Assembly (NCBI RefSeq): GCF_003315795.1
Contig: NZ_QMEY01000001.1
Span: forward strand, 124,001-188,000
Source: Spongiactinospora rosea
GTDB lineage: Bacteria; Actinomycetota; Actinomycetes; Streptosporangiales; Streptosporangiaceae
Length of the DNA: 64,000 nucleotides
Reading direction: 5' to 3'
Below the pieces are notes generated by a model, which was not told the origin of the DNA, did not search any database, and was given only the letters and a program-made list of their open reading frames with translations. The first letter of the stretch is position 1. Each line of letters starts with the position of its first letter. Shown here piece by piece: positions 1-64,000 of this stretch. The translations under genes and the position numbers were made by a program.

Positions 1-10
1 GGGGCCGTTC

Positions 11-1294
11 GTGATCGCGATGGCCGCGGTGGCGCTCGTGCTCGGCGCGGCCGGCCTGGGCGCGGCGCTGCGGGCGGTACGCCGGGGCCGGTGGGCCGGG
101 CTGCCGCTCGGCCGCTGGCTCACCCTGGCCGGATGCATGGCCGCCGGGGTGCTCGCGCTGCTGCCCCCCTCCGGCTCCTCCGACCACCTCAACTACGCCG
201 CCTACGGCCGGATCGCCGCCCTCGGCCACGACCCCTACGCGACCACCCCCGCCGAGTTGCCGCAGGTCGCCGGGTGGCCCGAGGAGTGGAGGAACACCCC
301 GAGCGTGTACGGTCCGGTGGCCTCGGCGGTCCACCTGCTGGCGGGCCTGGCGGGCGGCGGGTCCGTGCGGCTCACGGTGTTCGCGCTGGAGGTCGCGAAC
401 GCCGCCGCGTTCATCCTGACCGCGCTGCTGATCCACCGGCTGACCCGCGGCGACGCGCGGGCCGCGCTGCTGTGGGCGGGCAACCCGCTGGTCCTCTACC
501 ACCTGGCCGCCGGGATGCACGTGGACACCTTCGCCGCGTTCGCCGTCGTCGCGGCGCTGGCCGTGGGGGTCGGTACGGCGGGCCGCCGCGCGGGCACCGG
601 CGCGCTGATCGGCCTGGCCATGGCCGTGAAGATCAACGCGGGCCTGGTCGCGCTCGGCCCCGCCTGGGCGCTGCGCCGCGCCCCCGCCAGGCTGGCGATG
701 GTCGCCGCCGTGGCCACCGCGACCGTGGCCGGGACGTACGCGCTGGCCGGTCCGCACTCACTGGACCAGGTCGCGCGGGCCAGTCGCTCCCTGTCGCACG
801 CCACGCCGTGGCAGTTGTTCCAGGCCGCCCTGCAGGGGCTGCTCGGCCCCGGCGGCTACGTGATCTGGATCCAGCTCGCCTCGCTGGCGGTGATCGCCGC
901 CCTGGCCGCGCTGCTGCTGCGGGCCATGCCGGGGGAGGCATCGGCCGCGCAGGTGGCGGCGGCCGTGGTGGTGGCCTACCTGTTCGCCGCGCCGTACGCG
1001 TTGCCGTGGTACGACGGCCTGGCGTTCGCGCTGGTCGCGATGATCCCGGCGGCCGGGGCGCTGGACGCCTTCCTGGTCGCCCGGCTGGCGGCGCTGTCGC
1101 TCGCGTACCTGCCCGCGCGGGTGGTGGACCAGCCGCCCGAGCTGGCCAAATGGCTGCTCGAAGTGGTCAGGAAGCAGGCGGCGCCGTGGATTCTGCTGGC
1201 CGTGACCGTGGCTCTGGCGGTGTGGGCGTGGCGGGCCCGGCGAGTTGCAGCGCCCGTACCGCCGCCGCCAGTGTCAGCGGCACCGCGAACGTGA
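11..1294 (+). CDS. GT-C family polyprenol-phosphate-dependent mannosyltransferase-like membrane protein
   Basis: Integral-membrane protein resembling the actinobacterial polyprenol-phosphate-mannose-dependent mannosyltransferases (MptA/MptB type) that elongate envelope glycans on the outer face of the membrane. Roughly ten hydrophobic segments span residues 1-410. The first loop, near residues 56-76, reads SDHLNYAAYGRIAALGHDPY, fitting the family pattern of an acidic residue, then YAA-GR, then DPY. The chosen start is GTG at 11, but the frame is open back to base 2 and 427 residues is slightly short, so the real 5' end may lie outside the window. The 3' end overlaps the convergent phosphatase-fold gene by 128 bases. 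The donor and acceptor sugar are not determinable here. Confidence 0.75.
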   Translation: MIAMAAVALVLGAAGLGAALRAVRRGRWAGLPLGRWLTLAGCMAAGVLALLPPSGSSDHLNYAAYGRIAALGHDPYATTPAELPQVAGWPEEWRNTPSVYGPVASAVHLLAGLAGGGSVRLTVFALEVANAAAFILTALLIHRLTRGDARAALLWAGNPLVLYHLAAGMHVDTFAAFAVVAALAVGVGTAGRRAGTGALIGLAMAVKINAGLVALGPAWALRRAPARLAMVAAVATATVAGTYALAGPHSLDQVARASRSLSHATPWQLFQAALQGLLGPGGYVIWIQLASLAVIAALAALLLRAMPGEASAAQVAAAVVVAYLFAAPYALPWYDGLAFALVAMIPAAGALDAFLVARLAALSLAYLPARVVDQPPELAKWLLEVVRKQAAPWILLAVTVALAVWAWRARRVAAPVPPPPVSAAPRT

Positions 1295-3386
1295 GCGCCA
1301 TCGCCGGGATCGCCACCCCGGAGTCGTTGATCAGGAACCCGGCGAGCGCGCAGCTCAGCATCCCGAACAACGCCGGGCGCAGGCTCGGCGCGCGCCGGTA
1401 GAGGAGTTCCAGCGCGGAGGCCCCCCAGTTCGACGGCCTGGCCAGGACGAAGAACAGGAACGCCAGCGCGGCCAGTGACAGGACGGTCAGCGGCACGTTG
1501 CCCAGGGTGCCGATCATGGCGCTCAGCTTGCGGCCGAGCACCGGCCACGCCTCGCCGTCCAGCACCTGCTGGAAGAACGCCCCCAGGTGGGTACGCCGGT
1601 CGGCGGGCCGCCGCCAGTCCAGGAACGCGAACAGCGTGAGCAGCGCCGCCGCCGCCACCCCGACCAGCAGCAGGCGCGACACCGACAGCCTGCGGCCGGA
1701 CAGCAGCGTGAGGAACACCGCGACGCCGACCACGAACGCGGGCACCCCGCCGAAGTCGGCCCCCCACGACGGCCACCCGTCGGCGAACACCGCCAGCAGG
1801 CCGTACGCCCCGCACACCACGAGCGCCAGGCGGCGCCTGCCCCGGGTGACGAGGGGGTGCGCGAGCCCGGCCAGCAGCATGATCGTGGCGGTGGCGAACA
1901 CCGCGAACGCGATGTTCCCGAACCCGTAGAAGCGCCCGCCGGTGACCGGTTCGTAGCCGGTCACGGCGTTGATCTGGAGCTGGGAGCCGGTGGCGACGTC
2001 GAGCATCAGGCACACGGAGGTCACCCCGGCGACCACCGTCAGCGGCCCCAGTACCGCGTGCCGCCAGGGCCCGGCGAAGGCCAGGCCGGTGATCAGGAAG
2101 GCGAACCCGAGGATGGTCGCGATCAGCCCGGCCATCGCGCTGCCGGTGCTCCACCACGGCACGAGCTGCGCCAGGAAGCTGGACACCGCCACGGCGGCGC
2201 TGACCACGGCGACGACCTGGGTGGCGGCCAGCAGCCGCGAGCCGCCCCTGCCCCGCCGTACGGCGATGGCGGCGGCCAGGTAGAACAGCACCTGGACGAT
2301 GACCAGGGCGATGTAGAAGGGCGTGCGGACGGTACGCAGGACCTGGCTGGCCAGGTCGGCGTCGGCCAGCTCGCGTACGGTCGCGCCGCCGGGGGCGTTG
2401 ACGTGCCAGGGCCGGCCGCTCACCCCGGCCGGGGGCCGCTCCAGACCGGCCAGGTACAGCGCGGTGGCGGTCAGGTCGGTGATGGTGACCAGGCCCTGCT
2501 GGCGGGTGGAGGAGGCGGTGAGCCGCCCGGCGTATCGCTTGCCGTCCGGGCCGGGGCCGTGCCCGATGGCCACGTGCAGGTGGGCGGCGGTGGAGATGTC
2601 GGAGATGCCCGCGACGAGGACCGACGTCCCCGGGGGCAGGTGGGCCAGCAGCGTGCCGATCTCGCGGTCGGCGGTGGCCACGGCGTGCTCCCTGGCCTGC
2701 TCGGTGGGCGGGATGGGCTCGCCGGTGCCGTCCACGCCCCGGTCGATCCAGGCCCTGGCGAGCTCGTCGGCCTCCATCACGATCAGGCGGTAGGGGGTGA
2801 GGTCGTCGATGCCCTCCGGCGTGGCCGAGTATTTGGCGATATTTCCGCTCTGGTCGGCCGCACCGAGGGCGGCACCGGGGCCGATCGCCGCGACCTTCCA
2901 CCCCTTGTCCGCCATCGCCTGCCCGAGCGAGCCGATCCGCGCCCGGTAGGACTGGTCGTCGTTGAACGCCCGCAGGTTGTCCCAGCCGGGCACCCGCGCG
3001 CCGCCGTCCGCAGTGGGCTCGGGCAGCGGCGGCAGCCCGCACCCGGCCCCCGGCGCGCCCGCCCGCTGGCCCGCCGAGATCGTCAGCCAGCCGGACACCG
3101 GGCAGGTGATCGCCCGGTTGGGCGGCGGGATGGTCCGTGTGGACAGCGACCCCACCGCGCCCTCGGCGGCCAGCCTCCACAGGTTGGGGGTGGTCTTCTG
3201 GTCGATGTCCGCCCATTCCAGGCCGGGGACGCCGATCACGGCCACCGGCACCGGAATCGGACCCGTCGCCGCCGCGGCGGCCCCGGGGACCGTCAGGACG
3301 AACAGCGCGGCCAGCGCCGCGAGCAGGGCGGCGGCGCGGGGGGAGCGGAGCGGGCCGTACGCGGTGCCGGCGTCCGGGCGATGCAT
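1167..3386 (-). CDS. alkaline phosphatase-fold protein with C-terminal multi-TM region
   Basis: A 739-residue protein: N-terminal signal or anchor segment (about residues 18-40), then an extracytoplasmic alkaline-phosphatase/sulfatase-like half with VIGVPGLEWADID and TPNLWRLAAEGA (about 50-85) and a TCPVSGWLTISAG stretch, then about eight membrane segments from residue 330 on. The start is ATG 3386 because AGGAG lies nine bases upstream; a longer frame to 3464 has no ribosome site. Its neighbours are envelope mannosyltransferases, so a role in cell-envelope glycan or phospholipid metabolism is likely (inference). The N-terminal half could act on a phospho- or sulpho-ester. I do not recognise a named gene. 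Confidence 0.75.
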   Translation of the reverse strand: MHRPDAGTAYGPLRSPRAAALLAALAALFVLTVPGAAAAATGPIPVPVAVIGVPGLEWADIDQKTTPNLWRLAAEGAVGSLSTRTIPPPNRAITCPVSGWLTISAGQRAGAPGAGCGLPPLPEPTADGGARVPGWDNLRAFNDDQSYRARIGSLGQAMADKGWKVAAIGPGAALGAADQSGNIAKYSATPEGIDDLTPYRLIVMEADELARAWIDRGVDGTGEPIPPTEQAREHAVATADREIGTLLAHLPPGTSVLVAGISDISTAAHLHVAIGHGPGPDGKRYAGRLTASSTRQQGLVTITDLTATALYLAGLERPPAGVSGRPWHVNAPGGATVRELADADLASQVLRTVRTPFYIALVIVQVLFYLAAAIAVRRGRGGSRLLAATQVVAVVSAAVAVSSFLAQLVPWWSTGSAMAGLIATILGFAFLITGLAFAGPWRHAVLGPLTVVAGVTSVCLMLDVATGSQLQINAVTGYEPVTGGRFYGFGNIAFAVFATATIMLLAGLAHPLVTRGRRRLALVVCGAYGLLAVFADGWPSWGADFGGVPAFVVGVAVFLTLLSGRRLSVSRLLLVGVAAAALLTLFAFLDWRRPADRRTHLGAFFQQVLDGEAWPVLGRKLSAMIGTLGNVPLTVLSLAALAFLFFVLARPSNWGASALELLYRRAPSLRPALFGMLSCALAGFLINDSGVAIPAMALTFAVPLTLAAAVRALQLAGPATPTPPEPRSRPAESTAPPAS

Positions 3387-3482
3387 GTGATGCCGCTCCT
3401 TAGTGCTTGCCTGCTCTGTCTGTGCCCTTGCTGTGTACTTGACGGGGCTTCGGGGGGCCCGCACCGGGCGGAGGCTCCACGG

Positions 3483-3488
3483 TAACCT
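3483..3488 (+). promoter_or_regulatory. -10 box of a leaderless promoter
   Basis: TAACCT ends eight bases before the GTG start at 3497, and there is no purine-rich ribosome site between. This predicts a leaderless mRNA for the following mannosyltransferase. Confidence 0.5.
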
Positions 3489-3496
3489 CCCACGTC

Positions 3497-4771
3497 GTGA
3501 AGACTGGCGAGGTGCCCTCCGTCGAGCCCACCGTGACCACCGCCGTGAAGGCCGCGCGGTGGTGGGCGTGGCCGCCCGCCGTACTGCTCGTGGCCGCGGC
3601 GGTCGCGCCCCTGGTCGGCTACTGGCTCTTCAACGTAGACGACCAACGACTCGTCGATCTCGATGTGTACCGTACCGGGGGACAGGCCATCCTGGACGGC
3701 CGTCCGCTGTACGACTTCATCACCCCGGCCCCTCAGCTCCTGCCGTTCACCTACCCGCCGGTGGCCGGGCTGCTGGCCACGCCGCTGGCCGTGCTGAGCT
3801 GGCCAGTGGCGCAGTGGGTGTGGACCGTGGGGATCTTCCTGGCGCTCGCGGTGACCGTCGGCCACGCCTTCCGTGCCTTCCGTCCGTCGCTGGCCCGCGC
3901 TGGCGGCCTGGCCGTACCGCTGCTGTTCGCGGCCCTCATGATCGCCTGCACCTACCTGATGCCGATCAGGGACCAGGTGCGTTTCGGCCAGGTGGACATC
4001 CTGCTGGTCGCGCTCTGCCTGGCCGACTGCGTGGCCCGCCGTCCGTGGTGGCCGCGCGGGCTGCTGATCGGGATCGCCACCGCGGTCAAGCTCACGCCCG
4101 GGGTCTTCCTGATCTACCTGCTGATCACGAGCTGGGGCCGCGACCACGACAGAGAGCAGCGCCGGACGCTGTACGTGGCGGTTCTCACAGCGGGCCTGCT
4201 GACCGTCCTGCCGTTCCTGGTCATCCCGCAGGACGCCGCGCAGTTCTGGTTCTCCGCGCTGCTCGACAGCGACCGGCTCGGGGCCAACACCGGCACCACC
4301 AACCAGTCCATGCGCGGCATGCTGCTGCGGCTCTACTGGCCCGAACCGCTCAGCACCCTGCTCTGGCTGGCGCTGGTCGCCGCGGTCGGCTGGTACGGCT
4401 TCCGCCGCGCCCGCGAGGCCCTGGCCGCAGGCGACACGCTCACCGCGGTCGCGCTCACCGCCCTGATGGCCGTACTGCTGTCGCCCGTGGCCTGGATCCA
4501 CCACCTGGCCTGGGTCGTCGTGGTGCTCGGGGCGCTGGCCGGCGACGGCCGCGACCGGGTGCGGCTGTGGGTCGCGGGCGGGGTGTGGCTCTACTACGTG
4601 GTGCCGATCCCGTGGTGGGGGGTCACGATCAGGGCCGCCGAGATCCCCGTGATCAGCCCGGTGTTCGGCAGGATCGTGCAGAACGCCTTCGGGCTCGGCG
4701 CGCTCGGCCTGGTCTGGCTGCTCGGTTCGTGGCTGCCCCGGCGGCGGGCATCGGTTGAATCGGACAGGTAG
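3497..4771 (+). CDS. glycosyltransferase family 87 (DUF2029) membrane mannosyltransferase
   Basis: A 424-residue GT-C enzyme of the GT87/DUF2029 family, whose best known member PimE adds alpha-1,2-mannose to phosphatidylinositol mannosides using polyprenol-phosphate mannose. About ten membrane helices are visible. The first external loop carries the family signature DLDVYRTGG (about residues 53-61) followed by LPFTYPPVAGLL (about 80-91); the first Asp of that loop is the expected catalytic base. The GTG start at 3497 is supported by the adjacent -10 box and agrees with the start of the first TM region. It is divergent from the phosphatase-fold gene. The exact acceptor is unknown. Confidence 0.85.
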   Translation: MKTGEVPSVEPTVTTAVKAARWWAWPPAVLLVAAAVAPLVGYWLFNVDDQRLVDLDVYRTGGQAILDGRPLYDFITPAPQLLPFTYPPVAGLLATPLAVLSWPVAQWVWTVGIFLALAVTVGHAFRAFRPSLARAGGLAVPLLFAALMIACTYLMPIRDQVRFGQVDILLVALCLADCVARRPWWPRGLLIGIATAVKLTPGVFLIYLLITSWGRDHDREQRRTLYVAVLTAGLLTVLPFLVIPQDAAQFWFSALLDSDRLGANTGTTNQSMRGMLLRLYWPEPLSTLLWLALVAAVGWYGFRRAREALAAGDTLTAVALTALMAVLLSPVAWIHHLAWVVVVLGALAGDGRDRVRLWVAGGVWLYYVVPIPWWGVTIRAAEIPVISPVFGRIVQNAFGLGALGLVWLLGSWLPRRRASVESDR

Positions 4772-4801
4772 AAATTCGCGTTCACCACGCCGCACAGTGG
4801 C

Positions 4802-4807
4802 TACCCT
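4802..4807 (+). promoter_or_regulatory. -10 box of a leaderless pheA promoter
   Basis: TACCCT lies six bases before the pheA ATG (4814). No Shine-Dalgarno sequence is present, so a leaderless transcript is predicted. Confidence 0.5.
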
Positions 4808-4813
4808 GGTGAT

Positions 4814-5734
4814 ATGTCGAAACTCGCCTATCTGGGGCCCGAGGGCACCTTCAGCGAGGAGGCCCTGCGGATCCTGGCGCCCGAGGCAGAGCGGCTGTCC
4901 TGCCCCAATGTGGGGGCGGCGCTCGAAGCCGTACGGCGTGGCGTGGCCGACGCCGCGGTGGTCCCGCTGGAAAACTCCCTCGAAGGCGGCATCGCCTCCA
5001 CGCTCGACGAGCTGGTCCGCGGTGAGCCGCTGCTCATCACCGCCGAGCTGCTGCTCCCGGTCCGCTTCTCGCTGCTCGCCCGGCCGGGCACCGAGATCCC
5101 CCACATCAAGCGCTTGCTGACCCACCCGGCCGCGCACACGCAGTGCCGCGGGTTCATCGCCCGCGAGCTGCCCGACGCCTTGGTGGTCGCCTCCGCGTCC
5201 ACCGCCGCCGCCGCCCAGGAGGTGGCGCTGCCCGGCTCGCCGTACGACGCCGCCATCGGCGCGTCCATCGCGGGCGAGCACTACGGCCTGCTGGAGATCG
5301 CCTCCAACGTCGGCGACCGCGACGACACGGTGACCCGGTTCGTCATGGTGGGCAGGCCCGCCCCGCTGCCCGCGCCGACCGGGGCCGACCGCACCTCGAC
5401 GGTCGCCTTCCTGGCCGAAGACCACCCGGGCGCGCTGCTGGAGCTGCTGACCGAGTTCTCCGTGCGGGGGGTCAACCTCTCGCGCATCGAGTCCCGGCCC
5501 ACCGGCGACGGCATCGGCAGTTACTTCTTCTTCTTCGACTTCGAGGGCCACGTGGCCGACGCCCGCGTCGGCGAGGCGATCTCCGGCCTGCACCGGGTGT
5601 GCGCCGACGTGCGGTTCCTGGGCAGCTACCCGCGGGCCGACGGCATCGCGCCGCAGATCCGGCGGGGCACCTCCGACACCGAGTTCGCCGAGGCGGGGGA
5701 GTGGCTGGCCCGCGTCCGCGAAGGGCGCCTCTGA
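4814..5734 (+). CDS. pheA: prephenate dehydratase
   Basis: Converts prephenate to phenylpyruvate in phenylalanine biosynthesis, in the cytoplasm. The 306-residue monofunctional form has the catalytic bilobed domain (residues 1-180) with YLGPEGTFSEEAL near the start, PLENSLEGG around 51-59 and the TRF catalytic threonine in DDTVTRFVMVG near 175-180. A regulatory ACT domain follows (about 195-275) with the ESRP phenylalanine-binding motif in NLSRIESRPT. There is no chorismate mutase domain. It lies directly upstream of serS, 66 bases apart, each with its own leaderless-type -10 box. Feedback inhibition by phenylalanine is expected from the ACT domain. Confidence 0.97.
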   Translation: MSKLAYLGPEGTFSEEALRILAPEAERLSCPNVGAALEAVRRGVADAAVVPLENSLEGGIASTLDELVRGEPLLITAELLLPVRFSLLARPGTEIPHIKRLLTHPAAHTQCRGFIARELPDALVVASASTAAAAQEVALPGSPYDAAIGASIAGEHYGLLEIASNVGDRDDTVTRFVMVGRPAPLPAPTGADRTSTVAFLAEDHPGALLELLTEFSVRGVNLSRIESRPTGDGIGSYFFFFDFEGHVADARVGEAISGLHRVCADVRFLGSYPRADGIAPQIRRGTSDTEFAEAGEWLARVREGRL

Positions 5735-5787
5735 AAGCCGCCTCCGGCAGGGGCCGCGTCCGCGAGCGGCGCGGCCTTTCCCCCCGG

Positions 5788-5793
5788 TAGCCT
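5788..5793 (+). promoter_or_regulatory. -10 box of a leaderless serS promoter
   Basis: TAGCCT is followed by seven bases and then the GTG start of serS at 5801, with no ribosome site between. Confidence 0.5.
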
Positions 5794-5800
5794 TTGCACT

Positions 5801-7066
5801 GTGATTGACCTGCGTACCCTTCGAGAAGACCCGGACCGGCTCCGGGCGTCGCAGCGCGCCCGGGGCGAAGACGACTCGATCGTCGACTCACTGCTCGAAC
5901 TCGACGCGAGCCACCGCTCCGCGCTCAGTTCCTTCGAGAGCCTGCGCGCCGAGCAGAAGTCCATGGGCAAGTCGGTCTCCAGGTCGTCGGGCGCGGAGAA
6001 GGACGCGCTGCTGAGCCGGGCCAAGGAGCTGGCCGCGCAGGTGAAGGCCGCCGAGGCGGAGGCCGAGGCGCTGGCCGGGCGGCTCGACGCGGCGGTCGCC
6101 GCGGTGCCCAACCTGGTCGACGAGGCCGCCCCGCACGGCGGCGAGGACGACTACGTGGTGCTGGAGGAGGTCGGCGCGAAGCCGTCGTTCGACTTCGAGC
6201 CGCGCGACCACCTGGACCTGGGCGAACGGCTCGGCGCGATCGACACCGAGCGCGGCGCGAAGGTCTCCGGGGCGCGGTTCTTCTTCCTGACCGGCGTCGG
6301 CGCCCGCCTCCAGCTCGCCATGCTCAACCTGGCCATGCAGCAGGCGGTGGAGGCGGGCTTCGTCCCGATGATCCCGCCTGTGCTGGTCAAGCCCGACGCC
6401 ATGCGCGGCACGGGCTTCCAGGTCGAGCACGACAAGGAGATCTACCACCTCCCCGAAGACGACCTCTACCTGGTGGGCACCTCGGAGGTGCCGCTCGCGG
6501 CCTACCACGCCGACGAGATCCTCGACACCACCGCGCTGCCGCTGCGCTACGCCGGGTGGTCCTCGTGCTTCCGCAGGGAGGCCGGGTCCTACGGCAAGGA
6601 CACCCGGGGCATCATCCGCGTCCACCAGTTCGACAAGGTGGAGATGTTCTCCTTCTGCCGCCCCGAAGACGCGGCGGAGGAGCACCGCAGGCTGCTGGCC
6701 TGGGAGCAGGCGATGCTGGCCAAGGTCGAGCTGCCGTACCGGGTGATCGACGTGGCGGCGGGCGACCTGGGCACGTCGGCGGCGCGGAAGTTCGACTGCG
6801 AGGCGTGGATCCCGAGCCAGGGCCGCTACCGGGAGGTCACCTCGACCTCCAACTGCACGGAGTTCCAGGCCCGGCGGCTGTCGGTGCGCCACCGCGGCGA
6901 GGACGGCAAGACCCGTCCGGTCGCCACGCTCAACGGCACGCTGGCCACCACTCGCTGGATCGTCGCGATCCTGGAGAACCACCAGCGAGCCGACGGCTCG
7001 GTGGTGGTGCCGGCCGCGCTCCGGCCCTATGTCGGTCTCGATGTGCTGGAGCCGGTGAAGAAATAG
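5801..7066 (+). CDS. serS: serine--tRNA ligase
   Basis: Class II aminoacyl-tRNA synthetase that charges tRNA-Ser (and tRNA-Sec where present) with serine. The 421 residues comprise the long N-terminal antiparallel coiled coil (about 1-100) that grips the long variable arm of tRNA-Ser, then the catalytic core. Motif 2 is visible around [16 protein letters not shown] and motif 3 in [16 protein letters not shown] near the C-terminus. The start is GTG 5801, in line with the conserved MIDLR N-terminus. Two of its substrates, tRNA-Ser(TGA) and tRNA-Ser(GCT), are encoded in the same window. A hairpin followed by a T-rich stretch lies just downstream. Confidence 0.98.
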
Positions 7067-7093
7067 CCCGGCGCGGGGCTCAGTGGGTCCGTA

Positions 7094-7115
7094 GGGGCCC
7101 GCTGGGCCCCTTCTC
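7094..7115 (+). terminator. probable serS terminator
   Basis: GGGGCCC, a three-base loop and GGGCCCC form a seven-pair stem, followed by TTCTCGT, 27 bases after the serS stop. Confidence 0.5.
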
Positions 7116-7231
7116 GTACTCAGGGATCATTTCCGCATCCCGTGGCCGGAGAAGGGTTTTCAACGGTCCTGACCGGGACCGAACAACCCACTGATTCGCC
7201 CGCCGGATGTTTTGCCGTTAGATGCGCGAAA

Positions 7232-7260
7232 GGCGAGGTTCGCTTTGAGCGAACCCCGCC
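7232..7260 (-). terminator. probable cold shock gene terminator
   Basis: GGCG-A-GGTTCGC pairs with GCGAACC-C-CGCC around a five-base loop, with one internal mismatch. On the minus strand it lies 26 bases after the csp stop and is followed by TTTCGC. Confidence 0.6.
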
Positions 7261-7285
7261 CTTTACGGCGAAGCCGGTGAGGTCG

Positions 7286-7489
7286 TCAGATACCGCGTAC
7301 CTGCGAGGCCTGCGGACCCTTCTGCCCCTGTGTGATCTCGAACTCGACCCGCTGGCCGTCTTCGAGGCTGCGGTAGCCGTTGCCGACGATCTCGGAGTAG
7401 TGAACGAAAACGTCCGGCGCGCCGCCGTCCGGGGCGATGAAGCCGAAGCCCTTCTCAGCGTTGAACCACTTGACGGTTCCCTGAGCCAT
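7286..7489 (-). CDS. cold shock protein (CspA family)
   Basis: A 67-residue single cold-shock domain, an OB-fold that binds single-stranded RNA or DNA and acts as an RNA chaperone. Both nucleic-acid motifs are visible: RNP1 KGFGFI (residues 13-18) and RNP2 VFVHY (27-31). The length and the C-terminal KGPQASQV are typical. GGGAGAG lies about six bases before the ATG. A roughly 220-base region separates it from the divergent HAD gene, leaving room for the long 5' leader usual for cold shock mRNAs. Which of the actinobacterial csp paralogues it is cannot be told. Confidence 0.96.
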
Positions 7490-7708
7490 TAAAGCTCTCC
7501 CTCAGGATGTGAAACTTGGGATCCACACCTCGTGAATCCCGGTGTGTCGTACCGCGCAGCCCCGGGGTGGCTCAGACAGTCAAGCTGGTATTCACAACGG
7601 GATCAGCTAATACAACGTCAACATATCTAACACCATCCGGGGCCGTGGTGTTCCCGCCATCGCAAAGTTTCCTCACCGAGCATGGTTCCGGGCAGACTGT
7701 AACCCGTT

Positions 7709-8527
7709 ATGACTAGACCCCGGCTGGTCGCCACCGACCTCGACGGCACCGCACTGCGTACCGATGGAACCATTTCCCCGCGTACGGCCGCGGCCTTCGC
7801 ACTTGTCGAGCGCGCGGGCGCGCTGCTCGTCTTCGTCACCGGCAGGCCGCCACGCTGGATGAGCGGCGTGGCCGCCGCCGTTCACCACCGCGGACTGGCG
7901 ATCTGCGCGAACGGCGCACTCGTCTACGATCTGCACACCGAGGCGGTCGTGGAGTCGCATCTGATCACGTCCGGAGTGCTGCGCGAGGCCATCGCGACAC
8001 TGCGGGATCGGATGCCCGCACTCGCCTTCAGCGCGGAATATGAAGGTGGTTTCGCCCGCGAGGCCCGATTTCGGCCCGACGGTAGAGACAGCCGCACACC
8101 GGAAGGGCCCGCGGTGGACGATTCCGCCCTCGTGGCGCGTCCGTGCGCCAAGCTGCTGGCCCAGGACCTCACGATGGCACCCGACCACCTGCTGACGGCC
8201 GTACACGACGTGGTGGGGCATCTGGTGACCGCCACGCATTCCAGCCGGGGGGACGGCATCATCGAAATGAGCGCGCACGGTGTGACGAAGGCCACTTCAC
8301 TGGCGGCGCTCGCCCGGCGGCACGGCATCACCGCGGAAGAGGCGGTGGCGTTCGGGGACATGCCCAACGATCTGCCGATGCTCGCGTGGGCCGGGACGGC
8401 GTACGCGGTGGCCAATGCCCACCCGCGGGTCCTGGCCGCCGTCGATCAGAGGACGGCGGCCAACGACGAGGACGGCGTCGCGGCGGTGCTGGAACGGCTC
8501 TACAGCGCCGTACAGCCCCTGCCCTGA
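7709..8527 (+). CDS. HAD-superfamily (Cof-type) phosphatase
   Basis: A 272-residue cytoplasmic hydrolase of the Cof/type IIB branch of the HAD superfamily, which dephosphorylates small phosphorylated metabolites. Visible motifs are ATDLDGTAL (nucleophile Asp10 and Asp12), TGRPP near residue 46 (motif II), a Lys in the VTKATSL region and GDMPNDLPML near 217 (motif IV, Mg2+ binding). A cap domain sits between motifs II and III. The substrate cannot be predicted. The ATG is three bases after TAACCC, so the 5' end of the mRNA is probably very close to the start codon. It converges on bpa with a shared hairpin. Confidence 0.88.
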   Translation: MTRPRLVATDLDGTALRTDGTISPRTAAAFALVERAGALLVFVTGRPPRWMSGVAAAVHHRGLAICANGALVYDLHTEAVVESHLITSGVLREAIATLRDRMPALAFSAEYEGGFAREARFRPDGRDSRTPEGPAVDDSALVARPCAKLLAQDLTMAPDHLLTAVHDVVGHLVTATHSSRGDGIIEMSAHGVTKATSLAALARRHGITAEEAVAFGDMPNDLPMLAWAGTAYAVANAHPRVLAAVDQRTAANDEDGVAAVLERLYSAVQPLP

Positions 8528-8544
8528 GAAAGGGGGCGCCCTGG

Positions 8545-8567
8545 GCCGCTCAGTGCCTCTGAGCGGC
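8545..8567. terminator. bidirectional terminator hairpin
   Basis: GCCGCTCAG and CTGAGCGGC form a perfect nine-pair stem with a five-base loop, between the convergent HAD phosphatase and bpa genes. Confidence 0.6.
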
Positions 8568-8584
8568 TTACAGGCTTCGTGGGG

Positions 8585-9106
8585 TCACAGGTACGGGCCG
8601 GACGCGCGGTGCTGTTGCTGCAGCTGCTCCTCGCCCTGCGGGAAGCCGCCGGGCAGCGCCCGGCGCATCTGCTCAAGCTGGGCGCGGGCGGCCATCTGCT
8701 GCGCGAACAGCGTGGTCTGGATCCCGTGGAACAGGCCCTCCAGCCACCCGACCAACTGCGCGTGCGCGACCCGCAACTCCGCGTCGCTCGGCGGCTGATC
8801 GTCATTGGTGAACGGCAACGACAGTCGTTCCAGCTCATCGACCAACTCGGGCGCGAGGCCGTCCTCAAGCTCCTTGATGGAACTTTGGTGGATCTCCTTG
8901 AGCCGCTTGCGGCTCGCCTCGTCAAGGGGGGCCGCGCGGACCTCTTCGAGGAGCTGGCGGATCATGCTCCCGATGCGCATGACCTTCGCCGGCTGCTCGA
9001 CCAGCTCGGTGACCGACCGCTCCTCGGAGTCGCCGTTCTCATCCTTGACCGGGACGCCCTGAGGGTCCACGACCACGATGTGCGGGGTGCTCTCCTCAGC
9101 ATTCAT
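8585..9106 (-). CDS. bpa: bacterial proteasome activator (Bpa/PafE)
   Basis: ATP-independent ring-forming activator of the actinobacterial 20S proteasome; it opens the gate and feeds unfolded substrates such as the HspR repressor. The 173-residue protein has the family core EQPAKVMRIGSMIRQLLEEV (about residues 37-56), the four-helix bundle, and the conserved QLVGWLEGLFHGIQTTLFAQ stretch. It ends in GPYL, the HbYX-like tail that inserts into proteasome alpha-ring pockets (GQYL in Mycobacterium). ATG 9106 is preferred over the upstream TTG at 9115, because TAGGTT sits seven bases before it. Only 15 bases separate it from the quinone reductase gene upstream. Presence of bpa implies a proteasome elsewhere in the genome. 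Confidence 0.95.
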   Translation of the reverse strand: MNAEESTPHIVVVDPQGVPVKDENGDSEERSVTELVEQPAKVMRIGSMIRQLLEEVRAAPLDEASRKRLKEIHQSSIKELEDGLAPELVDELERLSLPFTNDDQPPSDAELRVAHAQLVGWLEGLFHGIQTTLFAQQMAARAQLEQMRRALPGGFPQGEEQLQQQHRASGPYL

Positions 9107-9113
9107 GAATCTC

Positions 9114-9119
9114 AACCTA
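9114..9119 (-). promoter_or_regulatory. -10 box of a leaderless bpa promoter
   Basis: On the minus strand TAGGTT is followed by seven bases and the bpa ATG. It falls in the 15-base gap after the quinone reductase stop, so bpa could have its own promoter despite the tight spacing. Confidence 0.45.
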
Positions 9120-9121
9120 GC

Positions 9122-10078
9122 TCACCGGACCAGCAGGATTTTCCCGAAGTGGGCGCCTTCTTCGAGCGCCTCGTGCGCCCGGGCCGCGTCCGCGAGCGGG
9201 ACCGTGATATCCACCACAGGGCGGACCGCTCCCGCGCTGATCAGCGGCCATACGTTGTCCACCACGCCCCGCACGATCACGCCCTTCTCATCGACCGGCC
9301 GCGAGCGCAGCGTGGTGGCGTGGATCGTGCCGCGCTTGGCCAGCAGCGCGCCGAGGTCCAGCTCGCCCTTCGTGCCGCCCTGCAGGCCGATCACGACGAT
9401 GCGCCCGCCGGTGTTGAGGGCGCGGACGTTGTCCTTCAGGTACTTGCCGCCGATGATGTCCAGGATCACATCCGCGCCGAACGCCTTGGCGAAGTCGTCG
9501 GTCCGGTAGTTGACCCCGTCGTCCGCGCCGAGCTCGCGGCAGCGGGCCAGCTTCTCCGCCGAGCCCGCGGTGACCACGACCCGCGAGCCGTACGCCTTGG
9601 CGAGCTGGATCGCCAGCGTGCCGATCCCGCTGGCCCCGCCGTGCACCAGCAGGGTCTCGCCGCGGCGCAGCCGCGCCGTCATGAACACGTTGGACCACAC
9701 CGTGCACGCCACCTCCGGCAGCGCGGCGGCGTCGGTCAGCGACACTCCTTCGGGCACCGGCATGAGCTGCTGCCAGGGCACGACCACGCGCTCGGCGTAC
9801 CCGCCGCCGGACAGCAGCGCGCACACCTCGTCGCCCGGCGCGTACCCCTCGACGCCCGGACCCACCTCCGCCACGACCCCGGAGCACTCCAGCCCCGGGT
9901 AGGGCGAGGAGCCGGGCGGCGGGTCGTAGAAGCCCTTGCGCTGGAGCAGGTCGGCGCGGTTGACCGCGGAGGCGGCGACCTCCACCAGCACCTCACCGGG
10001 CCCTGGGCGCGGATCGGGGACCTCCTCCCAGCTCAGCACGTCGGGACCGCCGGGACGGGAGATGACGATGGCACGCAT
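9122..10078 (-). CDS. NAD(P)H-quinone oxidoreductase / zinc-type MDR family
   Basis: A 318-residue medium-chain dehydrogenase/reductase of the quinone oxidoreductase (QOR) branch, reducing quinones or enones with NADPH. Visible are the N-terminal GroES-like domain with YPGLECSGVVAEVGPGVEGY (residues 67-86), the nucleotide-binding VHGGASGIGTLAIQLAK (about 143-159) and no structural or catalytic zinc cysteines, as expected for QOR. The start is ATG 10078, giving the canonical MRAIVISRPGGPDVL opening; it is preceded by TAGCGT and seven bases. The gene runs into bpa with a 15-base gap. The physiological substrate is unknown. Confidence 0.9.
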   Translation of the reverse strand: MRAIVISRPGGPDVLSWEEVPDPRPGPGEVLVEVAASAVNRADLLQRKGFYDPPPGSSPYPGLECSGVVAEVGPGVEGYAPGDEVCALLSGGGYAERVVVPWQQLMPVPEGVSLTDAAALPEVACTVWSNVFMTARLRRGETLLVHGGASGIGTLAIQLAKAYGSRVVVTAGSAEKLARCRELGADDGVNYRTDDFAKAFGADVILDIIGGKYLKDNVRALNTGGRIVVIGLQGGTKGELDLGALLAKRGTIHATTLRSRPVDEKGVIVRGVVDNVWPLISAGAVRPVVDITVPLADAARAHEALEEGAHFGKILLVR

Positions 10079-10085
10079 GCCGTCA

Positions 10086-10091
10086 ACGCTA
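10086..10091 (-). promoter_or_regulatory. -10 box of a leaderless promoter
   Basis: TAGCGT, seven bases and ATG on the minus strand, the same arrangement as at the L11 paralogue and GNAT genes in this window. Confidence 0.5.
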
Positions 10092-10203
10092 GCGCCCGGC
10101 CAGGGGGGAAGAAGTTGACCGTTGCCCTGTTGGCTGGAACGCGGGGCGATAACCTGCAATGTGTTTGCTGCACCTGATATGCCCAGCCCCTAGGGGGAAA
10201 ACG

Positions 10204-12258
10204 GTGGCACGACACGATCGTGAGGATCCCCACTCGCTCGAAGAACAGCTCGCCTGGCTCGACGCGATCAAGGAGAACGAAGAGGCTCCGACCAGTGTCG
10301 TGGCCACGGCCGTGGAAGACACCGTGGTCTCCCCTTATCCGAAGGACCCCTGGCTGGCGGCGGCCAACGAGGCCGATCCGGCGGCGCTGTCCCGTACCTC
10401 GGGCTCCGCCGCCGCAGCCGACCCTGCTCCTGCTCCTGCTCCTGCTCCGGCTCCTGCTCCTGCTCCGGCCGAGGAGTGGAAGCAGGCCGCGGAGGTCTCC
10501 GGGGCCTTCACGCTGCCGCCCGCCCCTCCTGAGCGTTCTGAGGCCGGGGAGGGGGCGGAGACGGGCGACGAGGCATTCCTGGAGCCGCTGCGCCCGCTGC
10601 CCCGGCAGGAGGCAGCCGAGCCCGCTCCCGCGCCGGACGTGCCCTCCGAGGCGTCGCCGGAGGTGTCCTCGCCCGATGTGACGCCGCCCAGGTCCGTGGC
10701 GGAGTACGAGAACACGTTCGGTGCGGTGCCGCCGTTGCGTCCGGGGGAGCGCGGCCTGTTCGAGCCGCCGGAGCAGCAGCAGGAGACGGCGGCGGCCCAG
10801 CCGTCCGGCTCGTCGTCCACGACGGCGGAGGACCTTTCGCCTCCTCCGGCGTCCCTGCGGCTCCCGGAGGAGGAGCCCGCGGCGCAGGAGCAGAGCCAGT
10901 GGAGTTCGTGGAGCCCGTCCGCCCCGGCCACCGGCCCGACCAACCCCACCAATCCCTCCCTGCCTTCGCTGCCCTCCGAGTGGTCACTGACCCCACCAGG
11001 CGTCTCTGAAGGCACTTCGCCAGGGATGTCGGGGGGCACTTCGCCCGGGATCTCCGCGGGCACTTCGCCGGGCATCTCCGCGGGCACCGATCCCGGTGGT
11101 TCGGAGGCCGCCGAGCGCCCGGCGTACCAGGCCCGCCGCCGCCTCGCCGAGCCCCAGCCGCCCGCGCAGGCCCCGGCCCCCGCCCCCTCTCCACAGCCAC
11201 AGGCACAGCCGGAACGGCCCCCGGTCGCGCCGACGTTCAGCCCGGCCCCGGCCCAGCACTCCACGCGGCGCGCGCGCAAGCCCGCCTCCGCCGTCCCCGA
11301 CCTGTCCGGCCGCCCCAACGCCGACAGCCTCGACCCCGACTCGCTGCTGCGCGGCCGGCGCAACGGCCCCTCGGGCGGCTGGCGCAAACTGGTCTACAAG
11401 GCGTCCGCCGGCTGGATCAAGCCCGGCGAGCCCGCCGTCGTACGCCGCCGCAGAGAGCTGATCGCCCGCGCCCGCATCCCGGTCGCCAGCGGTCACCACC
11501 GCGTCGCCGTGCTCAGCCTCAAGGGCGGCGTCGGCAAGACCACCACCACGGTCGGCCTGGGCTCCACGCTCGCGCAGATCCGCGGCGACCGCGTGATCGC
11601 CGTCGACGCCAACCCCGACCGCGGCACGCTCTCCGACAAGGTCGAGCTGGAGACGTCGGCGACCGTACGCGACATGCTCAACGAACGCGCCCAGATCAAG
11701 CGCTATGTGGACATCAGGGCCTTCACCTCACAGGCCCCCTCGCGGCTGGAGATCCTGGCCTCCGACCGCGACCCGTCCGTGTCGGAGGCGTTCAGCGCGG
11801 GCGACTACCAGGCCGTCGCCCAGGTCCTGGAGAACTTCTACTCGATCTGCATCACCGACTGCGGCACCGGCCTGCTGCACTCGGCCATGTCGGGCGTGCT
11901 CGGCCTCGCCGACCAGCTCGTACTGGTCAGCTCGCCCTCGGTGGACGGCGCGCGGGCCGCCTCGGCGACCCTCGACTGGCTGGAGGCCCACCACTACGAG
12001 GAACTGGTGCGCAACGCCAACGTGGTGCTGTGCAGCGTGCGCCCGAGGTCGAAGTCGACGGTCGACCTCGACAAGCTGGAGGCCCACTTCGCGGCCCGCT
12101 GCCGGGAGGTCGTACGCGTGCCGTACGACCCGCACCTGGAAGAGGGCGCCGAGATCGACCTCGACCGCCTCCAGGAGGCCACCCGCGACTCCTACCTGCG
12201 CCTGGCCGCCTCGGTCGGCGACGGCTTCGCCCCTGTGCCCACCACGGTGGTCCGCTGA
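10204..12258 (+). CDS. MinD/ParA-like ATPase with long Pro/Ala-rich N-terminal region (EspI-like)
   Basis: A 684-residue protein with a low-complexity Pro/Ala/Glu-rich half (residues 1-415) and a C-terminal ParA/MinD ATPase domain (about 425-670). The deviant Walker A is KGGVGKTTT near residue 440. The layout matches EspI-like proteins linked to ESX/type VII secretion and the related Streptomyces MinD-like ATPases (family knowledge); no ESX genes are in the window. The start is GTG 10204 after AGGGGG; a longer frame from 10159 has no ribosome site. The tail contains an eight-residue tandem repeat and a run of Pro-Ala pairs. Its role may be in secretion regulation or positioning of a complex. 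Confidence 0.8.
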   Translation: MARHDREDPHSLEEQLAWLDAIKENEEAPTSVVATAVEDTVVSPYPKDPWLAAANEADPAALSRTSGSAAAADPAPAPAPAPAPAPAPAEEWKQAAEVSGAFTLPPAPPERSEAGEGAETGDEAFLEPLRPLPRQEAAEPAPAPDVPSEASPEVSSPDVTPPRSVAEYENTFGAVPPLRPGERGLFEPPEQQQETAAAQPSGSSSTTAEDLSPPPASLRLPEEEPAAQEQSQWSSWSPSAPATGPTNPTNPSLPSLPSEWSLTPPGVSEGTSPGMSGGTSPGISAGTSPGISAGTDPGGSEAAERPAYQARRRLAEPQPPAQAPAPAPSPQPQAQPERPPVAPTFSPAPAQHSTRRARKPASAVPDLSGRPNADSLDPDSLLRGRRNGPSGGWRKLVYKASAGWIKPGEPAVVRRRRELIARARIPVASGHHRVAVLSLKGGVGKTTTTVGLGSTLAQIRGDRVIAVDANPDRGTLSDKVELETSATVRDMLNERAQIKRYVDIRAFTSQAPSRLEILASDRDPSVSEAFSAGDYQAVAQVLENFYSICITDCGTGLLHSAMSGVLGLADQLVLVSSPSVDGARAASATLDWLEAHHYEELVRNANVVLCSVRPRSKSTVDLDKLEAHFAARCREVVRVPYDPHLEEGAEIDLDRLQEATRDSYLRLAASVGDGFAPVPTTVVR
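10426..10470 (+). repeat. hexanucleotide (Pro-Ala) repeat inside the ATPase gene
   Basis: About seven tandem CCTGCT/CCGGCT units coding for alternating Pro-Ala. Such tracts vary in copy number between strains. Confidence 0.7.
11011..11106 (+). repeat. 24-base tandem repeat coding for GTSPGISA units
   Basis: Four tandem units of 24 bases (the last degenerate) encode GTSPGMSG, GTSPGISA twice, and GTDPGGSE. Confidence 0.75.
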
Positions 12259-12269
12259 AAGGAGATCTG

Positions 12270-12356
12270 CGGAGGGTGTGGGATTCGAACCCACGAGACC
12301 ATCGCTGGCCTGGCCGCTTTCAAGGCGGCTGCACTAGTCCACTATGCGAACCCTCC
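12270..12356 (-). tRNA. tRNA-Ser (anticodon TGA)
   Basis: Reads UCA and related serine codons. The seven-pair acceptor stem is GGAGGGT with ACCCTCC, with discriminator G. The anticodon arm has GCCGC, loop CTTGAAA and GCGGC, placing TGA at positions 34-36. A long variable arm typical of class II tRNA-Ser precedes the T arm, GTGGG-TTCGAAT-CCCAC. No CCA is encoded. Confidence 0.96.
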
Positions 12357-12420
12357 CGTGGACACCAACGATAGCGCTGCCGCCCCCCTGCTCGCGGCCC
12401 TTTATCCACCCCTTGATCTG

Positions 12421-13290
12421 TCAGAGCTGGTCGAGCAGCCAGCGCGGGCCGGTCACCGCCGCGTGCAGTTCGTTCACCCGCCGCCGCAGCTCGCGGTCCG
12501 CGGTGACGACAAGGACCCGCTCCCAGGCCGGGAGGTCGCGTACGGTGTGCACGATCGCGTCGTCGCCGCTGCCCTCGGCCCGTACCACGCCGACCCCCGG
12601 AGGCCCGCTCACCCCGCGCGCGGCCCCCTCCACCACGGCGACCACGCGCGGGAACCACCGTGCCAGCCGTGGAAACCCCTCTGGCGCGGCCCGCAGCCCG
12701 TCGTCCGCCAGATCGCGTACCGCCGACAACAGCTTCGCCGCCGCTCCGGCCCGATCCCGCCACCACCCGTGCTCGGCCCGCGCCCCGACGATGTTCGCGA
12801 TGTCCAGCACCAGCACCACGGGGCTCAGCGCCGGCCGGATGTCCGGCCACGTCTCCACGAACCCCGGATGCAACCGCCGGTCCGCGACCTCGTCGGCGGC
12901 GACCCACACCAGTTCGTCGCTCTCCGCGCTCGCCGAGACCGGGAGCAGGCTCGCCGCCTCCGCGATGACCGTGTCGAAGGTCCACCCGCCGTGGTCGTCG
13001 TGGTACACCCCCTGCACCCGCAGCCCCTCGCCGTCGAGCCCGGCCTCCTCCCGCGCCTCGCGCAGCGCCGCGACGACCGGGTCTTCATGGCTGTCCCGAG
13101 CACCCCCGGGAATCCCCCACGTCCCCCCGTAGTGGCTCCACCATGACCGTTTCTGCATGAGGATGTAAGGCGTGCCGGTCATGTCATGATGTACGGCCAG
13201 CAGCCCCGACGCGCCGTGGACGCCCCAATGCCGATGCCCGCGCCCGCACTGAGCCCACCCGTCGCCGTCGTTGGCCGCCATGGGCTCCAT
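12421..13290 (-). CDS. NUDIX hydrolase fused to a NYN/PIN-like domain
   Basis: A 289-residue two-domain protein. The N-terminal NUDIX domain has a complete NUDIX box, residues 62-84, with G-x5-E-x7-REAREEAGL, so it should hydrolyse a nucleoside diphosphate linked to another moiety. From about residue 160 a second domain starts with VVLVLDIANIVGA and ends with VLVVTADRELRRRV, the pattern of NYN/PIN-like nucleases (first Asp, then D-x-x-L-R). The combination suggests coupled processing of RNA ends or nucleotide tags (inference). The start is ambiguous between ATG 13290 and ATG 13281; neither has a strong ribosome site. It lies upstream of tRNA-Ser on the same strand, with 64 bases between. Confidence 0.8.
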   Translation of the reverse strand: MEPMAANDGDGWAQCGRGHRHWGVHGASGLLAVHHDMTGTPYILMQKRSWWSHYGGTWGIPGGARDSHEDPVVAALREAREEAGLDGEGLRVQGVYHDDHGGWTFDTVIAEAASLLPVSASAESDELVWVAADEVADRRLHPGFVETWPDIRPALSPVVLVLDIANIVGARAEHGWWRDRAGAAAKLLSAVRDLADDGLRAAPEGFPRLARWFPRVVAVVEGAARGVSGPPGVGVVRAEGSGDDAIVHTVRDLPAWERVLVVTADRELRRRVNELHAAVTGPRWLLDQL

Positions 13291-13461
13291 CTTGCCCCAG
13301 CCATCAGCTCGCCACCGTCCGCTCACGGCGGATGACGGCGGCCGCATGGGGATCGCTTTACCTTCCGTCTCTGGGAAATCCCGGCCTTATTCGACAACCG
13401 TCGCCAAACGGTAAGTGGGCCCACATTCAATTATCACCGCCCGGCAACCGAGCTCCTTCCC

Positions 13462-13467
13462 TATACT
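13462..13467 (+). promoter_or_regulatory. probable -10 box
   Basis: TATACT, 28 bases before the ATG at 13496 of a hypothetical membrane-anchored protein that also has a Shine-Dalgarno sequence. Confidence 0.4.
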
Positions 13468-13495
13468 GCGGCCCATTCGAAAGGGAAGGGACGTC

Positions 13496-14344
13496 ATGCC
13501 GGATAAAGATCGCTGGACGACGCCACTGGGCATCGCCACCGCCCTGGTGGCGGTCGTCGGCACCACCCTCGCCGGACTGGCGTACTGCGACAGCCACCGC
13601 ACCACGGATATAGCGCTCGAAGACAAGGAAAAAAACGAAAAACTCGAATCAGGAGACCCGATCCTTGTCTCCGAAGGGACCTCCTGGTTCGGCCCGGCCT
13701 GGTACGCCAGCGACCAAGTCCATTCCGTCGCCGGAATGCGGTTCCCGATGAACGGCTACGAGATCATCCACTGGCTCCAGGCGAACACCATCCACCTGGG
13801 CGTCACCGGCACCGCCATCACCGTCACGGCCCAGCACCCCACAACGGCCCTCATCCACGGCGCCGAACTCAGCGACCTGAAGTGCGCCGCCCTCTTCCAC
13901 GGCACCGCCGTACGCCTCCCCGCCATCGGCGACGGCGGCGAGACCGCCCCACCGGTCACCATCGGCTTCAACCTCGACGCCCCACGCCCAATAGCCCAGA
14001 ACGTCACCCGCTCCGGCACCCTCTCCGGCCCTTTCACCCAGCAGGTCGCCCTCGACAAAGGCGACTCACGCGAATTCGTCCTCAACTTCACCACCACCCG
14101 CAGCACCTGCACTTTCCGCGCCGCCTTCACCGTCACATCCCAGGGCGGAAAACACGCCATCCCCATCCCCGCCACCTGGCGAAACGGCAAACCCTCCAGC
14201 TACCTCTTCAAAGTCACCGCCCCCGCCAAGTCGTACACCCGCGCCTACATCACCGAGGGCGGCTCCGACTGGCACTTCAAATCCATCAATCCCCACCACC
14301 TGATCCCCGACAACGCCACCCTCACCTACACCAAAGACCGCTGA
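13496..14344 (+). CDS. hypothetical membrane-anchored protein
   Basis: A 282-residue protein that I do not recognise. One hydrophobic segment (about residues 11-32, IATALVAVVGTTLAGLAYC) acts as an N-terminal anchor; the rest is hydrophilic with beta-rich character and two Cys (KCAALF and RSTCTF) that could pair outside the cell. The ATG at 13496 is supported by AAGGGAAGG about seven bases upstream, and TATACT at 13462-13467 fits a -10 box. Codon use is less GC-biased near the 5' end than in its neighbours. Confidence 0.7.
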   Translation: MPDKDRWTTPLGIATALVAVVGTTLAGLAYCDSHRTTDIALEDKEKNEKLESGDPILVSEGTSWFGPAWYASDQVHSVAGMRFPMNGYEIIHWLQANTIHLGVTGTAITVTAQHPTTALIHGAELSDLKCAALFHGTAVRLPAIGDGGETAPPVTIGFNLDAPRPIAQNVTRSGTLSGPFTQQVALDKGDSREFVLNFTTTRSTCTFRAAFTVTSQGGKHAIPIPATWRNGKPSSYLFKVTAPAKSYTRAYITEGGSDWHFKSINPHHLIPDNATLTYTKDR

Positions 14345-14745
14345 CCCCTCACCTCCGCCACGGCTAATGGGGGAAATCGGGATATGACTGATCGCTTCGG
14401 CGGCGGCTGCCAAGGCCCGGAGAAAGGCACGCGATACCGAACCGAAGGCCACACAGGAAATGCCCGTTGATCGACGCGGAGCACGGCGGCGACCGGCCTT
14501 CACCGTCCTGGCCTTCGCCGTGATCGTGGCCTGCACATGATCGGCGCTCACCCTGCCCCTCCCGCAGTGGGCACGATGGGTCCTGATCGGCATCGCCCGG
14601 GCGTCCAGGGGCCAGCCGGGGGCCTGCTCATCTCCCAGTGAACGAAATCGGGGCGTCCAACAGATCACATCGGGAAGTCGGCCCCGGCGATCCGTGTTTC
14701 GGGCGATGCTTGTGGCGATCGGGACGTGGCTGTCGAGGAGGCGAT
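14345..14745. other. gap without a convincing gene
   Basis: About 400 bases. A short frame at 14460-14537 gives a 25-residue peptide with a hydrophobic segment that stops early and continues in frame afterwards, so an eroded membrane or transposase-like remnant is possible, but the family cannot be named. Confidence 0.35.
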
Positions 14746-15063
14746 ATGGACGAGCTCGGACGGCGGTTTCATCGGGCCATGGTGACCGTTTACGAGACGG
14801 CGAAACGGGAGCTCGGCTACGACGCCAGGCGTTTTCTGCAGATGCTCAGCGAGCATGGCGGGGTCGCGACCGCCAAGCAGCTCGTGTGGGCCGACACGCC
14901 GTCTGACGGTTTCACGACGCTGTGGACCCGTGGCCGCCTGGACCTCACCGTCGAAGCCCACATGGTGCAGGCCGAATACGAAAGCCTGTTCACCGAAGAG
15001 GAACGCCTGAAGGCGGCCCGGCGGCTGGACGACTACGGCTGGACGGAGCATCGCCGGCACTGA
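14746..15063 (+). CDS. conserved small hypothetical protein (about 105 residues)
   Basis: A compact soluble protein of 105 residues beginning MDELGRRFHRAMVTVYETAK, with an excellent ribosome site (GAGGAGG, four to five bases before ATG 14746). It contains RFLQMLSEHGGVATAKQLV, then SDGFTTLWTRGRLDLTVEA and ends in a LFTEEERLKAARRLDDYGW segment. I recall this arrangement as a widespread small protein of bacterial accessory regions without an assigned function (recall, not searched). The preceding 400 bases look eroded and the following gene is convergent. No catalytic motif is visible. Confidence 0.8.
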   Translation: MDELGRRFHRAMVTVYETAKRELGYDARRFLQMLSEHGGVATAKQLVWADTPSDGFTTLWTRGRLDLTVEAHMVQAEYESLFTEEERLKAARRLDDYGWTEHRRH

Positions 15064-15077
15064 CGAACGGGCGGGTG

Positions 15078-15830
15078 TCAGCCGCCGCCCTTGCTGAAGT
15101 GCTGATAATCCTTGGTGCCGGACCAGGTGCCGCCCCATTCCCAGCCGAGGCGCTGGAAGGCGCGGACGACGCGGTCGCCGGGGTTGATCACGCCGGGCTT
15201 GTCGATGGGGCGGGTGGCGAATTTGCGGGCGTTGGCGTGGGCGACGGAGCCGCTGGCCGTGACGTAGGGGTTTTCCCTGGGGTTGATGTCGATGGCCTGG
15301 CCGTAGGCGTGTTTGGACCAGTTGCCCGAGCCGGTGGCGGCGCGGCAGTTGAAGGCGGAGGTGTTGTCGGCCTCGATGGAGTCGAAATCGCTGCCGCGGT
15401 AGGCGTCGACGCGCTTCATCTGCTTGATGGGGAAGCGCCATTCGTACAACTGCTTGAAGACGGTCTCGATGTCGTCGGTGACCGCGCGGTGGACGACGAG
15501 TTCGCCGGTGTGCGCCTTGTCGTCGAAACCCCAGTGGGTCAGGGTCACCAGGCGGAGGTCGCGCAGGGGGACCGGGCAGCCGGGTCGCCAGGAGTGGGGG
15601 ACGTCGGCGCGGGCGACCTTGGAGACCTTGGCGGTGTACTCGGGAGGCCCGGTCGGAGTGGGGGACGGGCTCGGGGTCGGGGTGGCGGGCGGGGGCGCGC
15701 TCGTCACCGGGGGCTGGGGGGTGGTGCCGCCGGTGGGGCCGAGCGCGTTGCCCGCGCCGCAGGCCGTCGCGAGTGCCAGGCACCCGGACAGCAGAAGTGC
15801 CGGCTGGAGTGTTCTCCCACGTGAGGCCAC
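15078..15830 (-). CDS. M15-family peptidase lipoprotein (D-Ala-D-Ala carboxypeptidase-like)
   Basis: A 250-residue exported lipoprotein. The lipobox is LALATAC-G (Cys about residue 24), followed by a Pro/Thr/Ser linker to about residue 62. The catalytic domain has the M15 zinc ligands: SKHAYGQAIDINP (His and Asp) and DYQHF (His) near the C-terminus, as in VanY/VanX-like and peptidase_M15_4 proteins that trim peptidoglycan stem peptides. The start is GTG 15830; TAAGCT lies six bases upstream, which suggests a leaderless mRNA. It converges on the small protein gene with a 14-base gap. Confidence 0.88.
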   Translation of the reverse strand: MASRGRTLQPALLLSGCLALATACGAGNALGPTGGTTPQPPVTSAPPPATPTPSPSPTPTGPPEYTAKVSKVARADVPHSWRPGCPVPLRDLRLVTLTHWGFDDKAHTGELVVHRAVTDDIETVFKQLYEWRFPIKQMKRVDAYRGSDFDSIEADNTSAFNCRAATGSGNWSKHAYGQAIDINPRENPYVTASGSVAHANARKFATRPIDKPGVINPGDRVVRAFQRLGWEWGGTWSGTKDYQHFSKGGG

Positions 15831-15859
15831 ATACGCAGCTTAAGCGACGAGTGACCGGC

Positions 15860-16783
15860 TCAGCCCGCAGGGTGATCGTGGCGGCGCAGCGCGTCGCCGA
15901 TCCACCGGTGGGCGGTGACCTGCTCCGGCGGCCACTGCAGGCCGCGGATGGTGTAGATCAGCTCCCAGTACCGGTGCGAGCGTGGGTCGTGCTCGTCGTA
16001 CTCCTTGCGCAGCGTCCGCCAGAACGCCGCGTCGTACGGCTGGCGGCGTCCCTCCGCGTTCAGGGCGACGATGCGCGCCAGGATCGGCGCGGCGGCCGGT
16101 GAGTCAGGTTCCACCCCGGCCCGGAGCGCGGCCGTGGCCTCCTCCATGACCCGCGCGCTGGCCTGCTGCCACGCCGCCAGGTCCATTTCGTTGGCGTCGT
16201 CCCAGAAGTCGGAACCCTGGCCGCGCAGGCTCTCGCGGTAGTCGTCGGTGGCCAGGAGTTCGGTCAGCTCCAGCCAGGCGTCGAGCTGTTCGATGGTGGG
16301 CTCGTCCGGCAGGTCGGGCACCATGGCCTCGCGCAGGCAGGCGAACCACTCGTCCAGCGCGGCGTTACCGCTGGCGACGTCGTCGGCGAAGTCGTTCGCG
16401 AGGCGGCGCATCTCCGCGGCGCCGTACCTGCCGAGGGCGTTGAGCCTGCGCAGGTCCTCGTCGGTCGGGTCGGTACGGTCCAGGGTGGCGCGCAGTACCG
16501 CGCGGGTGCGCTGGAGCGACCGCAGCCGCGTCTCGACCGCCTCCAGGTGGAGGGTGAGCACGTCGCGCAGGTCGCGGTCGCCGAGGCCGCGGATGGTGGA
16601 TAGGTCCACCCCGATCTCCCGCAAGGTCCTGATGACCTCAAGCCGGGCCCTGTCCTCCTCGCGGTAGAGGCGGTAGCCGGCGGGGGTGCGCTCGTACTCG
16701 GGGAGTACGCCGCTGTCGGAGTAGAACCTGATCGTCTTGACCGGTAGCCCGGAGAGTCTGGAGAGCTGGCCGATGGTGTACAT
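15860..16783 (-). CDS. MerR-family transcriptional regulator
   Basis: A 307-residue activator-type regulator. Residues 1-70 are a canonical MerR winged helix: MYTIGQLSRLSGLPVKTIRF, then AGYRLYREED, followed by the dimerisation helix (about 80-120). The long C-terminal region (about 140-300, with DFWDDANEMDLAAWQQASAR and a helical tail) is a ligand-binding domain that I cannot assign; it is as large as the drug-binding half of TipA-like regulators. It is divergent from the L11 paralogue, and a promoter with a 19-base spacer (the MerR hallmark) lies in the 44-base gap, so that gene is its probable target. GGGAGG lies 11 bases before its ATG. Confidence 0.9.
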   Translation of the reverse strand: MYTIGQLSRLSGLPVKTIRFYSDSGVLPEYERTPAGYRLYREEDRARLEVIRTLREIGVDLSTIRGLGDRDLRDVLTLHLEAVETRLRSLQRTRAVLRATLDRTDPTDEDLRRLNALGRYGAAEMRRLANDFADDVASGNAALDEWFACLREAMVPDLPDEPTIEQLDAWLELTELLATDDYRESLRGQGSDFWDDANEMDLAAWQQASARVMEEATAALRAGVEPDSPAAAPILARIVALNAEGRRQPYDAAFWRTLRKEYDEHDPRSHRYWELIYTIRGLQWPPEQVTAHRWIGDALRRHDHPAG

Positions 16784-16789
16784 ATTCGC

Positions 16790-16820
16790 TTGAGCCTCCC
16801 GTAACTGGAGACTTTAGCGT
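16790..16820 (+). promoter_or_regulatory. MerR-type promoter for the L11 paralogue (19-base spacer)
   Basis: -35 TTGAGC (16790-16795), a 19-base spacer and -10 TAGCGT (16815-16820). The spacer contains CTCC and GGAG as an imperfect inverted repeat around CGTAACT, as in MerR operators. Seven bases after the -10 box comes ATG 16828, so the mRNA should be leaderless. Confidence 0.7.
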
Positions 16821-16827
16821 GCCGCTC

Positions 16828-17250
16828 ATGGCAAAGAAGATCAGTCGCGTAGTGAAGATCCAGTCCAGGGCCGGTGAGGCGAACCCGGCGTCGGTGGGCA
16901 AGGACCTCGGCCCGCTCGGCGTCAACCTGATGGAGTTCTGTAAGCGGTACAACGCCGCGACCCAGGACCTTCGCGGGTTCGACGTCACGGCGGTGCTCAC
17001 CGTCTTCGACGACCGCTCCTTCGAGATGGTGACCAGGAAGCCGACCACGGCGTCGCTGCTGCGGCACGCCGCCGGGCTGGCCGCGGGCAGCCCTCGGCCC
17101 GGCCACACGCCGGCGGGGACGATCACCCGGGAGCAGCTTCAGGAGGTGGTACGCGGGAAAATGTCCGATCTCAACACCGATGACCCGGTGGAGGCCGAGA
17201 AGATCATCGTCGGCACGGCACGCTCGATGGGCCTGGTCGTGAAAGGGTAA
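16828..17250 (+). CDS. ribosomal protein L11 paralogue
   Basis: A 140-residue protein clearly of the L11 family: MAKKISRVVKIQSRAG at the start, GVNLMEFCKRYNAAT around residue 30-44, DRSFEMVTRKPT around 66, and a C-terminus ending IIVGTARSMGLVV like normal L11. It stands alone, without the secE-nusG-rplK-rplA context, so it is a second copy (inference). The N-terminal proline helix differs from normal L11: where usual L11 has NPSPPVGPALG it has NPASVGKDLG, one residue shorter and lacking the double proline and the VGP proline. That helix is where thiopeptides contact L11. It could replace L11 under a condition sensed by the adjacent MerR protein. The ATG 16828 is chosen from the -10 box and homology; ATG 16819 is less likely. 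Confidence 0.9.
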   Translation: MAKKISRVVKIQSRAGEANPASVGKDLGPLGVNLMEFCKRYNAATQDLRGFDVTAVLTVFDDRSFEMVTRKPTTASLLRHAAGLAAGSPRPGHTPAGTITREQLQEVVRGKMSDLNTDDPVEAEKIIVGTARSMGLVVKG

Positions 17251-17568
17251 GGGGCTCTGACCTGCGGCGACGCGAGCCAGCAAGATCTTTACTCGGAATT
17301 CGGCGAAAAACTCGCGCAGGTGTTCGATGCCGCGCTAAAGTCGATAGCAATCGGATCGAACACGGGTTCGGACCACGATCTTACCTGCGAGGGGTGCGCC
17401 ATGGGAAGAGCGATCATCGCGACGCCCGTCCCCGCGTGCGCTATGACGCTCAACGTGGCACCGCACCTGCTCGCTCCGAAGGCTCCGGGTCGGCCGCGGG
17501 CGACACGCCGTAGCACTTTCTACGGAAATCTACGACGGCCGCTATATCCCGTCATAAAGTCCGAGAGC
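17251..17568. other. gap between the L11 paralogue and the AAA ATPase gene
   Basis: About 320 bases. The ATPase frame is open through part of it, from 17320, but no ribosome site or homologous N-terminus supports translation. TAAAGT at 17555-17560 could be the -10 box of the ATPase gene. Confidence 0.4.
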
Positions 17569-18750
17569 GTGGATCCCGTGCGCAACCCCTATGCCCCCGG
17601 GGCCGGGCAGCGTCCGCCCGAGCTGGCCGGCCGCGATCGTGAGCTCCAGCAGTTCGAGGTCGTGCTGGAACGGGTGGCCCGTGGCCGCCCCGAGCGCAGC
17701 ATGGTCCTCACCGGGCTGCGCGGCGTCGGCAAGACCGTGCTGCTCAACACGTTCAAGTCGATGGCGATGCAGCGCCTGTGGGGCACCGGCAAGATCGAGG
17801 CCCGGCCCGACCAGTCCATCCGGCGGGCGGTCGCCGCCGCGATGCACATGGCGATCCGGGAGCTGGCCCCGCGCCACCGCGCCCCCGAGCGCATCGAAGA
17901 CTTCCTCGGCGTGCTCAAGGCGTTCGCGATGCGCGACCCCTCGGCCGCCAAGGGCACCTCCCACTGGTCGCCCGGCATCGACGTGCCCGCGAGCCGGGGC
18001 CGCGCCGACTCGGGCGACCTGGAGATCGACCTCACCGAGCTGTTCGTCGACGCCGCCTCGGTGGCGACCGACCTCGGGGTCGGCATCGCGCTGTTCATCG
18101 ACGAGATGCAGGACGTGCAGGCCGCCGACGTCTCGGCGCTGTGCGCGGCCTGCCACGAGCTGTCGCAGAGCGGCGGCCCGCTGATCGTGGTCGGCGCGGG
18201 CCTGCCTCACCTGCCGAGCGTGCTCAGCGCCAGCAAGAGCTATTCCGAGCGGCTGTTCCGCTACGCCCGCATCGACCGTCTCGATCGCGCGGCGGCCGAC
18301 CACGCGCTGATCGCGCCGGCCGAGCGTGAGGGGGTCGAGTTCACCCAGGAGGCGCTTGACGCGCTGTACACGGCGGCCGACGGCTACCCCTACTTCGTCC
18401 AGGCGTACGGCAAGGTCACCTGGGATCTCGCGCTCGGCTCGCCGATCACCGCCGACGACGTGCGACTGGCCGCCCCCGAGGCCGAGGCCGAGCTGGCGGT
18501 GGGCTTCTTCGGCAGCCGCTACGAGCGCGCCACCCCCGCCGAGCGCGACTACATGCACGCCATGGCCTCCATCGGCGACGAGCCGGTGGCCACCGCCGAG
18601 GTCGCCGAGGCGCTGACCAGAAAGCCGTCCAGCCTGTCCCCGGCCCGCGACAGCCTGATCAAGAAGGGCCTGATCTACAGCGCCGAACGGGGGTTGATCG
18701 CGTTCACCGTCCCGCACTTCGGCAAGTTCCTTCGCGCGCAGCCCGTCTGA
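17569..18750 (+). CDS. AAA-type ATPase (Orc1/Cdc6-like STAND/AAA protein)
   Basis: A 393-residue P-loop ATPase. The N-terminal part has NPYAPGAGQRPPELAGRDRE, the usual lead into this family; Walker A is GLRGVGKT (about residues 48-55), Walker B is ALFIDEMQD (about 175-183) and a C-terminal winged-helix segment follows (about 330-390). Such single-gene ATPases are common in actinobacteria and resemble Orc1/Cdc6-type or MalT-like NTPases; the function is not established. The GTG at 17569 is chosen because TAAAGT stands eight bases before it; GTG 17578 is an alternative. Downstream lie three direct repeats and a very strong hairpin. Confidence 0.8.
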   Translation: MDPVRNPYAPGAGQRPPELAGRDRELQQFEVVLERVARGRPERSMVLTGLRGVGKTVLLNTFKSMAMQRLWGTGKIEARPDQSIRRAVAAAMHMAIRELAPRHRAPERIEDFLGVLKAFAMRDPSAAKGTSHWSPGIDVPASRGRADSGDLEIDLTELFVDAASVATDLGVGIALFIDEMQDVQAADVSALCAACHELSQSGGPLIVVGAGLPHLPSVLSASKSYSERLFRYARIDRLDRAAADHALIAPAEREGVEFTQEALDALYTAADGYPYFVQAYGKVTWDLALGSPITADDVRLAAPEAEAELAVGFFGSRYERATPAERDYMHAMASIGDEPVATAEVAEALTRKPSSLSPARDSLIKKGLIYSAERGLIAFTVPHFGKFLRAQPV

Positions 18751-18751
18751 A

Positions 18752-18791
18752 CTGTGCGGCCCTGATCTGTGCGGCCCTGATCTGTGTGGCC
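18752..18791 (+). repeat. three 15-base direct repeats
   Basis: CTGTGCGGCCCTGAT occurs at 18752 and 18767, and a third partial copy (CTGTGTGGCC) at 18782, immediately after the ATPase stop codon. Confidence 0.8.
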
Positions 18792-18808
18792 GAGCCGGCC
18801 TCCTAGAC

Positions 18809-18852
18809 CTCTATACGGCTCTCTAGTGGGGAAGCTAGAGAGCCGTATAGAG
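18809..18852. terminator. perfect 18-base inverted repeat between convergent genes
   Basis: CTCTATACGGCTCTCTAG and its exact reverse complement flank an eight-base loop (18827-18834). It lies between the ATPase gene (+) and the MauE-like gene (-). It may be a bidirectional terminator, although no T-run follows; its AT-rich stem is unlike the other terminators here. Confidence 0.55.
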
Positions 18853-18915
18853 CTATATCGAGCTGTCCTCGGTTCCTAGGTTCCTAATTCTGGGCTTCTA
18901 TATGGCGTTCTAGCG

Positions 18916-19770
18916 TCAGGCCGATACGGGGATAGATTCCCGTAGCGGCTCTACCGGCACGCCGTCCGCGCTCACCACCGCCGCCCGCACCGGCGGTCGT
19001 CGGCCGCTCAGGTAGACGGCGAAGACCACGTCGACCGGTGCCCCGTCGGGCGTCCGGCCGGCGAACGCGAAGAACCGCCAGCACAGTTCCCGCCAGCTGT
19101 CCACCGGCTCGCCGCCGGTGAGCAGCATCCGGTGGTCGTCCCAGGCCGCGCTGGCGCGCAGCCGGGAGAGCGCGGTGCCCGGCGCGAGCGGGCGCTGTTC
19201 GCACGGCGCGCGATGCCGGAGCCGCGCCAGCGCCTCCTCCAGCTCCGGCGAGAACACGGCCAGCAGCGCGAGGCCCACCGCCATGCATCCCGCCATCGTC
19301 CAGGTGATGCCGGACATCGCCGCCCATCCGGTGCCGGGGTACACGAGCGTGCCGGCGGCCATGGCGGTCAGCAGTACCGTCCGGCCGATCGAGCGCACCC
19401 CGATCGGACGCGAACTGACCTCGCCGAAGCAGCCGCACCCCACGTCGGGACGCCGCCGCCGCAGATCGACGAGCACATAGGTGGACATGGCGAAGAATCC
19501 CGCCGTCGCCCAGCGGAAGAACGGATGTGTCGTGAACGTCATCCCGGCGGCGAGCGTCAGCTCGCCCGCCGCGCATATGGCGAACGCCGGCACACGCCAG
19601 CGTTCGGGCACTAGTACGGCCGGTCCGAGCCTGGTCAGCCCGCCCGGTTCGGCGTCGGCGCGGATCGTTGCCACCTTCGCGGCACTCCCCAGCGCCAGCA
19701 GTAACACCACCAGCGGCAGTTGCGCCGAGGCGACCGTCGCCGGCATGTCACCCCAATCCGATCCTGGCAT
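18916..19770 (-). CDS. MauE/DoxX-like membrane protein
   Basis: A 284-residue protein with about five membrane segments in the first 175 residues and a soluble C-terminal region (about 180-284). The cytoplasmic-loop motif DVGCGCFGE (about residues 110-118) is the vicinal cysteine motif of the MauE/vitamin-K-epoxide-type family. In methylamine utilisation MauE works with MauD in forming the many disulfides of the dehydrogenase light chain. ATG 19770 has AAGGGG seven bases upstream; an alternative is ATG 19746. It overlaps the 3' end of the upstream Cys-rich gene by 23 bases, so the two are translated together. The C-terminal extension is unusual for MauE. Confidence 0.75.
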   Translation of the reverse strand: MPGSDWGDMPATVASAQLPLVVLLLALGSAAKVATIRADAEPGGLTRLGPAVLVPERWRVPAFAICAAGELTLAAGMTFTTHPFFRWATAGFFAMSTYVLVDLRRRRPDVGCGCFGEVSSRPIGVRSIGRTVLLTAMAAGTLVYPGTGWAAMSGITWTMAGCMAVGLALLAVFSPELEEALARLRHRAPCEQRPLAPGTALSRLRASAAWDDHRMLLTGGEPVDSWRELCWRFFAFAGRTPDGAPVDVVFAVYLSGRRPPVRAAVVSADGVPVEPLRESIPVSA

Positions 19771-20776
19771 TGAAACACCCCTTGATCAGGTCTCCACCCA
19801 GTTCGACGAAAGAGACGGGCGACACCTCCGCAATTCTGCCGCGCGGTGATGTGTCGCATTCCACGCACCGGTCACAGAATCGCCCGGCGAGGCAGCCGCA
19901 GGCGACGATCGGGATCGACATCGCGCGTCCGGTGCAGGTGTTCTGCACATTGAGCAGCGAACCCAGCGCGAGGTACGGCAGGCCCGCGCACGATGTCCCC
20001 GCGTCGTCGCAGCCGCTGTCGGACCGTTCCAGCATGGGGTAGGCGGCTCCGTGGCCGTCGCCCGAGATGTACTGGTCCGTGGTGCTTCGGTGTCCGTTCC
20101 GTGCCCGGCGCCCGCTCTCTACTCGGTGTCCGCTCTCCGGGATGGCGTCCGACCAGGTGACCGTGCCGGCCACGCGGGACTGCGCCCCGCCGTACGCGGG
20201 CGGCGGAACCGGTACGGCCCGCGCCCGGTAGGGCGGTTGCGAGGTGGCGGGCAGCCGCGCGGACAGTACGTCGCCCTCGCGCACGCCGATCGCATCGAAG
20301 AGGTACCCCGGCTCGAATTTCGGATGCCGTACTCGGAGTCTTCCAGACGCCCGATAAGGGATGACGATCGTGTGCCGGCCCCGGTGCGGACCGGCGTCCA
20401 GTTCGACGAGCTGGTCCTTGCCGTCCGGGCGGATCGACACGATCGTCCCGGTGATCCGGGTCGTGTCAGCCCATATCCGGTCAACGACCTTGCCTTCGTG
20501 AACCGTACGCATGACCACGTTCGTCCCTGCGGGCAGATCCGTGACGGGCACGTCACCGCCGCGCCAGGCGACCGCCCACGGGGCGACCACCAGGCGCTCC
20601 TCCGTCCCGTTCCCGGCCTCGACGACGATCATGTGCGGGCTCGCGTCGAGGATCCGCCCGGTGACCGCGCGCAGCGGCTCTTGGCCGCCGTCCGGGCTCT
20701 CCGGCCGCTCGGGAGTGCGCCCGAGTGCGGCCGCGGCGAGGGCGCGACGCCGGTGAACGGTGGTCGGGTCGGTCAT
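19748..20776 (-). CDS. hypothetical protein with C-terminal cysteine-rich domain
   Basis: A 342-residue protein of unknown function. Residues 30-200 look beta-rich and OB-like (two repeats of a VTGRI...TGTIV pattern). The last 100 residues contain nine Cys, including GCDDAGTSC, VACGCLAG and RFCDRCVECD. There is no signal peptide or membrane segment at the N-terminus. The next gene encodes a MauE-like redox membrane protein and overlaps it, so a joint role in disulfide or metal-cluster formation is plausible (inference). The start is ATG 20776 with AGGCGG just before; longer frames lack support. Confidence 0.65.
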   Translation of the reverse strand: MTDPTTVHRRRALAAAALGRTPERPESPDGGQEPLRAVTGRILDASPHMIVVEAGNGTEERLVVAPWAVAWRGGDVPVTDLPAGTNVVMRTVHEGKVVDRIWADTTRITGTIVSIRPDGKDQLVELDAGPHRGRHTIVIPYRASGRLRVRHPKFEPGYLFDAIGVREGDVLSARLPATSQPPYRARAVPVPPPAYGGAQSRVAGTVTWSDAIPESGHRVESGRRARNGHRSTTDQYISGDGHGAAYPMLERSDSGCDDAGTSCAGLPYLALGSLLNVQNTCTGRAMSIPIVACGCLAGRFCDRCVECDTSPRGRIAEVSPVSFVELGGDLIKGCFNARIGLG

Positions 20777-21356
20777 CCGCCTGTCCCAATCGTCTTTCTG
20801 GTCGTCCGTGCTCACCGGCGTCCTCGCGGTGCACGAGGTCCGGCGATCCCCTCTCTCGGCCACAGGGCTGGCCGCTGCGAGGCCCCTCCATGACCTCTCA
20901 GGAGACAGCCTCACACGGGCAGAGGGTGTATCGAGTATGTTCTGCTGATATTTCCCGACGGATGGTGTGGCAGATAGACATTTCCGTCCCTGAGTGGAAA
21001 AGTACGCCTACCGCTTCTCAGCAATCCTTACCCTGACCAGGGGTATCGGCTACCTGGCGGTTTCTCGCGGTTTGTGCTCCGGCTGTCCACAGCGCCGGCC
21101 GATGCCGCTGTGGCTGGATGGCCCGCTCTGGCCTCTGGTCGCCGAGTGGGTCCTGTTGCTCCTGTCTCGTTAGTTGGCCCTTCTTTGCTGTTGGCAGGGC
21201 GAAACCTGGATTTCGGTTCAGCCGTATCAGGCGGTCCGGCTGCGATTCTGGCCACAAGGGAGGTGTCCGGCAAATGCTGCCCGGCGTGGGGGCTATGGCC
21301 GTGACACGGTACCGAGGCGCACGGGCAAGCCCCTCTGTTGTCGGCGGGTGATCGTG
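20777..21356. other. intergenic region upstream of two divergent genes
   Basis: About 580 bases between the divergent Cys-rich gene and the sigma factor gene. No convincing coding sequence. CCACAGCG and CGCTGTGG form an eight-pair inverted repeat at 21087-21113. Base composition is less GC-rich around 20930-21030. Confidence 0.4.
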
Positions 21357-21857
21357 ATGGACGTGCAAACCGATGACTTCCGCGCGTACGTCGAGGCGCG
21401 CGGACCGGCGCTGCTCCGTACCGCCTGCCGGCTCACCGGCAACCCCGTGGACGCCGAGGACCTGCTCCAGTCCGCGCTCGCCAAGACGTACCTGGCCTGG
21501 GACCGCATCCAGGACCGCGCGGCCCTCGACGGATACGTGCGGCGGGCCATGGTCAACATCAACATCTCCTGGTGGCGGCGGCGCAAGCTGGAGGAGTACC
21601 CGGCCGAGGAACTGCCCGAGCCGCCCGCGGCCCCGCACGCCGGCCACGAGCACGCGTACGAACTGCTGGAACAGGCCCTCGACCGGCTCCCGGAGCGGAT
21701 GCGGGCCGCGGTCGTACTGCGCTACTACGAGGACATGACCGAACCGGAGATCGCCAAGACGCTGGGCATCAGCGTCGGCACGGTCAAGAGCACGGTCTCG
21801 CGGGCCATGGCCAAACTCCGCGGCGAACTCGTCGTCCCGGCACAACGCCGCGCCTGA
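21357..21857 (+). CDS. SigE-family ECF RNA polymerase sigma factor
   Basis: A 166-residue ECF sigma factor of the actinobacterial SigE (SigE-like, group with DFRAYVEARGPALLRTA) family. Region 2 is residues 5-75 (NPVDAEDLLQSALAKTYLAW) and region 4 is about 105-155 (RMRAAVVLRYYEDMTEPEIA followed by GTVKSTVSRAMAKLR). It directs RNA polymerase to a small regulon, probably stress-related. No anti-sigma factor gene is next to it; the following gene is a convergent MarR regulator. The start is ATG 21357; GTG codons at 21348 and 21354 are alternatives sharing the GGCGGG site. Confidence 0.92.
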   Translation: MDVQTDDFRAYVEARGPALLRTACRLTGNPVDAEDLLQSALAKTYLAWDRIQDRAALDGYVRRAMVNINISWWRRRKLEEYPAEELPEPPAAPHAGHEHAYELLEQALDRLPERMRAAVVLRYYEDMTEPEIAKTLGISVGTVKSTVSRAMAKLRGELVVPAQRRA

Positions 21858-21886
21858 CTAGGCCGAATGCCGTGGCCATGCGCCCG

Positions 21887-22366
21887 CTATGCGCCCTCTT
21901 CGCCGCTCGCCCCCGCGGTCGCGCACGGCCGTACGACGTCACGGATCACGCGCAGCGCCGCCAGCAGGCCGTCCAGCTGCTCGGGGGTGAGCAGCCCGGT
22001 GAACCACCGCTCGATGTCGTCGAGGTGCTGCGGAAGCACCTTCGCCAGCGCGTCGGCCCCCGCGCCCGTGAGCGCCGCGTACGAGGCCCGCCGATCGGTC
22101 TCGCACGCCTGGCGCTCGACCAGGCCGTCGCGCTCCAGCCGGTCGACGACGCGGGTCATGCCACTGGTGGACAGGGTGGTCTGGGCGGCGAGGTCGCTCA
22201 TCCGAAGCCTGCGGCAAGGCGAGCGGGACAGCCGGATCAGCGTCTCGAAGTCGATCTCCGACAGCCCGGCGGCGGCGAACGACGGCTCCATCTTCGCGGA
22301 CAATCCGGTCTGGACTTCGGTAAGCAGGCCCATGGCGGTGAGTCTGGGGTCGTCGAACGAGTGCAT
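21887..22366 (-). CDS. MarR-family transcriptional regulator
   Basis: A 159-residue dimeric winged-helix repressor. The wHTH is visible at about residues 50-105 (LRMSDLAAQTTLSTSGMTRV, then RLERDGLVERQACETDRRAS, the family DxRxxx wing). It is divergent from the YceI gene with a 103-base gap, so that gene and itself are the probable targets. ATG 22366 follows TACACT by six bases, indicating a leaderless mRNA. Its ligand cannot be predicted; MarR-YceI pairs are often linked to lipophilic or phenolic compounds (family knowledge). Confidence 0.9.
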   Translation of the reverse strand: MHSFDDPRLTAMGLLTEVQTGLSAKMEPSFAAAGLSEIDFETLIRLSRSPCRRLRMSDLAAQTTLSTSGMTRVVDRLERDGLVERQACETDRRASYAALTGAGADALAKVLPQHLDDIERWFTGLLTPEQLDGLLAALRVIRDVVRPCATAGASGEEGA

Positions 22367-22372
22367 TCGAAC

Positions 22373-22378
22373 AGTGTA
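22373..22378 (-). promoter_or_regulatory. -10 box of a leaderless marR promoter
   Basis: TACACT followed by six bases and the ATG of the MarR-family gene, minus strand. Confidence 0.5.
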
Positions 22379-22389
22379 GACGACGTTAG

Positions 22390-22418
22390 TTGACGAGAGG
22401 AATAGTGGTCCGATAGAA
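22390..22418 (+). promoter_or_regulatory. probable promoter of the YceI-family gene
   Basis: TTGACG (22390-22395), 17 bases, ATAGAA (22413-22418). The MarR operator probably overlaps it, but no clear dyad is seen. Confidence 0.4.
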
Positions 22419-22469
22419 ATCTGAGTGAGCAACCATCCGCTCTTCAACTATCCTCGCGAGGAGAAGACC

Positions 22470-23033
22470 ATGGGCACCCGTGCATGGGAAGGTCTCACGA
22501 TCCCGACCGCCGGCACCTACACCATCGACGCCGTGCACTCCAACATCGGCTTTGTGGTGAAGCACATGATGGTCAGCAAGGTCCGCGGCAGCTTCACGAA
22601 GTTCTCCGGTAGCATCACCATCGCCGAGAACCCCACGGAGTCCACGGCCGAGGTCACCATCGCGTCCGACAGCATCGACACCGGCGTCGCCGACCGCGAC
22701 GGCCACCTCCGCGGCGACGACTTCCTGGCCACCGAGAAGTACCCGGAGCTGAAGTTCCGCACCACCCGCTTCATCGGCCGCTCCGGCGGCGAGTTCACCG
22801 TCGCGGGCGACCTCACCATCCGGGAGGTCACCAAGGAGGTCCAGCTCACCGTCGAATACGGCGGTACCGGGACGAACCCGTGGGGGCAGGAAGTATGGGG
22901 TTTCTCCCTCACCACGGAGTTCGACCGCGAGGACTTCGGCCTCACCTGGAACCAGGCCCTGGAGACCGGCGGCGTCCTGGTCAGCAAGAAGGTCAAGGTA
23001 GAGATCGAGGCCGAGGCCCAGCCCGCCGCCTGA
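22470..23033 (+). CDS. YceI-family polyisoprenoid-binding protein
   Basis: A 187-residue lipocalin-like beta barrel of the YceI family, which binds polyisoprenoids or similar long lipids. The family pattern is clear: TYTIDAVHSNIGFVVKHMMV (residues 16-35), FSGSI, DTGVADRDGHLRGDDFLATE (about 70-90) and LTIREVTKEVQLTVEYGG. There is no signal peptide, as in the actinobacterial cytoplasmic subgroup. A strong ribosome site, GAGGAGA, precedes ATG 22470. It is divergent from the MarR gene that probably controls it. A strong hairpin follows the stop codon. Confidence 0.93.
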   Translation: MGTRAWEGLTIPTAGTYTIDAVHSNIGFVVKHMMVSKVRGSFTKFSGSITIAENPTESTAEVTIASDSIDTGVADRDGHLRGDDFLATEKYPELKFRTTRFIGRSGGEFTVAGDLTIREVTKEVQLTVEYGGTGTNPWGQEVWGFSLTTEFDREDFGLTWNQALETGGVLVSKKVKVEIEAEAQPAA

Positions 23034-23052
23034 CCACCCCGCCACTTGCCCA

Positions 23053-23085
23053 CATCCTTTGTCCACAGGTTGTGGACAAAGGATG
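23053..23085. terminator. 15-base inverted repeat made of two facing DnaA-box sequences
   Basis: CATCCTTTGTCCACA and its exact complement flank GGT. It lies 19 bases after the YceI stop, so it may end that transcript. The inner part is TTGTCCACA (23059-23067) facing TGTGGACAA (23071-23079), each a perfect actinobacterial DnaA box. Confidence 0.6.
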
Positions 23086-23198
23086 TCGGGCCCTGCCCCT
23101 TGGTGGAGTCGAGAGGTGGTTTCGCCCCTCCACCTGCCAATCCGCTTTGCCGCTTGGCCCCGCTGCCGGTACGCTGTCGTGAGCCACAGTGGCAACCA

Positions 23199-23287
23199 GG
23201 AGGCTTCGCCTAGTCAGGTCTATGGCGCCGCACTGCTAATGCGGTTTGGGTTCACGCCCATCCCGGGTTCAAATCCCGGAGCCTCCG
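23199..23287 (+). tRNA. tRNA-Ser (anticodon GCT)
   Basis: Reads AGC/AGU. Acceptor stem GGAGGCT with AGCCTCC and discriminator G; anticodon arm CCGCA, loop CTGCTAA, TGCGG with GCT at 34-36; long variable arm; T arm CCGGG-TTCAAAT-CCCGG. No CCA is encoded. Its 3' end borders an eroded accessory region, as expected for an integration target. Confidence 0.97.
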
Positions 23288-23293
23288 CACATC

Positions 23294-23329
23294 AAGGGCC
23301 CTCTCCCGCGTTCGGGAGCAGGGCCTTTT
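23294..23329 (+). terminator. tRNA-Ser(GCT) terminator
   Basis: AGGGCCCT-CTCCCG pairs with CGGGAG-CAGGGCC around CGTT, followed by TTTT. Confidence 0.75.
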
Positions 23330-23339
23330 CGATCTCCAT

Positions 23340-23620
23340 GGATGTCGTGGTTGCAGTTGCCCAGGTATCGCCCGAGAGAGTGCCCCCGATGCGGCCGGCC
23401 GTCGGGTGGCCCGGTGGACGTACGGCCGGACCTCGATGCCGTCGAACTCGGCGGGCGCGATGGGCAGGCCCGGTAGCACAGGGGGTGGGGTCGGCGTCCA
23501 TCACCGGTACCTGCCTGGCGGGGCAGGCCGGTGGTTTCGTCCTTGGCCTGTACGTCGCCTTTGGCGTCGAAGTCGCGTGCCTTGACGATCTCGCGGAGGA
23601 TATAGCAGCCGATGCTCGAC
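23340..23620 (-). pseudogene. frameshifted remnant, possibly of an integrative element gene
   Basis: On the minus strand one frame reads CYILREIVKARDFDAKGDVQ and KDETTGLPRQAG (about 23610-23510), and another frame continues LPIAPAEFDGIEVRPYV (about 23465-23410). The two look like parts of one small protein broken by a frameshift. The style recalls cargo proteins of pSAM2-type actinobacterial integrative elements, and it lies right after a tRNA gene. No intact frame exists. Confidence 0.35.
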
Positions 23621-23624
23621 CTGT

Positions 23625-24144
23625 CTACGGAAGGCAGTAGGCGGCGGTGGCGTCGTCGAACGGCTTGCCGCGTGGCCGGCGTTCGCCGTGCGGGTCGGAG
23701 TGTTCCGCGTGCCGTACCGCCTCGATCAATGCGGCCGGGCCGTCGTCGCGCAGGAGGTCCATGGTCTGACGCCAGGTCGCCAGCGCGAACAGATCGACCA
23801 GCCGGGACGCGCCGTCACTGAGCACCGCCGCCGCCTTGACCGCCGTGGCCGGTACCGAGCCGGTGAGCGCGTGTTCGGCGGCGAGTGGATCGACCGAGGC
23901 GACCCAGAACCCGCTCTCCCGGTTGCCGGAAGGACCGCAACGTCTCGATGTAGTCGCGCAGGGCGCGATCGTGCTCGGTGTTGTCACCGGGCGGGCACCG
24001 CGCGCCTGCTCCGCCGTACGGAGCGAACGCGCCGGCCGGGGTTGCCTCGCCGCCACACAGATACAGCCCTACGATCGCCACTACATCACCGGCCTCCGTA
24101 GATGGCTGGGGGCGATCGAGGATCCGTGCTTCGTACCTCGGCAC
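23625..24144 (-). pseudogene. frameshifted hypothetical protein gene
   Basis: An N-terminal part (MPRYEARILDRPQPS to DRALRDYIETLRSF, about 24144-23945) and a C-terminal part in another frame (ESGFWVASVDPLAAEHALTG to FDDATAAYCLP, about 23925-23625) join into one protein of about 173 residues if a single frameshift near 23935 is corrected. Function unknown; no domain is recognised. It lies in the eroded stretch next to tRNA-Ser(GCT). A sequencing error could produce the same picture. Confidence 0.5.
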
Positions 24145-24235
24145 GGCTCACCGAGTGACGTGGTTGAGGTCTGCTAGGGCGCGGCAGTCCTGCTTCGGAT
24201 GGTGGTGACGGGCGCCCGCGCATCATGATGGACGG

Positions 24236-24535
24236 GTGCTGACTGAGCCGGAAGCGCGACGCCTTGCGGAAGCCGAGATAGCCCGCCTCTGCGAAGAAGG
24301 ACGTGCGTACTTTGATCCGGAGGACACCTTCGTCGTGTCCGCCATGGAAGAGTGCTCAATCGGCTGGGTTTACCACTACCAATCTGCCCGGTACCTACGA
24401 ACCGGAGAGTCCACCGCCGCGTTGGGTGGTAACGCGCCGATCCTCATCGGCCGCCGCAACGGTGCGATCTTGCCCACAGGCACCGCCTACCCGATTGAGC
24501 ACTACATCCGCGATCACGAGGTATCGGGGGAGTAG
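24236..24535 (+). CDS. Imm35 (YrhB-like) immunity-type protein
   Basis: A 99-residue protein of the Imm35/YrhB fold: LTEPEARRLAEAEIARL at the start, CSIGWVYHYQSARYLRTGES in the middle, then GNAPILI and GTAYPIEHYI. Members of this family sit beside toxins of polymorphic or contact-dependent toxin systems and neutralise them by binding. No toxin gene is visible next to it, and both flanks are eroded, so it may be an orphan immunity gene. The GTG start at 24236 lacks a clear ribosome site. Confidence 0.75.
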   Translation: MLTEPEARRLAEAEIARLCEEGRAYFDPEDTFVVSAMEECSIGWVYHYQSARYLRTGESTAALGGNAPILIGRRNGAILPTGTAYPIEHYIRDHEVSGE

Positions 24536-24958
24536 TGGCAGGCGGCGGTCCTATGCGGCCGAGACGGGCTACTCTGCACCCCAGGTCGAAGCCTGTATCG
24601 CCTTTAGAGCGGTCACGAGCTGTAAAACCATCGGCAGTTCGACGCCGTGCCCGCCGCGCGCCGATGGGGCGGGAACGAGGGGGAACAGCGGGAACACGAT
24701 CAGCGTGCTGAGATGCGTCTTCACAGGTCAAGGAAGATTGACATCTGTCTTTGTAAGCAGGGAATCGCCGAGGTCAGTGCTCGGCCCCCGCTCACCAGGG
24801 TACGGCGGTGCGGGCCGCCGCACAAATGCACCCTTATGGTCGTCACGGCATGGCCGGTCGCCGAACCTGGCCCGGGGCGATCGACGATACTCGATGTCCC
24901 GGAGGTGGAACAGCGACGAGAAGGGCAGCCCGACAGAGCTTGCGACTTTCCCGTGCCG
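24536..24958. other. gap without a convincing gene
   Basis: About 420 bases in the accessory stretch. Frames on both strands have compositions that do not look coding, and no domain is recognised. Confidence 0.35.
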
Positions 24959-25147
24959 TCAACGGCGCCCCCATCGGGCGAGAGCGCGAATGACGCTAGG
25001 GATGTCCTCTTGGCGTGCACGCATGAGCGCGACCAGACCGAGCACCAACCAAGGGATAACGGTGATCAAGACAGCGAAAGCCAATGACACGACAGAGTCA
25101 CCTCCGGAGTCGGTGTCTGTCGCTGGAGCCTGCAACGCATCATGCAC
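24959..25147 (-). CDS. small single-TM protein
   Basis: A 62-residue protein with one clear membrane segment (VVSLAFAVLITVIPWLVLGL, about residues 19-38) followed by a basic cytoplasmic tail, MRARQEDIPSVIRALARWGR. The TM plus EDIP-x-VIRALARW arrangement looks conserved rather than random and recalls small proteins of actinobacterial mobile elements (recall). GTG 25147 is the assumed start; no good ribosome site is visible. Function unknown. Confidence 0.5.
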   Translation of the reverse strand: MHDALQAPATDTDSGGDSVVSLAFAVLITVIPWLVLGLVALMRARQEDIPSVIRALARWGRR

Positions 25148-25354
25148 GGAGGCCGCGCACCCACAAAACAGAATCCAGCGCTCAGAACGCTGAGTTGAGA
25201 ATCACATGTCGCATCGCCTCCCGTCAACCGCCCAAGTCAGCGGCCCACGGGCAATGCGAGCCCTGTGGGTCCGCCGGAACTCCTGCCCATGGATCGGGCC
25301 GAGCGCGACAGGGTCGGCGACACCTGGGAAGCAACTGGAAGGACCGCTCAGTCC

Positions 25355-25612
25355 TTATTCATCGTCGGCGTCACTCGTGTACGCGTCGTACAGCTTGCGG
25401 CGGAGGAGGTCGGTGCGGACGGTCAGGGCACCGAGGAGTTCTTCGTCGCTCAGTCCGTCGGTGGTCCTGAAGGCCCAGGAGGAGTGGCCTTCCTCATCGA
25501 GGCACTTCACGAGGACTATCGCGCCCAGGGCCGTCCATCCTTGGGGAAGCGGGTAGACGTCAAGGCCGTTCAGGGCCTGGCCTATGGGTACTTCCTCCTC
25601 TTCCTCGGCCAC
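25355..25612 (-). CDS. small hypothetical protein
   Basis: An 85-residue soluble protein, acidic at both ends (MAEEEEE and DADDE). The middle reads PQGWTALGAIVLVKCLDEEG, then FRTTDGLSDEELLGALT and RTDLLRRKLYDAY. The LSDEELLGALT helix and the beta stretch before it look like a genuine small phage- or element-type protein. GTG 25612 has GGAG five bases upstream. Function unknown. Confidence 0.6.
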   Translation of the reverse strand: MAEEEEEVPIGQALNGLDVYPLPQGWTALGAIVLVKCLDEEGHSSWAFRTTDGLSDEELLGALTVRTDLLRRKLYDAYTSDADDE

Positions 25613-26009
25613 GGGGTCTCCTGCTGCTGGTCAATGGTGCCACGAAGGGAAAGTGCGGCTCAAGCGCGGCATGGTGGACGCCGGGACGGCCGTGTTTCCG
25701 ATCATGTGCCGTCGGCTCCCCTCTATGCAACTGCTTTGATTTTCGGCGGCCCGGCCCTGGTGCTGGTTCGGTCCGGGGGCTCGTACGTCTCCGGCCTCCT
25801 GCTCGCGTCGGATGGGGCCGCCACTGTCCCCGCCCAGGGTCTGGGGTCGCCATTGTGGGGGATCGTCGTGGGGCTCCCGAGCATGACCTGCGTGGATAGG
25901 TGGCTAATAAATGGATAATAAGTGGATAGCGGAATGGGCTGTCGAACTTCCTTGGGGCTGATCATCATGATGGTGCCGAAAGTGCGAAGGTTCTGGAAGG
26001 AGATAGGCA
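25613..26009. other. gap upstream of the secreted protein gene
   Basis: About 400 bases with no supported gene. The last 100 bases are less GC-rich and probably contain the promoter of the gene at 26010. GATAATAAGTGGATA near 25914 and TGGCTAATAAATGG near 25900 are notably AT-rich. Confidence 0.4.
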
Positions 26010-26360
26010 GTGCGAAAGCTATTTCGCGGGGCTTTGGGTGCCGCGGCGGCTGCGCTGACCGTTCTGGTGGCCATGCCCGCCACCCCGGCGCATGCCACCA
26101 ACGCGGTGAAGTGCCCCTCGTGGGTCTATTCGGAGTATCTTGAGTTCCATAACGACTACAGGGTGTGTTTCGCTAACGGCGGAGCCCTGTCGGTGGCCAT
26201 TTACGGTGTGCACACCGTGTGGTCCGGGAACAACAGGGTCCGTTATGCGTTCCAGCGTAATATCGGAAGCCCCGTAGAATGGGGGCAGATCGACCGCAAG
26301 AACGGGGTGGCTTATCACCAGCCGAGGATTCACAAGATCACGGCCATCCAGGTCTGGTGA
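26010..26360 (+). CDS. secreted beta/gamma-crystallin-like protein
   Basis: A 116-residue exported protein with a typical signal peptide (MRKLFRGALGAAAAALTVLV, cleavage after AHA near residue 29). The mature part contains HNDYRVCFANGGALSVAIYG and SGNNRVRYAFQ, which resemble the beta/gamma-crystallin-like fold of small Streptomyces secreted proteins (killer-toxin-like SKLP family). Two Cys, KCPSW and RVCF, may form a disulfide. GTG 26010 has AAGGAG seven bases upstream. It may bind cell-wall material or Ca2+; the target is unknown. Confidence 0.7.
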   Translation: MRKLFRGALGAAAAALTVLVAMPATPAHATNAVKCPSWVYSEYLEFHNDYRVCFANGGALSVAIYGVHTVWSGNNRVRYAFQRNIGSPVEWGQIDRKNGVAYHQPRIHKITAIQVW

Positions 26361-26526
26361 TCAGTAGGGCGTAGGCAAGGGCCGCGTGTTCGTCGCGCGG
26401 TCCTTGCGCCGGTTGTGCGGAGTCTCCGCGACCACCCGGGTCACGCCCGATGTCCTCTGGGCGACCCGCTGTCAGCGTGGTCAATTCGGTTGCTCGGTGG
26501 GGGCGTGGTTCTCCATTGTCGGTGGG

Positions 26527-27141
26527 GTGAACATCCTGTACCGGCAGATTCGTGCCGCTTTCACCGACGAGACCATCACCGTGTACCAGGCCTACGATCC
26601 GGCGATCGCGGTGCCGGCGGTCGTCGCTCAGCGGTTCGTGGCGCCGTTCAAGCGGGAGCGGATGACCTGGATCAAGCCGTCGTTCCTCTGGATGATGTAT
26701 CGCTGCGGCTGGGGGACGAAGGCCGGGCAGACGAGGGTGCTGGGGATTGACATCACGCGGGAGGGTTTCGAATGGGTGCTCCGGCATTCCTGTCTCAGCC
26801 ATCCGGCGGATGGCGTCGATCAGGCGGCGTGGAAGGAACGGCTGCGGGCGAGCCCGGTACGGATTCAGTGGGACCCTGAACGCGATCCGCACCACAATCC
26901 TCTGGCGTATCGGTCGATTCAGGTGGGGCTCTCCGGGGAGGCCGTCACGCGTTACCTCGACGAGTGGATCGTGGGGATCAACGACCTCACTGATCGAGTC
27001 CACGAGATTCACCGGGCACTGCGCGACGGCCAGGACGTCACGGAGATGGTGCCCCGCGAGAGCCCCTATCCCTTGCCGGCGGACCTTGGCCGGGCCATTG
27101 GTGCCACGAGTCCCGCCGATTCCGGCCGGGACCCTGGCTAG
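26527..27141 (+). CDS. DUF4291 family protein
   Basis: A 204-residue protein of the DUF4291 family, known by ILYRQIRAAFTDETITVYQA at the start, then FKRERMTWIKPSFLWMMYR (about residues 40-58) and ITREGFEWVLRHSCLSH. The family is common in actinobacteria; its function is not established. The GTG at 26527 begins exactly at the conserved N-terminus (MNILYRQ); the frame is open further upstream, but that part is not conserved. It is followed by an independent GNAT gene with its own promoter. Confidence 0.85.
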   Translation: MNILYRQIRAAFTDETITVYQAYDPAIAVPAVVAQRFVAPFKRERMTWIKPSFLWMMYRCGWGTKAGQTRVLGIDITREGFEWVLRHSCLSHPADGVDQAAWKERLRASPVRIQWDPERDPHHNPLAYRSIQVGLSGEAVTRYLDEWIVGINDLTDRVHEIHRALRDGQDVTEMVPRESPYPLPADLGRAIGATSPADSGRDPG

Positions 27142-27173
27142 GTGGCGCGTTCGTGTCAGGGGCGGGCCCCCGA

Positions 27174-27179
27174 TAGCGT
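27174..27179 (+). promoter_or_regulatory. -10 box of a leaderless promoter
   Basis: TAGCGT, seven bases, ATG (27187). Identical hexamer and spacing to the promoters of the L11 paralogue and the quinone reductase. Confidence 0.5.
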
Positions 27180-27186
27180 GCACTCC

Positions 27187-27768
27187 ATGTTCGATGAGGG
27201 AAGCGGCGAGCTGGGGCGGTCCGGTCGGGTGGTGTTGCGGCGGATCAACTTCGGTGATCAGGAGGAGTTTCTGGAGCGCGTACGGGCCAGTGCTGAGTTG
27301 CACCATCCGATGGTTTCGCTGCCCGCTACCGCGAAGGAGTTTCTGGACTTCCTCGACCGGTTCGATGCGGGGCGCTCCGCCGAAGGGTTGCTGGTGTGCC
27401 TGCTTGATAGCGGGGCCATCGCGGGGAGTGTGAACATCAACAGCATCATTCGGGGGCGCTTCCAGAACGGCTCGCTCGGCTATGCGGCCTTCACTCCCTA
27501 TGCCGGGCAGGGGTACATGTCGGAGGGGCTTGGGCTGGTGTTGCGGTACGCGTTCGAGGAACTGCGGTTGCATCGGCTGGAGGCGCAGATCCAGCCTGAC
27601 AACCACGCCTCCACCAAGCTGGTCCAGAAGCACGGTTTCCGTCATGAGGGTTATTCGCCCGACCTGCTGTTCGTCGATGGGGCCTGGCGGGGGCATGAGC
27701 GGTGGGCCATCACCAATGACATGGCCGGGATCTCCGGTCTTCCGCATCCCACTCTGCCTGCTCGTTGA
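27187..27768 (+). CDS. GNAT-family N-acetyltransferase (RimJ/RimL type)
   Basis: A 193-residue acetyltransferase using acetyl-CoA to modify an amino group, with the RimJ/RimL (ribosomal protein N-acetylase) look: VVLRRINFGDQEEFL at the start, GSLGYAAFTPYAGQGYMSEG (about 98-117, the acetyl-CoA loop Q-G-Y-M) and LEAQIQPDNHASTKLVQKHG with FRHEGYSPDLL near the end. The acceptor is unknown. ATG 27187 is supported by the -10 box. A bidirectional terminator follows. Confidence 0.93.
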   Translation: MFDEGSGELGRSGRVVLRRINFGDQEEFLERVRASAELHHPMVSLPATAKEFLDFLDRFDAGRSAEGLLVCLLDSGAIAGSVNINSIIRGRFQNGSLGYAAFTPYAGQGYMSEGLGLVLRYAFEELRLHRLEAQIQPDNHASTKLVQKHGFRHEGYSPDLLFVDGAWRGHERWAITNDMAGISGLPHPTLPAR

Positions 27769-27775
27769 AAGTGGC

Positions 27776-27814
27776 TCCGACCTGTGCCGGGGCTAAGCCC
27801 CGGCACAGGTCGGA
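27776..27814. terminator. strong bidirectional terminator
   Basis: An 18-pair perfect stem around TAA, TCCGACCTGTGCCGGGGC pairing with its complement, between the convergent GNAT and ATC-hydrolase-like genes. Confidence 0.75.
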
Positions 27815-27826
27815 ATGGCGCAGGTG

Positions 27827-28507
27827 TCAGTCGGCGGGGGTTATCCGGGTGAAGTGGAAGGGGCAGTGGGAGGCGCCCAGGCCGATGGTGGTGGGGCGGT
27901 CGAAGCGGAAGCCGTGCGCTTCGGGGTCGATGGCGTCGATCCAGTTGGCGTCGAAGGCGCACATCATGGGGGTCAGCTCGGGGGCGGAGTTGGCCGTCAG
28001 GACGTCGTGGTAGAAGCAGCGGCGGACATCGAGGTGGTAGCGCTGGTCGTCGTCGATCGTGCGGTCGAAGACGAACGTGGTGCCGAAGGCGTGTTCCTCA
28101 CGGGACCTGGACATGGCGACCATGGCCGCGAAGGGATCTGGGGCGGCGTCCAGCATCGCGCGGGTGCCTGCCTGCATGGTGTCGCTGAGGGGTTCGATGA
28201 ACGCCGTGCGTACGGCGTGCATGGCCGTCTCCCGGCCCAGGTGCGGGGTGAGGATTTCGTAGGCCGCGACGAGGGCCAGCGTGAGGCGGAGGTTGTGGCG
28301 GGAGGGCTCGTCGGCGATCAGGTGCCGGTTGGCCGCTTCCAGTTCGGACTGGCGTGACCGCATTTCGGTCACCAGGGCCGGGGGGAGCGCGTGGTCGCGC
28401 AGAGCAGCGGCGATGTGCGCGTAGTAGCCGTCGAGCAGGATCGTGGTGTCGCGGTCGGGGTCCGGGACGTAGTCGCCCTCGGAGAGGTGGAATCTGTCGG
28501 TGGACAT
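27827..28507 (-). CDS. L-2-amino-thiazoline-4-carboxylic acid hydrolase-like protein
   Basis: A 226-residue protein of the ATC hydrolase family (pfam ATC_hydrolase), which in Pseudomonas opens the thiazoline ring on the way to cysteine; actinobacterial members are used in varied secondary metabolism. Conserved Cys/His clusters are visible: VRRCFYHDVL (about 173-182), MMCAFDANWIDAI (about 190-202) and ASHCPFHFTR near the C-terminus. ATG 28507 has AAAGG six bases upstream. It is divergent from the enoyl-CoA hydratase gene, with a long hairpin in the shared upstream region. Confidence 0.8.
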   Translation of the reverse strand: MSTDRFHLSEGDYVPDPDRDTTILLDGYYAHIAAALRDHALPPALVTEMRSRQSELEAANRHLIADEPSRHNLRLTLALVAAYEILTPHLGRETAMHAVRTAFIEPLSDTMQAGTRAMLDAAPDPFAAMVAMSRSREEHAFGTTFVFDRTIDDDQRYHLDVRRCFYHDVLTANSAPELTPMMCAFDANWIDAIDPEAHGFRFDRPTTIGLGASHCPFHFTRITPAD

Positions 28508-28698
28508 CGTGCGCCTTTCGGGTACGGCTCGGCCGCACACGACCAGGTCACGCCTGGAGGCGTCTCTGGTCGCACTCGCGGGACGAGCGAGCACGCCAGC
28601 GCACTCCACCGACCGACCAGGCGCTGACAAGCATGATTGATGTTGTCCCGGCCAGTTTCGCACGCCTTCGCCGCCGCGTCGAACCGGCCGGGGTTGTC

Positions 28699-28741
28699 AA
28701 CCGGAGCCTCCCTCCGATAAATTCGGAGGAAGGCTCCGGTT
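28699..28741. promoter_or_regulatory. 19-base inverted repeat upstream of enoyl-CoA hydratase
   Basis: Arms 28699-28717 and 28723-28741 pair along 19 bases with one mismatch around TAAAT (AACCGGAGCC at the left end, GGCTCCGGTT at the right). It ends 25 bases before ATG 28767. It could be an operator, an attenuator hairpin in the leader, or a terminator of an unseen transcript. Confidence 0.6.
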
Positions 28742-28766
28742 AGCTTTGCGAGAAAGTAGGGTCGCC

Positions 28767-29606
28767 ATGCCGCGAGAGCTTGATGAATGGCATGCACGTA
28801 CCGGTGGCTATGTGCCGCGGCCCGCCTTCGCGGCGTATGCGGAGAAGTACGCCGAGTACTTCAGGATGCGGCGCCGTGACGGAATCATCGAGGTGCGGAT
28901 GCACACGGGGGATGGGCCCGCGCGGTTCGGGTTCGCCATGCACAATGCGTGGGGGCAGGCGTGGCAGGAGATCGGCAACGATCCGGACAATGAGGTGTTG
29001 ATTCTCACCGGTACCGGGGATCAGTGGCTCGCCGCGCCGTCCGCCGCCACGGGGGCTGAGGGGACGCGGGAGTTCATGCGGGAGCCGCGGCCCAAGGATT
29101 TCGCGTACGAGCACACCTACTACGATGCCGTGAAAGTGCTGGAGAATTTCATATTCGGCATCGACATTCCCACGATCGCGGCCGTCAACGGGCCGAGTGT
29201 CGCCCATACCGAGTTCGCGTTGCTGTGTGACATCACGCTGGCGGCCGAGTCCGCGACCATCGTCGATCCGCATCTGCCGACCGGGGTCGCGCCCGGCGAC
29301 GGACAGCAACTGACCTTGCAGCATCTGATCGGTACCAAGCGGGCGGCGTACCACCTCTACACCGGCGAGCCGATCGGCGCGCGGCAGGCGCTGGAACTGG
29401 GGTTGGTCAATGAGGTGCTGCCGGGCGAACGGCTGTTGCCGCGCGCCTGGGAGATCGCCGAGCAGATCATGAAGAGCCCGCGGGCGGCGCGACGGCTCAC
29501 GCACGCGATCGTGCAGCGGCCCTGGAAGCGGCGACTGGTGGAGGATCTGGGCTTCGGCGTCGCGCACGAGATGTTCGGCATCGCCGCCGATCGCCTCAGG
29601 GGTTGA
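28767..29606 (+). CDS. enoyl-CoA hydratase/isomerase family protein
   Basis: A 279-residue crotonase-fold protein. The fold signature is visible in VLILTGTGDQWLAAP (about residues 76-90), IPTIAAVNGPSVAHTEFALL (about 133-152; usual catalytic Glu region) and DITLAAESATIVDPHLPTGV. It lacks an obvious CoA-hydratase Glu pair, so the reaction (hydratase, isomerase, hydrolase or other) is undecided. ATG 28767 follows AGTAGG at six bases. A terminator hairpin lies 18 bases after the stop, and a 93-base copy of its 3' end is found further on. Confidence 0.85.
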   Translation: MPRELDEWHARTGGYVPRPAFAAYAEKYAEYFRMRRRDGIIEVRMHTGDGPARFGFAMHNAWGQAWQEIGNDPDNEVLILTGTGDQWLAAPSAATGAEGTREFMREPRPKDFAYEHTYYDAVKVLENFIFGIDIPTIAAVNGPSVAHTEFALLCDITLAAESATIVDPHLPTGVAPGDGQQLTLQHLIGTKRAAYHLYTGEPIGARQALELGLVNEVLPGERLLPRAWEIAEQIMKSPRAARRLTHAIVQRPWKRRLVEDLGFGVAHEMFGIAADRLRG

Positions 29607-29623
29607 TCGGGGGCGGGCAGGCT

Positions 29624-29655
29624 GAAGGCGTCCTCCCGGTTGGAAGGACGCCTTC
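29624..29655 (+). terminator. enoyl-CoA hydratase terminator
   Basis: GAAGGCGTCCT and AGGACGCCTTC, an 11-pair perfect stem with a ten-base loop, 18 bases after the stop. Confidence 0.7.
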
Positions 29656-29682
29656 GGTGCCCGGTGGGGGCCGCCGTCGGTG

Positions 29683-29775
29683 GCGCGGCGGCTGACGCAT
29701 GCGATCGTGCAGCGGCCCTGGAAGCGGCGGCTGGTGGCGGATTTGGGTTTCGGCGTCGCGCACGAGACCTTTGGC
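29683..29775 (+). pseudogene. 93-base duplicated 3' fragment of the enoyl-CoA hydratase gene
   Basis: Matches 29487-29579 over its full length without gaps with few substitutions, encoding RRLTHAIVQRPWKRRLV-DLG and ending in HETFG where the gene has HEMFG. It has no start codon, so it is a non-functional stub 196 bases downstream of its source. Confidence 0.8.
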
Positions 29776-29793
29776 GCCCTGGTGGGGCCGCCG

Positions 29794-30645
29794 TCAGTGG
29801 GCGGCGCGGCGGATGAGGTCGGCGACCGTTCCGGGGGCGGAGACGGCGACCGCGTGGGAGGCGTTCTTGGCGCTGACGGTGCGGGCGTGGGCGCGTTCGG
29901 CCATCCAGTACTGCGCCTTCGGCGGGATGTTCTTGTCCTTCCCGGCGACCAGCGCATAGGAGGGGACGGTCTTCCAGGCCGCCTTGGTGGCCTTCTCCTC
30001 CAGGGCCGCGATGGAGACTGGGCGCTGGGTGGCGGCCATGATCGCGGCGGTGCCCGCGGGGACGTCGTCGGCGAACTGCTTGCGGAACTTGTCCTGCTGG
30101 ATGGTGGCCTCGGTGCCGGTGCCACCGCCCGGCAGCGGGTAGGAGGAGGTGGCCAGGGTCTCGCCCAGCGTGCTGCCCGGGTACTTCGCGGCCAGCGCGG
30201 CGGCGCTCTCCCCGGCGTCGGGGATGAAGGCCGCGATGTAGACCAGGGCCTTGACGTCGGGGTCTCCGGCCGCCGCCTCGGTGATCACCGAACCGCCGTA
30301 GGAGTGGCCGGCCAGCACCACCGGCCCCTTGACGCTGTCCAGGACGCTGCGGACGTAGGCGGCGTCGCTGCTCAGACCGCGCAGCGGGTTGGCGACGGCG
30401 ATGACGCGGTAGCCGTCGCGGTGCAGCCGGGTGATGACCCCGGACCAGCTTGAGGCGTCGGCGAAGGCTCCGTGCACGAGCACGATGGTGGGCTTCTCCT
30501 TGGCCGCGCCGGCGGTCTGCGCGGCGGCGGCGCTGCCGCTGGTCGCGGTGGCGGCGAGCAGCGAACCGGCCAGGACGGGGGCGAGCGCCAGACCGGCGAC
30601 GGTACGGCCGAAGGTGCGGGCGGCGGAGGGGTTCTTGCGGGACAT
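29794..30645 (-). CDS. secreted alpha/beta hydrolase
   Basis: A 283-residue alpha/beta hydrolase with a signal peptide (about residues 1-40, twin Arg absent, hydrophobic core LALAPVLAGSLLAATATS). The catalytic Ser is in VLAGHSYGGSVITE (about 112-125), the oxyanion region is LVHGAFADASSWSG (about 57-70), and the acidic residue and His (NASHAVAVSAP) follow near the end. Related proteins act as esterases or lactonases, often on plant or phenolic esters. ATG 30645 has AAGGAG seven bases upstream. A strong inverted repeat, possibly an operator, lies 54-80 bases upstream. Confidence 0.87.
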   Translation of the reverse strand: MSRKNPSAARTFGRTVAGLALAPVLAGSLLAATATSGSAAAAQTAGAAKEKPTIVLVHGAFADASSWSGVITRLHRDGYRVIAVANPLRGLSSDAAYVRSVLDSVKGPVVLAGHSYGGSVITEAAAGDPDVKALVYIAAFIPDAGESAAALAAKYPGSTLGETLATSSYPLPGGGTGTEATIQQDKFRKQFADDVPAGTAAIMAATQRPVSIAALEEKATKAAWKTVPSYALVAGKDKNIPPKAQYWMAERAHARTVSAKNASHAVAVSAPGTVADLIRRAAH

Positions 30646-30698
30646 CGTGTGGCTCCTTGCGGGTGGTGCGCTCTCTCTGTGGGCAAGACAATAGAAGA

Positions 30699-30724
30699 CA
30701 ACTAACTTGTGTGCAAGTCAATTG
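30699..30724. promoter_or_regulatory. operator-like inverted repeat upstream of the secreted hydrolase
   Basis: CAACTAACTTG-TGTG-CAAGTCAATTG: 9 of 11 positions pair. The core ACTTG-N4-CAAGT is the form seen for HxlR- and MarR-type sites. No regulator gene is adjacent. Confidence 0.5.
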
Positions 30725-30913
30725 GCCACGCCTGGATCGCGCGCCACCATGAACGCCTCAGGAGGGCCGGCCCTCCACGACCCGATCCAGTTCCGCATCC
30801 GGACACGGCCCCGCTGAAGCGGGTTGAACCCCGCGTTTGAGGCTCGGACCCCCGCCACCTGCGCACGAGCACTCCCGACCTTCCGGGATCACTTCAACGG
30901 AAGGCTGGAATCC

Positions 30914-32344
30914 ATGCTGATCACAGACAAGCGCTGGTGGACCCTCCCCGTGGTGAGCGCCGCCCAGCTTCTCGTGGTGCTGGACGGCACGATCGTGAAC
31001 ATCGCGCTGCCCTCCGCGCAGCAGGATCTCGGCATGTCCGACGCCGGACGACAGTGGGCGATCACCGCCTACGCGCTCGCGTTCGGTGCGCTGCTGCTGA
31101 TCGGTGGCAGGGTGAGCGGCGCGTTCGGGCATCGGCGGACGTTCGTCGTCGGGCTGGCCGGTTTCGCCGCCGCCTCCGCGGTGGGCGGGTTCGCGGTGAA
31201 TCCCGGGATGCTGTTCGCCGCCCGGGCGGCGCAGGGGGTGTTCGCGGCGGCGCTCGCGCCCGCGGGACTGTCGTTGCTGACCACCACGTTCACCGACTCC
31301 CGCGAACGCGGCCGGGCCTTCGGCGTGTTCGCCGCGGTGGGGGCCGCCGGGTCGGCGGTGGGGCTGGTCGCGGGCGGGCTGCTCACCGAGTACGCGAGCT
31401 GGCGGTGGTGCCTGTACATCAACGTCCCGGTCGCGGTGCTCGCGGTCGCCGGTGCGGCCCTCGTCCCCCCGGATCGGAAGACGAACTCCGGCGGGCGGCT
31501 CGACATCGCGGGCGCGCTGCTCAGCGGGGCCGGCTTCGCCGCCATCGTGTACGCCTTCAGCGAGACCGAGGCGCTCGGCTGGGGCTCGCCGAAGGTGCTG
31601 GGCCCGCTGGCCGCGGGCGTGGCGCTGCTGGGGGTGTTCGCCCTGGTGGAGAGCCGGGCGGCGAACCCGCTGCTGCCGATGCGGCTACTGCTGCACCGGG
31701 CCCGCGCGGGGGCCTTCGTGGCGATCACCCTGATGTTCACGGCGATGTTCGGCTTCTACCTGTTCATGAGCTTTTACACGCAGACCGTACTGGGCTACTC
31801 GCCGGTCCAGGCAGGCCTGACACTGATCGTCAACGCGCTGGCCACGCTCGCCGCGTCGACGTTCATCGCGGGGCGGCTGCACGGGCGCGTCGCGCCCGCC
31901 GTACTGATCGTGCCGGGCCTGCTCGCCGCCGCGGCCGGGATGCTGATCCTGACCCGCCTGACCGCGCAGAGCACGGACGTCCTGCCGCTCTACCTGACGC
32001 CCGCCCTCGTGCTCACCGGGCTGGGCCTGGGCTGCGTGCTGCCCCCGACCGCCGCCCTGTCCACCACCGGCCTGAAGTGGCAGGACATCGGGGCGGGCGC
32101 GGCGGCGTACAACGCCTTCCAGCAGCTCGGCGCGGCGCTCGGCACGGCCCTGCTCAACAGCGTCGCGGCCGGTACCGCCGCCGCCTACCTGGCCGAGAGC
32201 CGGGCGAGCACGGCGGCGGCCTCGGTCCACGGCTACACCACCGCCCTGACCGTCGCCTTCGTCATCCTGCTCGCCGCCGCCTGCCTCACCGCCCCGCTGA
32301 CCATCGCCAGAACATCCCCGAAGGAGGCGAATGTCCATGTCTGA
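30914..32344 (+). CDS. MFS drug:H+ antiporter, DHA2 (14-TMS) family
   Basis: A 476-residue inner-membrane exporter with about 14 hydrophobic segments. The DHA2 motif D1 is visible as VVLDGTIVNIALPSAQ (about residues 17-32), motif A-like GGRVSGAFGHRRTFV (about 61-75), and motif C-like GAAGSAVGLVAGGLLTEY (about 147-164). It overlaps the next gene, a P450, by eight bases, so the two are an operon; the exporter may pump the P450 product or a drug. The start is ATG 30914; a longer frame to 30824 has no support. GGAAGG is 10 to 15 bases upstream. Confidence 0.92.
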   Translation: MLITDKRWWTLPVVSAAQLLVVLDGTIVNIALPSAQQDLGMSDAGRQWAITAYALAFGALLLIGGRVSGAFGHRRTFVVGLAGFAAASAVGGFAVNPGMLFAARAAQGVFAAALAPAGLSLLTTTFTDSRERGRAFGVFAAVGAAGSAVGLVAGGLLTEYASWRWCLYINVPVAVLAVAGAALVPPDRKTNSGGRLDIAGALLSGAGFAAIVYAFSETEALGWGSPKVLGPLAAGVALLGVFALVESRAANPLLPMRLLLHRARAGAFVAITLMFTAMFGFYLFMSFYTQTVLGYSPVQAGLTLIVNALATLAASTFIAGRLHGRVAPAVLIVPGLLAAAAGMLILTRLTAQSTDVLPLYLTPALVLTGLGLGCVLPPTAALSTTGLKWQDIGAGAAAYNAFQQLGAALGTALLNSVAAGTAAAYLAESRASTAAASVHGYTTALTVAFVILLAAACLTAPLTIARTSPKEANVHV

Positions 32345-33572
32345 CCCCACGCCGTTCCCGATGCCCCGCGCCACAGGCTGCCCGCTCGACCCGCCGCCGG
32401 AACTGACCCGGCTGAGCCGCGACCGGCCCGTGACCCGCGTACGGCTGTGGGACGGGAGCACGCCGTGGCTGGTCACCCGGTACGCGGACGCCCGCGCCCT
32501 GCTGGCCGACCCCCGCGTCAGTGTCGATGTCGCACAGCCCGGCTTCCCGCACACCAACGCCGTGAGCAGGGCCCGCGACGCGCGCATGAAGACGCTCATG
32601 CAGATGGACCCGCCCGAGCACACCGCGCACCGGCGGATGCTCATCCCCGGATTCACCGTCAGGCGCATGCGGGAGCTGCGGCCCCGCGTGCAGCGGATCG
32701 TGGACGACCTCATCGACGGCCTGCTCGCCGGCCCTGATCCGGCCGACCTGGTGGAGGCGTTCGCGCTGCCGGTCCCGTCGCTGGTGATCTGTGAACTCCT
32801 CGGCGTGCCGTACGCGGACCGCGGCTTCTTCCAGGACGTGGCCCGGTCGCTGGTCATGGACCGGGCCGACCCCGGCCAGGCCCTCGCCGCGAGCGAGAGC
32901 CTGAACGCCTACCTGGAGGACCTGGTGGTCAAAAGGAGCGCCGACCCCGGCGAGGACATGCTGAGCGGGCTGGCCGTGCAGCGGTACCGGACCGGCGCGA
33001 TGTCGGCGACGGAGATCGCCACCATGGGGCAGCTCCTGCTGGTGGCCGGGCACGACACCACCGCCTCGATGATCGCCCTCGGCACCTTCGCCCTGCTGAC
33101 CCATCCGGCCCAGCTCCGCGTCGTACGCGAGGGCGACCCCGCGATGATCGCGGGCGCGGTCGAGGAACTGCTGCGCCACCTGTCGATCACGCACACCGAG
33201 GCCCGCAGGGTCGCCACCGAGGACATCGAGATCGGCGGCCAGGTCATTCGCGCGGGCGAGGGCGTCATCGTGGCGAAAAGCACCGCCAACCGCGATCCCG
33301 AGGTTTTCCCCGATCCCGATGTCCTGGACGTCGGCCGTACCGGCCGTTCGCACATCGCCTTCGGCCACGGCGTACACCAATGCCTCGGCCAGTCGCTGGC
33401 CCGGATGGAACTCGAAGTCGTCTACGGCACCCTTTACCGGCGCATTCCCTCGCTCGCTCTGGCCGTGCCCCCGGCTGATCTGGAGTTCAAAGAGAAGGCG
33501 GTCTTCTATGGCGTAGGCGAACTGCCCGTGACCTGGAGCAGAACGGAAAATCGGAACCACCGGGCCCCTTGA
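32337..33572 (+). CDS. cytochrome P450
   Basis: A 411-residue soluble bacterial P450 (CYP107-like). The I-helix oxygen-activating motif AGHDTT is near residues 237-242, EXXR is ELLR near 282, and the heme ligand is in FGHGVHQCLGQ (Cys near 349). ATG 32337 has AAGGAGG nine bases upstream; ATG 32331 is too close to it. It overlaps the MFS gene by eight bases. No ferredoxin or reductase gene is adjacent, so it must use partners from elsewhere. Substrate unknown. Confidence 0.95.
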   Translation: MSDPTPFPMPRATGCPLDPPPELTRLSRDRPVTRVRLWDGSTPWLVTRYADARALLADPRVSVDVAQPGFPHTNAVSRARDARMKTLMQMDPPEHTAHRRMLIPGFTVRRMRELRPRVQRIVDDLIDGLLAGPDPADLVEAFALPVPSLVICELLGVPYADRGFFQDVARSLVMDRADPGQALAASESLNAYLEDLVVKRSADPGEDMLSGLAVQRYRTGAMSATEIATMGQLLLVAGHDTTASMIALGTFALLTHPAQLRVVREGDPAMIAGAVEELLRHLSITHTEARRVATEDIEIGGQVIRAGEGVIVAKSTANRDPEVFPDPDVLDVGRTGRSHIAFGHGVHQCLGQSLARMELEVVYGTLYRRIPSLALAVPPADLEFKEKAVFYGVGELPVTWSRTENRNHRAP

Positions 33573-33590
33573 TCGGGCACACTTGCCTGC

Positions 33591-34184
33591 GTGACCACCC
33601 CCACTTCGGTTTCGGCCGAACCTGTCATCGCGGCCCGGCGGCATCGGGTGGCCGCGGCCATTATCGACAATGTGACCGTCGTCATCGCGTTCACCTTGAT
33701 ACGCACGGCTCTCGGCGGAGAGGAGACGTTCGAGGAATCGTCGCCCACTTCATGGCTCAACCTCTATGCGGGAAATCCCGGCTGGGTCACCGAAATCATG
33801 CTCCTGGCCCTCACCATCGGATACTTCTGGTCCCAGCACGCCGTATGGGGGCAGACGCTCGGCAAGCGGCTGTGCCGGTTGAAGGTCGTCGCCGCGTCGA
33901 CCGGCGAGGCCCCGGGGGTGGTGTGGGCCGGGGTGCGGACCCTCGTCTACCCCGCGCTGAGCACGGTCCCGTACGTCTGGCCGGCCGTGTACGTGGTGAT
34001 GCTGTGGTCGTTCGCCGACCGCAGGCGGCGCGGGCTGCACGATGTGGCGGCGCGGACCATCGTGGTGGACCTGACCGGGCCCGGCTCGGTGCGGGAGCAG
34101 GTGCGGGGCGCGCTGTTCCGCGTCGGGCTGCTCGTGGCGGTGTTCGCCGCGCTCGTGCTCATCTCTGTCATCGTGGCCAGGTGA
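33591..34184 (+). CDS. RDD-family membrane protein
   Basis: A 197-residue protein of the RDD family with four membrane segments (the last at the extreme C-terminus). The signature is visible in GQTLGKRLCRLKVV (about 85-98) and RRRRGLHDVAARTIVV (about 145-160). Function of the family is poorly known; some are sodium/ion antiporter-like. GTG 33591 follows CACACT by seven bases, another leaderless-type start. Its stop overlaps the next GTG (GTGA), coupling it to an AraC regulator. Confidence 0.85.
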   Translation: MTTPTSVSAEPVIAARRHRVAAAIIDNVTVVIAFTLIRTALGGEETFEESSPTSWLNLYAGNPGWVTEIMLLALTIGYFWSQHAVWGQTLGKRLCRLKVVAASTGEAPGVVWAGVRTLVYPALSTVPYVWPAVYVVMLWSFADRRRRGLHDVAARTIVVDLTGPGSVREQVRGALFRVGLLVAVFAALVLISVIVAR

Positions 34185-35002
34185 CGACGGAGCATCTGCT
34201 CGGGGTGGCCGGGAGCCGGCTGCGGTTCGGGTGTGGGGCGGCGGGGATCGAGCGGCTGGAGGCCGCGCTGGTCGGGGCGGCGTTCTCGCCGCACCGGCAC
34301 GACACCTACGCGATCGGCATGACGCTGGCCGGGGTGCAGACGTTCCGCTACCGGGGGGAGCGGCGGGTGTGCCTGCCGGGGGAGTGGCACATCCTGCACC
34401 CCGACGAGCCGCACGACGGGGCGGCGGGCGGCGCGGAAGGGTTCGGGTACCGGATCCTGTACGTCGATCCGTTCCTGGTGCGGGAGGCGCTGGGCGGCGG
34501 GCCGCTGCCGTTCGTGGCCGACCCGGTGGTACGGCCGCAGCGGATGCATCCGGCGCTGGCGGGCTGCCTGCGGCGGATGGACGAGCCGCTGGACGAGTTC
34601 GCCCGGCTGGAGGTCGCGCTGCTGGTCGCGGCGGCGCTGACCCGGCACGCGGACGCGCCGCCGCGCGATGCCGCCACCAGACCGGCGGTGGAGGCGCTGA
34701 CCCGGGTCCGCGAGCTGATCGCCGCCGATCCGGCCGCCGGGCACACGCTCGCCGACTGCGAGCGGGTGTCGGGGCTGGACCGCTGGACGATCGCCCGGCA
34801 GTTCCGGGCGGTGTTCGGTACCAGTCCGACCAGGTTCCGCACGATGCGCCGCCTGGACCTGGTGCGGCGCGCGCTGCGGCAGGGCACGCCGCTGACGGAG
34901 GCGGCGCTCGCCGCGGGGTTCGCCGACCAGAGCCACATGACCCGGATGTTCAAGCGGGCCTACGGCCTCACGCCGGGGGAGTGGGCCGCCGCGCTCGTCT
35001 GA
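34181..35002 (+). CDS. AraC-family transcriptional regulator
   Basis: A 273-residue regulator: N-terminal cupin-like ligand domain (SPHRHDTYAIGMTLAGVQTF, about residues 36-55; LPGEWHILHPDEPHD, about 66-80) and two C-terminal HTH motifs (LADCERVSGLDRWTIARQFR and LTEAALAAGFADQSHMTRMF). GTG 34181 overlaps the RDD stop by four bases, so it is co-translated. It converges on the SDR gene with a five-base gap. Its ligand is not known; cupin-HTH regulators of this type often control nearby transporters or efflux. Confidence 0.92.
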   Translation: MTTEHLLGVAGSRLRFGCGAAGIERLEAALVGAAFSPHRHDTYAIGMTLAGVQTFRYRGERRVCLPGEWHILHPDEPHDGAAGGAEGFGYRILYVDPFLVREALGGGPLPFVADPVVRPQRMHPALAGCLRRMDEPLDEFARLEVALLVAAALTRHADAPPRDAATRPAVEALTRVRELIAADPAAGHTLADCERVSGLDRWTIARQFRAVFGTSPTRFRTMRRLDLVRRALRQGTPLTEAALAAGFADQSHMTRMFKRAYGLTPGEWAAALV

Positions 35003-35007
35003 GGGCC

Positions 35008-35727
35008 CTACAGCCCGCCGGTGACCTCCAGTACGGCCCCGTTGACGTACGACGCCTGCTCCGACAGCAGCCACACGATGGCGTCGGCGATCTCGCCCGG
35101 CTCGCCGGGGCGGCGCAGCGGCACCCGCTGCTCGGCCAGCCGGAAGGCCCGGCCCGGCTCGCCCGCGCGGGCGTGGATGGTCGTGTCGATGAAGCCGGGC
35201 GACACGGCGTTGACCCGCACGGACGGGGCCAGTTCCTTGGCCAGGCCCACCGTCATCGTCTCCACCGCTCCCTTGGTGGCCGCGTAGGCGACGTACTCGC
35301 CGGGGGAGCCGGTACGCGCCGCCACCGACGACACCGTGACGATCGCCTTGCCCGGCCGCCCCTTCCACCGCCGGGCGGCCTCCCGGCACAGCCGTACCGG
35401 GGCCACCAGGTTGACCTCGACGATCCGCCGCAGGTCGTCGTCCGCGAGGTCGGTGAACGGGCCGATCCTGCCGGTGATCCCGGCGTTGTTCACCAGCCCG
35501 GACACCTCGCCCAGCTCCTCGGCGAGGTCGAACAGCAGGCCGGGGGCGTCGTCGCCGGTGATGTCCAGCCGGACGCCGCGGACCTGCGGGCCGAGCCGTT
35601 CTTCCAGCTCACGGGCCTCGGCGTCGGAGGCGGAGTGGGTGAACAGCACGGGGACGCCGGTCGCGGAGAGGCGTTCGACGACGCTGCGGCCGATGCCGCG
35701 CGAGCCGCCGGTGACGATCACCGTCAT
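35008..35727 (-). CDS. short-chain dehydrogenase/reductase
   Basis: A 239-residue classical SDR. The NAD(P) motif is [10 protein letters not shown] (residues 6-15), with NNAGI (about 88-92), and the catalytic [20 protein letters not shown] (Ser, Tyr-x3-Lys, about 134-153). Similar to 3-oxoacyl-ACP reductase/2-oxidoreductase types. ATG 35727 has AGGAGG seven bases upstream and overlaps the stop of the next gene (ATGA), so it is translated together with it. The substrate is unknown. Confidence 0.93.
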
Positions 35728-36614
35728 GCCGGGGCCTCCTGCCCGGCCGTCCTGGCCTCGATGGCGCGGATGACGGCCGCCATGTCGAGCCCGCCGTGCC
35801 CGAGCGCCAGGGTCTCGGTGAACAGCTCGTGGCAGACGTCGATCAGCGGCGAGGCCGTACCGGAGGCGCGGGCCGCCTCGGCGATCAGCCGGTTGTTCTT
35901 GAGCACGTCGGCGATGGCCGCCTGGGCGGCGAGGTCGCCCTCGGCCAGTTTGCGCATCTTCACCCGGGACACCGCGCTGGCCATCTGGCCGGAGTCGACA
36001 ACATGCCGGAAGCTTCGCATATCCAACCCGTGCCGTGCCGCGAAGTGCGCGGCCTCGGCCAGTCCGGTGACCGTCGTGAGCAGGAAGATGTTCGCCGCGA
36101 GCTTCATCAGCAGGCCGCCGGGCACCTCCCCGCAGTCGATGGCCTCGCGGCACATCGGCGGCAGCAGCGCGCGTACCTCCGCCACGGCGGCGGGCTCGCC
36201 CGCCGGCATGGCGACCAGCTCACCGGCCTCCGCGGGTTCGCGCGAGCCGGACACCGGCGCCTCGACGTACTCGCCCCCGGCCTCCCGTACGGCGGCGCAG
36301 AGCGCGGCCGAGTACGTCGCCGACGTCGTGCCCATGTGGACGATGATGTGCCCGGAGACGTTCGCCGCGAACGCCGCCGGGGCGCCCCGCTCCAGCACCG
36401 CGTCCATCGCCGCCTCGTCGGCCAGCATCAGCAGCACCACGCGCGCCCGCCGGAAGACCTCGGCCGCGCTCGCCGCCACCGACGCGCCCGCGGCGCGCAG
36501 CGGCTCGCACCTGGCGGCGGTGCGATTCCACACCACGAGCGGCGTCCCCGCCCTGGCCAGGTTGAGCGCCATCGGCCGCCCCATGATCCCCAGCCCGATG
36601 AACCCCACACCCAT
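35724..36614 (-). CDS. NAD(P)-binding beta-hydroxyacid dehydrogenase family protein
   Basis: A 296-residue protein of the 3-hydroxyisobutyrate dehydrogenase family. The Rossmann motif is [18 protein letters not shown] (residues 3-20), and the catalytic Lys with the Asn four positions on is in [12 protein letters not shown] (about 166-177). Both signature residues are kept, so oxidoreductase activity on a beta-hydroxy acid or similar is likely. It sits upstream of and overlapping the SDR gene by four bases, suggesting a two-step oxidation pathway. Related imine reductases have the same fold. Confidence 0.9.
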
Positions 36615-36741
36615 CGACCGACCTCCGCCCGCATGTCCGTTGGATGCCCTGTTGTACTGCGCACGCGGGCCGGGCGTCTTGAACGATTGTGATACCGCCC
36701 TGACCAGCGTTCATATCGAAATCCGCAACCTGTCCGCCCGC

Positions 36742-36780
36742 ATATCGATATTTGACACTGACTGGATTGCCCGCTTTGCT
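36742..36780 (+). promoter_or_regulatory. probable penicillin-binding protein promoter
   Basis: TTGACA (36752-36757), 17 bases, TTTGCT (36775-36780). A perfect palindrome ATATCGATAT (36742-36751) abuts the -35 box, and a similar ATATCGA lies about 28 bases upstream. Confidence 0.45.
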
Positions 36781-36814
36781 GCTCGCCACGGGGTTCGATG
36801 GGGGAGGGGCGTAA

Positions 36815-38920
36815 ATGTCCAGCAAGCGACTCGGTGCGCTGGCCGCGGCCGGGGTGGCGGCGGGACTGCTCGTCGCCGGGATCACGCTGCCCGCGGTCGG
36901 CGGGGTGGGCGTCGGCCTGATGGCGGCCGTGAACGAGGTCGGGATCGAGCCGAAGGCGCTCAGCGAGCCGCCACCGGCCGAGGTCTCGGTGGTCCGAGAC
37001 GTCAAGGGCGGGCAGATCGCCCGGTTCTACGAGCAGTACCGGGTCGCGGTCGGCCTCGCGGACGTGGCCCCGGCGATGCGGAACGCGATCGTGGCGATCG
37101 AGGACTACCGCTTCTACCAGCACGGCGCGCTCGACATCGAGGGCACGATCCGGGCCCTGGCCAAGAACGTCCAGGCGGGCGGGGTCAGCCAGGGCGGTTC
37201 GACGATCACCCAGCAGTACGTCAAGCAGGTCCTGTTCAACTCCGCCGCCACCAAGGCGGACAAGGAGAAGGCCCTGGCCGCGAGCTATGCGCGCAAGCTG
37301 GACGAACTTCGCCACGCGCTCTGGGTGGAACAGAAGTACACCAAGGACCAGATCCTGGAGAAGTACCTGAACATCGCCTATTTCGGGGCGAGCGCCTACG
37401 GGGTGGAGGCGGCGGCCAAGCGGTTCTTCGGGGTCACCGCCGCCGAGCTGACCCTGGCCCAGGCGGCCACGCTCGCGGGCGCGGTTCAGGACCCGAACGC
37501 GACCGACCCCAACCTCGGCCGCGAGCAGCAGGAACGGCTCCGCAAGCGGCGTGACGTGGTGCTGGACCGGATGGCCGAGCTGGGCAAGATCAGCAAGGCG
37601 GAGGCGGCCACCGCCAAGGCCGGCAAGCTCGGCTATGTCGGGACGAAGCTCCCGGGCGGCTGTGAGACCAGCAAATATCCGTACTTCTGCTTCTATGTCC
37701 GCCAGGAGATCCTGCGCGACCCGGCCTTCGGCCGGACGAAGGACGACCGCCGCAGGTACCTCGAACGCGGCGGACTCACCATCAGGACGACCCTCGACCC
37801 GGGCATGCAGCGGGCGGCGGAGCGGGCCATCCGCGCCCGGGTGCACCCCACGGACGGCCCGGTCGCGGCCCAGGCGCTGGTCCAGCCGGGCACCGGCGCG
37901 ATCCGGGCGATGGCGGCGAGCCGGGAGTACGGCTCCAAGAAGCACCAGATCTCCTACAACGTGGTGGCCGACGCCGCGCACGGCGGCCTCATCGGTTTTC
38001 AGGCGGGCTCCACGTTCAAGACGTTCACCCTGCTCAACGCGCTGAGCAAGGGCATGCGGCTGGACGACGGGCTGACCGCGGGGGCGGGCTTTCGCGCATC
38101 CGCGCCGTCCGACTTCGTCGACTGCGCGGGCAAGGCCGTCGGCGACCCGTCCCACACCGTCACCAACGACGAGGGCTCGCCCGGCTGGAAGACGCTGCGG
38201 ACCGGCACCCGGCACTCGGTGAACACGTTCTTCATGGAGCTGGAGAAGCGCGTCGGGCTGTGCGACACCGTCAAGACGGCCAAGTCCCTGGGCATCCGCC
38301 GGGCCGACGGGCGTCCGCTGCAGGAGTACGAGACGTTCGTGCTGGGCATCAACGAGACCGACCCGGTCACCGTGGCCAGTGCGTACGCGGGCATCGCGGC
38401 CCGCGGCCGGTACTGCGCGCCGATGGCGATCACCCGGATCACCGGCAGGGACGGCAAGGCGGCGAACTATCGCCCGTCCTGCCGCCAGGCCATCGACCAG
38501 GGCGTCGCCGACGCGGCGGCGGAGGTGCTGTCGGGGGTGTTCACCGAGGGCACGATGAGCGGCGTGGGCGGCATCGGCCGCCCGGCGGCGGGCAAGACCG
38601 GCACCACCGACGGGTACGCCACGGCGTGGTTCGCCGGGTTCACCCCGGACCTCGCGGGCGCGGTCAGCATCGGCGACACCCGCGGATCGAGCCGGTACAA
38701 GCTGACCGGCGTGACCATCGGCGGCCGGTACTACGGCTCGGTACAGGGGGCGAGCATCCCCGGCCCGATCTGGAACGCCACCATGCGCGAGGCGCTGCGC
38801 GGCATCGCGCCGACGCCGTTCCCGCAGGTGGACCGGACCCGCTTCGGCGGCTGCGCCCAGGACTGCCGCAGCGAGCCCGAGGCCCCAGAGGACTCGGAAG
38901 ACACAGAGGAGATCGGCTGA
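36815..38920 (+). CDS. class A penicillin-binding protein (bifunctional transglycosylase/transpeptidase)
   Basis: A 701-residue membrane-anchored peptidoglycan synthase. TM anchor about residues 6-36; GT51 transglycosylase domain with EDYRFYQHGA (about 95-104; catalytic Glu) and QGGSTITQQYVK (about 126-137); then a transpeptidase domain with SxxK in GSTFK (about 397-401), SxN as SVN (about 468-470) and KTGT (about 593-596). Both activities appear intact. Strong ribosome site GGGGAGGGG before ATG 36815. It converges on the nucleoside-kinase-like gene with no gap at all. Confidence 0.95.
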   Translation: MSSKRLGALAAAGVAAGLLVAGITLPAVGGVGVGLMAAVNEVGIEPKALSEPPPAEVSVVRDVKGGQIARFYEQYRVAVGLADVAPAMRNAIVAIEDYRFYQHGALDIEGTIRALAKNVQAGGVSQGGSTITQQYVKQVLFNSAATKADKEKALAASYARKLDELRHALWVEQKYTKDQILEKYLNIAYFGASAYGVEAAAKRFFGVTAAELTLAQAATLAGAVQDPNATDPNLGREQQERLRKRRDVVLDRMAELGKISKAEAATAKAGKLGYVGTKLPGGCETSKYPYFCFYVRQEILRDPAFGRTKDDRRRYLERGGLTIRTTLDPGMQRAAERAIRARVHPTDGPVAAQALVQPGTGAIRAMAASREYGSKKHQISYNVVADAAHGGLIGFQAGSTFKTFTLLNALSKGMRLDDGLTAGAGFRASAPSDFVDCAGKAVGDPSHTVTNDEGSPGWKTLRTGTRHSVNTFFMELEKRVGLCDTVKTAKSLGIRRADGRPLQEYETFVLGINETDPVTVASAYAGIAARGRYCAPMAITRITGRDGKAANYRPSCRQAIDQGVADAAAEVLSGVFTEGTMSGVGGIGRPAAGKTGTTDGYATAWFAGFTPDLAGAVSIGDTRGSSRYKLTGVTIGGRYYGSVQGASIPGPIWNATMREALRGIAPTPFPQVDRTRFGGCAQDCRSEPEAPEDSEDTEEIG

Positions 38921-39588
<668 letters not shown>

Positions 39589-39592
<4 letters not shown>

Positions 39593-40473
39593 CGGGCCGC
39601 GGCGGCGTGGAGCTGACCGGCGATGAACGCCCGCGCGTGCCGGGCCAGGTCCTCCCCGTCGGACCACAGGTTGCGCCAGATCGCCAGGTCGTTGGACAGC
39701 CCGCGCATGACCACGGCAGAGGAGAACGACTCGAACGTGATCGGCCCCCGGTACCCGATGTCGCCGAGCGCGTGGAAGAAGGAGGTGAAGTCGAGGTGCC
39801 CCGACCCGAGATAGCCCCGGTGGTTCTCCCCGATATGGACGTATCCGAGCCGTTCGCCCACCTCGTGGACCGGCCGGACGAGATCGTCCTCCTCGATGTT
39901 CATGTGGTAGGTGTCCAGGTGGATCAGCACGTTGCCGGCGCCGATGTCGTCGGCGAGCCGCAGCGCGTCGCGGGCGGTGTTCACCACGTTGGTCTCGTAG
40001 CGGTTGCAGATCTCCAGCCCCAGCGTCATCCCCCGGGCCTGCGCCTCGGCGGCCAGCCGCCGCAGCACCGCCACCACGTTGCGCCGCCCGGCCTCGGTGA
40101 GCGGGTGACCGTACTTCCCGAGCGCGCTGTACAGCGCCCCGGTCAGGTGCGTGCCGCCGAGACCCTGGGTGACCGCGAGCGAGTCGTGCAGCAGCTTCTC
40201 GCCGCGCTCCACCACGGCCGGGTCGTCGCTGGAGACGTCGGCGTCGAAGGCCAGCCCGCGCGAGCAGGCCACGCCGAGGCCCGCCGCGCGCAGCGCGTCG
40301 CGGGCGGCGGCGACGTCCAGGTTGACCGAGTCGTGCAGGGACAGCTCCAGCAGGTCGAACCCGGTGGCCCTGGTCTTCTCCACGGCCAGCGCGAGCGAGG
40401 CGGGGCTGGTGTCGCCGACCCACACCAGGGCGTGTACTCCGATGGGGTTGGTCAGCGTGTCGGTGGCCACCAT
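39589..40473 (-). CDS. sugar phosphate isomerase/epimerase (ketose 3-epimerase-like TIM barrel)
   Basis: A 294-residue TIM-barrel enzyme of the AP-endonuclease family 2 fold. The four metal ligands of D-tagatose/D-psicose 3-epimerases are visible: Glu in LGLEICNRYE (about 149-158), Asp in VLIHLDTYHMNIEE (about 181-194), His in YVHIGENHRG (about 211-220) and Glu in ITFESFSS (about 243-250). It probably interconverts the ketose delivered by the ABC transporter before phosphorylation. ATG 40473 has AAAGG close by. It is translationally coupled to the kinase gene downstream. Confidence 0.85.
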
Positions 40474-40498
40474 GGGTGCCTTTCTCGGAGTGGTCGGG

Positions 40499-41260
40499 TC
40501 AGTTCTCGATGGCGCCGGTGATCAGGCCGACGATCTCCTCGCCGGAGGTCTCGGCGGTACGCCGTCCGCCCACCCGGCGGCCCGCGCGCATCACCCACAC
40601 CTGCTGGCTGAGCCGCATGACCTGCGCGAAGTTGTGGCTGATCAGGAGTACGGCGTGGCCCTCGTCGCGGAGCCGCACGATCAGCTCCTCGACCCGGGCG
40701 GTCTCCTGTACGCCGAGCGCGGCCGTCGGTTCGTCCATGATGACCAGTTTGGAGCTGAATCCCGTCGCCCGGCAGATGGCCACGGCCTGCCGCTGCCCGC
40801 CCGACAGCCGCCGCACGCGGGAGCGTACCTCGGGCACGTTGACCGCCAGCGCCGAGACCATCTCCCTGGCGCGGGCCTGCATGGCCCGGCGGTCCAGCAG
40901 CGCCACCGGGCCGAACCGGCGGACGATCTCCCGGTTGAGGAACAGGTTCTGCCAGACCGTGAGGTCTTCCACCAGGGCGAGGTTCTGGTGGACGGTCTCG
41001 ATCCCGGCGTCGCGGGCGTCCTCGGGGGAGTGGAACGCGGTCCCCTCGCCGTCGAACAGGATGCGCCCGCCGTCCGGCCGGTGGATCCCGGACACGCAGC
41101 GGACCAGCGTGGACTTACCGGCCCCGTTGTCGCCGACCAGCGCGGTGATCTCGCCCCGCCGTGCGGTGATCGAGACGTCCACCAGGGCGCGGACGCTGCC
41201 GAAGGTCAGTGAGACGTCCCGGCAGTCGAGCAGGACGTCTTCGTCGGTTGGTGCGTTCAC
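40499..41260 (-). CDS. sugar ABC transporter ATP-binding protein (FrcA-like)
   Basis: A 253-residue ABC ATPase of the single-domain monosaccharide type. Walker A GDNGAGKST (about 42-50), signature LSGGQRQ (about 147-153), Walker B LVIMDEPTAALG (about 167-178) and a switch His in VLLISHNF. Unlike RbsA/XylG it has only one ATPase domain, as in FrcA. GTG 41260 overlaps the permease stop (GTGA). It energises import of a monosaccharide, probably a ketose. Confidence 0.92.
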   Translation of the reverse strand: MNAPTDEDVLLDCRDVSLTFGSVRALVDVSITARRGEITALVGDNGAGKSTLVRCVSGIHRPDGGRILFDGEGTAFHSPEDARDAGIETVHQNLALVEDLTVWQNLFLNREIVRRFGPVALLDRRAMQARAREMVSALAVNVPEVRSRVRRLSGGQRQAVAICRATGFSSKLVIMDEPTAALGVQETARVEELIVRLRDEGHAVLLISHNFAQVMRLSQQVWVMRAGRRVGGRRTAETSGEEIVGLITGAIEN

Positions 41261-42198
41261 TTCTGGAACCTCGTCATCAGCGCGGCCAGCACCACCACGA
41301 TGCCGACGGCGAGCGGCTGGTAGAACTGCGCGACGCCGAGCAGCGTCAGCCCGTTGACCAGGGCGGTGAGCAGCAGCGCGCCGAGCACCGGGCCGACGAT
41401 CGTGCCCCGGCCGCCGAACAGGCTCACCCCGCCCAGCACCACGGCCGCCACGGAGTTGAGCAGGAAGGAGGTGTTGGAGGCCGGTTCGGCCGCGCCGACC
41501 CTGGCCACCAGCAGGATCGCGCCGAGCCCGGCCAGCGCGCCGCTGATCGAGTACACCGCGATCTTGATCCGCCGGGTGCTGATGCCCATCGCCGCCGCCG
41601 ACTCCGGCGCGCCGCCGGTGGCCAGCAGGTGGGTGCCGAACCTGGTGTGGAACAGCACGACGTGGGCGATCACCGCGACGGCGAGCGCGATCAGGAACGT
41701 CCAGCCGAAGATCCCCAGCCCGCCGGTGGACAGCCGCAGCAGTACCGGATCGACGATCGTCACCGGCTTGCCGTCCGCGAGGATCAGGGCGAGCCCCGAG
41801 GCCGCGGACAGCATGCCCAGCGTGACGATGAAGTCGGCGATCTTGCCCCAGGCGATGATCACGCCGTTCACCGCGCCCGCCACCCCGGCGGCGGCGACCG
41901 CGAGCAGACAGGCCGTGCCCAGCCCCCACCCTGCCGTGTAGGACAGGCCGAAGGCGACCGCGCCCATGGTCATCACCGAGGCGATGGACAGGTCGATGCC
42001 CGCGGTGGCGATCACGAAGGTCTGGCCGATCGCCAGGATGATCAGGATCGCCGCGGCGACCAGCATCGAGGCGATGTTCCCCGGGCTCAGGAAGGTGGGG
42101 TTGAGCGCCTGGAAGACGATCACCAGGGCGATCAGGCCGACCAGGGCCGCCCATTCCGCCCAGAGCGCCGGGTCCTTCAAGCGGGCCGCGATGCTCAT
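41257..42198 (-). CDS. sugar ABC transporter permease (FrcC/RbsC-like)
   Basis: A 313-residue inner-membrane permease with about ten TM segments. The family pattern is visible in AIGQTFVIATAGIDLSIASV (about residues 57-76) and the EAA-like loop TGGAPESAAAMGISTRRIKI (about 195-214), and GVSLFGGRGTIVGPVLGALL near the end. It forms the channel of a monosaccharide importer together with the binding protein and ATPase genes on either side. Confidence 0.93.
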   Translation of the reverse strand: MSIAARLKDPALWAEWAALVGLIALVIVFQALNPTFLSPGNIASMLVAAAILIILAIGQTFVIATAGIDLSIASVMTMGAVAFGLSYTAGWGLGTACLLAVAAAGVAGAVNGVIIAWGKIADFIVTLGMLSAASGLALILADGKPVTIVDPVLLRLSTGGLGIFGWTFLIALAVAVIAHVVLFHTRFGTHLLATGGAPESAAAMGISTRRIKIAVYSISGALAGLGAILLVARVGAAEPASNTSFLLNSVAAVVLGGVSLFGGRGTIVGPVLGALLLTALVNGLTLLGVAQFYQPLAVGIVVVLAALMTRFQK

Positions 42199-42214
42199 CG
42201 GACCTCTGTCCCGG

Positions 42215-43267
42215 TCACTGGATGAGCGCCTTGAACGGGTCGTCGTACTCGCCGAACGGCTTGGGCGTGGCCGCCAGCGCCTGGTCGGCGTTGTCCTTGG
42301 TGACCATCTCGACCGGGGCCTTCACGTTCGGCGGGAGCGGCTTGCCCGCCGCCGCGGCCTGGCACGCCTCCACGCCCATCAGCCCGATCGCGTACGGGTA
42401 CTGGGCGACGGTGCCGTCCAGGGTGCCCGCCTTGACCGCCTCCAGGGCGTCCTTGATGCCGTCCACGCTGATCACCTTGACCTGCCCGGCCTTGCCGGAG
42501 TTGGCGACCGCGCGGGCCACCCCGAGCCCCATGTCGTCGTTGGCGACGAAGAAGCCCTTCAGCTCGGGGTGGGCGCGCATCAGGTCGGTGGCGGCGGTGA
42601 GCGCGGCCTGGCGCTCCCAGTTGGCCGCGACGGTCTGGACGACCTTGATGTTCGCGGGCACCCCCTTCTGGAAGCCCTCGACCCTGGCCCCGCTGGTCAC
42701 ATCGCCCGCGATGCCGCCCACCACGGCGACCTGCCCGCCCCCGCGCAGCAGCTCGCCCATCCGCCGTCCGGCCATCGCGCCGGCCTCGGCGTTGTCGGTG
42801 CCGATGTAGGTGGCGGGCTTGACGCCCGCGCTCTCGGCGGCCTTCGCGTCCACGGGACTGTCGATGTTGACCACGGTCTTGCCCAGCGCGGACAGCTTGG
42901 CGAGGCCCTGGACCAGGTTGGTGCCGGAGATCGGGTTGACCACATAGCAGGAGAAATCCTGACCGGCCAGTCCGTCCAGCTTGTCGGCCTGCCCCGTGGT
43001 GTCGGTGATGGCGTTGGCGGCCTGCACGGTGACCTGCACGCCGCTCGCCTTGGCCTGCTCGTCGATGCCCTGCTTCATGGTCTGGAAGAAGGGGTTGTCC
43101 AGGCCCTTGATCACTGCGGCGATCCGGGGGGTCGCGGTGGTCGCGCCCGCCGTCTGACCGGCCGTGCCTGCGGGCTCTCCCGAACCGCAGGATGCCAGTG
43201 CGAGGGCGCCCGCGGCCACGAGCGCGCCGGCCGCCGCCAGGCGGCGGCCTCGGGCGTTGGCATGCAT
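42215..43267 (-). CDS. sugar ABC transporter substrate-binding lipoprotein (FrcB/RbsB-like)
   Basis: A 350-residue periplasmic-binding-fold lipoprotein. Lipobox LALASC-G (Cys about 27). The mature domain begins IAAVIKGLDNPFFQTMKQGI, the usual start of the ribose/fructose-binding family, with IDSPVDAKAAESAGVKPATY (about 130-150) and NDDMGLGVARAVANSGK (about 240-256) as ligand-contact loops. It is the first gene of the operon, facing the ROK regulator across a 108-base operator region. The sugar is not determined by sequence, but a furanose or ketose fits the epimerase gene nearby. Confidence 0.92.
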   Translation of the reverse strand: MHANARGRRLAAAGALVAAGALALASCGSGEPAGTAGQTAGATTATPRIAAVIKGLDNPFFQTMKQGIDEQAKASGVQVTVQAANAITDTTGQADKLDGLAGQDFSCYVVNPISGTNLVQGLAKLSALGKTVVNIDSPVDAKAAESAGVKPATYIGTDNAEAGAMAGRRMGELLRGGGQVAVVGGIAGDVTSGARVEGFQKGVPANIKVVQTVAANWERQAALTAATDLMRAHPELKGFFVANDDMGLGVARAVANSGKAGQVKVISVDGIKDALEAVKAGTLDGTVAQYPYAIGLMGVEACQAAAAGKPLPPNVKAPVEMVTKDNADQALAATPKPFGEYDDPFKALIQ

Positions 43268-43308
43268 CGGATATCCCTAATCCCCGCTTCTGGCGTCTGG
43301 CAACCCTT

Positions 43309-43331
43309 CTTTCAACTTTTCCCGTCGAAAG
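43309..43331. promoter_or_regulatory. probable ROK operator
   Basis: CTTTCAAC-N7-GTCGAAAG, an imperfect palindrome (one mismatch) in the 108-base region between the divergent sugar operon and the ROK gene. Confidence 0.55.
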
Positions 43332-43363
43332 TCGGGTGACTTACGGACAGTCTCGGTCATAGC

Positions 43364-43369
43364 TAGAGT
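43364..43369 (+). promoter_or_regulatory. -10 box of a leaderless ROK gene promoter
   Basis: TAGAGT followed by six bases and ATG 43376. Confidence 0.5.
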
Positions 43370-43375
43370 GTCCGC

Positions 43376-44617
43376 ATGGGCACTGTCCGGATGGGCGCGA
43401 CGAGTCTCGCCGGGGCGCGGATGGGGGTCGGTTCGGGCGAGATCCTCGGCCTGTTCCGTGACGTCGCCGAGGGGCTGACCAAGGCGGAGGTGGTCAGCCG
43501 TACCGGGCTGTCGCGCACCACGGTCAACCAGCGGCTGGACGGCCTGCTGGCGGCCGGGCTCCTGATCCCGTCCCCCGTGGACGCGCGCACGCGCGGGCGT
43601 CCGGCGGGCCGGTTCGTCGTCAACCGGGGGCGCGGGGTGCTGCTGGTCGCCGACATCGGCGCGACCGGGCTGCGTACCGCGCTGTGCGACCTGGCCGGTG
43701 AGGTACTGGTCGAGCGCGAGACCAGGGCCGATGTCACCGAGGGGCCGCGGGCGGTGCTCTCGGTGGTGGACGGGCTGTTCGGCGAGATCCTGGCCGCGAC
43801 CGGGCGGACGCCCGGCGACGTGCTCGGCATCGGCCTGGACGTGCCCGGCCCGGTCGACTTCGCCAGCGGGCGCGTGGTCAGCCCGCCGATCATGACCGGC
43901 TGGGACCGCTACGACATCCCGGGGTGGTTCGCGGCCGGCTACGACTGCCCGGTCCTGGTGGACAAGGACGTCAACGCCATGGCGTACGGCGAGCACCGGC
44001 TGCGCTACCCGGACGTGCCGCACCTGCTCATGGTCAAGATCGGCACGGGGGTCGGCACCGGGCTGGTCGCGGGCGGGCGGGTGCACCGCGGCGCGGACGG
44101 CGCGGCCGGCGACGTCGGGCACGTCCAGGTCCATGTGGACGACGTGGACGAGCCGCCGGTCTGCCGGTGCGGCAACGCCGGGTGCGTCGAGGCGTACGCG
44201 GGGGGCTGGGCGCTCGTGCGCGACCTGCGCGCGGCCGGGCGCGCGGTGACGACCGTGGACGACGCGGTCGGCCTGATCCGGGGCGGCGACCCGCTCGCCG
44301 TACGGCTGGCCCGGCGCGCCGCGCGCATCCTCGGCGGGGCCATCGCCGACACGGTCAACCTGTTCAACCCCCGGGTGATCGCGATCGGCGGCCAGCTCGC
44401 GCACATCGACGAACAGCTCTTCGCGGGCGTCCGCGAGATCGTGTACCGGCGTTCGCTGCCGCTGGCCACGCGCAACCTGCAGATCGTGCGCAGCGACCTC
44501 GACCCGCACGCGGGGGTGCTCGGGCTCGCGCAACTGCTCGCCGACGGCCTCTACACCCCCGAGCGCGTCCAGGAACTGGTGGACCGGGCCGGCCTCAGCG
44601 ATGTCTCACCTCCATGA
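43376..44617 (+). CDS. ROK-family transcriptional regulator (FrcR-like)
   Basis: A 413-residue sugar-responsive repressor. N-terminal winged helix (about residues 20-75: LTKAEVVSRTGLSRTTVNQR), then the ROK sugar-kinase-like domain with VADIGATGLRTALCD (about 91-105), GTGVGTGLVAGG (about 223-234) and the zinc motif CRCGNAGCVE (about 263-272). It is divergent from the sugar operon and probably represses it until the sugar or its phosphate binds. The 3' end overlaps the convergent P450 gene by 23 bases. Confidence 0.93.
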   Translation: MGTVRMGATSLAGARMGVGSGEILGLFRDVAEGLTKAEVVSRTGLSRTTVNQRLDGLLAAGLLIPSPVDARTRGRPAGRFVVNRGRGVLLVADIGATGLRTALCDLAGEVLVERETRADVTEGPRAVLSVVDGLFGEILAATGRTPGDVLGIGLDVPGPVDFASGRVVSPPIMTGWDRYDIPGWFAAGYDCPVLVDKDVNAMAYGEHRLRYPDVPHLLMVKIGTGVGTGLVAGGRVHRGADGAAGDVGHVQVHVDDVDEPPVCRCGNAGCVEAYAGGWALVRDLRAAGRAVTTVDDAVGLIRGGDPLAVRLARRAARILGGAIADTVNLFNPRVIAIGGQLAHIDEQLFAGVREIVYRRSLPLATRNLQIVRSDLDPHAGVLGLAQLLADGLYTPERVQELVDRAGLSDVSPP

Positions 44618-45824
44618 GGATGTCGTCGGCGGCCCACAGCACGAAGCGCTCCACCGGCACCACCGGGTGCCCCGCGACCGGGGCGAACTCCAGCCGTTTG
44701 AGCAGGACCGCCAGCACCAGTTCGGCCTCCACCATCGCCAGCCCCGACCCCTCACAGGCCCGCGGTCCCAGCCCGAACGGGACGAACGCGTGGCGGGGCC
44801 GGGCGGCGATGGCCTCCGGAGTGAAGCGTTCCGGGACGAACGCCTGCGGATCCGGCCAATACTGTGGATTCAGGTGTATCGCCCAGAACGGGTAGAAGAT
44901 CGTCGTCCCCGCGGGGATGTGGTGGTCGCCGAGCGTGAGGTCGTGGGTGGCCTCGCGCGCGCCGTACGGGCCCGGCGGGTAGAGCCGCATCGACTCCTTG
45001 AGCGCCATCTCCAGGTAGGTGAGCCGCCTGAGGTCGGCGTACGCGGGCGCGGGCCGGTCGCCGAGCACGTCGTCCACCTCGGCGGTCACCCGGGCGGCGA
45101 CCTCGGGGTGGCGGGCCAGCAGGTGCAGCGTCCACGACACGGCCACGCCGGTCGTGTGGTGCGCGGCCAGCATGATCACCAGCACGGTGTCCCTGATCCG
45201 CGCGGCGCTCATCCCGGCGGCGGCCAGCGCGCCGATCAGGTCGCCCTGGTCGCCGTTCAGGATGTCGTCCACGACGCTCCGCAGGTACGCCAGGGCCTGT
45301 CCGGCGTCGCCTTCCAGGACGGCCTGGAAAGCGCTCACCACGCGGTCGGCCGTACCGGGGTCGTCCAGGCCGCCGAGCGCGTAATCGCAGATCATCCGCA
45401 GCGACAGCGCACTCAGGTCCTTCTGCGACGCGACCGGCCCGTCGTGCGCCGCCCACCGGTCGGCCAGTCCGGTGGCCAGTTCGGTGAACCGCGCGAACCG
45501 CGCCTGGTGCGAACGCCGCCCGGCCAGCACCGAAAGCAGCACTTTGCGCCACGGCGTGTGCTCGTCGGCGGGCAGCGTTTGCAGATTGCCCGCCTCGCAG
45601 AGCGGGGCCAGGAACTCGAACGGCTTTTCCGGCCGTTTGTCGATATGCGCGGTGGCCTCCAGTAACACCGGATCGGCCACCGAGACCGCGGGCAGCCCGC
45701 CGGGCAGCCGGAACCGCGCGACCGGCCCGTATTCGGCGTGCAGCCGCAGCTGGTACTCGTGCAGGCCGCCCACCGGCGCCAGGTCCGCGCCGGGGCCGGG
45801 GCCCGGTATCGAATTCTCCGGCAT
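44595..45824 (-). CDS. cytochrome P450 with unusual I-helix
   Basis: A 409-residue P450. The heme motif is FVPFGLGPRACEGSG (Cys near 355), the ERR-triad elements are KESMR and FVPERF, and the I-helix reads LAAHHTTGVAVSW, so the usual acidic residue of AG-D/E-TT is replaced by His. That change alters the proton-delivery site and is seen in P450s that do not perform ordinary monooxygenation. ATG 45824 has AAAGGAAG upstream; ATG 45842 is less likely. It is divergent from the NB-ARC gene with a 32-base gap. Confidence 0.92.
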   Translation of the reverse strand: MPENSIPGPGPGADLAPVGGLHEYQLRLHAEYGPVARFRLPGGLPAVSVADPVLLEATAHIDKRPEKPFEFLAPLCEAGNLQTLPADEHTPWRKVLLSVLAGRRSHQARFARFTELATGLADRWAAHDGPVASQKDLSALSLRMICDYALGGLDDPGTADRVVSAFQAVLEGDAGQALAYLRSVVDDILNGDQGDLIGALAAAGMSAARIRDTVLVIMLAAHHTTGVAVSWTLHLLARHPEVAARVTAEVDDVLGDRPAPAYADLRRLTYLEMALKESMRLYPPGPYGAREATHDLTLGDHHIPAGTTIFYPFWAIHLNPQYWPDPQAFVPERFTPEAIAARPRHAFVPFGLGPRACEGSGLAMVEAELVLAVLLKRLEFAPVAGHPVVPVERFVLWAADDILMEVRHR

Positions 45825-45856
45825 TTCACTTCCTTTCTCCATGAACTAATCTGGGG

Positions 45857-48067
45857 GTGAGCCTGAGCGAGGGCGGGCACATGTCCAAGTGGCCGGATAG
45901 TGACCGAAATCCAGCGGAAAACACCCATAATGAGATGGCCGGAATGGCATTCGGATCGGTCGTCCAATTCCGCGATGTGCTCGGCGGTCTGCATTTGCAC
46001 GAGCCGACCTCCCTGCCGGTGCCCAATCAGCTTCTTCCCCGTCCGCGGCTGGTCGATCGCCGGGCCACGCTCGCCGAACTCGACGCGATGCGGGAGGAGC
46101 ACGCGCTCGCCGGAGTACCCGGGACGGCGCTGATCACCGGTTCGGCGGGCGTCGGCAAGAGCGCGCTGGCGCTCGCCTGGGCGCACAACGTCCGCGCGCA
46201 CTACCCCGACGGGCAGCTCTACGCTGACCTGCGCGGGCACGCCGACGACAAGCCGGTGTCGCCCCTGACGGTCCTGGGGGACTTCTTGCACGCGCTCGGC
46301 GTACCGATCGAACTCATCCCCGGCGAACTGGCCGGGCGCGCCGCCCTCTACCGCACGGTGACCCACGACCGGCGGCTGCTCGTCCTGCTCGACGACGCGA
46401 TGACCGCCGCCCAGGTACGCCCGCTGCTGCCCGCCTCACCGGCCGGCGTCACCCTGGTCACCAGCAGGCTGCGGCTGGCCGGGCTGCTGGCCGGGGGCGC
46501 GCGCGGCGTGTACGTGGACCGGCTCGACACCGCCGCCGCCCTGGACCTGCTCCGCGACACCCTCGGAGCCGAACGCGTGGACCGCGAACCCGAGGCGGCC
46601 ACCGAACTCACCGAACTCTGCATGCGCCTGCCGCTCGCGCTGAGCGTCGCGGCCGCCCGGCTCGCCTCCCGGCCCAACTGGACGCTCGGCGAGATGGCCG
46701 CCGTCCTGGCCGGGGAGCAGCGGCGGCTCGCCGTGCTGACCATCGGAGACGACATGGCCGTACGGTCCGCCCTGGACCTGTCCTACCGCGCGCTGCGCCC
46801 CGACGCCGCGCGGACCTACCGGCTGCTCGGGCTCGTCCCCGGCACCACCTTCAGCGGGGGCGCCACCGCCGCGCTGGCCGACATCCCGGCGGTGGAGGCG
46901 CGGCGGCTGCTCGGCATCCTGACCGATGCCAACCTGCTCACCGACACCGCGGGTGGCCGGTACCGGTTCCACCACGCGCTGGTCCGGCTGCACGCCGTCC
47001 AGCTCGCCGACGCGAACGAGCGGGCCGAGACCCGCGAGGAGGCGGTGGTCCGGCTGCTCGGCTGGTACCTCGGCACGGCTGCGCGGGCGGAACGCCGGCT
47101 CCGGCCGTACCGTACGGGCCTGCCGCGCGACGCCGAACCACGGCCGTCCGAAGTCACCGATTTCGGCGGACCGGATGACGCCCTGGCCTGGCTCGAATCC
47201 GAACGCGCCAACCTCACCGCCGCCGTCACCACCGCCCACGACCGGGGACGGCACGCCACCGCCTGGCAGCTCACCGACGCGATGTGGAGCCTGTACCTGT
47301 TCCGCGGCCACCACCTGGAACGCCTCGACGTCGAACGCACCGGCCTCGCCGCCGCCCGCGCCTGCGGCGACCCTGTCGCGGAGGGAAAGATGCTGGGCAG
47401 GGTCGGCCTCACCCTGAACGCCCTCGGCGAGCCCGACGAGGCCGCCGCCCACTTCAACGTGGCCCTGGACCTCTGGCGCCGGCTCGGCGACCGCGACCGC
47501 GAGGCGGGCTCCCTACGCCGCCTCGGCGTGGTCGCGGCGGCCCAGGGCGACCACACCCAAGCCATCACCCGCTTCCTCGCCGCGATCGAGCTCTACCGCG
47601 AGGAACGCGCGGACCGCAAGGCGGCCCTGGCCCTGGTCGAACTCGGCGGAGTCCTCATCACCCAGGGCCGCGGCGCCGACGCGGTCATCTACCTGGAACA
47701 GGCCCGCCCTGGCCTGGCCAAGGTCGACGACGAGTACAACCAGGCCCGCCTGGAGATCATGCTCGGCCGAGCCCACACCAACGCCGGCGCCCTCCCCACC
47801 GCCGCCGCCCACCTCCACCACGGCCTCGCCCAGATGACCACCCTCGGCTCCTCGGTAGGCCGCGCCGCCGCCCTTGAGGCCCTAGGCGAACTCGCCCAAA
47901 AATCCGGCCACCGCGAAGAGGCCCGCCACCACTGGGAACAGGCCCTCACCATCCTCAACGACCCCACCACCGCCACCACCACCCGCCTCCACACCCACCT
48001 GGCCTCACTGAGTGAGGCGGCGACGGAGAGCGCGGATGGCCAGACGGGCGGAGCGCGTGCGCAGTAG
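45857..48067 (+). CDS. NB-ARC/TPR protein with N-terminal RHIM-like (BASS3-like) motif
   Basis: A 736-residue NLR-like (STAND) ATPase. Residues 31-48 read AFGSVVQFRDVLGGLHLH, resembling the short amyloid-signalling motifs (BASS3, related to RHIM) found at the N-termini of actinobacterial NLR-type proteins. Walker A is GSAGVGKSALA (about 95-105), Walker B LLVLLDDAM (about 173-181), then a winged-helix region and TPRs from about residue 480 (CGDPVAEGKMLGRVG, and repeats to about 710). There is no SARP DNA-binding domain, so it is not a classical AfsR. GTG 45857 is assumed; ATG 45881 is an alternative. Its 3' end overlaps the 3' end of a convergent membrane-protein gene by 63 bases. Confidence 0.82.
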   Translation: MSLSEGGHMSKWPDSDRNPAENTHNEMAGMAFGSVVQFRDVLGGLHLHEPTSLPVPNQLLPRPRLVDRRATLAELDAMREEHALAGVPGTALITGSAGVGKSALALAWAHNVRAHYPDGQLYADLRGHADDKPVSPLTVLGDFLHALGVPIELIPGELAGRAALYRTVTHDRRLLVLLDDAMTAAQVRPLLPASPAGVTLVTSRLRLAGLLAGGARGVYVDRLDTAAALDLLRDTLGAERVDREPEAATELTELCMRLPLALSVAAARLASRPNWTLGEMAAVLAGEQRRLAVLTIGDDMAVRSALDLSYRALRPDAARTYRLLGLVPGTTFSGGATAALADIPAVEARRLLGILTDANLLTDTAGGRYRFHHALVRLHAVQLADANERAETREEAVVRLLGWYLGTAARAERRLRPYRTGLPRDAEPRPSEVTDFGGPDDALAWLESERANLTAAVTTAHDRGRHATAWQLTDAMWSLYLFRGHHLERLDVERTGLAAARACGDPVAEGKMLGRVGLTLNALGEPDEAAAHFNVALDLWRRLGDRDREAGSLRRLGVVAAAQGDHTQAITRFLAAIELYREERADRKAALALVELGGVLITQGRGADAVIYLEQARPGLAKVDDEYNQARLEIMLGRAHTNAGALPTAAAHLHHGLAQMTTLGSSVGRAAALEALGELAQKSGHREEARHHWEQALTILNDPTTATTTRLHTHLASLSEAATESADGQTGGARAQ

Positions 48068-49213
48068 CAGGGCGGTCAGGAGCAGGCACGCCAAGGACAC
48101 TGTGACGATGAGCCACAGGTCATCGGTCTCCAAGACCTGCAACAGCGCGAGCGCGATGCCGACCGGCACGGTGAGGAGGGTGAACACCACCACCGTGGCG
48201 TTGACGCTGCGGTTCTCGTCGTCGCGGGCGAGGCGGTTGAAGTCGCTGATCTCCGTCAGGACCTGGTCGAAGCGCTCACGGAGCGCGTGTTCGCGCTGAT
48301 AGGCGCTGAGCAGCCGGTTGGGTACGCCGTGCGGGGTCAGATGCTGGGCCCACAGCTGGTGGCGGAAGGAGCTGACGTCTCGTTCCAGGGCGGCCATCGT
48401 GGCGGCCATGGAGGAGTCCAGCGCCGCCATCATCCGTTCCTCCAGCGCGGTCAGCGCCTGGTCCTGAAGAAGACCGAGGAGTACGGCATCAAGGTAGATC
48501 GACCGCACATAGACCGCGGCATAGCCGAAGAAGGGGTCCTGGTGCCCCTGGTCGGGGCGAAGCCCGATCACCGCTGTCCCGTCGCGCAGGACGATCGCCT
48601 GCCAGTCCACCGACAGGCGGATGATGTCACTGTCGGCGGGTTCGAGGTTCTTCGGGTCGGGCGGGTAGTCCGCCAGGCTGGTCCGTGAGGCCAGGGACCA
48701 CAGCCACTGGCCGGCGACCGGCCAGCGCCGGTACCGCACCGAGCGGTACAGCCGGGGCAGTCCGCCCTTGCCGTGCGTGGCGAAGGAGACGGTGTACGGC
48801 CGGGTGCCCGGCTCCACCTTGGCCTGGCCGTCCACAAGCGTCTGCGGGTCGAACGGCATCGGCGCGGCGTCACGGCGTCCGGCCAGGGATCTCAGCAGCT
48901 CGATCGGCGTACTGTGCAAGCACCGCAGATGGACGGCGATCAGGCCGTGTCCCTCGTCCATGCGCAGGGCCTCGACGCCCAGAATCTCGATGTCTCCGAT
49001 GCGCTTGCGAGCGGCGTCGTGCCAGCGGCGCGGGGCGCCGGGGGTGCCGTACAGGATGCGGGCGGCTTTGGCGCGGTAGTAGTCGCTCCGGGCGGCGGCG
49101 GTGGAACTCATGCTGCGATGCCGCAGGACCAGAGGGCCTTCGGCCCAGGTGGGTGTCGTGGGAAAGTGCGCCGGGTAGACGGCGATGAGGCAGTGCCGAG
49201 CCAGGCCGGTCAC
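48005..49213 (-). CDS. CorA-like two-TM membrane protein, candidate effector
   Basis: A 402-residue protein with a soluble N-terminal region (about 1-230), a long helical part (about 245-330) and two adjacent TM segments (about 339-361 and 366-384) with a basic tail. The region before TM1, DDENRSVNATVVVFTLLTVP, resembles the NR-x-N/L-T entry of the CorA transporter stalk, but the GMN signature after TM1 is absent. In conflict systems such membrane proteins act as pore-forming effectors (inference). GTG 49213 overlaps the previous stop (GTGA). It is the last of four overlapping genes. Confidence 0.7.
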   Translation of the reverse strand: MTGLARHCLIAVYPAHFPTTPTWAEGPLVLRHRSMSSTAAARSDYYRAKAARILYGTPGAPRRWHDAARKRIGDIEILGVEALRMDEGHGLIAVHLRCLHSTPIELLRSLAGRRDAAPMPFDPQTLVDGQAKVEPGTRPYTVSFATHGKGGLPRLYRSVRYRRWPVAGQWLWSLASRTSLADYPPDPKNLEPADSDIIRLSVDWQAIVLRDGTAVIGLRPDQGHQDPFFGYAAVYVRSIYLDAVLLGLLQDQALTALEERMMAALDSSMAATMAALERDVSSFRHQLWAQHLTPHGVPNRLLSAYQREHALRERFDQVLTEISDFNRLARDDENRSVNATVVVFTLLTVPVGIALALLQVLETDDLWLIVTVSLACLLLTALLLRTRSARLAIRALRRRLTQ

Positions 49214-49467
49214 CGGTAGTAGTCCTCGACGTCCGGCAGGTCCAGGCGGATGACGTACGCGGCGCGTTCGGGATCGTCGGCCGGCACGGTGAAGCGGACG
49301 CGTTCGCCGGTCCGGATGGTCCGGAACCCCTCGGTCACGATGTCGGCGTACATGAAGCTGTGCCGGGTCCCGGTCTCGCCGTCCTCCACGACGTAGGTGC
49401 CCTGGCGGCCGCCACTGCCGCTGCCGTGCGGCATGCGATCGACGATGCGGCCGAATCTCTGGCTCAT
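49210..49467 (-). CDS. cold-shock/OB-like small protein in the NACHT operon
   Basis: An 85-residue protein that looks like a divergent cold-shock OB fold: FGRIVDR at the start, then GTYVVEDGETGTRHSFMYAD and EGFRTIRTGERVRFTVPAD, ending in PDVEDYYR. The cold-shock pattern of strand, DG, DVFVHY-like strand (here HSFMY) and RTL-GERV is preserved, but RNP1 is degenerate. It may bind RNA, DNA or a nucleotide signal. ATG 49467 overlaps the upstream stop by one base and its own stop overlaps the next GTG. Its genomic position argues for a dedicated accessory role. Confidence 0.65.
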   Translation of the reverse strand: MSQRFGRIVDRMPHGSGSGGRQGTYVVEDGETGTRHSFMYADIVTEGFRTIRTGERVRFTVPADDPERAAYVIRLDLPDVEDYYR

Positions 49468-52109
49468 CACACCTCCTCCACACAGCGGAACCCCACCGCG
49501 TTGCTGCTGACCCGTCTGCGGGCCAGCCCTTTGGACGAGGCCTGCAGCGCGCGGAAGGGATTGTCGTAGGAGCCGCCGCAGATGACGACCTCGCCGAGGT
49601 CGTTCAGCAGGGTAGAGGTGATCTCCCACACGTTGCCCGCCATCTCCCTGATGCCGTACGGCGAGACGTTGCCGGGGTGGTCGTCGACCGGGCCCGGCAT
49701 GGCCCGCCCCAGCCGCCCGCCGTCGAGTTCTTCCCGCCACGCCTCGTAGGTGATCAGCGGCCGGCCACTCCAGGAATCGGCGCAGTTGACGACGCTCAGG
49801 TCGATGTCGTCACCCCAGGGGAACAACCTGCCATCGGTGCCGCGCGCGGCGGCCTCCCACTCGGTGGAGGTGGGCAGCCGCTTGCCATCGAAGGCGGCGA
49901 ACGCGTACGCGCTCCAGGAACTGACGCAGATCGCCGGGTGGTTCGCATACGCGGGGTCGGTGTAGTAGCCGGGCACACGCAGGCGTTCCAGCCACGGCTC
50001 GTGCGTGATGCCGTCGGGCATGTCCGGATGGTCCCACTGCTGAGAGCCGTCCTGCCGTACGGCATCCAGGAACCGGTTGTACCGCTCGACGGTGACGGGG
50101 AACCGATCGAACCGCACCGGGCGCTCGATCGTGCGGAGCATCAGGTGGTGGCTCGGCCCGACCAGGTACGTCCCGGCGGGCAGCACGCAGTCATCACTGA
50201 TCGCCGACGCCTGTGCACGGCGGAAGAAGAACTCACGGACCTGCTCGGTCAACCGGGGCGGGAGGGGATCGGCGAGCGCCGCCTCCCGGCCGGCCTGCAG
50301 GCGGAGGTGGTCGGCGGCCATGAGCTCCTGGTAGGCGCTGTGGGTGAAGGCGACACTGGAGGCGTCGGCGGGGCGGAACAGCGGACGCAGCCGGAACGCG
50401 TCATAGCTCAGCCGCCCGCGATCGAACACTTCGATGCCCAGGTGGTTGACGATGTCGATGAAGCCGAAGGTGGCCTGGTCGCGTAGGAACGCCGAGCCGA
50501 AGTAGCCGGCGATCTCGGGCAGGCGGTGGCTCAGCCCGGCCTCCGCGCAGGTCTGCTCGATGTGCTGCCAGGCCAGCTCGGCGAGGTGCGCAGGCTGCTC
50601 GCCGCCGGCGGCGAGCCGGTGGGACAGGCGTCGTTGCAGCGGTGTCGCGCTGGACGGGTCGTCGTGCAGCCGCAGCGCCGAGAAGCGGGGCACCTGCAGC
50701 GGGTTCACCCCTTGGGCGTGGAGCTGCTGGACGAGCTTCTCCGACACCAGTGCCGTGCCGTCCAGCAGCCGTCGTACCTGCGGGGTGTCCTCCAGGAACG
50801 AAACCCGCGAGGTGGTGACGACGGCCGATTCGGCCGAGAGTACCTGGGCGAGCTCGGTGAACAGCTCCAGGAAGCCCGCCTGGGTCATGGACGGCACCGC
50901 CTCGTCGATGCCGTCCAGCGCGCACAGCACCGACCCGGAACGGGCGAAATAGTGGAACACATCGAACACATGGGTGTTCTCCACCGACATGTACGGCGCG
51001 AGCGTGCGCGTCACGAAGTCGCGGAAGTCCTCATCACGCCGTTTCAGGCTCATGTCGAAGTAGAAGCGGTACCGCCGTCCGGCCGCCGCCGAGCGAATGA
51101 CGAGCTGCTTCAGCAGCGTCGTCTTGCCGGTGCCGGACCGGCCGACGATCAGCAGGTTCCCGCCCGTGGTCGCCACCTCGTCCAGCAAACGGTCGGCGGC
51201 GCCCACCTGGACGATCCTTTGCTCGCCGGTCTGCTCGTCCGTAGTGAGCAGGTCGCCGGAGATGGTGATCTGCTCGGTGTCCGAGGGCTTCGGGTAGGCG
51301 TCGGCGACGTCGGCCAGATGGCGATCCAGGTCGACGAAGGCGTCCATGAACCGCTCGTATGTCACCACCCGGAAGTCTTCGCCCAGTGGCCCCGGCCGGT
51401 TCATGGTGCCGTTCTGTTCCAGGATCAGGAAGCGGGTGAGCTTGGGCAGCCGGGTCTGCAGCAACTCGCCGCCGGTGGTGTCGAAGACCTGGATGACATC
51501 GTCGACGCTCTTGCTGAGCAGCAGCTCGATGTACTCACTCCGCAGCCCGCGCTCCCGGAAGAAGAGCTGGTAGAGCGTGTTGCGCGACAGTTCGAAGCGT
51601 TTGACCGGCTTGAAGTCCAGGGTCAGGTACAGGCCGGCCAGGAACTCCGCCTTGACCGCGACATCCGGCGCGAGCTTAGGCACGTCCCCGCTGAGAATGC
51701 CGCTGCCGGTGCTGCTGAACCACGCCAGCACGTCAAGCAGCCGTCGTACCGCCGTCAGCCCGTCTTCATCGGCGATCTCGTACCCGTCGTGGGTGGATCG
51801 GTTCCGCAACCGCTGGATGTCCCGGAAGGCGTCCACGACGTTGTTACTGCGGATGTACGGCAGAGCGCCTTTGATCAGTTCGTTCAGCGCCTTGCTTCCT
51901 GGGTCGCCCGGAACGTTGTGGTGCCGCCAGAGCTGCTTGAGGATCCGCTCGGCGATCTTCCCCACCAGAGCGATCGCGTTCTCCGGATAGCCGTCGCCGA
52001 TGGACTTGATCGGCCGCTCCAGGTCCAGTCCGAGGTGCCGGGCCACGCGGGAGTGGTCGTCCAGCTCGTTGCGGAGCTGGTGCAGGCGGCTGTCGAGTTC
52101 CACGCTCAT
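49467..52109 (-). CDS. HEPN-NACHT-FGE multidomain protein (NLR-like)
   Basis: An 880-residue STAND-type protein. Residues 1-140 form a HEPN/DUF4145-like helical domain with RNRSTH (about 102-107), the HEPN R-x4-H RNase signature. Residues 140-315 are a region I cannot assign. A NACHT-like NTPase follows with Walker A IVGRSGTGKTTLLKQL (about 319-334), Walker B VLCALDGIDEA (about 395-405) and sensor TTSR. After a helical section, residues about 640-880 are an FGE-sulfatase (C-type-lectin-like) domain: LPTSTEWEAAARG (about 745), GIREMAGNVWEITS (about 820) and VGFRCVEE at the end. The FGE catalytic cysteines are absent, so the domain probably recognises ligands. ATG 52109 overlaps the methyltransferase stop. 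Confidence 0.82.
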   Translation of the reverse strand: MSVELDSRLHQLRNELDDHSRVARHLGLDLERPIKSIGDGYPENAIALVGKIAERILKQLWRHHNVPGDPGSKALNELIKGALPYIRSNNVVDAFRDIQRLRNRSTHDGYEIADEDGLTAVRRLLDVLAWFSSTGSGILSGDVPKLAPDVAVKAEFLAGLYLTLDFKPVKRFELSRNTLYQLFFRERGLRSEYIELLLSKSVDDVIQVFDTTGGELLQTRLPKLTRFLILEQNGTMNRPGPLGEDFRVVTYERFMDAFVDLDRHLADVADAYPKPSDTEQITISGDLLTTDEQTGEQRIVQVGAADRLLDEVATTGGNLLIVGRSGTGKTTLLKQLVIRSAAAGRRYRFYFDMSLKRRDEDFRDFVTRTLAPYMSVENTHVFDVFHYFARSGSVLCALDGIDEAVPSMTQAGFLELFTELAQVLSAESAVVTTSRVSFLEDTPQVRRLLDGTALVSEKLVQQLHAQGVNPLQVPRFSALRLHDDPSSATPLQRRLSHRLAAGGEQPAHLAELAWQHIEQTCAEAGLSHRLPEIAGYFGSAFLRDQATFGFIDIVNHLGIEVFDRGRLSYDAFRLRPLFRPADASSVAFTHSAYQELMAADHLRLQAGREAALADPLPPRLTEQVREFFFRRAQASAISDDCVLPAGTYLVGPSHHLMLRTIERPVRFDRFPVTVERYNRFLDAVRQDGSQQWDHPDMPDGITHEPWLERLRVPGYYTDPAYANHPAICVSSWSAYAFAAFDGKRLPTSTEWEAAARGTDGRLFPWGDDIDLSVVNCADSWSGRPLITYEAWREELDGGRLGRAMPGPVDDHPGNVSPYGIREMAGNVWEITSTLLNDLGEVVICGGSYDNPFRALQASSKGLARRRVSSNAVGFRCVEEV

Positions 52110-52855
52110 GGGGCCGTCCCCAGAACGAACGCGAACCGGTCGGTGAAACGCACTTCCGGGCCGGGATGGCGGGCCAGGATCTCCTTGACGCCCTGTTCCA
52201 ATTCGGCATCGGTGAAGCTGGACAGCAGCGACATGTAGCGGCTGCGGACCATGTTGATGTAGCGCTCACGGGTGAATACGAGTGGGAATCCTTCGTAGGT
52301 GACCTCGGCCCGCAGGCCGGAAGCGGTCATGGCCTCGGCGATGTGCTGAGGGTCCGGCTGGCGTTGCCTGAAGAGCCTCAGCGCCGCGTCGAACAGCGGA
52401 TAGTCGATCATCGTGGGCAGCATGACCACGAGAATCCGTGCCCCTGGCCGTAATAGGCGGGCAAGACCGGCGAGGATGCGGGCGGGGTCGTCGAAATGGT
52501 GGACGACCTCCTTGAGCAGGATGGCGTCGTAGGCCTGGTGCGGGAGCCGTACTTTTGCATCGACGATTTCTTCGGCTCCCGCGTGCAGGGGGCTGAGCCG
52601 GGTGTCGGAAGGCAATTGCGCCAGCATGCCATTGGAGGGGTCGGCGCAGACCACCATGGCGGCATGCTCGGCCATGCCCCGCGAGTACAGGCCGGTGCCG
52701 CCGCCGAGATCGAGGACCGTGTCGGTGGGGCGCAGGCCGAGCCGGTTGACGATCGTGCCGGTCATCCACGCGATGAAATCCGGACTGTAGGCCCAATTAT
52801 CCTCGTAGCTGGTCGCAAGCCGGTCATAGTGTGCCCGCGTGACATCACTGCGCAC
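52106..52855 (-). CDS. SAM-dependent class I methyltransferase, first gene of the NACHT operon
   Basis: A 249-residue class I methyltransferase. Motif I is VLDLGGGTGLYSRGMA (about 49-64), motif II VVCADPSN (about 70-77), motif III/IV LKEVVHHFDDPARILAGL (about 117-134). No target-recognition domain of a DNA methylase is present, so the substrate is a small molecule or a protein (uncertain). Stop overlaps the NACHT start by four bases (ATGA). GTG 52855 has GGAGGG four bases upstream; GTG 52876 and 52843 are alternatives. It heads the four-gene operon. Confidence 0.75.
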   Translation of the reverse strand: MRSDVTRAHYDRLATSYEDNWAYSPDFIAWMTGTIVNRLGLRPTDTVLDLGGGTGLYSRGMAEHAAMVVCADPSNGMLAQLPSDTRLSPLHAGAEEIVDAKVRLPHQAYDAILLKEVVHHFDDPARILAGLARLLRPGARILVVMLPTMIDYPLFDAALRLFRQRQPDPQHIAEAMTASGLRAEVTYEGFPLVFTRERYINMVRSRYMSLLSSFTDAELEQGVKEILARHPGPEVRFTDRFAFVLGTAP

Positions 52856-53078
52856 GTTCCCTCCACACCACGGCACCAGGGCATCCTCAGCATCTGACGG
52901 GGCCCGATCATAGTCAAGAAATGGTCACGGCCGGGCTGGGATCGGTGTTGGAGATGGGATTTTATTGGGATAAATGGCCGAAGAGGATAAATTGGTGCTC
53001 GGTGTAGCCGTGCGGGCGTCGCACCGCGCCGGATGACCGGACTTGCCGCGAGCGCCTCCGGAAAGGGGGGATCGACGG

Positions 53079-53429
53079 TTGAAGAAATTGGCCACCTGTC
53101 TCGTGCTGGCATCGGTAGCGGTGGCGTCGTGCGGCTACCTGACGGATCAGCGGGTCATACGCTCCTTCCCCGAAATGGAGCGGGTGGCACGGGCGACCGT
53201 GCCGGATGACCGGATGAGGGCTCGGCCGCAGAGGATCGGGGAGGTCGAGTTTCAGAATGTCCATCGGGAGGGCGACCGCGTCTATTTCGAGGTGGGCGGC
53301 AATGGCGTGGATCCCTATGGGTACGTGTGGAGCCCTGGGCGGGTTCCGGTGGACGACTCCAATCCGGCGGTCGCCTCGACGTTCCGGCACATGCAGGGGC
53401 CCTGGTATCGCTGGAGTGACAGCTACTGA
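53079..53429 (+). CDS. small lipoprotein
   Basis: A 116-residue lipoprotein: signal LKKLATCLVLASVAVASC with lipobox VASC-G (Cys about 18), then a short soluble domain. I do not recognise a family. The start codon appears to be TTG at 53079, preceded by AAAGGGGGG eight bases upstream. It faces the NACHT operon with a 223-base gap and converges on a hydrolase gene, overlapping it by seven bases. Confidence 0.65.
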   Translation: MKKLATCLVLASVAVASCGYLTDQRVIRSFPEMERVARATVPDDRMRARPQRIGEVEFQNVHREGDRVYFEVGGNGVDPYGYVWSPGRVPVDDSNPAVASTFRHMQGPWYRWSDSY

Positions 53430-54241
53430 GACGGGTGGCCGGTACGGCTGTGGGCGGCGGTGAAGGCGAGCAGGGGAGTGGCGGTCCTTGGGGGGTCTTC
53501 GAGGATGGGGGAGTGGCCGAGGCCGGGGAGCAGCTCGATCTTGGCGGCCGGGACGATGCGGTAGTCGGCGGCGGATGTGGAGCGCCATCTGCGGTCGTCC
53601 TCGCCGAAGATCACGAGGAGTGGCTTGCCGAGGGCGGCCAGCCGGTCCGGGAGGGGCTGCTCGGTCAGGTACTCGATGGTGGCCTGCATGGTGGCGGTGA
53701 GGGTGTGGAAGGTCATGAGGCGTACCTCGTCCAGCAGTTCCCGCGGGATCTGGTAGCCCGGACGGCTGAAGCCGGTGCTCGCGAAATCGCGGAGCTGTTC
53801 GTCCGATGGCGGCCACTGCGCGGCCGAGATGCCGCCGGGGCGCGGGATGTAGGCGTCCAGGTGGGGGCCGGTGTTGATGAGGACGAGCGCGTTCACCAGG
53901 TCGGGGCGCTGTTCGGTGAAGGCGGTGGCGGCGGCGCCGCCGCTGGAGTGGCCCGCGACGGTGGTGTGCCGGATGCCGAGCCGGTCCAGTACCGCGCCGA
54001 TCCGGCGGCCCTGGTCGGGGAGGGCGTAGCTGCGGTCGGCGGGTTTGGCCGAACGGCCGTGTCCGAGCAGGTCGATCCGGATCACATGGTGGGATCCGGT
54101 CAGCAGCGGGACCATCGCATCCCATGAGCGGGTCGAGGACGCGGACCCGTGGAGGAGCAGGAGGGCGGGCGCGTCGCGGGGGCCGTCCTGCGACACGTGG
54201 ATGTCGCCGTCGTCCAAGGACATGATCGTGGATTCGGTCAT
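53423..54241 (-). CDS. alpha/beta hydrolase
   Basis: A 272-residue cytoplasmic alpha/beta hydrolase. Oxyanion region LLLHGSASSTRSW (about 28-40), nucleophile in VAGHSSGGAAATA (Ser about 96), acidic residue in FGEDDRRW (about 218) and His in LPGLGHSPILEDP (about 245). No lid domain is obvious. It is divergent from an AraC-type regulator gene 66 bases away, which probably controls it. Substrate unknown; ester or epoxide hydrolases and C-C hydrolases share this fold. Confidence 0.88.
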   Translation of the reverse strand: MTESTIMSLDDGDIHVSQDGPRDAPALLLLHGSASSTRSWDAMVPLLTGSHHVIRIDLLGHGRSAKPADRSYALPDQGRRIGAVLDRLGIRHTTVAGHSSGGAAATAFTEQRPDLVNALVLINTGPHLDAYIPRPGGISAAQWPPSDEQLRDFASTGFSRPGYQIPRELLDEVRLMTFHTLTATMQATIEYLTEQPLPDRLAALGKPLLVIFGEDDRRWRSTSAADYRIVPAAKIELLPGLGHSPILEDPPRTATPLLAFTAAHSRTGHPSQ

Positions 54242-54295
54242 GAGGTCACTGTCTCCGCTGGTACGTGCCGCTGTCTTGAACGAATGTTCCGTGCG

Positions 54296-54301
54296 TAGCA
54301 T
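54296..54301 (+). promoter_or_regulatory. -10 box of a leaderless AraC gene promoter
   Basis: TAGCAT, six bases, GTG 54308. Confidence 0.5.
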
Positions 54302-54307
54302 GGGGTC

Positions 54308-55168
54308 GTGCGGACGTTCGTGCACGGTACGGCGGTGTGGGAGGTCGCGTGCCCGGGGTGGCCCAGCCGGGTGGGCGGGGTGGGCATGGCCGGGTTCCGG
54401 GTCCGTGACCTGGACGCCCTGCGGATGGTGCCGCACACGGCCGTGACCATGATCGTGGAGTTCGGCAGCGGTACGCCCGTCGTGGACCACGCCGCAGGCC
54501 GGGAGCGTGGCAGCATCGTGGCCGGGCCGGGGATCGGGTACGGCGGGGCGGTGTGGGCGCGCGGCGAGAACATCGAGTGCGTGCAGGTACGCCTGTCGCC
54601 GCAGATCGCCCGCGCGGTCCTGGGCGTCTCCCCGGCCGACCTGGAGGGTGCCGTCGTCCGCCTGGACGACCTGTGGGGCCGCGAGGTCACCCGGATCCGG
54701 GAACGGCTGAGCGACATCTCCTCCTGGGACGACCGCTTCGCCCTGCTGGACGCGCTGCTCGCCCGCCGGTACGCGGCCGGGTCGCCGGTGGACCCGGAGG
54801 TGGCCCATGCCTGGCACCGGATCGTCGGCAGCCGCGGCCTGGCCCGGGTGGACGGGCTCGCGGCCGAGGTGGGGTGGAGCCGCAAGCGGCTGTGGTCCCG
54901 GTTCCGGTCGCAGATCGGCCTGCCGCCCAAGCGCGCCGCCAGGCTCGTACGCTTCGACCACGCCGCCCACCGCCTCGCCGCGGGCGAGGAAACGGCCCGG
55001 GTCGCGGCCGAGACCGGCTACGCCGACCAACCCCACATGCATCGGGACATGGTGGCTTTCACCGGGGCGACCCCGGCGACCGTGGCCGACGAGCCCTTCC
55101 TGGCGGTCGATGACATCGCCTGGCCGGCCGGGGTACCGGCCACCGCCGGCGAAGGCGTGCCCCGCTAG
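54308..55168 (+). CDS. AraC-family transcriptional regulator
   Basis: A 286-residue regulator with an N-terminal sensor domain (about 1-150, no cupin HxH visible) and a C-terminal AraC HTH pair (LAAEVGWSRKRLWSRFRSQI at about 187-206, and the second helix around ARVAAETGYADQPHMHRDM). It is divergent from the alpha/beta hydrolase gene. GTG 54308 is supported by the adjacent -10 box. Confidence 0.88.
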   Translation: MRTFVHGTAVWEVACPGWPSRVGGVGMAGFRVRDLDALRMVPHTAVTMIVEFGSGTPVVDHAAGRERGSIVAGPGIGYGGAVWARGENIECVQVRLSPQIARAVLGVSPADLEGAVVRLDDLWGREVTRIRERLSDISSWDDRFALLDALLARRYAAGSPVDPEVAHAWHRIVGSRGLARVDGLAAEVGWSRKRLWSRFRSQIGLPPKRAARLVRFDHAAHRLAAGEETARVAAETGYADQPHMHRDMVAFTGATPATVADEPFLAVDDIAWPAGVPATAGEGVPR

Positions 55169-55297
55169 TCCAGGCGCTCTCGGCGCAATCCTCATCATCC
55201 TCGACCGGCGAACCAGAAGGGACCCGCATGGCTAACCGCCCTCGCCGCCCAGGTGCGATGAGGGGCACCGTTCACCCCACCGCACCCAGGCAGACCG

Positions 55298-55771
55298 CTA
55301 CACCACTTCGGCGGCCTTCCACTCCGTTTCCGACTCCGCATCACGCCCAGCCGGAACGGTCTTGTACGTCATCATGTACGCCTGCCCGCCGTTGAAGAAG
55401 GTCACCACGACGCTTTGGTCCTTCGCTTCAACGCGTTCGATTTCATCCGATCCCGCGTTCACGATCACAGCGGCGACGTAGGCCAGCACATCAGCAGTAC
55501 GCACCTTGCCGCCGGTTACCGGCACAGCAGGCAGCGGTACCGGCTCCAGGACCGGCCCCCGCTCTGTCTCCGCCGCTTCACTGCCCTTATTACCGCCCCG
55601 TGGTGCGCCGCCAATGGTGCGCAGCAGCACACCGGCCCCCGTCCCCAGGCCCACGCGCACACCGGCCTCCGGCAGCGACGGCACCCCGAAGACCGTCACA
55701 TCCTTAATGACGTCACCGCCCGCGGTGCTCAGCCATTCGACCAGCAGTCCACGAAACCGCGCAATCCGCAT
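55298..55771 (-). CDS. hypothetical protein
   Basis: A 157-residue protein not recognised. It starts MRIARFRGLLVEWLSTAGGDVIKDVTVFGVPSLPEAG, then a Gly/Pro-rich middle (about 55-85) and a C-terminal beta-rich part (VVVTFFNGGQAYMMTYKTV). No signal peptide or TM. ATG 55771 has an AGAGG three bases upstream. It lies alone between a regulator and a small zinc-ribbon gene. Confidence 0.6.
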   Translation of the reverse strand: MRIARFRGLLVEWLSTAGGDVIKDVTVFGVPSLPEAGVRVGLGTGAGVLLRTIGGAPRGGNKGSEAAETERGPVLEPVPLPAVPVTGGKVRTADVLAYVAAVIVNAGSDEIERVEAKDQSVVVTFFNGGQAYMMTYKTVPAGRDAESETEWKAAEVV

Positions 55772-55880
55772 TGACCTCTACCTTTCTCCGCCTCAGCCCC
55801 ACCTGACGACCGGCCTGAACACCCTACTGCCCGCCCCAACTCGCTACCTCCGCTTCTAACCCCCGCTTCGGAAACGCAAC

Positions 55881-55906
55881 GAGCCCCCGGCAATGACCGG
55901 GGGCTC
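55881..55906 (-). terminator. terminator of the small zinc-ribbon gene
   Basis: GAGCCCCCGG and CCGGGGGCTC, a perfect ten-pair stem with a six-base loop, 11 bases after the stop on the minus strand. Confidence 0.65.
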
Positions 55907-55916
55907 CGACGCCGCC

Positions 55917-56063
55917 CTACCAGCCCGGCGTATCCGGCAGGATTGGCTTGCCGACCCCCGAACACCGCTCACGCGTGCCCTTCTTCTGATGCTGAGGCGT
56001 CGGCTTACCCTGCGAGCCCGTCACCCGTAACCCGCAGTCCGGGCATTTCCCATCAGCAGCCAT
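55917..56063 (-). CDS. 48-residue zinc-ribbon-like protein
   Basis: Short protein reading MAADGKCPDCGLRVTG then Q-rich and ending CSGVGKPILPDTPGW. It has a CPDCG knuckle and a later Cys and His, suggesting a zinc-binding fold. The frame is followed by a strong hairpin, which supports it as a real gene. Not detectable by homology from sequence alone; similar short proteins occur in actinobacterial phages and integrative elements (recall). Confidence 0.45.
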   Translation of the reverse strand: MAADGKCPDCGLRVTGSQGKPTPQHQKKGTRERCSGVGKPILPDTPGW

Positions 56064-56445
56064 GAACCGTCTCCCATCACTAGTTGCTCTACCAGTCCCG
56101 CCATCGAGCCAACTGCACGCAGGCCACATGTCAAGGTCCCGTGCGCACGTGCGCTGGGGGACGGCAGAGCAGAGCGCACCCTGGTTCGCGCCGGTCACGT
56201 CCATTGCATCGCCCGCCCTCTCGCTCCCACCCGGGCGCGTCTACACATGATCGAAATCGCCGTGTTTGACCGCCTCCTCAACCTCCCTCCAGTGATCCAA
56301 GGTCGTCAGCACCGGCAGCCACACCCCCGGCACCGCGTCACCGACCCGCGCCGCGATCAGGTCCGTACCATCGACCGCCACCTCCGGCACCAAACCGCCC
56401 GATTTCACCCGCGCCAGGAACAGACCCCACCGGGCCCGGCTCACC
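56064..56445. other. gap with a possible short frame
   Basis: About 380 bases without a firm gene. A minus-strand frame at 56241-56492 (83 residues, ending VPVLTTLDHWREVEEAVKHG-type sequence) could be a gene fragment, but its first quarter is antisense to the alcohol dehydrogenase remnant, so it is not called. Confidence 0.3.
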
Positions 56446-56868
56446 CACACCGCGGTACTGGCCGTCAGGCGGCTCGGTGCCGAACGCGTCATCGCGATGA
56501 GCCGCCACGCCCCGCGCCAAGGAACTGGCCCGCTCCTTCGGCGCCACCGACATCGTCACTGAGCGCGGTGACGACGGCGTGGCCGTGATCAAGGAGCTGG
56601 CGAACGGGCTGGGCGCACACAGCGTCGTCGAGGCGGTCGGCACCCGGGAGTCGATGATGCAGGCCATCCGCTCCACCCGCCCCGGCGGTCACGTCGGCCA
56701 TTTCGGGGTCGCCCACGACGTGGCGCTGCCCGGCGACGAGCTGTTCTTCTCTCTGGTGCACCTGCACGGCGGCCCTGCCCCGGTACGCCGGTTCCTGCCC
56801 GAGTTCATCGACCTGATCTGGAACCGCCGGATCGACCCCGGCAAGGTCTTCGACCGTACCCTTCCGCG
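56446..56868 (+). pseudogene. internal fragment of a zinc-type alcohol dehydrogenase gene
   Basis: The first part (about 56446-56518) reads AVLAVRRLGAERVIAMSRHA, and after a single extra G near 56520 the next frame continues LARSFGATDIVTERGDDGVA and KELANGLGAHSVVEAVGTRE through VHLHGGPAPVRRFLPEF and IDPGKVFDRTLP. This is the nucleotide-binding half of a zinc-containing ADH. The N-terminal catalytic half and the C-terminus are missing; the right end abuts the stop of a flavin monooxygenase gene. Confidence 0.8.
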
Positions 56869-56875
56869 CCCTCTG

Positions 56876-58273
56876 TCAGGTGAGGGGCAGTTCCGCCATG
56901 GCGTCCGCCAACTGCCCGGCAGTGTCCCCGGCGGCCCACACGTGCCCGTCCGGGCGGACCAGTACGGCGGCCGTGGGCCAGGGCAGTTCGGTCTCGTGCA
57001 GCCGGAGGTCCGTGCTCGTGGCCAGGTCCTTCAACTCCGGGCCGGCTTCCTGGGCCAGCAGCAGCGGGCGGCCCTCGCGCAACAGGTGCAGCTGCTCGCG
57101 GGTGGCCGGGAGGCGCCGGCCCGCCAGGGGATGGGCGCCCGGATAGCGCACGTCCAGCGCGGTCACCATATCGGCCAGCGCGCTCGCCACGCCGGGATGG
57201 GCGCGCAGCAGGTCCGCCATGAACCGGCGCAGGGACAGGCCCTCCTCGGTGGTGGCGGTGATCAGGGCGGTCTGGGCCTTGGTGTGTTCGCCCAGGGCCA
57301 CGCCGACGGGGTGGCGTTCCTGGTGGTAGGTGTCCAGCAGGGCCGCGTCCGCCCGGCCCCGTTGGACCGCGGCCAGCTTCCAGCCCAGGTTCATCGCGTC
57401 CTGCAGGCCCACGTTCAGCCCGACGCCGCCCGCCGCGAAGTGCATGTGCGCGGCGTCGCCCGCCAGGAACACCCGGCCCTTCCGGTACTCCGCCGCGAGC
57501 CGGGTGGCGTTGCCGAAGCGGGACAGCCACACCGGGGAGTGCAGGCCGAAGTCCGTGCCCGCGATTCGTTTCGCCGTCTCCCGCAGGAACTCCAGGGTCG
57601 GGGCGGGGACCGACGGGGCGGACCCGGTGACGCGGTAGCGCCCGCCGGGGATCGGGGCCACGATCAGCGCGCCGTGTTCGTTGTGCCAGGAGCCCGGCCG
57701 CTCTGGCGGGTCGGTCAGCTCGACGTCGCCGAGGAAGCCGAAGATGGTCGAGTCGGTTCCGGGGAAGTCGATGCCCACCGCCTGGCGCACGATGCTGCCC
57801 GCGCCGTCCGCCCCGACCACGTGGTCCGCGGTGATCTCGTACTCGCCGTCCGGCCCGCTGACCCGGAGCATCACGCCGTGGTCGTCCTGGCTCAGCTCGG
57901 ACACCTGGTGCCCGCGCCGGATCGCCACCCCGAGGGCCAGGGCGTGCCGTTCGAGCAGTTCCTCGGTGCGCACCTGCGGGTGCGCGAGCATGAACGGGAA
58001 CGGCGTGGCCAGCTCCCGGAAGTCCAGGCGAGCGGGCAGCATGCCGAAGTGCCCGTCCGGCACGGCCACCCCGCCGTCGAGGAAGGGCTGTTCCTGCCCG
58101 CGCATCGCCAGTACCTCGATCGTGCGCGGGTGGACGGCCAGCGCCTTCGAGTGCGGGCTGCGCCGCTCGGCCCGTTCCAGGACCAGCGGCCGCCCGCCGC
58201 CCAGGGCCAGCTCCGCCGCCGCCCACAGCCCGACCGGGCCCGCGCCGACCACGATGGTGTCGTGTGCGTTCAC
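56876..58273 (-). CDS. FAD-dependent aromatic monooxygenase (PheA/TfdB-like)
   Basis: A 465-residue class A flavin monooxygenase. FAD dinucleotide motif IVVGAGPVGLWAAAELALGG (about residues 7-26), the DG motif VVGADGAGSIVRQAVG (about 154-169) and GD motif GRVFLAGDAAHMHFAAGG (about 283-300). It hydroxylates phenols or other aromatics, or polyketide-type substrates. GTG 58273 has GGAGGG eight bases upstream. It is divergent from the HxlR gene, which probably controls it. Confidence 0.92.
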   Translation of the reverse strand: MNAHDTIVVGAGPVGLWAAAELALGGGRPLVLERAERRSPHSKALAVHPRTIEVLAMRGQEQPFLDGGVAVPDGHFGMLPARLDFRELATPFPFMLAHPQVRTEELLERHALALGVAIRRGHQVSELSQDDHGVMLRVSGPDGEYEITADHVVGADGAGSIVRQAVGIDFPGTDSTIFGFLGDVELTDPPERPGSWHNEHGALIVAPIPGGRYRVTGSAPSVPAPTLEFLRETAKRIAGTDFGLHSPVWLSRFGNATRLAAEYRKGRVFLAGDAAHMHFAAGGVGLNVGLQDAMNLGWKLAAVQRGRADAALLDTYHQERHPVGVALGEHTKAQTALITATTEEGLSLRRFMADLLRAHPGVASALADMVTALDVRYPGAHPLAGRRLPATREQLHLLREGRPLLLAQEAGPELKDLATSTDLRLHETELPWPTAAVLVRPDGHVWAAGDTAGQLADAMAELPLT

Positions 58274-58313
58274 AGTGATCACCCTCCGTTGGGCCGCGCC
58301 GAGCGACCCGTAG

Positions 58314-58335
58314 GTGTTACATACTGGTAGTGCGG
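58314..58335. promoter_or_regulatory. HxlR-type operator box (shared)
   Basis: GTGTTAC, two bases, ACT, two bases, TAGTG, one base, GG. It lies between the divergent HxlR and monooxygenase genes. A 22-base box identical at 17 positions lies upstream of the DsbA-family gene at 59646-59667. Confidence 0.6.
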
Positions 58336-58361
58336 TTGCACCCGGATGAGAGGTAATGGAG

Positions 58362-58778
58362 ATGGCGTCAGCGCGGCAGATCACCGGTCCGTGCCAGGCA
58401 TGGCCGCAGGACAGCGCCTTCATCCGTGAGGTGCTCGACCGCATCGGCGACAAGTGGACCGTGCTGGTCGTCAGCACCCTGAACGCCGGCTCGCTGCGCT
58501 ACTCCGACCTGCACGCGAGCATCCCCGGGATCTCCCAGCGGATGCTGACCCAGACGCTCAAACATCTCGAACGCGACGGCCTGATCACCCGGACCGCGTA
58601 CGCCGAGGTCCCCCCGCGAGTGGAGTACGAGCTGACGGACCTAGGCCGGTCGCTGAGGGACGCGGTGATGGCGATGGCCGGTTGGGCCGCCGCCCACCAC
58701 AGCGAGATCGCCGGCAACCGGGCCGCCAGCGACCTGACCGGAGTCGGCCGGGGCAAGGCCCCGGCGTCGGCGGGCTGA
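58362..58778 (+). CDS. HxlR-family transcriptional regulator
   Basis: A 138-residue winged-helix regulator of the HxlR family (redox- or aldehyde-responsive). The typical Cys is near the N-terminus in GPCQAWPQDSAFIREVLDRI and the wHTH is LRYSDLHASIPGISQRMLTQ with LKHLERDGLITRTAYAEVPP. ATG 58362 has GAGG eight bases upstream; ATG 58356 is less likely. It is divergent from the flavin monooxygenase gene and converges on a small gene. Confidence 0.9.
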   Translation: MASARQITGPCQAWPQDSAFIREVLDRIGDKWTVLVVSTLNAGSLRYSDLHASIPGISQRMLTQTLKHLERDGLITRTAYAEVPPRVEYELTDLGRSLRDAVMAMAGWAAAHHSEIAGNRAASDLTGVGRGKAPASAG

Positions 58779-58792
58779 CGTGTCGGTGACGC

Positions 58793-58957
58793 TCATCGCT
58801 CGGTAGCGGCGGGCGCATCGCCCGCGGCGTCCTCGTTGTCCGCCTCGGCGCTCGGTACCTCGTCGGCGGTGTCCATGTGGCACACCCCGGTAGCGGGCTC
58901 GCACCACCCGCCGGCGGGGTCTACCACGATCTGAATCCCGTCCCTGGCCCCGCTCAT
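58793..58957 (-). CDS. 54-residue protein coupled to the DsbA-family gene
   Basis: A 54-residue protein beginning MSGARDGIQIVVDPAGGWCE and with C-x6-C in GGWCEPATGVCHMD, then an acidic Asp/Glu/Ala tail. ATG 58957 overlaps the DsbA-family stop (ATGA), so it is co-translated. It may be a redox partner or a substrate of the DsbA-like protein (inference). Function unknown. Confidence 0.6.
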   Translation of the reverse strand: MSGARDGIQIVVDPAGGWCEPATGVCHMDTADEVPSAEADNEDAAGDAPAATER

Positions 58958-59637
58958 GACACACGCTCCTCCGGCGCCGGCCCGGCCACCTGCTCCAGCA
59001 ACTGGGCATAGCCCGCGACCTTCCGGGCGCCCGGGGCGGCCACCCGGCGGTCGAGGACGACGAACGGAACGCCGGTCGCGCCCAGTTCCAGGCCCTCGGC
59101 CCGGTCGGCGCGCACGCGGTCGGCGTACTCGTCGCCCGCGAGGATCTCGCGGACCCGCCGCCCGTCCAGCCCGGCCGACTCCGCGACGCCTGCCAGAGCG
59201 TCCGGGTCGAAGGGGTTGAGGGCGCCCGTGAAGAAGCCGTCCTGGACGTCGGAGAAGAACTCGAACCCGCGGCCCTGGTCGCCCGCGTACTGCACCACGC
59301 GGTGCAGGTCGAACGTGTTGGCGTTCAGGCGGTCTATGGAGTACTCCAGCCCCTCCTTGCGGGCCATGGCCTGCATCTGGCGCTCGGCCTGCAGGACGTG
59401 GGCCACGGTGCCGCCGTGGGTCCGGATGAAGCTGTCCTCGTTCTTCTCCAGCTCCCGCGGCGCCCCCGGGTCCAGCTCGAAGGATCGCATCCTGATCGTG
59501 AACCTGTCCGCGTCCGGACGCTGTGAGATCGCGGCCTGGAGCCGGTGCTTTCCGACGTAGCACCAAGGACAGCCCAGGTCAGCCCACATCTCGATGACGA
59601 TCTGCGACCCCTCGGGTTGCGTTACCCGCTCACTCAT
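58954..59637 (-). CDS. DsbA-family oxidoreductase (FrnE-like)
   Basis: A 227-residue thioredoxin-fold protein of the DsbA/FrnE branch, cytoplasmic (no signal). The active site is CPWC in DLGCPWCYVGKHRLQ (about 22-36), followed by the FrnE-type helical insertion and the cis-Pro region GVPFVVLDRRV (about 190-200). FrnE-like proteins function as dithiol oxidoreductases in oxidative-stress responses and antibiotic biosynthesis. ATG 59637 has AGGAAG close by. A copy of the HxlR-type box overlaps its promoter. Confidence 0.9.
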   Translation of the reverse strand: MSERVTQPEGSQIVIEMWADLGCPWCYVGKHRLQAAISQRPDADRFTIRMRSFELDPGAPRELEKNEDSFIRTHGGTVAHVLQAERQMQAMARKEGLEYSIDRLNANTFDLHRVVQYAGDQGRGFEFFSDVQDGFFTGALNPFDPDALAGVAESAGLDGRRVREILAGDEYADRVRADRAEGLELGATGVPFVVLDRRVAAPGARKVAGYAQLLEQVAGPAPEERVS

Positions 59638-59645
59638 CTTCCTCA

Positions 59646-59667
59646 CCTCACTAGTAGTGCGTAACAC
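59646..59667. promoter_or_regulatory. HxlR-type operator box (second copy)
   Basis: On the minus strand GTGTTAC, two bases, ACT, two bases, TAGTG, one base, GG, with a perfect core dyad CACTA-C-TAGTG. It lies 9-30 bases before the DsbA-family ATG. Confidence 0.6.
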
Positions 59668-61045
59668 CATCATGAGTGAGTAAGAGAGGGTGTACAAAAG
59701 GCACTTTCAAGTGCGTAGGCACCCCCGGCGGAGGGGCGGCCGGAGCTTACCGCCCCACGACCGTATTCACCGGAAAGCACCTCAAGCCACATGGAAGCGG
59801 GCGTCTGCCGCAGCTTTAACGCCATATCGCTCGAACACTGACCGAATCACAGAAAACACATGATCCCGCCCCCCGCAGGTCGGCGGCCAGGAAGTCACGC
59901 GTGCCAGGCGGCGGCCTGTATGCAAGATCGCATAAGCCCGCGGTGCTCGCGATGTCCGGACAATTCCGCCGGTGCCGGTGCTCTGGCACGGCGCGCCCTC
60001 CCGGCAGCCCGATCACATTGTTCGGGCTGGTCACAGCAGCCTCATAGGGCAGTCCTGGCCCCCTCATCACATAGGAGGCCAGAACTCCTCAAGCCGGGTG
60101 AACCGGAGGTGAAACGTGTTGGTGCGTCCGGGCCTCGGTGGTCATGGGAGGCCGTGGTGCAAGTCGGATGCGCAGGGCGCGGCAATTTGTCGAGACCTGG
60201 TCAAGGGATTGTAGTAGCCATGATCGACCTTTCCCGGAAAGGGGTCGGCATCAATGATCCGCTATAGACCGGTCGATATAAGGGCCTGAACGGTTTCGGC
60301 CGCCACTCTGGCCACGTCCATCATCATTCCATTCACGATGATGTCCATCATCATCCAATGAAGGATGCTGTTCGCCACCATTATGACAAACATTCCACTC
60401 CTTGATCGATCCTCAGAGGTGCAGCGTCAACGGCAAACCCTCCCAAAGCCGGTTCAACGTTACCACGTTTCAGTCCGGTGTTGGCTGGGAAATATGGTAT
60501 GCAGAAATATTGCGATCTATCGGGGTTGATGGAAAAATGCCCCACTTCCATACCTTATGTCCGGGTTGTGTGGGAGAAGCATGAACCTGACGAGGTTGAA
60601 CGTTCATTGAGCCCTCGATGTGGATCATGCGGCGTGGTGCAAGGTCATCGGCGGGCAGCTCCTATAACGGACACAAGACTGATCATAGTCAAGGCAGTCA
60701 AGGCCGCCATCGGGAATGAGAAAGGACGCTATTTCAGCGCGGTATACCAGGAAATGTTCAACGTGGTATGAGATTCTCCAAGCTTCCGAACCTCAATTGC
60801 CGGATACGACGCCTGGAAGGCCCGCGCTCTCAGGGGTGGCCCGGCGAACCTCTCGCGACCTCGTGCCGACGGTAGACGAGCCGGCGGTCACGCCGCCGTT
60901 CGGGCGGGTGCGGGACCGGAAACGTGCCTCGTTGTCACTCTTCGCCGTGACACGTTTGACCAAGGGCAACGTCGCCCTACCGTGGCCTTTGCATCGTAGC
61001 CGATCCCTTTCTCGGGCGCGGCGTCCGGAAATGGCCGGACGAACC
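59668..61045. other. low-GC gap without a supported gene
   Basis: About 1.4 kb. From about 60200 to 60780 it is visibly AT-richer than the flanks. Two near-copies of GTCCATCATCAT lie near 60316 and 60350. Open frames at 59860-60267 and 60478-60771 show no domain and no ribosome site. It is probably acquired or eroded DNA, upstream regulatory DNA for an unseen gene, or both. Confidence 0.45.
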
Positions 61046-64000
61046 TCAGCCGCGCAGGCTCGCCCGGACGGCCTCCGCCTCCGGGGACCCGAGCCGCTCG
61101 TAGATCGCCAGGGCTTCTCGCCAGTGGATCTCCGCCTGGTCGCGTCCCTTGGTGTGCAGCAGCGCCTCGCCGAGTCCCTGGAGACAGCCCGCCTGCAGGA
61201 GCGGATTGTCCACCTCGCGGGCGATCGCCAGCGCGCGCTCGTACGTCTCGTAGGCCAGGTCGTACTGCCCGTGCCGTTGTCGGCCGTCACCGAGGCCCCG
61301 CAGCGCCAGGGCCTGCCCGTAGGGGTCTCCGATCTCCTCGGCGACCGTCAGCGCCTTGTGGAAGTGGGTCAGCGCCTCCGAGACGAGGTTCAGCAGCAGG
61401 TAGCTGGCTCCGATGTTGTTGTGGGCGTCCGTCTCGTTGCGGCGATCACCGGTGGCCTGGTACTCGGAGAGCGCCTGCCGGTAGAAGTACAGCGCCTCCT
61501 GAAGAGCGCCCTGGCGCCGGAGTACGTTGGCGATGTTGTTCAGGGCCACGGCCTCGTTCTGCCGCCACCCCGCGGCGCGCAGCGTCGCGAGCGATTCCCT
61601 GAACAGGTCGAGGGCTCGCTGCAGGTTGCCCCGGTCGAGTTCGAGATCGCCCAGGTTGTTGAGGGCCAGCGCCATCGTCGCGCGGTCCTTTGTGACGCGG
61701 ACGATGTCCAGTGACCTCTGGAAGGCGCTTGCGGCCTCTTCCGTCCGTCCGAGATGGAAGAGCGCTATCCCTCGATGTAGGTGCGCCTTTCCTTCCCCGT
61801 ACCGGTCCTTCGTGTGCTGGTACAGGTTCAGGGCCTTGTCGGCGTAGGCGAGTGAGAGGCGGCTGCGGCCGGTGTGCCAGCAGACCCTGGAAAGGTGGCA
61901 CAGTACGTCGGCCTCCCCGTGGAGGTCGCCGAGGGCGCGGAAGGTGGTGAGGCCGTGCTGGGCGAGTTCCATGGCGTCGTGGTAGCGGCCGGTACGGCTC
62001 CGGATGAGGCTCAGCTCCAGTTCCACGTGCGCGGTCGCGCCGCGGTCGCCGGTCTTCTGACTCAGGCGGCGCGCGGTCTCGTGCAGGCGGGCGGCGTCGG
62101 CCCAGTGCGCCGAGCGCTCCAGGTAGGTGGCGAGCGCGATGGACAGGTTCACGGTGTGGGACGGAAGGCCGTGCTCTGCCGCGTGATAGGCACAACTGAG
62201 CAGGTTGTCGCGCTCGGTGCGCAGCCATTCGGCCGCCGAATCCGGATCGCTCACGGGCAGTGGGTCGGCGGGCGGGCGGGCGATCCACAGCGCGGTACGT
62301 CGCCGATGCGGGTACAGGGCGCGGTCGGCCTGGTCGGCGGTGTAGAGGTAGAAGTCGAGCAGGCGGTGGACCACGTGGCGCAGCTCGCCCGGCGACTCCT
62401 CCTCGGAGGCCCGCCGCCTGGCGTACTCCCTGAGCAGGTCATGGAACCGGAACCGGCCGGAGTGCGGCTCCTGGATGAGATGGTGGTCGAGCAGCTCTTC
62501 CAGGGCGCGCTCTGCCGTGCGCAGGTCACTGCCGATCATGGCCGCCGCCGACGCGGCGGTGAAGTCCGCGCCGATGTGCAGGCTGAGCCGGCGGAAGGCC
62601 CGCTGACGCGGGCGGGACAGCTCGCGGTAGGACAGCTCGAAGGTGCTCGTCAGATCATTGTCGCCGGTGTGCATCTCGGCCAGCCGGTCCTGGGACAGCC
62701 GGGTCACGAAGTCGCCGACGGCGCGGGCCGGGCGATGACGCAGCCGGTCGGCCATGATCGTCACGGCGAGCGGCAGGTGCCCGCACAGCTGTACGAGCCT
62801 GTTGACATCGGGAGCGGCGAGGGGCCGGTCGTGGCCGACGATGCGCCGGAACAGCAGGGACGCGTCGTGGGGTGCGAGGACGTCCAGGGAGAGCGGCCGG
62901 ATGCCCTCCAGCCCGGTGAGCCGGCGTCTGCTGGTGATCAGGACGAGGCAGCCCGGCGCGCCGGGCAGGAACGGCCGGACCTGATCGGCATCGGCCGCGT
63001 CGTCCAGCACGATCAGCATGCGCCGCTCGGCGAGCCGCGCCCGCCACAGAGCGGCCCTCGGCTCCAGTCCTTCGGGGATGCGGCGCGGATTCTCACCGAT
63101 GTCGCGTAGCAGGATCTGGAGCCCTTCGGCGGGGGAGAGCGGCGGATGGTTCGGGTCATGGGCGCGCAACGAGAGGAACCAGCGGCCGTCCTTGTAGCGG
63201 TCCGCCAGTGCGTGAGCGGCATGTATGGCGAGCGCGCTCTTCCCGATCCCGGCCATCCCGTCAATGGCCTCGATCGTCACGGCCGTCAGGCCGGTGTCCA
63301 GCGCCTCGTACAGATGCCGTAGATCCGCCTCCCTGCCGGTGAAGTCCGGGATGTCGCGGGGCAGATTCTGGGTCACCGGGGCGCTCGGCGCGGGCGGCGG
63401 GATGTGCGGCGCCGCGAGTTCGGGGTCACCGCGCAGGATGCGCTGGTACATGGCGCGCAGGGAGGGCGCCGGGTCCGTGCCGAGCTGTTCGACCATGCGG
63501 TGGCTCATCCGATGGTACGTTTCCAGGGCGTCCCGCTGGCGGCCGCAGCGATACAGGGCGATCATCAACTGTTCGATGAAAGACTCGTCGTAAGGATGCC
63601 CGTCGACCAGCCGGTACAGTTCGCCCAGCACCTCGGTATGGTGGCCCGCGTCGAGTTCCAGCTGCAATCGCATTTTAGTGGCGGCCTGATGGTCGCTTTC
63701 CAGACTTGTCCGAATAGTCGATATCCATTCGCCGTGGAGTCCGGAAAGCGGCTCGCCTCGCCATAATTCCGCCGCCTCATTGAACAGGCGCAGTGCCTCG
63801 TCGGTATTCCCGACGTGTGCGAGGGTGCGCGCACGGTCGTTCAGCCTGTGGAATCGGTGCAGGTCGATCTGCTCCGGATCGACGTTGAGCACGTAGCCGC
63901 CGGAGCGCCTGAGCACCGCCTTGTCGTCGCCGATCCTGCCGCGCAACCTGTGGACATAGGTGTACAGATTTCCGCGCGCGTTTGTCGGCGGCGTATCGCC
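61046..64000 (-). CDS. SARP-NB-ARC-TPR regulator (AfsR-like), 5' part outside the window
   Basis: Large regulator whose frame is open to the right edge; 984 residues are visible. The first visible part, NARGNLYTYVHRLRGRIGDD, is the end of the winged-helix domain of an OmpR-like SARP regulator; then the BTAD domain (about residues 37-190), an NB-ARC ATPase (Walker A GMAGIGKSALA near 250; hhDD as MLIVLDDAAD near 330) and about eight or nine TPRs (about 590-970, with LNNLGDLELDRGN). AfsR-type proteins activate secondary-metabolite genes in response to ATP-dependent signals. The DNA-binding N-terminus is missing here. Confidence 0.9.
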   Translation of the reverse strand, partial: GDTPPTNARGNLYTYVHRLRGRIGDDKAVLRRSGGYVLNVDPEQIDLHRFHRLNDRARTLAHVGNTDEALRLFNEAAELWRGEPLSGLHGEWISTIRTSLESDHQAATKMRLQLELDAGHHTEVLGELYRLVDGHPYDESFIEQLMIALYRCGRQRDALETYHRMSHRMVEQLGTDPAPSLRAMYQRILRGDPELAAPHIPPPAPSAPVTQNLPRDIPDFTGREADLRHLYEALDTGLTAVTIEAIDGMAGIGKSALAIHAAHALADRYKDGRWFLSLRAHDPNHPPLSPAEGLQILLRDIGENPRRIPEGLEPRAALWRARLAERRMLIVLDDAADADQVRPFLPGAPGCLVLITSRRRLTGLEGIRPLSLDVLAPHDASLLFRRIVGHDRPLAAPDVNRLVQLCGHLPLAVTIMADRLRHRPARAVGDFVTRLSQDRLAEMHTGDNDLTSTFELSYRELSRPRQRAFRRLSLHIGADFTAASAAAMIGSDLRTAERALEELLDHHLIQEPHSGRFRFHDLLREYARRRASEEESPGELRHVVHRLLDFYLYTADQADRALYPHRRRTALWIARPPADPLPVSDPDSAAEWLRTERDNLLSCAYHAAEHGLPSHTVNLSIALATYLERSAHWADAARLHETARRLSQKTGDRGATAHVELELSLIRSRTGRYHDAMELAQHGLTTFRALGDLHGEADVLCHLSRVCWHTGRSRLSLAYADKALNLYQHTKDRYGEGKAHLHRGIALFHLGRTEEAASAFQRSLDIVRVTKDRATMALALNNLGDLELDRGNLQRALDLFRESLATLRAAGWRQNEAVALNNIANVLRRQGALQEALYFYRQALSEYQATGDRRNETDAHNNIGASYLLLNLVSEALTHFHKALTVAEEIGDPYGQALALRGLGDGRQRHGQYDLAYETYERALAIAREVDNPLLQAGCLQGLGEALLHTKGRDQAEIHWREALAIYERLGSPEAEAVRASLRG

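Follow-up and report, generated by a model that had tools for sequence, protein, structure and literature searches.

Bacteria are known to withstand thiopeptide antibiotics by methylation of rRNA, by drug-binding TipAS proteins, and by copies of ribosomal protein L11 that producers carry inside the biosynthesis cluster. Promoters activated by MerR-family regulators have a long spacer (19-20 bp) that holds a dyad between the -35 and -10 elements. The thiazole rings of thiostrepton stack on prolines of the N-terminal domain of uL11, and mutations there confer resistance (PMC5960728). Similarly, the changes P22S, P23L, and G25V in L11 of B. megaterium lead to thiopeptide resistance (PMC9769715). 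The closest precedent for the locus described here is found in the thiocillin and micrococcin P1 clusters, where the L11 paralogues TclQ and TclT are likewise extra L11 proteins. They carry changes in the contact loop and are thought to replace native L11, and the cluster contains a MerR-family protein, TclU (PMC12724294, PMC10704990).

The window, that is the whole stretch of 64,000 nucleotides that was analysed, contains a gene for a second, altered L11, which we call L11b. It is transcribed divergently from a gene for a MerR-family regulator (Table 1). The arrangement is kept in many relatives and suggests a swap to a drug-insensitive L11 when thiostrepton-like antibiotics appear. Both L11 domains are recognized in L11b above the Pfam cut-off (PF03946, 74.7 bits; PF00298, 69.3 bits). 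The NCBIfam equivalog TIGR01632 scores 140.6 bits, just below its cut-off of 141.85, as would be expected of a divergent paralogue rather than of the standard rplK product. The AlphaFold model has the L11 fold (pLDDT 91.8), its best PDB matches are all L11 (E about 1e-15), and the C-terminal signatures of rRNA binding, GTARSMG and KxxDLN, are retained. Alignment and promoter spacing favor the ATG at 16828 over the GTG at 16819 as start codon. An earlier note on this DNA had described an isolated second L11 gene outside the usual ribosomal operon. The usual copy does sit elsewhere, in the nusG-rplK-rplA locus, and by PF00298 the 9.8 Mb genome holds exactly two L11 genes, L11b and the main rplK. 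L11b is thus not the only rplK, and the two products are 49% identical.

Table 1. Position of the L11b gene, its partner elements, the bordering genes, and the main L11 gene of the same genome (window coordinates unless a contig is named).
Feature	Position	Strand	Length	Basis or location
L11b (second, altered ribosomal protein L11)	16828..17250	+	140 aa	profile match and alignment
MerR-type promoter/operator	16790..16820	+		sequence; conserved in 33/33 loci
MerR-family regulator, divergent partner of L11b	15860..16783	-	307 aa	Pfam, profile comparison, conserved pairing
M15 peptidase gene (D-Ala-D-Ala carboxypeptidase type)	15078..15830	-		left border of insertion site
AAA ATPase gene, conserved part	17560..18750	+		right border of insertion site
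Main rplK	G000:C1:978238-978648			between nusG and rplA; PF00298 match

The two proteins differ in the loop that contacts thiopeptides. In the alignment, ATPAPPVGTALGP of the main L11 stands against ANPA-SVGKDLGP of L11b. In its core, NPA-SVGKDLG replaces TPAPPVGTALG by a one-residue deletion that removes the double proline, and by changes of T to K and of A to D. This bears out the loop sequence NPASVGKDLG without a double proline that had been read from the gene. The double proline is missing from all 32 full-length L11b proteins and present in all 60 canonical actinobacterial L11 proteins compared. The deletion together with the K and D of VGKDLG is fixed in the former (32/32) and found in none of the latter (0/60). 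Two other positions with fixed differences lie at residues 72-74, which read PTT in L11b and PPA in canonical L11. The earlier note had also taken loss of the proline in VGP as distinctive. This change is not special, because the host's main L11 and 41 of the 60 canonical proteins already have threonine there (VGT).

The MerR regulator and the operator between the two genes are features beyond those in the earlier note. The start of the MerR gene lies 44 nt from the ATG of L11b. The N-terminal half of the regulator matches MerR_1 (PF13411, 59.7 bits), and its C-terminal half is helical. A fold search was run with the whole model and returned matches that covered mostly the DNA-binding half. 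The best of them was the TipAL DNA-binding domain (2vz4; Z 12.2, rmsd 4.3, 99 aligned residues), a top rank with which other MerR domains tie within 1. TipAS (PF07739) scores 23.5 bits on the C-terminal part, slightly under the cut-off of 23.8. Profile-profile comparison against 16 TipAS sequences from related genomes gave a match at 94% probability (E 1e-7, residues 188-268). This match covers only about 80 residues of a sensor domain that is some 200 long. Of 30 members of this MerR group, only 8 reach a TipAS match at E 0.01. Tandem AlbA-like halves were considered as an architecture for the sensor and were set aside, as the first and second halves gave no match to each other. The C-terminal domain is therefore best called TipAS-like and drug-sensor-like, by a match that is weak and partial. 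The ligand could be a compound other than a thiopeptide. TipAS-class sensors answer diverse compounds (PMC7762955; AlbA, PMC6078987), and the sensor domain here is longer than a single TipAS domain. These facts would suit an albicidin-like compound, another peptide antibiotic, or, as with SkgA, an oxidative signal, with a protection unrelated to the proline contacts. This seems very improbable to us, since the output of the system is L11, the very target of thiopeptides, with the thiopeptide-contact prolines gone.

The intergenic promoter reads TTGAGC-CTCCCGTAACTGGAGACTT-TAGCGT. Its -35 element TTGAGC (16790-16795) and -10 element TAGCGT (16815-16820) are separated by a 19-nt spacer with the dyad CTCCCGTAACTGGAG. 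Scans for sigma-70 promoters and terminators near L11b found nothing, and for the sigma-70 scan this is expected because of the 19-bp spacer. The operator TTGAGtCTCCaGTaACtGGAgACTTTAgcgT is present at 33 of 33 L11b loci. Among the 32 loci aligned by script, 7 nt (29 loci, including the one in the window) or 6 nt (3 loci) separate the end of the -10 element from the ATG. The 33rd locus, L045, shows this layout too, with TTGACC. Because the -10 element ends so close to the ATG, a leaderless L11b mRNA is predicted, and its start should fall at the ATG or no more than one or two bases away. By pattern search, genomes with the cassette have one such site and occasionally two, and a reversed control pattern had no match.

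The second operator-like sites found in G000 (the host), G001, G002, G180, and G192 precede a gene for a putative Zn-protease of the DUF2268 family (L190:3469-4359 on G000:C2; L192, L193, and L194), again with an ATG close behind the -10 element; in G002 no intact ORF was recovered for it. A regulon shared by L11b and this gene was considered and rejected. The same gene has the operator CTCACGTNACGTGAG in family genomes that lack L11b, and therefore it probably has its own regulator. Another L11b-bearing genome encodes a stand-alone TipAS domain protein (L195:3305-3778 on G027:C10, 155.7 bits), whose gene follows a comparable operator of the MerR type.

L11b, taken as matches of at least 148 bits (57-100% identity), occurs in 33 of 343 genomes of the family. 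These belong to 10 genera, and its presence within genera is uneven. A class-wide search, for which 395 genomes were drawn, found no clear L11b outside the family. An intact divergent MerR gene accompanies L11b at 31 of the 33 loci, even where all other neighbors differ. At the remaining two, the MerR gene is truncated next to an intact L11b (L090) or missing (L078). Conversely, G253 keeps the operator and MerR intact next to an L11b that is wrecked after about 26 residues (L237, G253:C5 near 129929). The pairing is thus not absolute. The wrecked L11b of G253 and the truncated MerR of L090 would fit a decaying duplicate without function. We regard this as extremely unlikely for L11b as a whole, because the frame is intact in 33 genomes (one of them cut by a contig end), the operator is invariant, and dN/dS among close L11b pairs is 0.08-0.27 (the misaligned pair L079/L083 was left out). 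As judged from these ratios, L11b is under purifying selection and its persistence is not due to chance.

The cassette occurs in one syntenic group, in the order M15 peptidase, cassette, AAA ATPase, MauE-like gene, and in several unrelated surroundings. Several genera share one insertion site, and the cassette is a discrete insert that congeners lack. The M15 and AAA genes directly adjoin each other in eight cassette-negative genomes (L259-L264, L266, and L267; the spacing differs in L265), and therefore the cassette is a discrete unit of presence or absence. The flanking M15 peptidase and AAA ATPase genes are not thought to be part of the mechanism. As an aside, between genera of the family the AAA ATPase keeps 90-99% identity where its neighbors mostly reach 55-75%, which is unusually high conservation for an unnamed protein.

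A second group of variant L11 proteins was found in G009, G036, and G038 in the first search and in G554 in the class-wide search (loci L046, L047, L048, and L199). These proteins are about 40% identical to L11b, and their loop is wholly free of proline, e.g., DAAVADLGKTLG. They cluster in the tree with support of 100/99, on long branches that call for care in reading it. All four loci have a MerR-type operator upstream, and the locus in G036 also has a divergent MerR gene whose product is 36% identical to that of the window. The combination of a variant L11 with a MerR-type operator thus recurs. The two divergent groups of actinobacterial L11 variants may belong to a widespread, stand-alone form of drug-induced ribosome remodelling, independent of biosynthesis clusters, with a TipA-like sensor and a leaderless mRNA for an insensitive L11. 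We would give this broader view an even chance of being right.

For the locus itself, we think it rather probable that the MerR regulator, the promoter, and L11b form an inducible cassette for resistance by target substitution against L11-binding antibiotics of the thiopeptide type. Each step, from ligand and activation through leaderless transcript and ribosome incorporation to resistance, is one that we infer. The TipAS-like domain of MerR would sense an antibiotic of the kind that binds the GTPase-associated centre of L11 and 23S rRNA, most likely a thiopeptide. The drug-bound regulator would then activate the intergenic promoter through its 19-bp spacer with the dyad, and a leaderless L11b mRNA would be produced. 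L11b, with its L11 fold and rRNA-binding end kept, could take the place of the main L11, which it would have to displace, in ribosomes that are newly made or that exchange proteins. On such ribosomes the drug would lose its proline contacts, and translation could go on in its presence. The earlier note had suggested an alternative L11 that may protect ribosomes or modulate the stringent response. The first of these readings is considerably better supported than the loop alone allowed, because L11b comes with a TipA-like sensor of the MerR family and with a promoter of the MerR type at 31-33 of the 33 loci.

The main rival to the target-substitution reading sees in L11b a modulator that can be switched, acting on the stringent response or on the traffic of translation factors. 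A signal sensed by MerR would bring in a loop that no longer activates Rel, a natural and regulated relC state that alters ppGpp and secondary metabolism, with resistance as a by-product. L11 is the product of relC, and in Streptomyces, relC mutants no longer accumulate ppGpp or produce antibiotics (PMC6784132). The altered loop of L11b does sit in the N-terminal domain, and in Nonomuraea a duplicated rpoB changes stringent-type control of secondary metabolism. On the other side, the regulator belongs to the drug-sensing kind of MerR proteins and carries a TipAS-like part, the changes fall exactly on the drug-contact prolines, and the operator searches show no tie to starvation genes. We therefore consider this explanation unlikely as the primary role of L11b, while a stringent-response role and drug resistance could both be true.

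If L11b serves for resistance by target substitution, the drug might be foreign or made by the host. In the second case an unlinked cluster would make a thiopeptide-like compound, and L11b would confer immunity to it in the way that TclQ does for micrococcin. The genome is indeed rich in RiPP genes, with 6 YcaO and 10 lantibiotic-dehydratase C-terminal matches, and one YcaO gene lies beside LanB-type genes. However, no thiopeptide precursor in the genome scores above the model cut-off; a match to TIGR03892 reaches only 16.5 bits and has an internal stop. The YcaO gene beside LanB-type genes belongs to a cluster with a split lantibiotic dehydratase (L116, G000:C12:198001-217900). Its precursor ends in FSTGTCSSAGCVSTAGSSVTG, is unlike a thiopeptide precursor, and presumably resembles the goadsporin-type linear azole peptides instead. 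Precursors resembling those of class I lanthipeptides were seen near the split LanB genes of L121, L122, L124, and L125 (G000:C12, C17, C4, and C6), for example ...MCDSSDGCGSTCSTSACSTNSNDPA. An unlinked thiopeptide cluster was accordingly dropped as a candidate, since the LanB loci inspected carry lanthipeptide-like precursors and the YcaO/LanB precursor is not thiopeptide-like. A local cluster was dropped as well. The neighbors of L11b in the window (M15 peptidase, AAA ATPase, MauE-like protein, and sigma factor) do not form a thiopeptide biosynthesis cluster, and clustering of the gene neighborhoods of L11b loci revealed no biosynthesis genes in common. The presence of the cassette at one site in several genera also speaks against protection of a producer from its own product, which we hold to be quite unlikely. 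With no thiopeptide cluster at the locus or recognized in the genome, defense against the drugs of other organisms is favored over self-protection, and the source of the drug is probably environmental.

No description of a stand-alone L11 cassette under MerR control was found in a search of the open-access literature. Standard annotation overlooks L11b, as the gene is simply labelled "50S ribosomal protein L11." If the proposed mechanism is correct, a sensor-controlled swap of L11 in non-producers would be a resistance mechanism of environmental actinomycetes, and it would let one test directly whether bacteria swap ribosomal proteins as needed. The cassette would also be a marker for communities exposed to thiopeptides or producing thiopeptide-like compounds. 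In addition, L11b may be a naturally occurring L11 in which drug binding is uncoupled from stringent-response signaling.

Among the known systems, TclQ is like L11b in its altered thiopeptide-contact loop and in having a MerR-family regulator at hand. TclQ lies within a thiopeptide biosynthesis cluster, whereas L11b is stand-alone, actinobacterial, and divergent from a MerR gene of its own. The loops also differ. TclQ of pBac115 (L101:6001-6423) keeps the double proline (PAPPVGTALG), unlike L11b with its deletion and VGKDLG, and the change reported for TclQ, Pro to Thr, is already present in most actinobacterial main L11 proteins. The same PAPPVGTALG is the native main L11 loop of most actinobacteria examined. 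No MerR-type operator was seen directly upstream of tclQ on pBac115. Regulators of the TipA class (TipAL/TipAS, SkgA, Mta, and AlbA) have, as the MerR of the window does, a helical TipAS-like domain behind a MerR DNA-binding half, and the dyad between the -35 and -10 elements of their MerR-type promoters recurs at L11b. The known members serve drug binding and autoregulation, or control efflux and related targets, whereas the L11b cassette has a ribosomal protein gene as its output. With the rpoB(S)/rpoB(R) pair of Nonomuraea, another member of the L11b host's family carries an essential antibiotic target twice, once in altered form. The target there is a different one, and the accessible part of the description mentions no dedicated drug-sensing regulator. 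Finally, in relC (rplK) and thiopeptide-resistant L11 mutants, an altered N-terminal domain leads to resistance, and Streptomyces that has lost L11 shows a relaxed phenotype. The mutations there affect the sole L11, whereas L11b is a separate, regulated gene.
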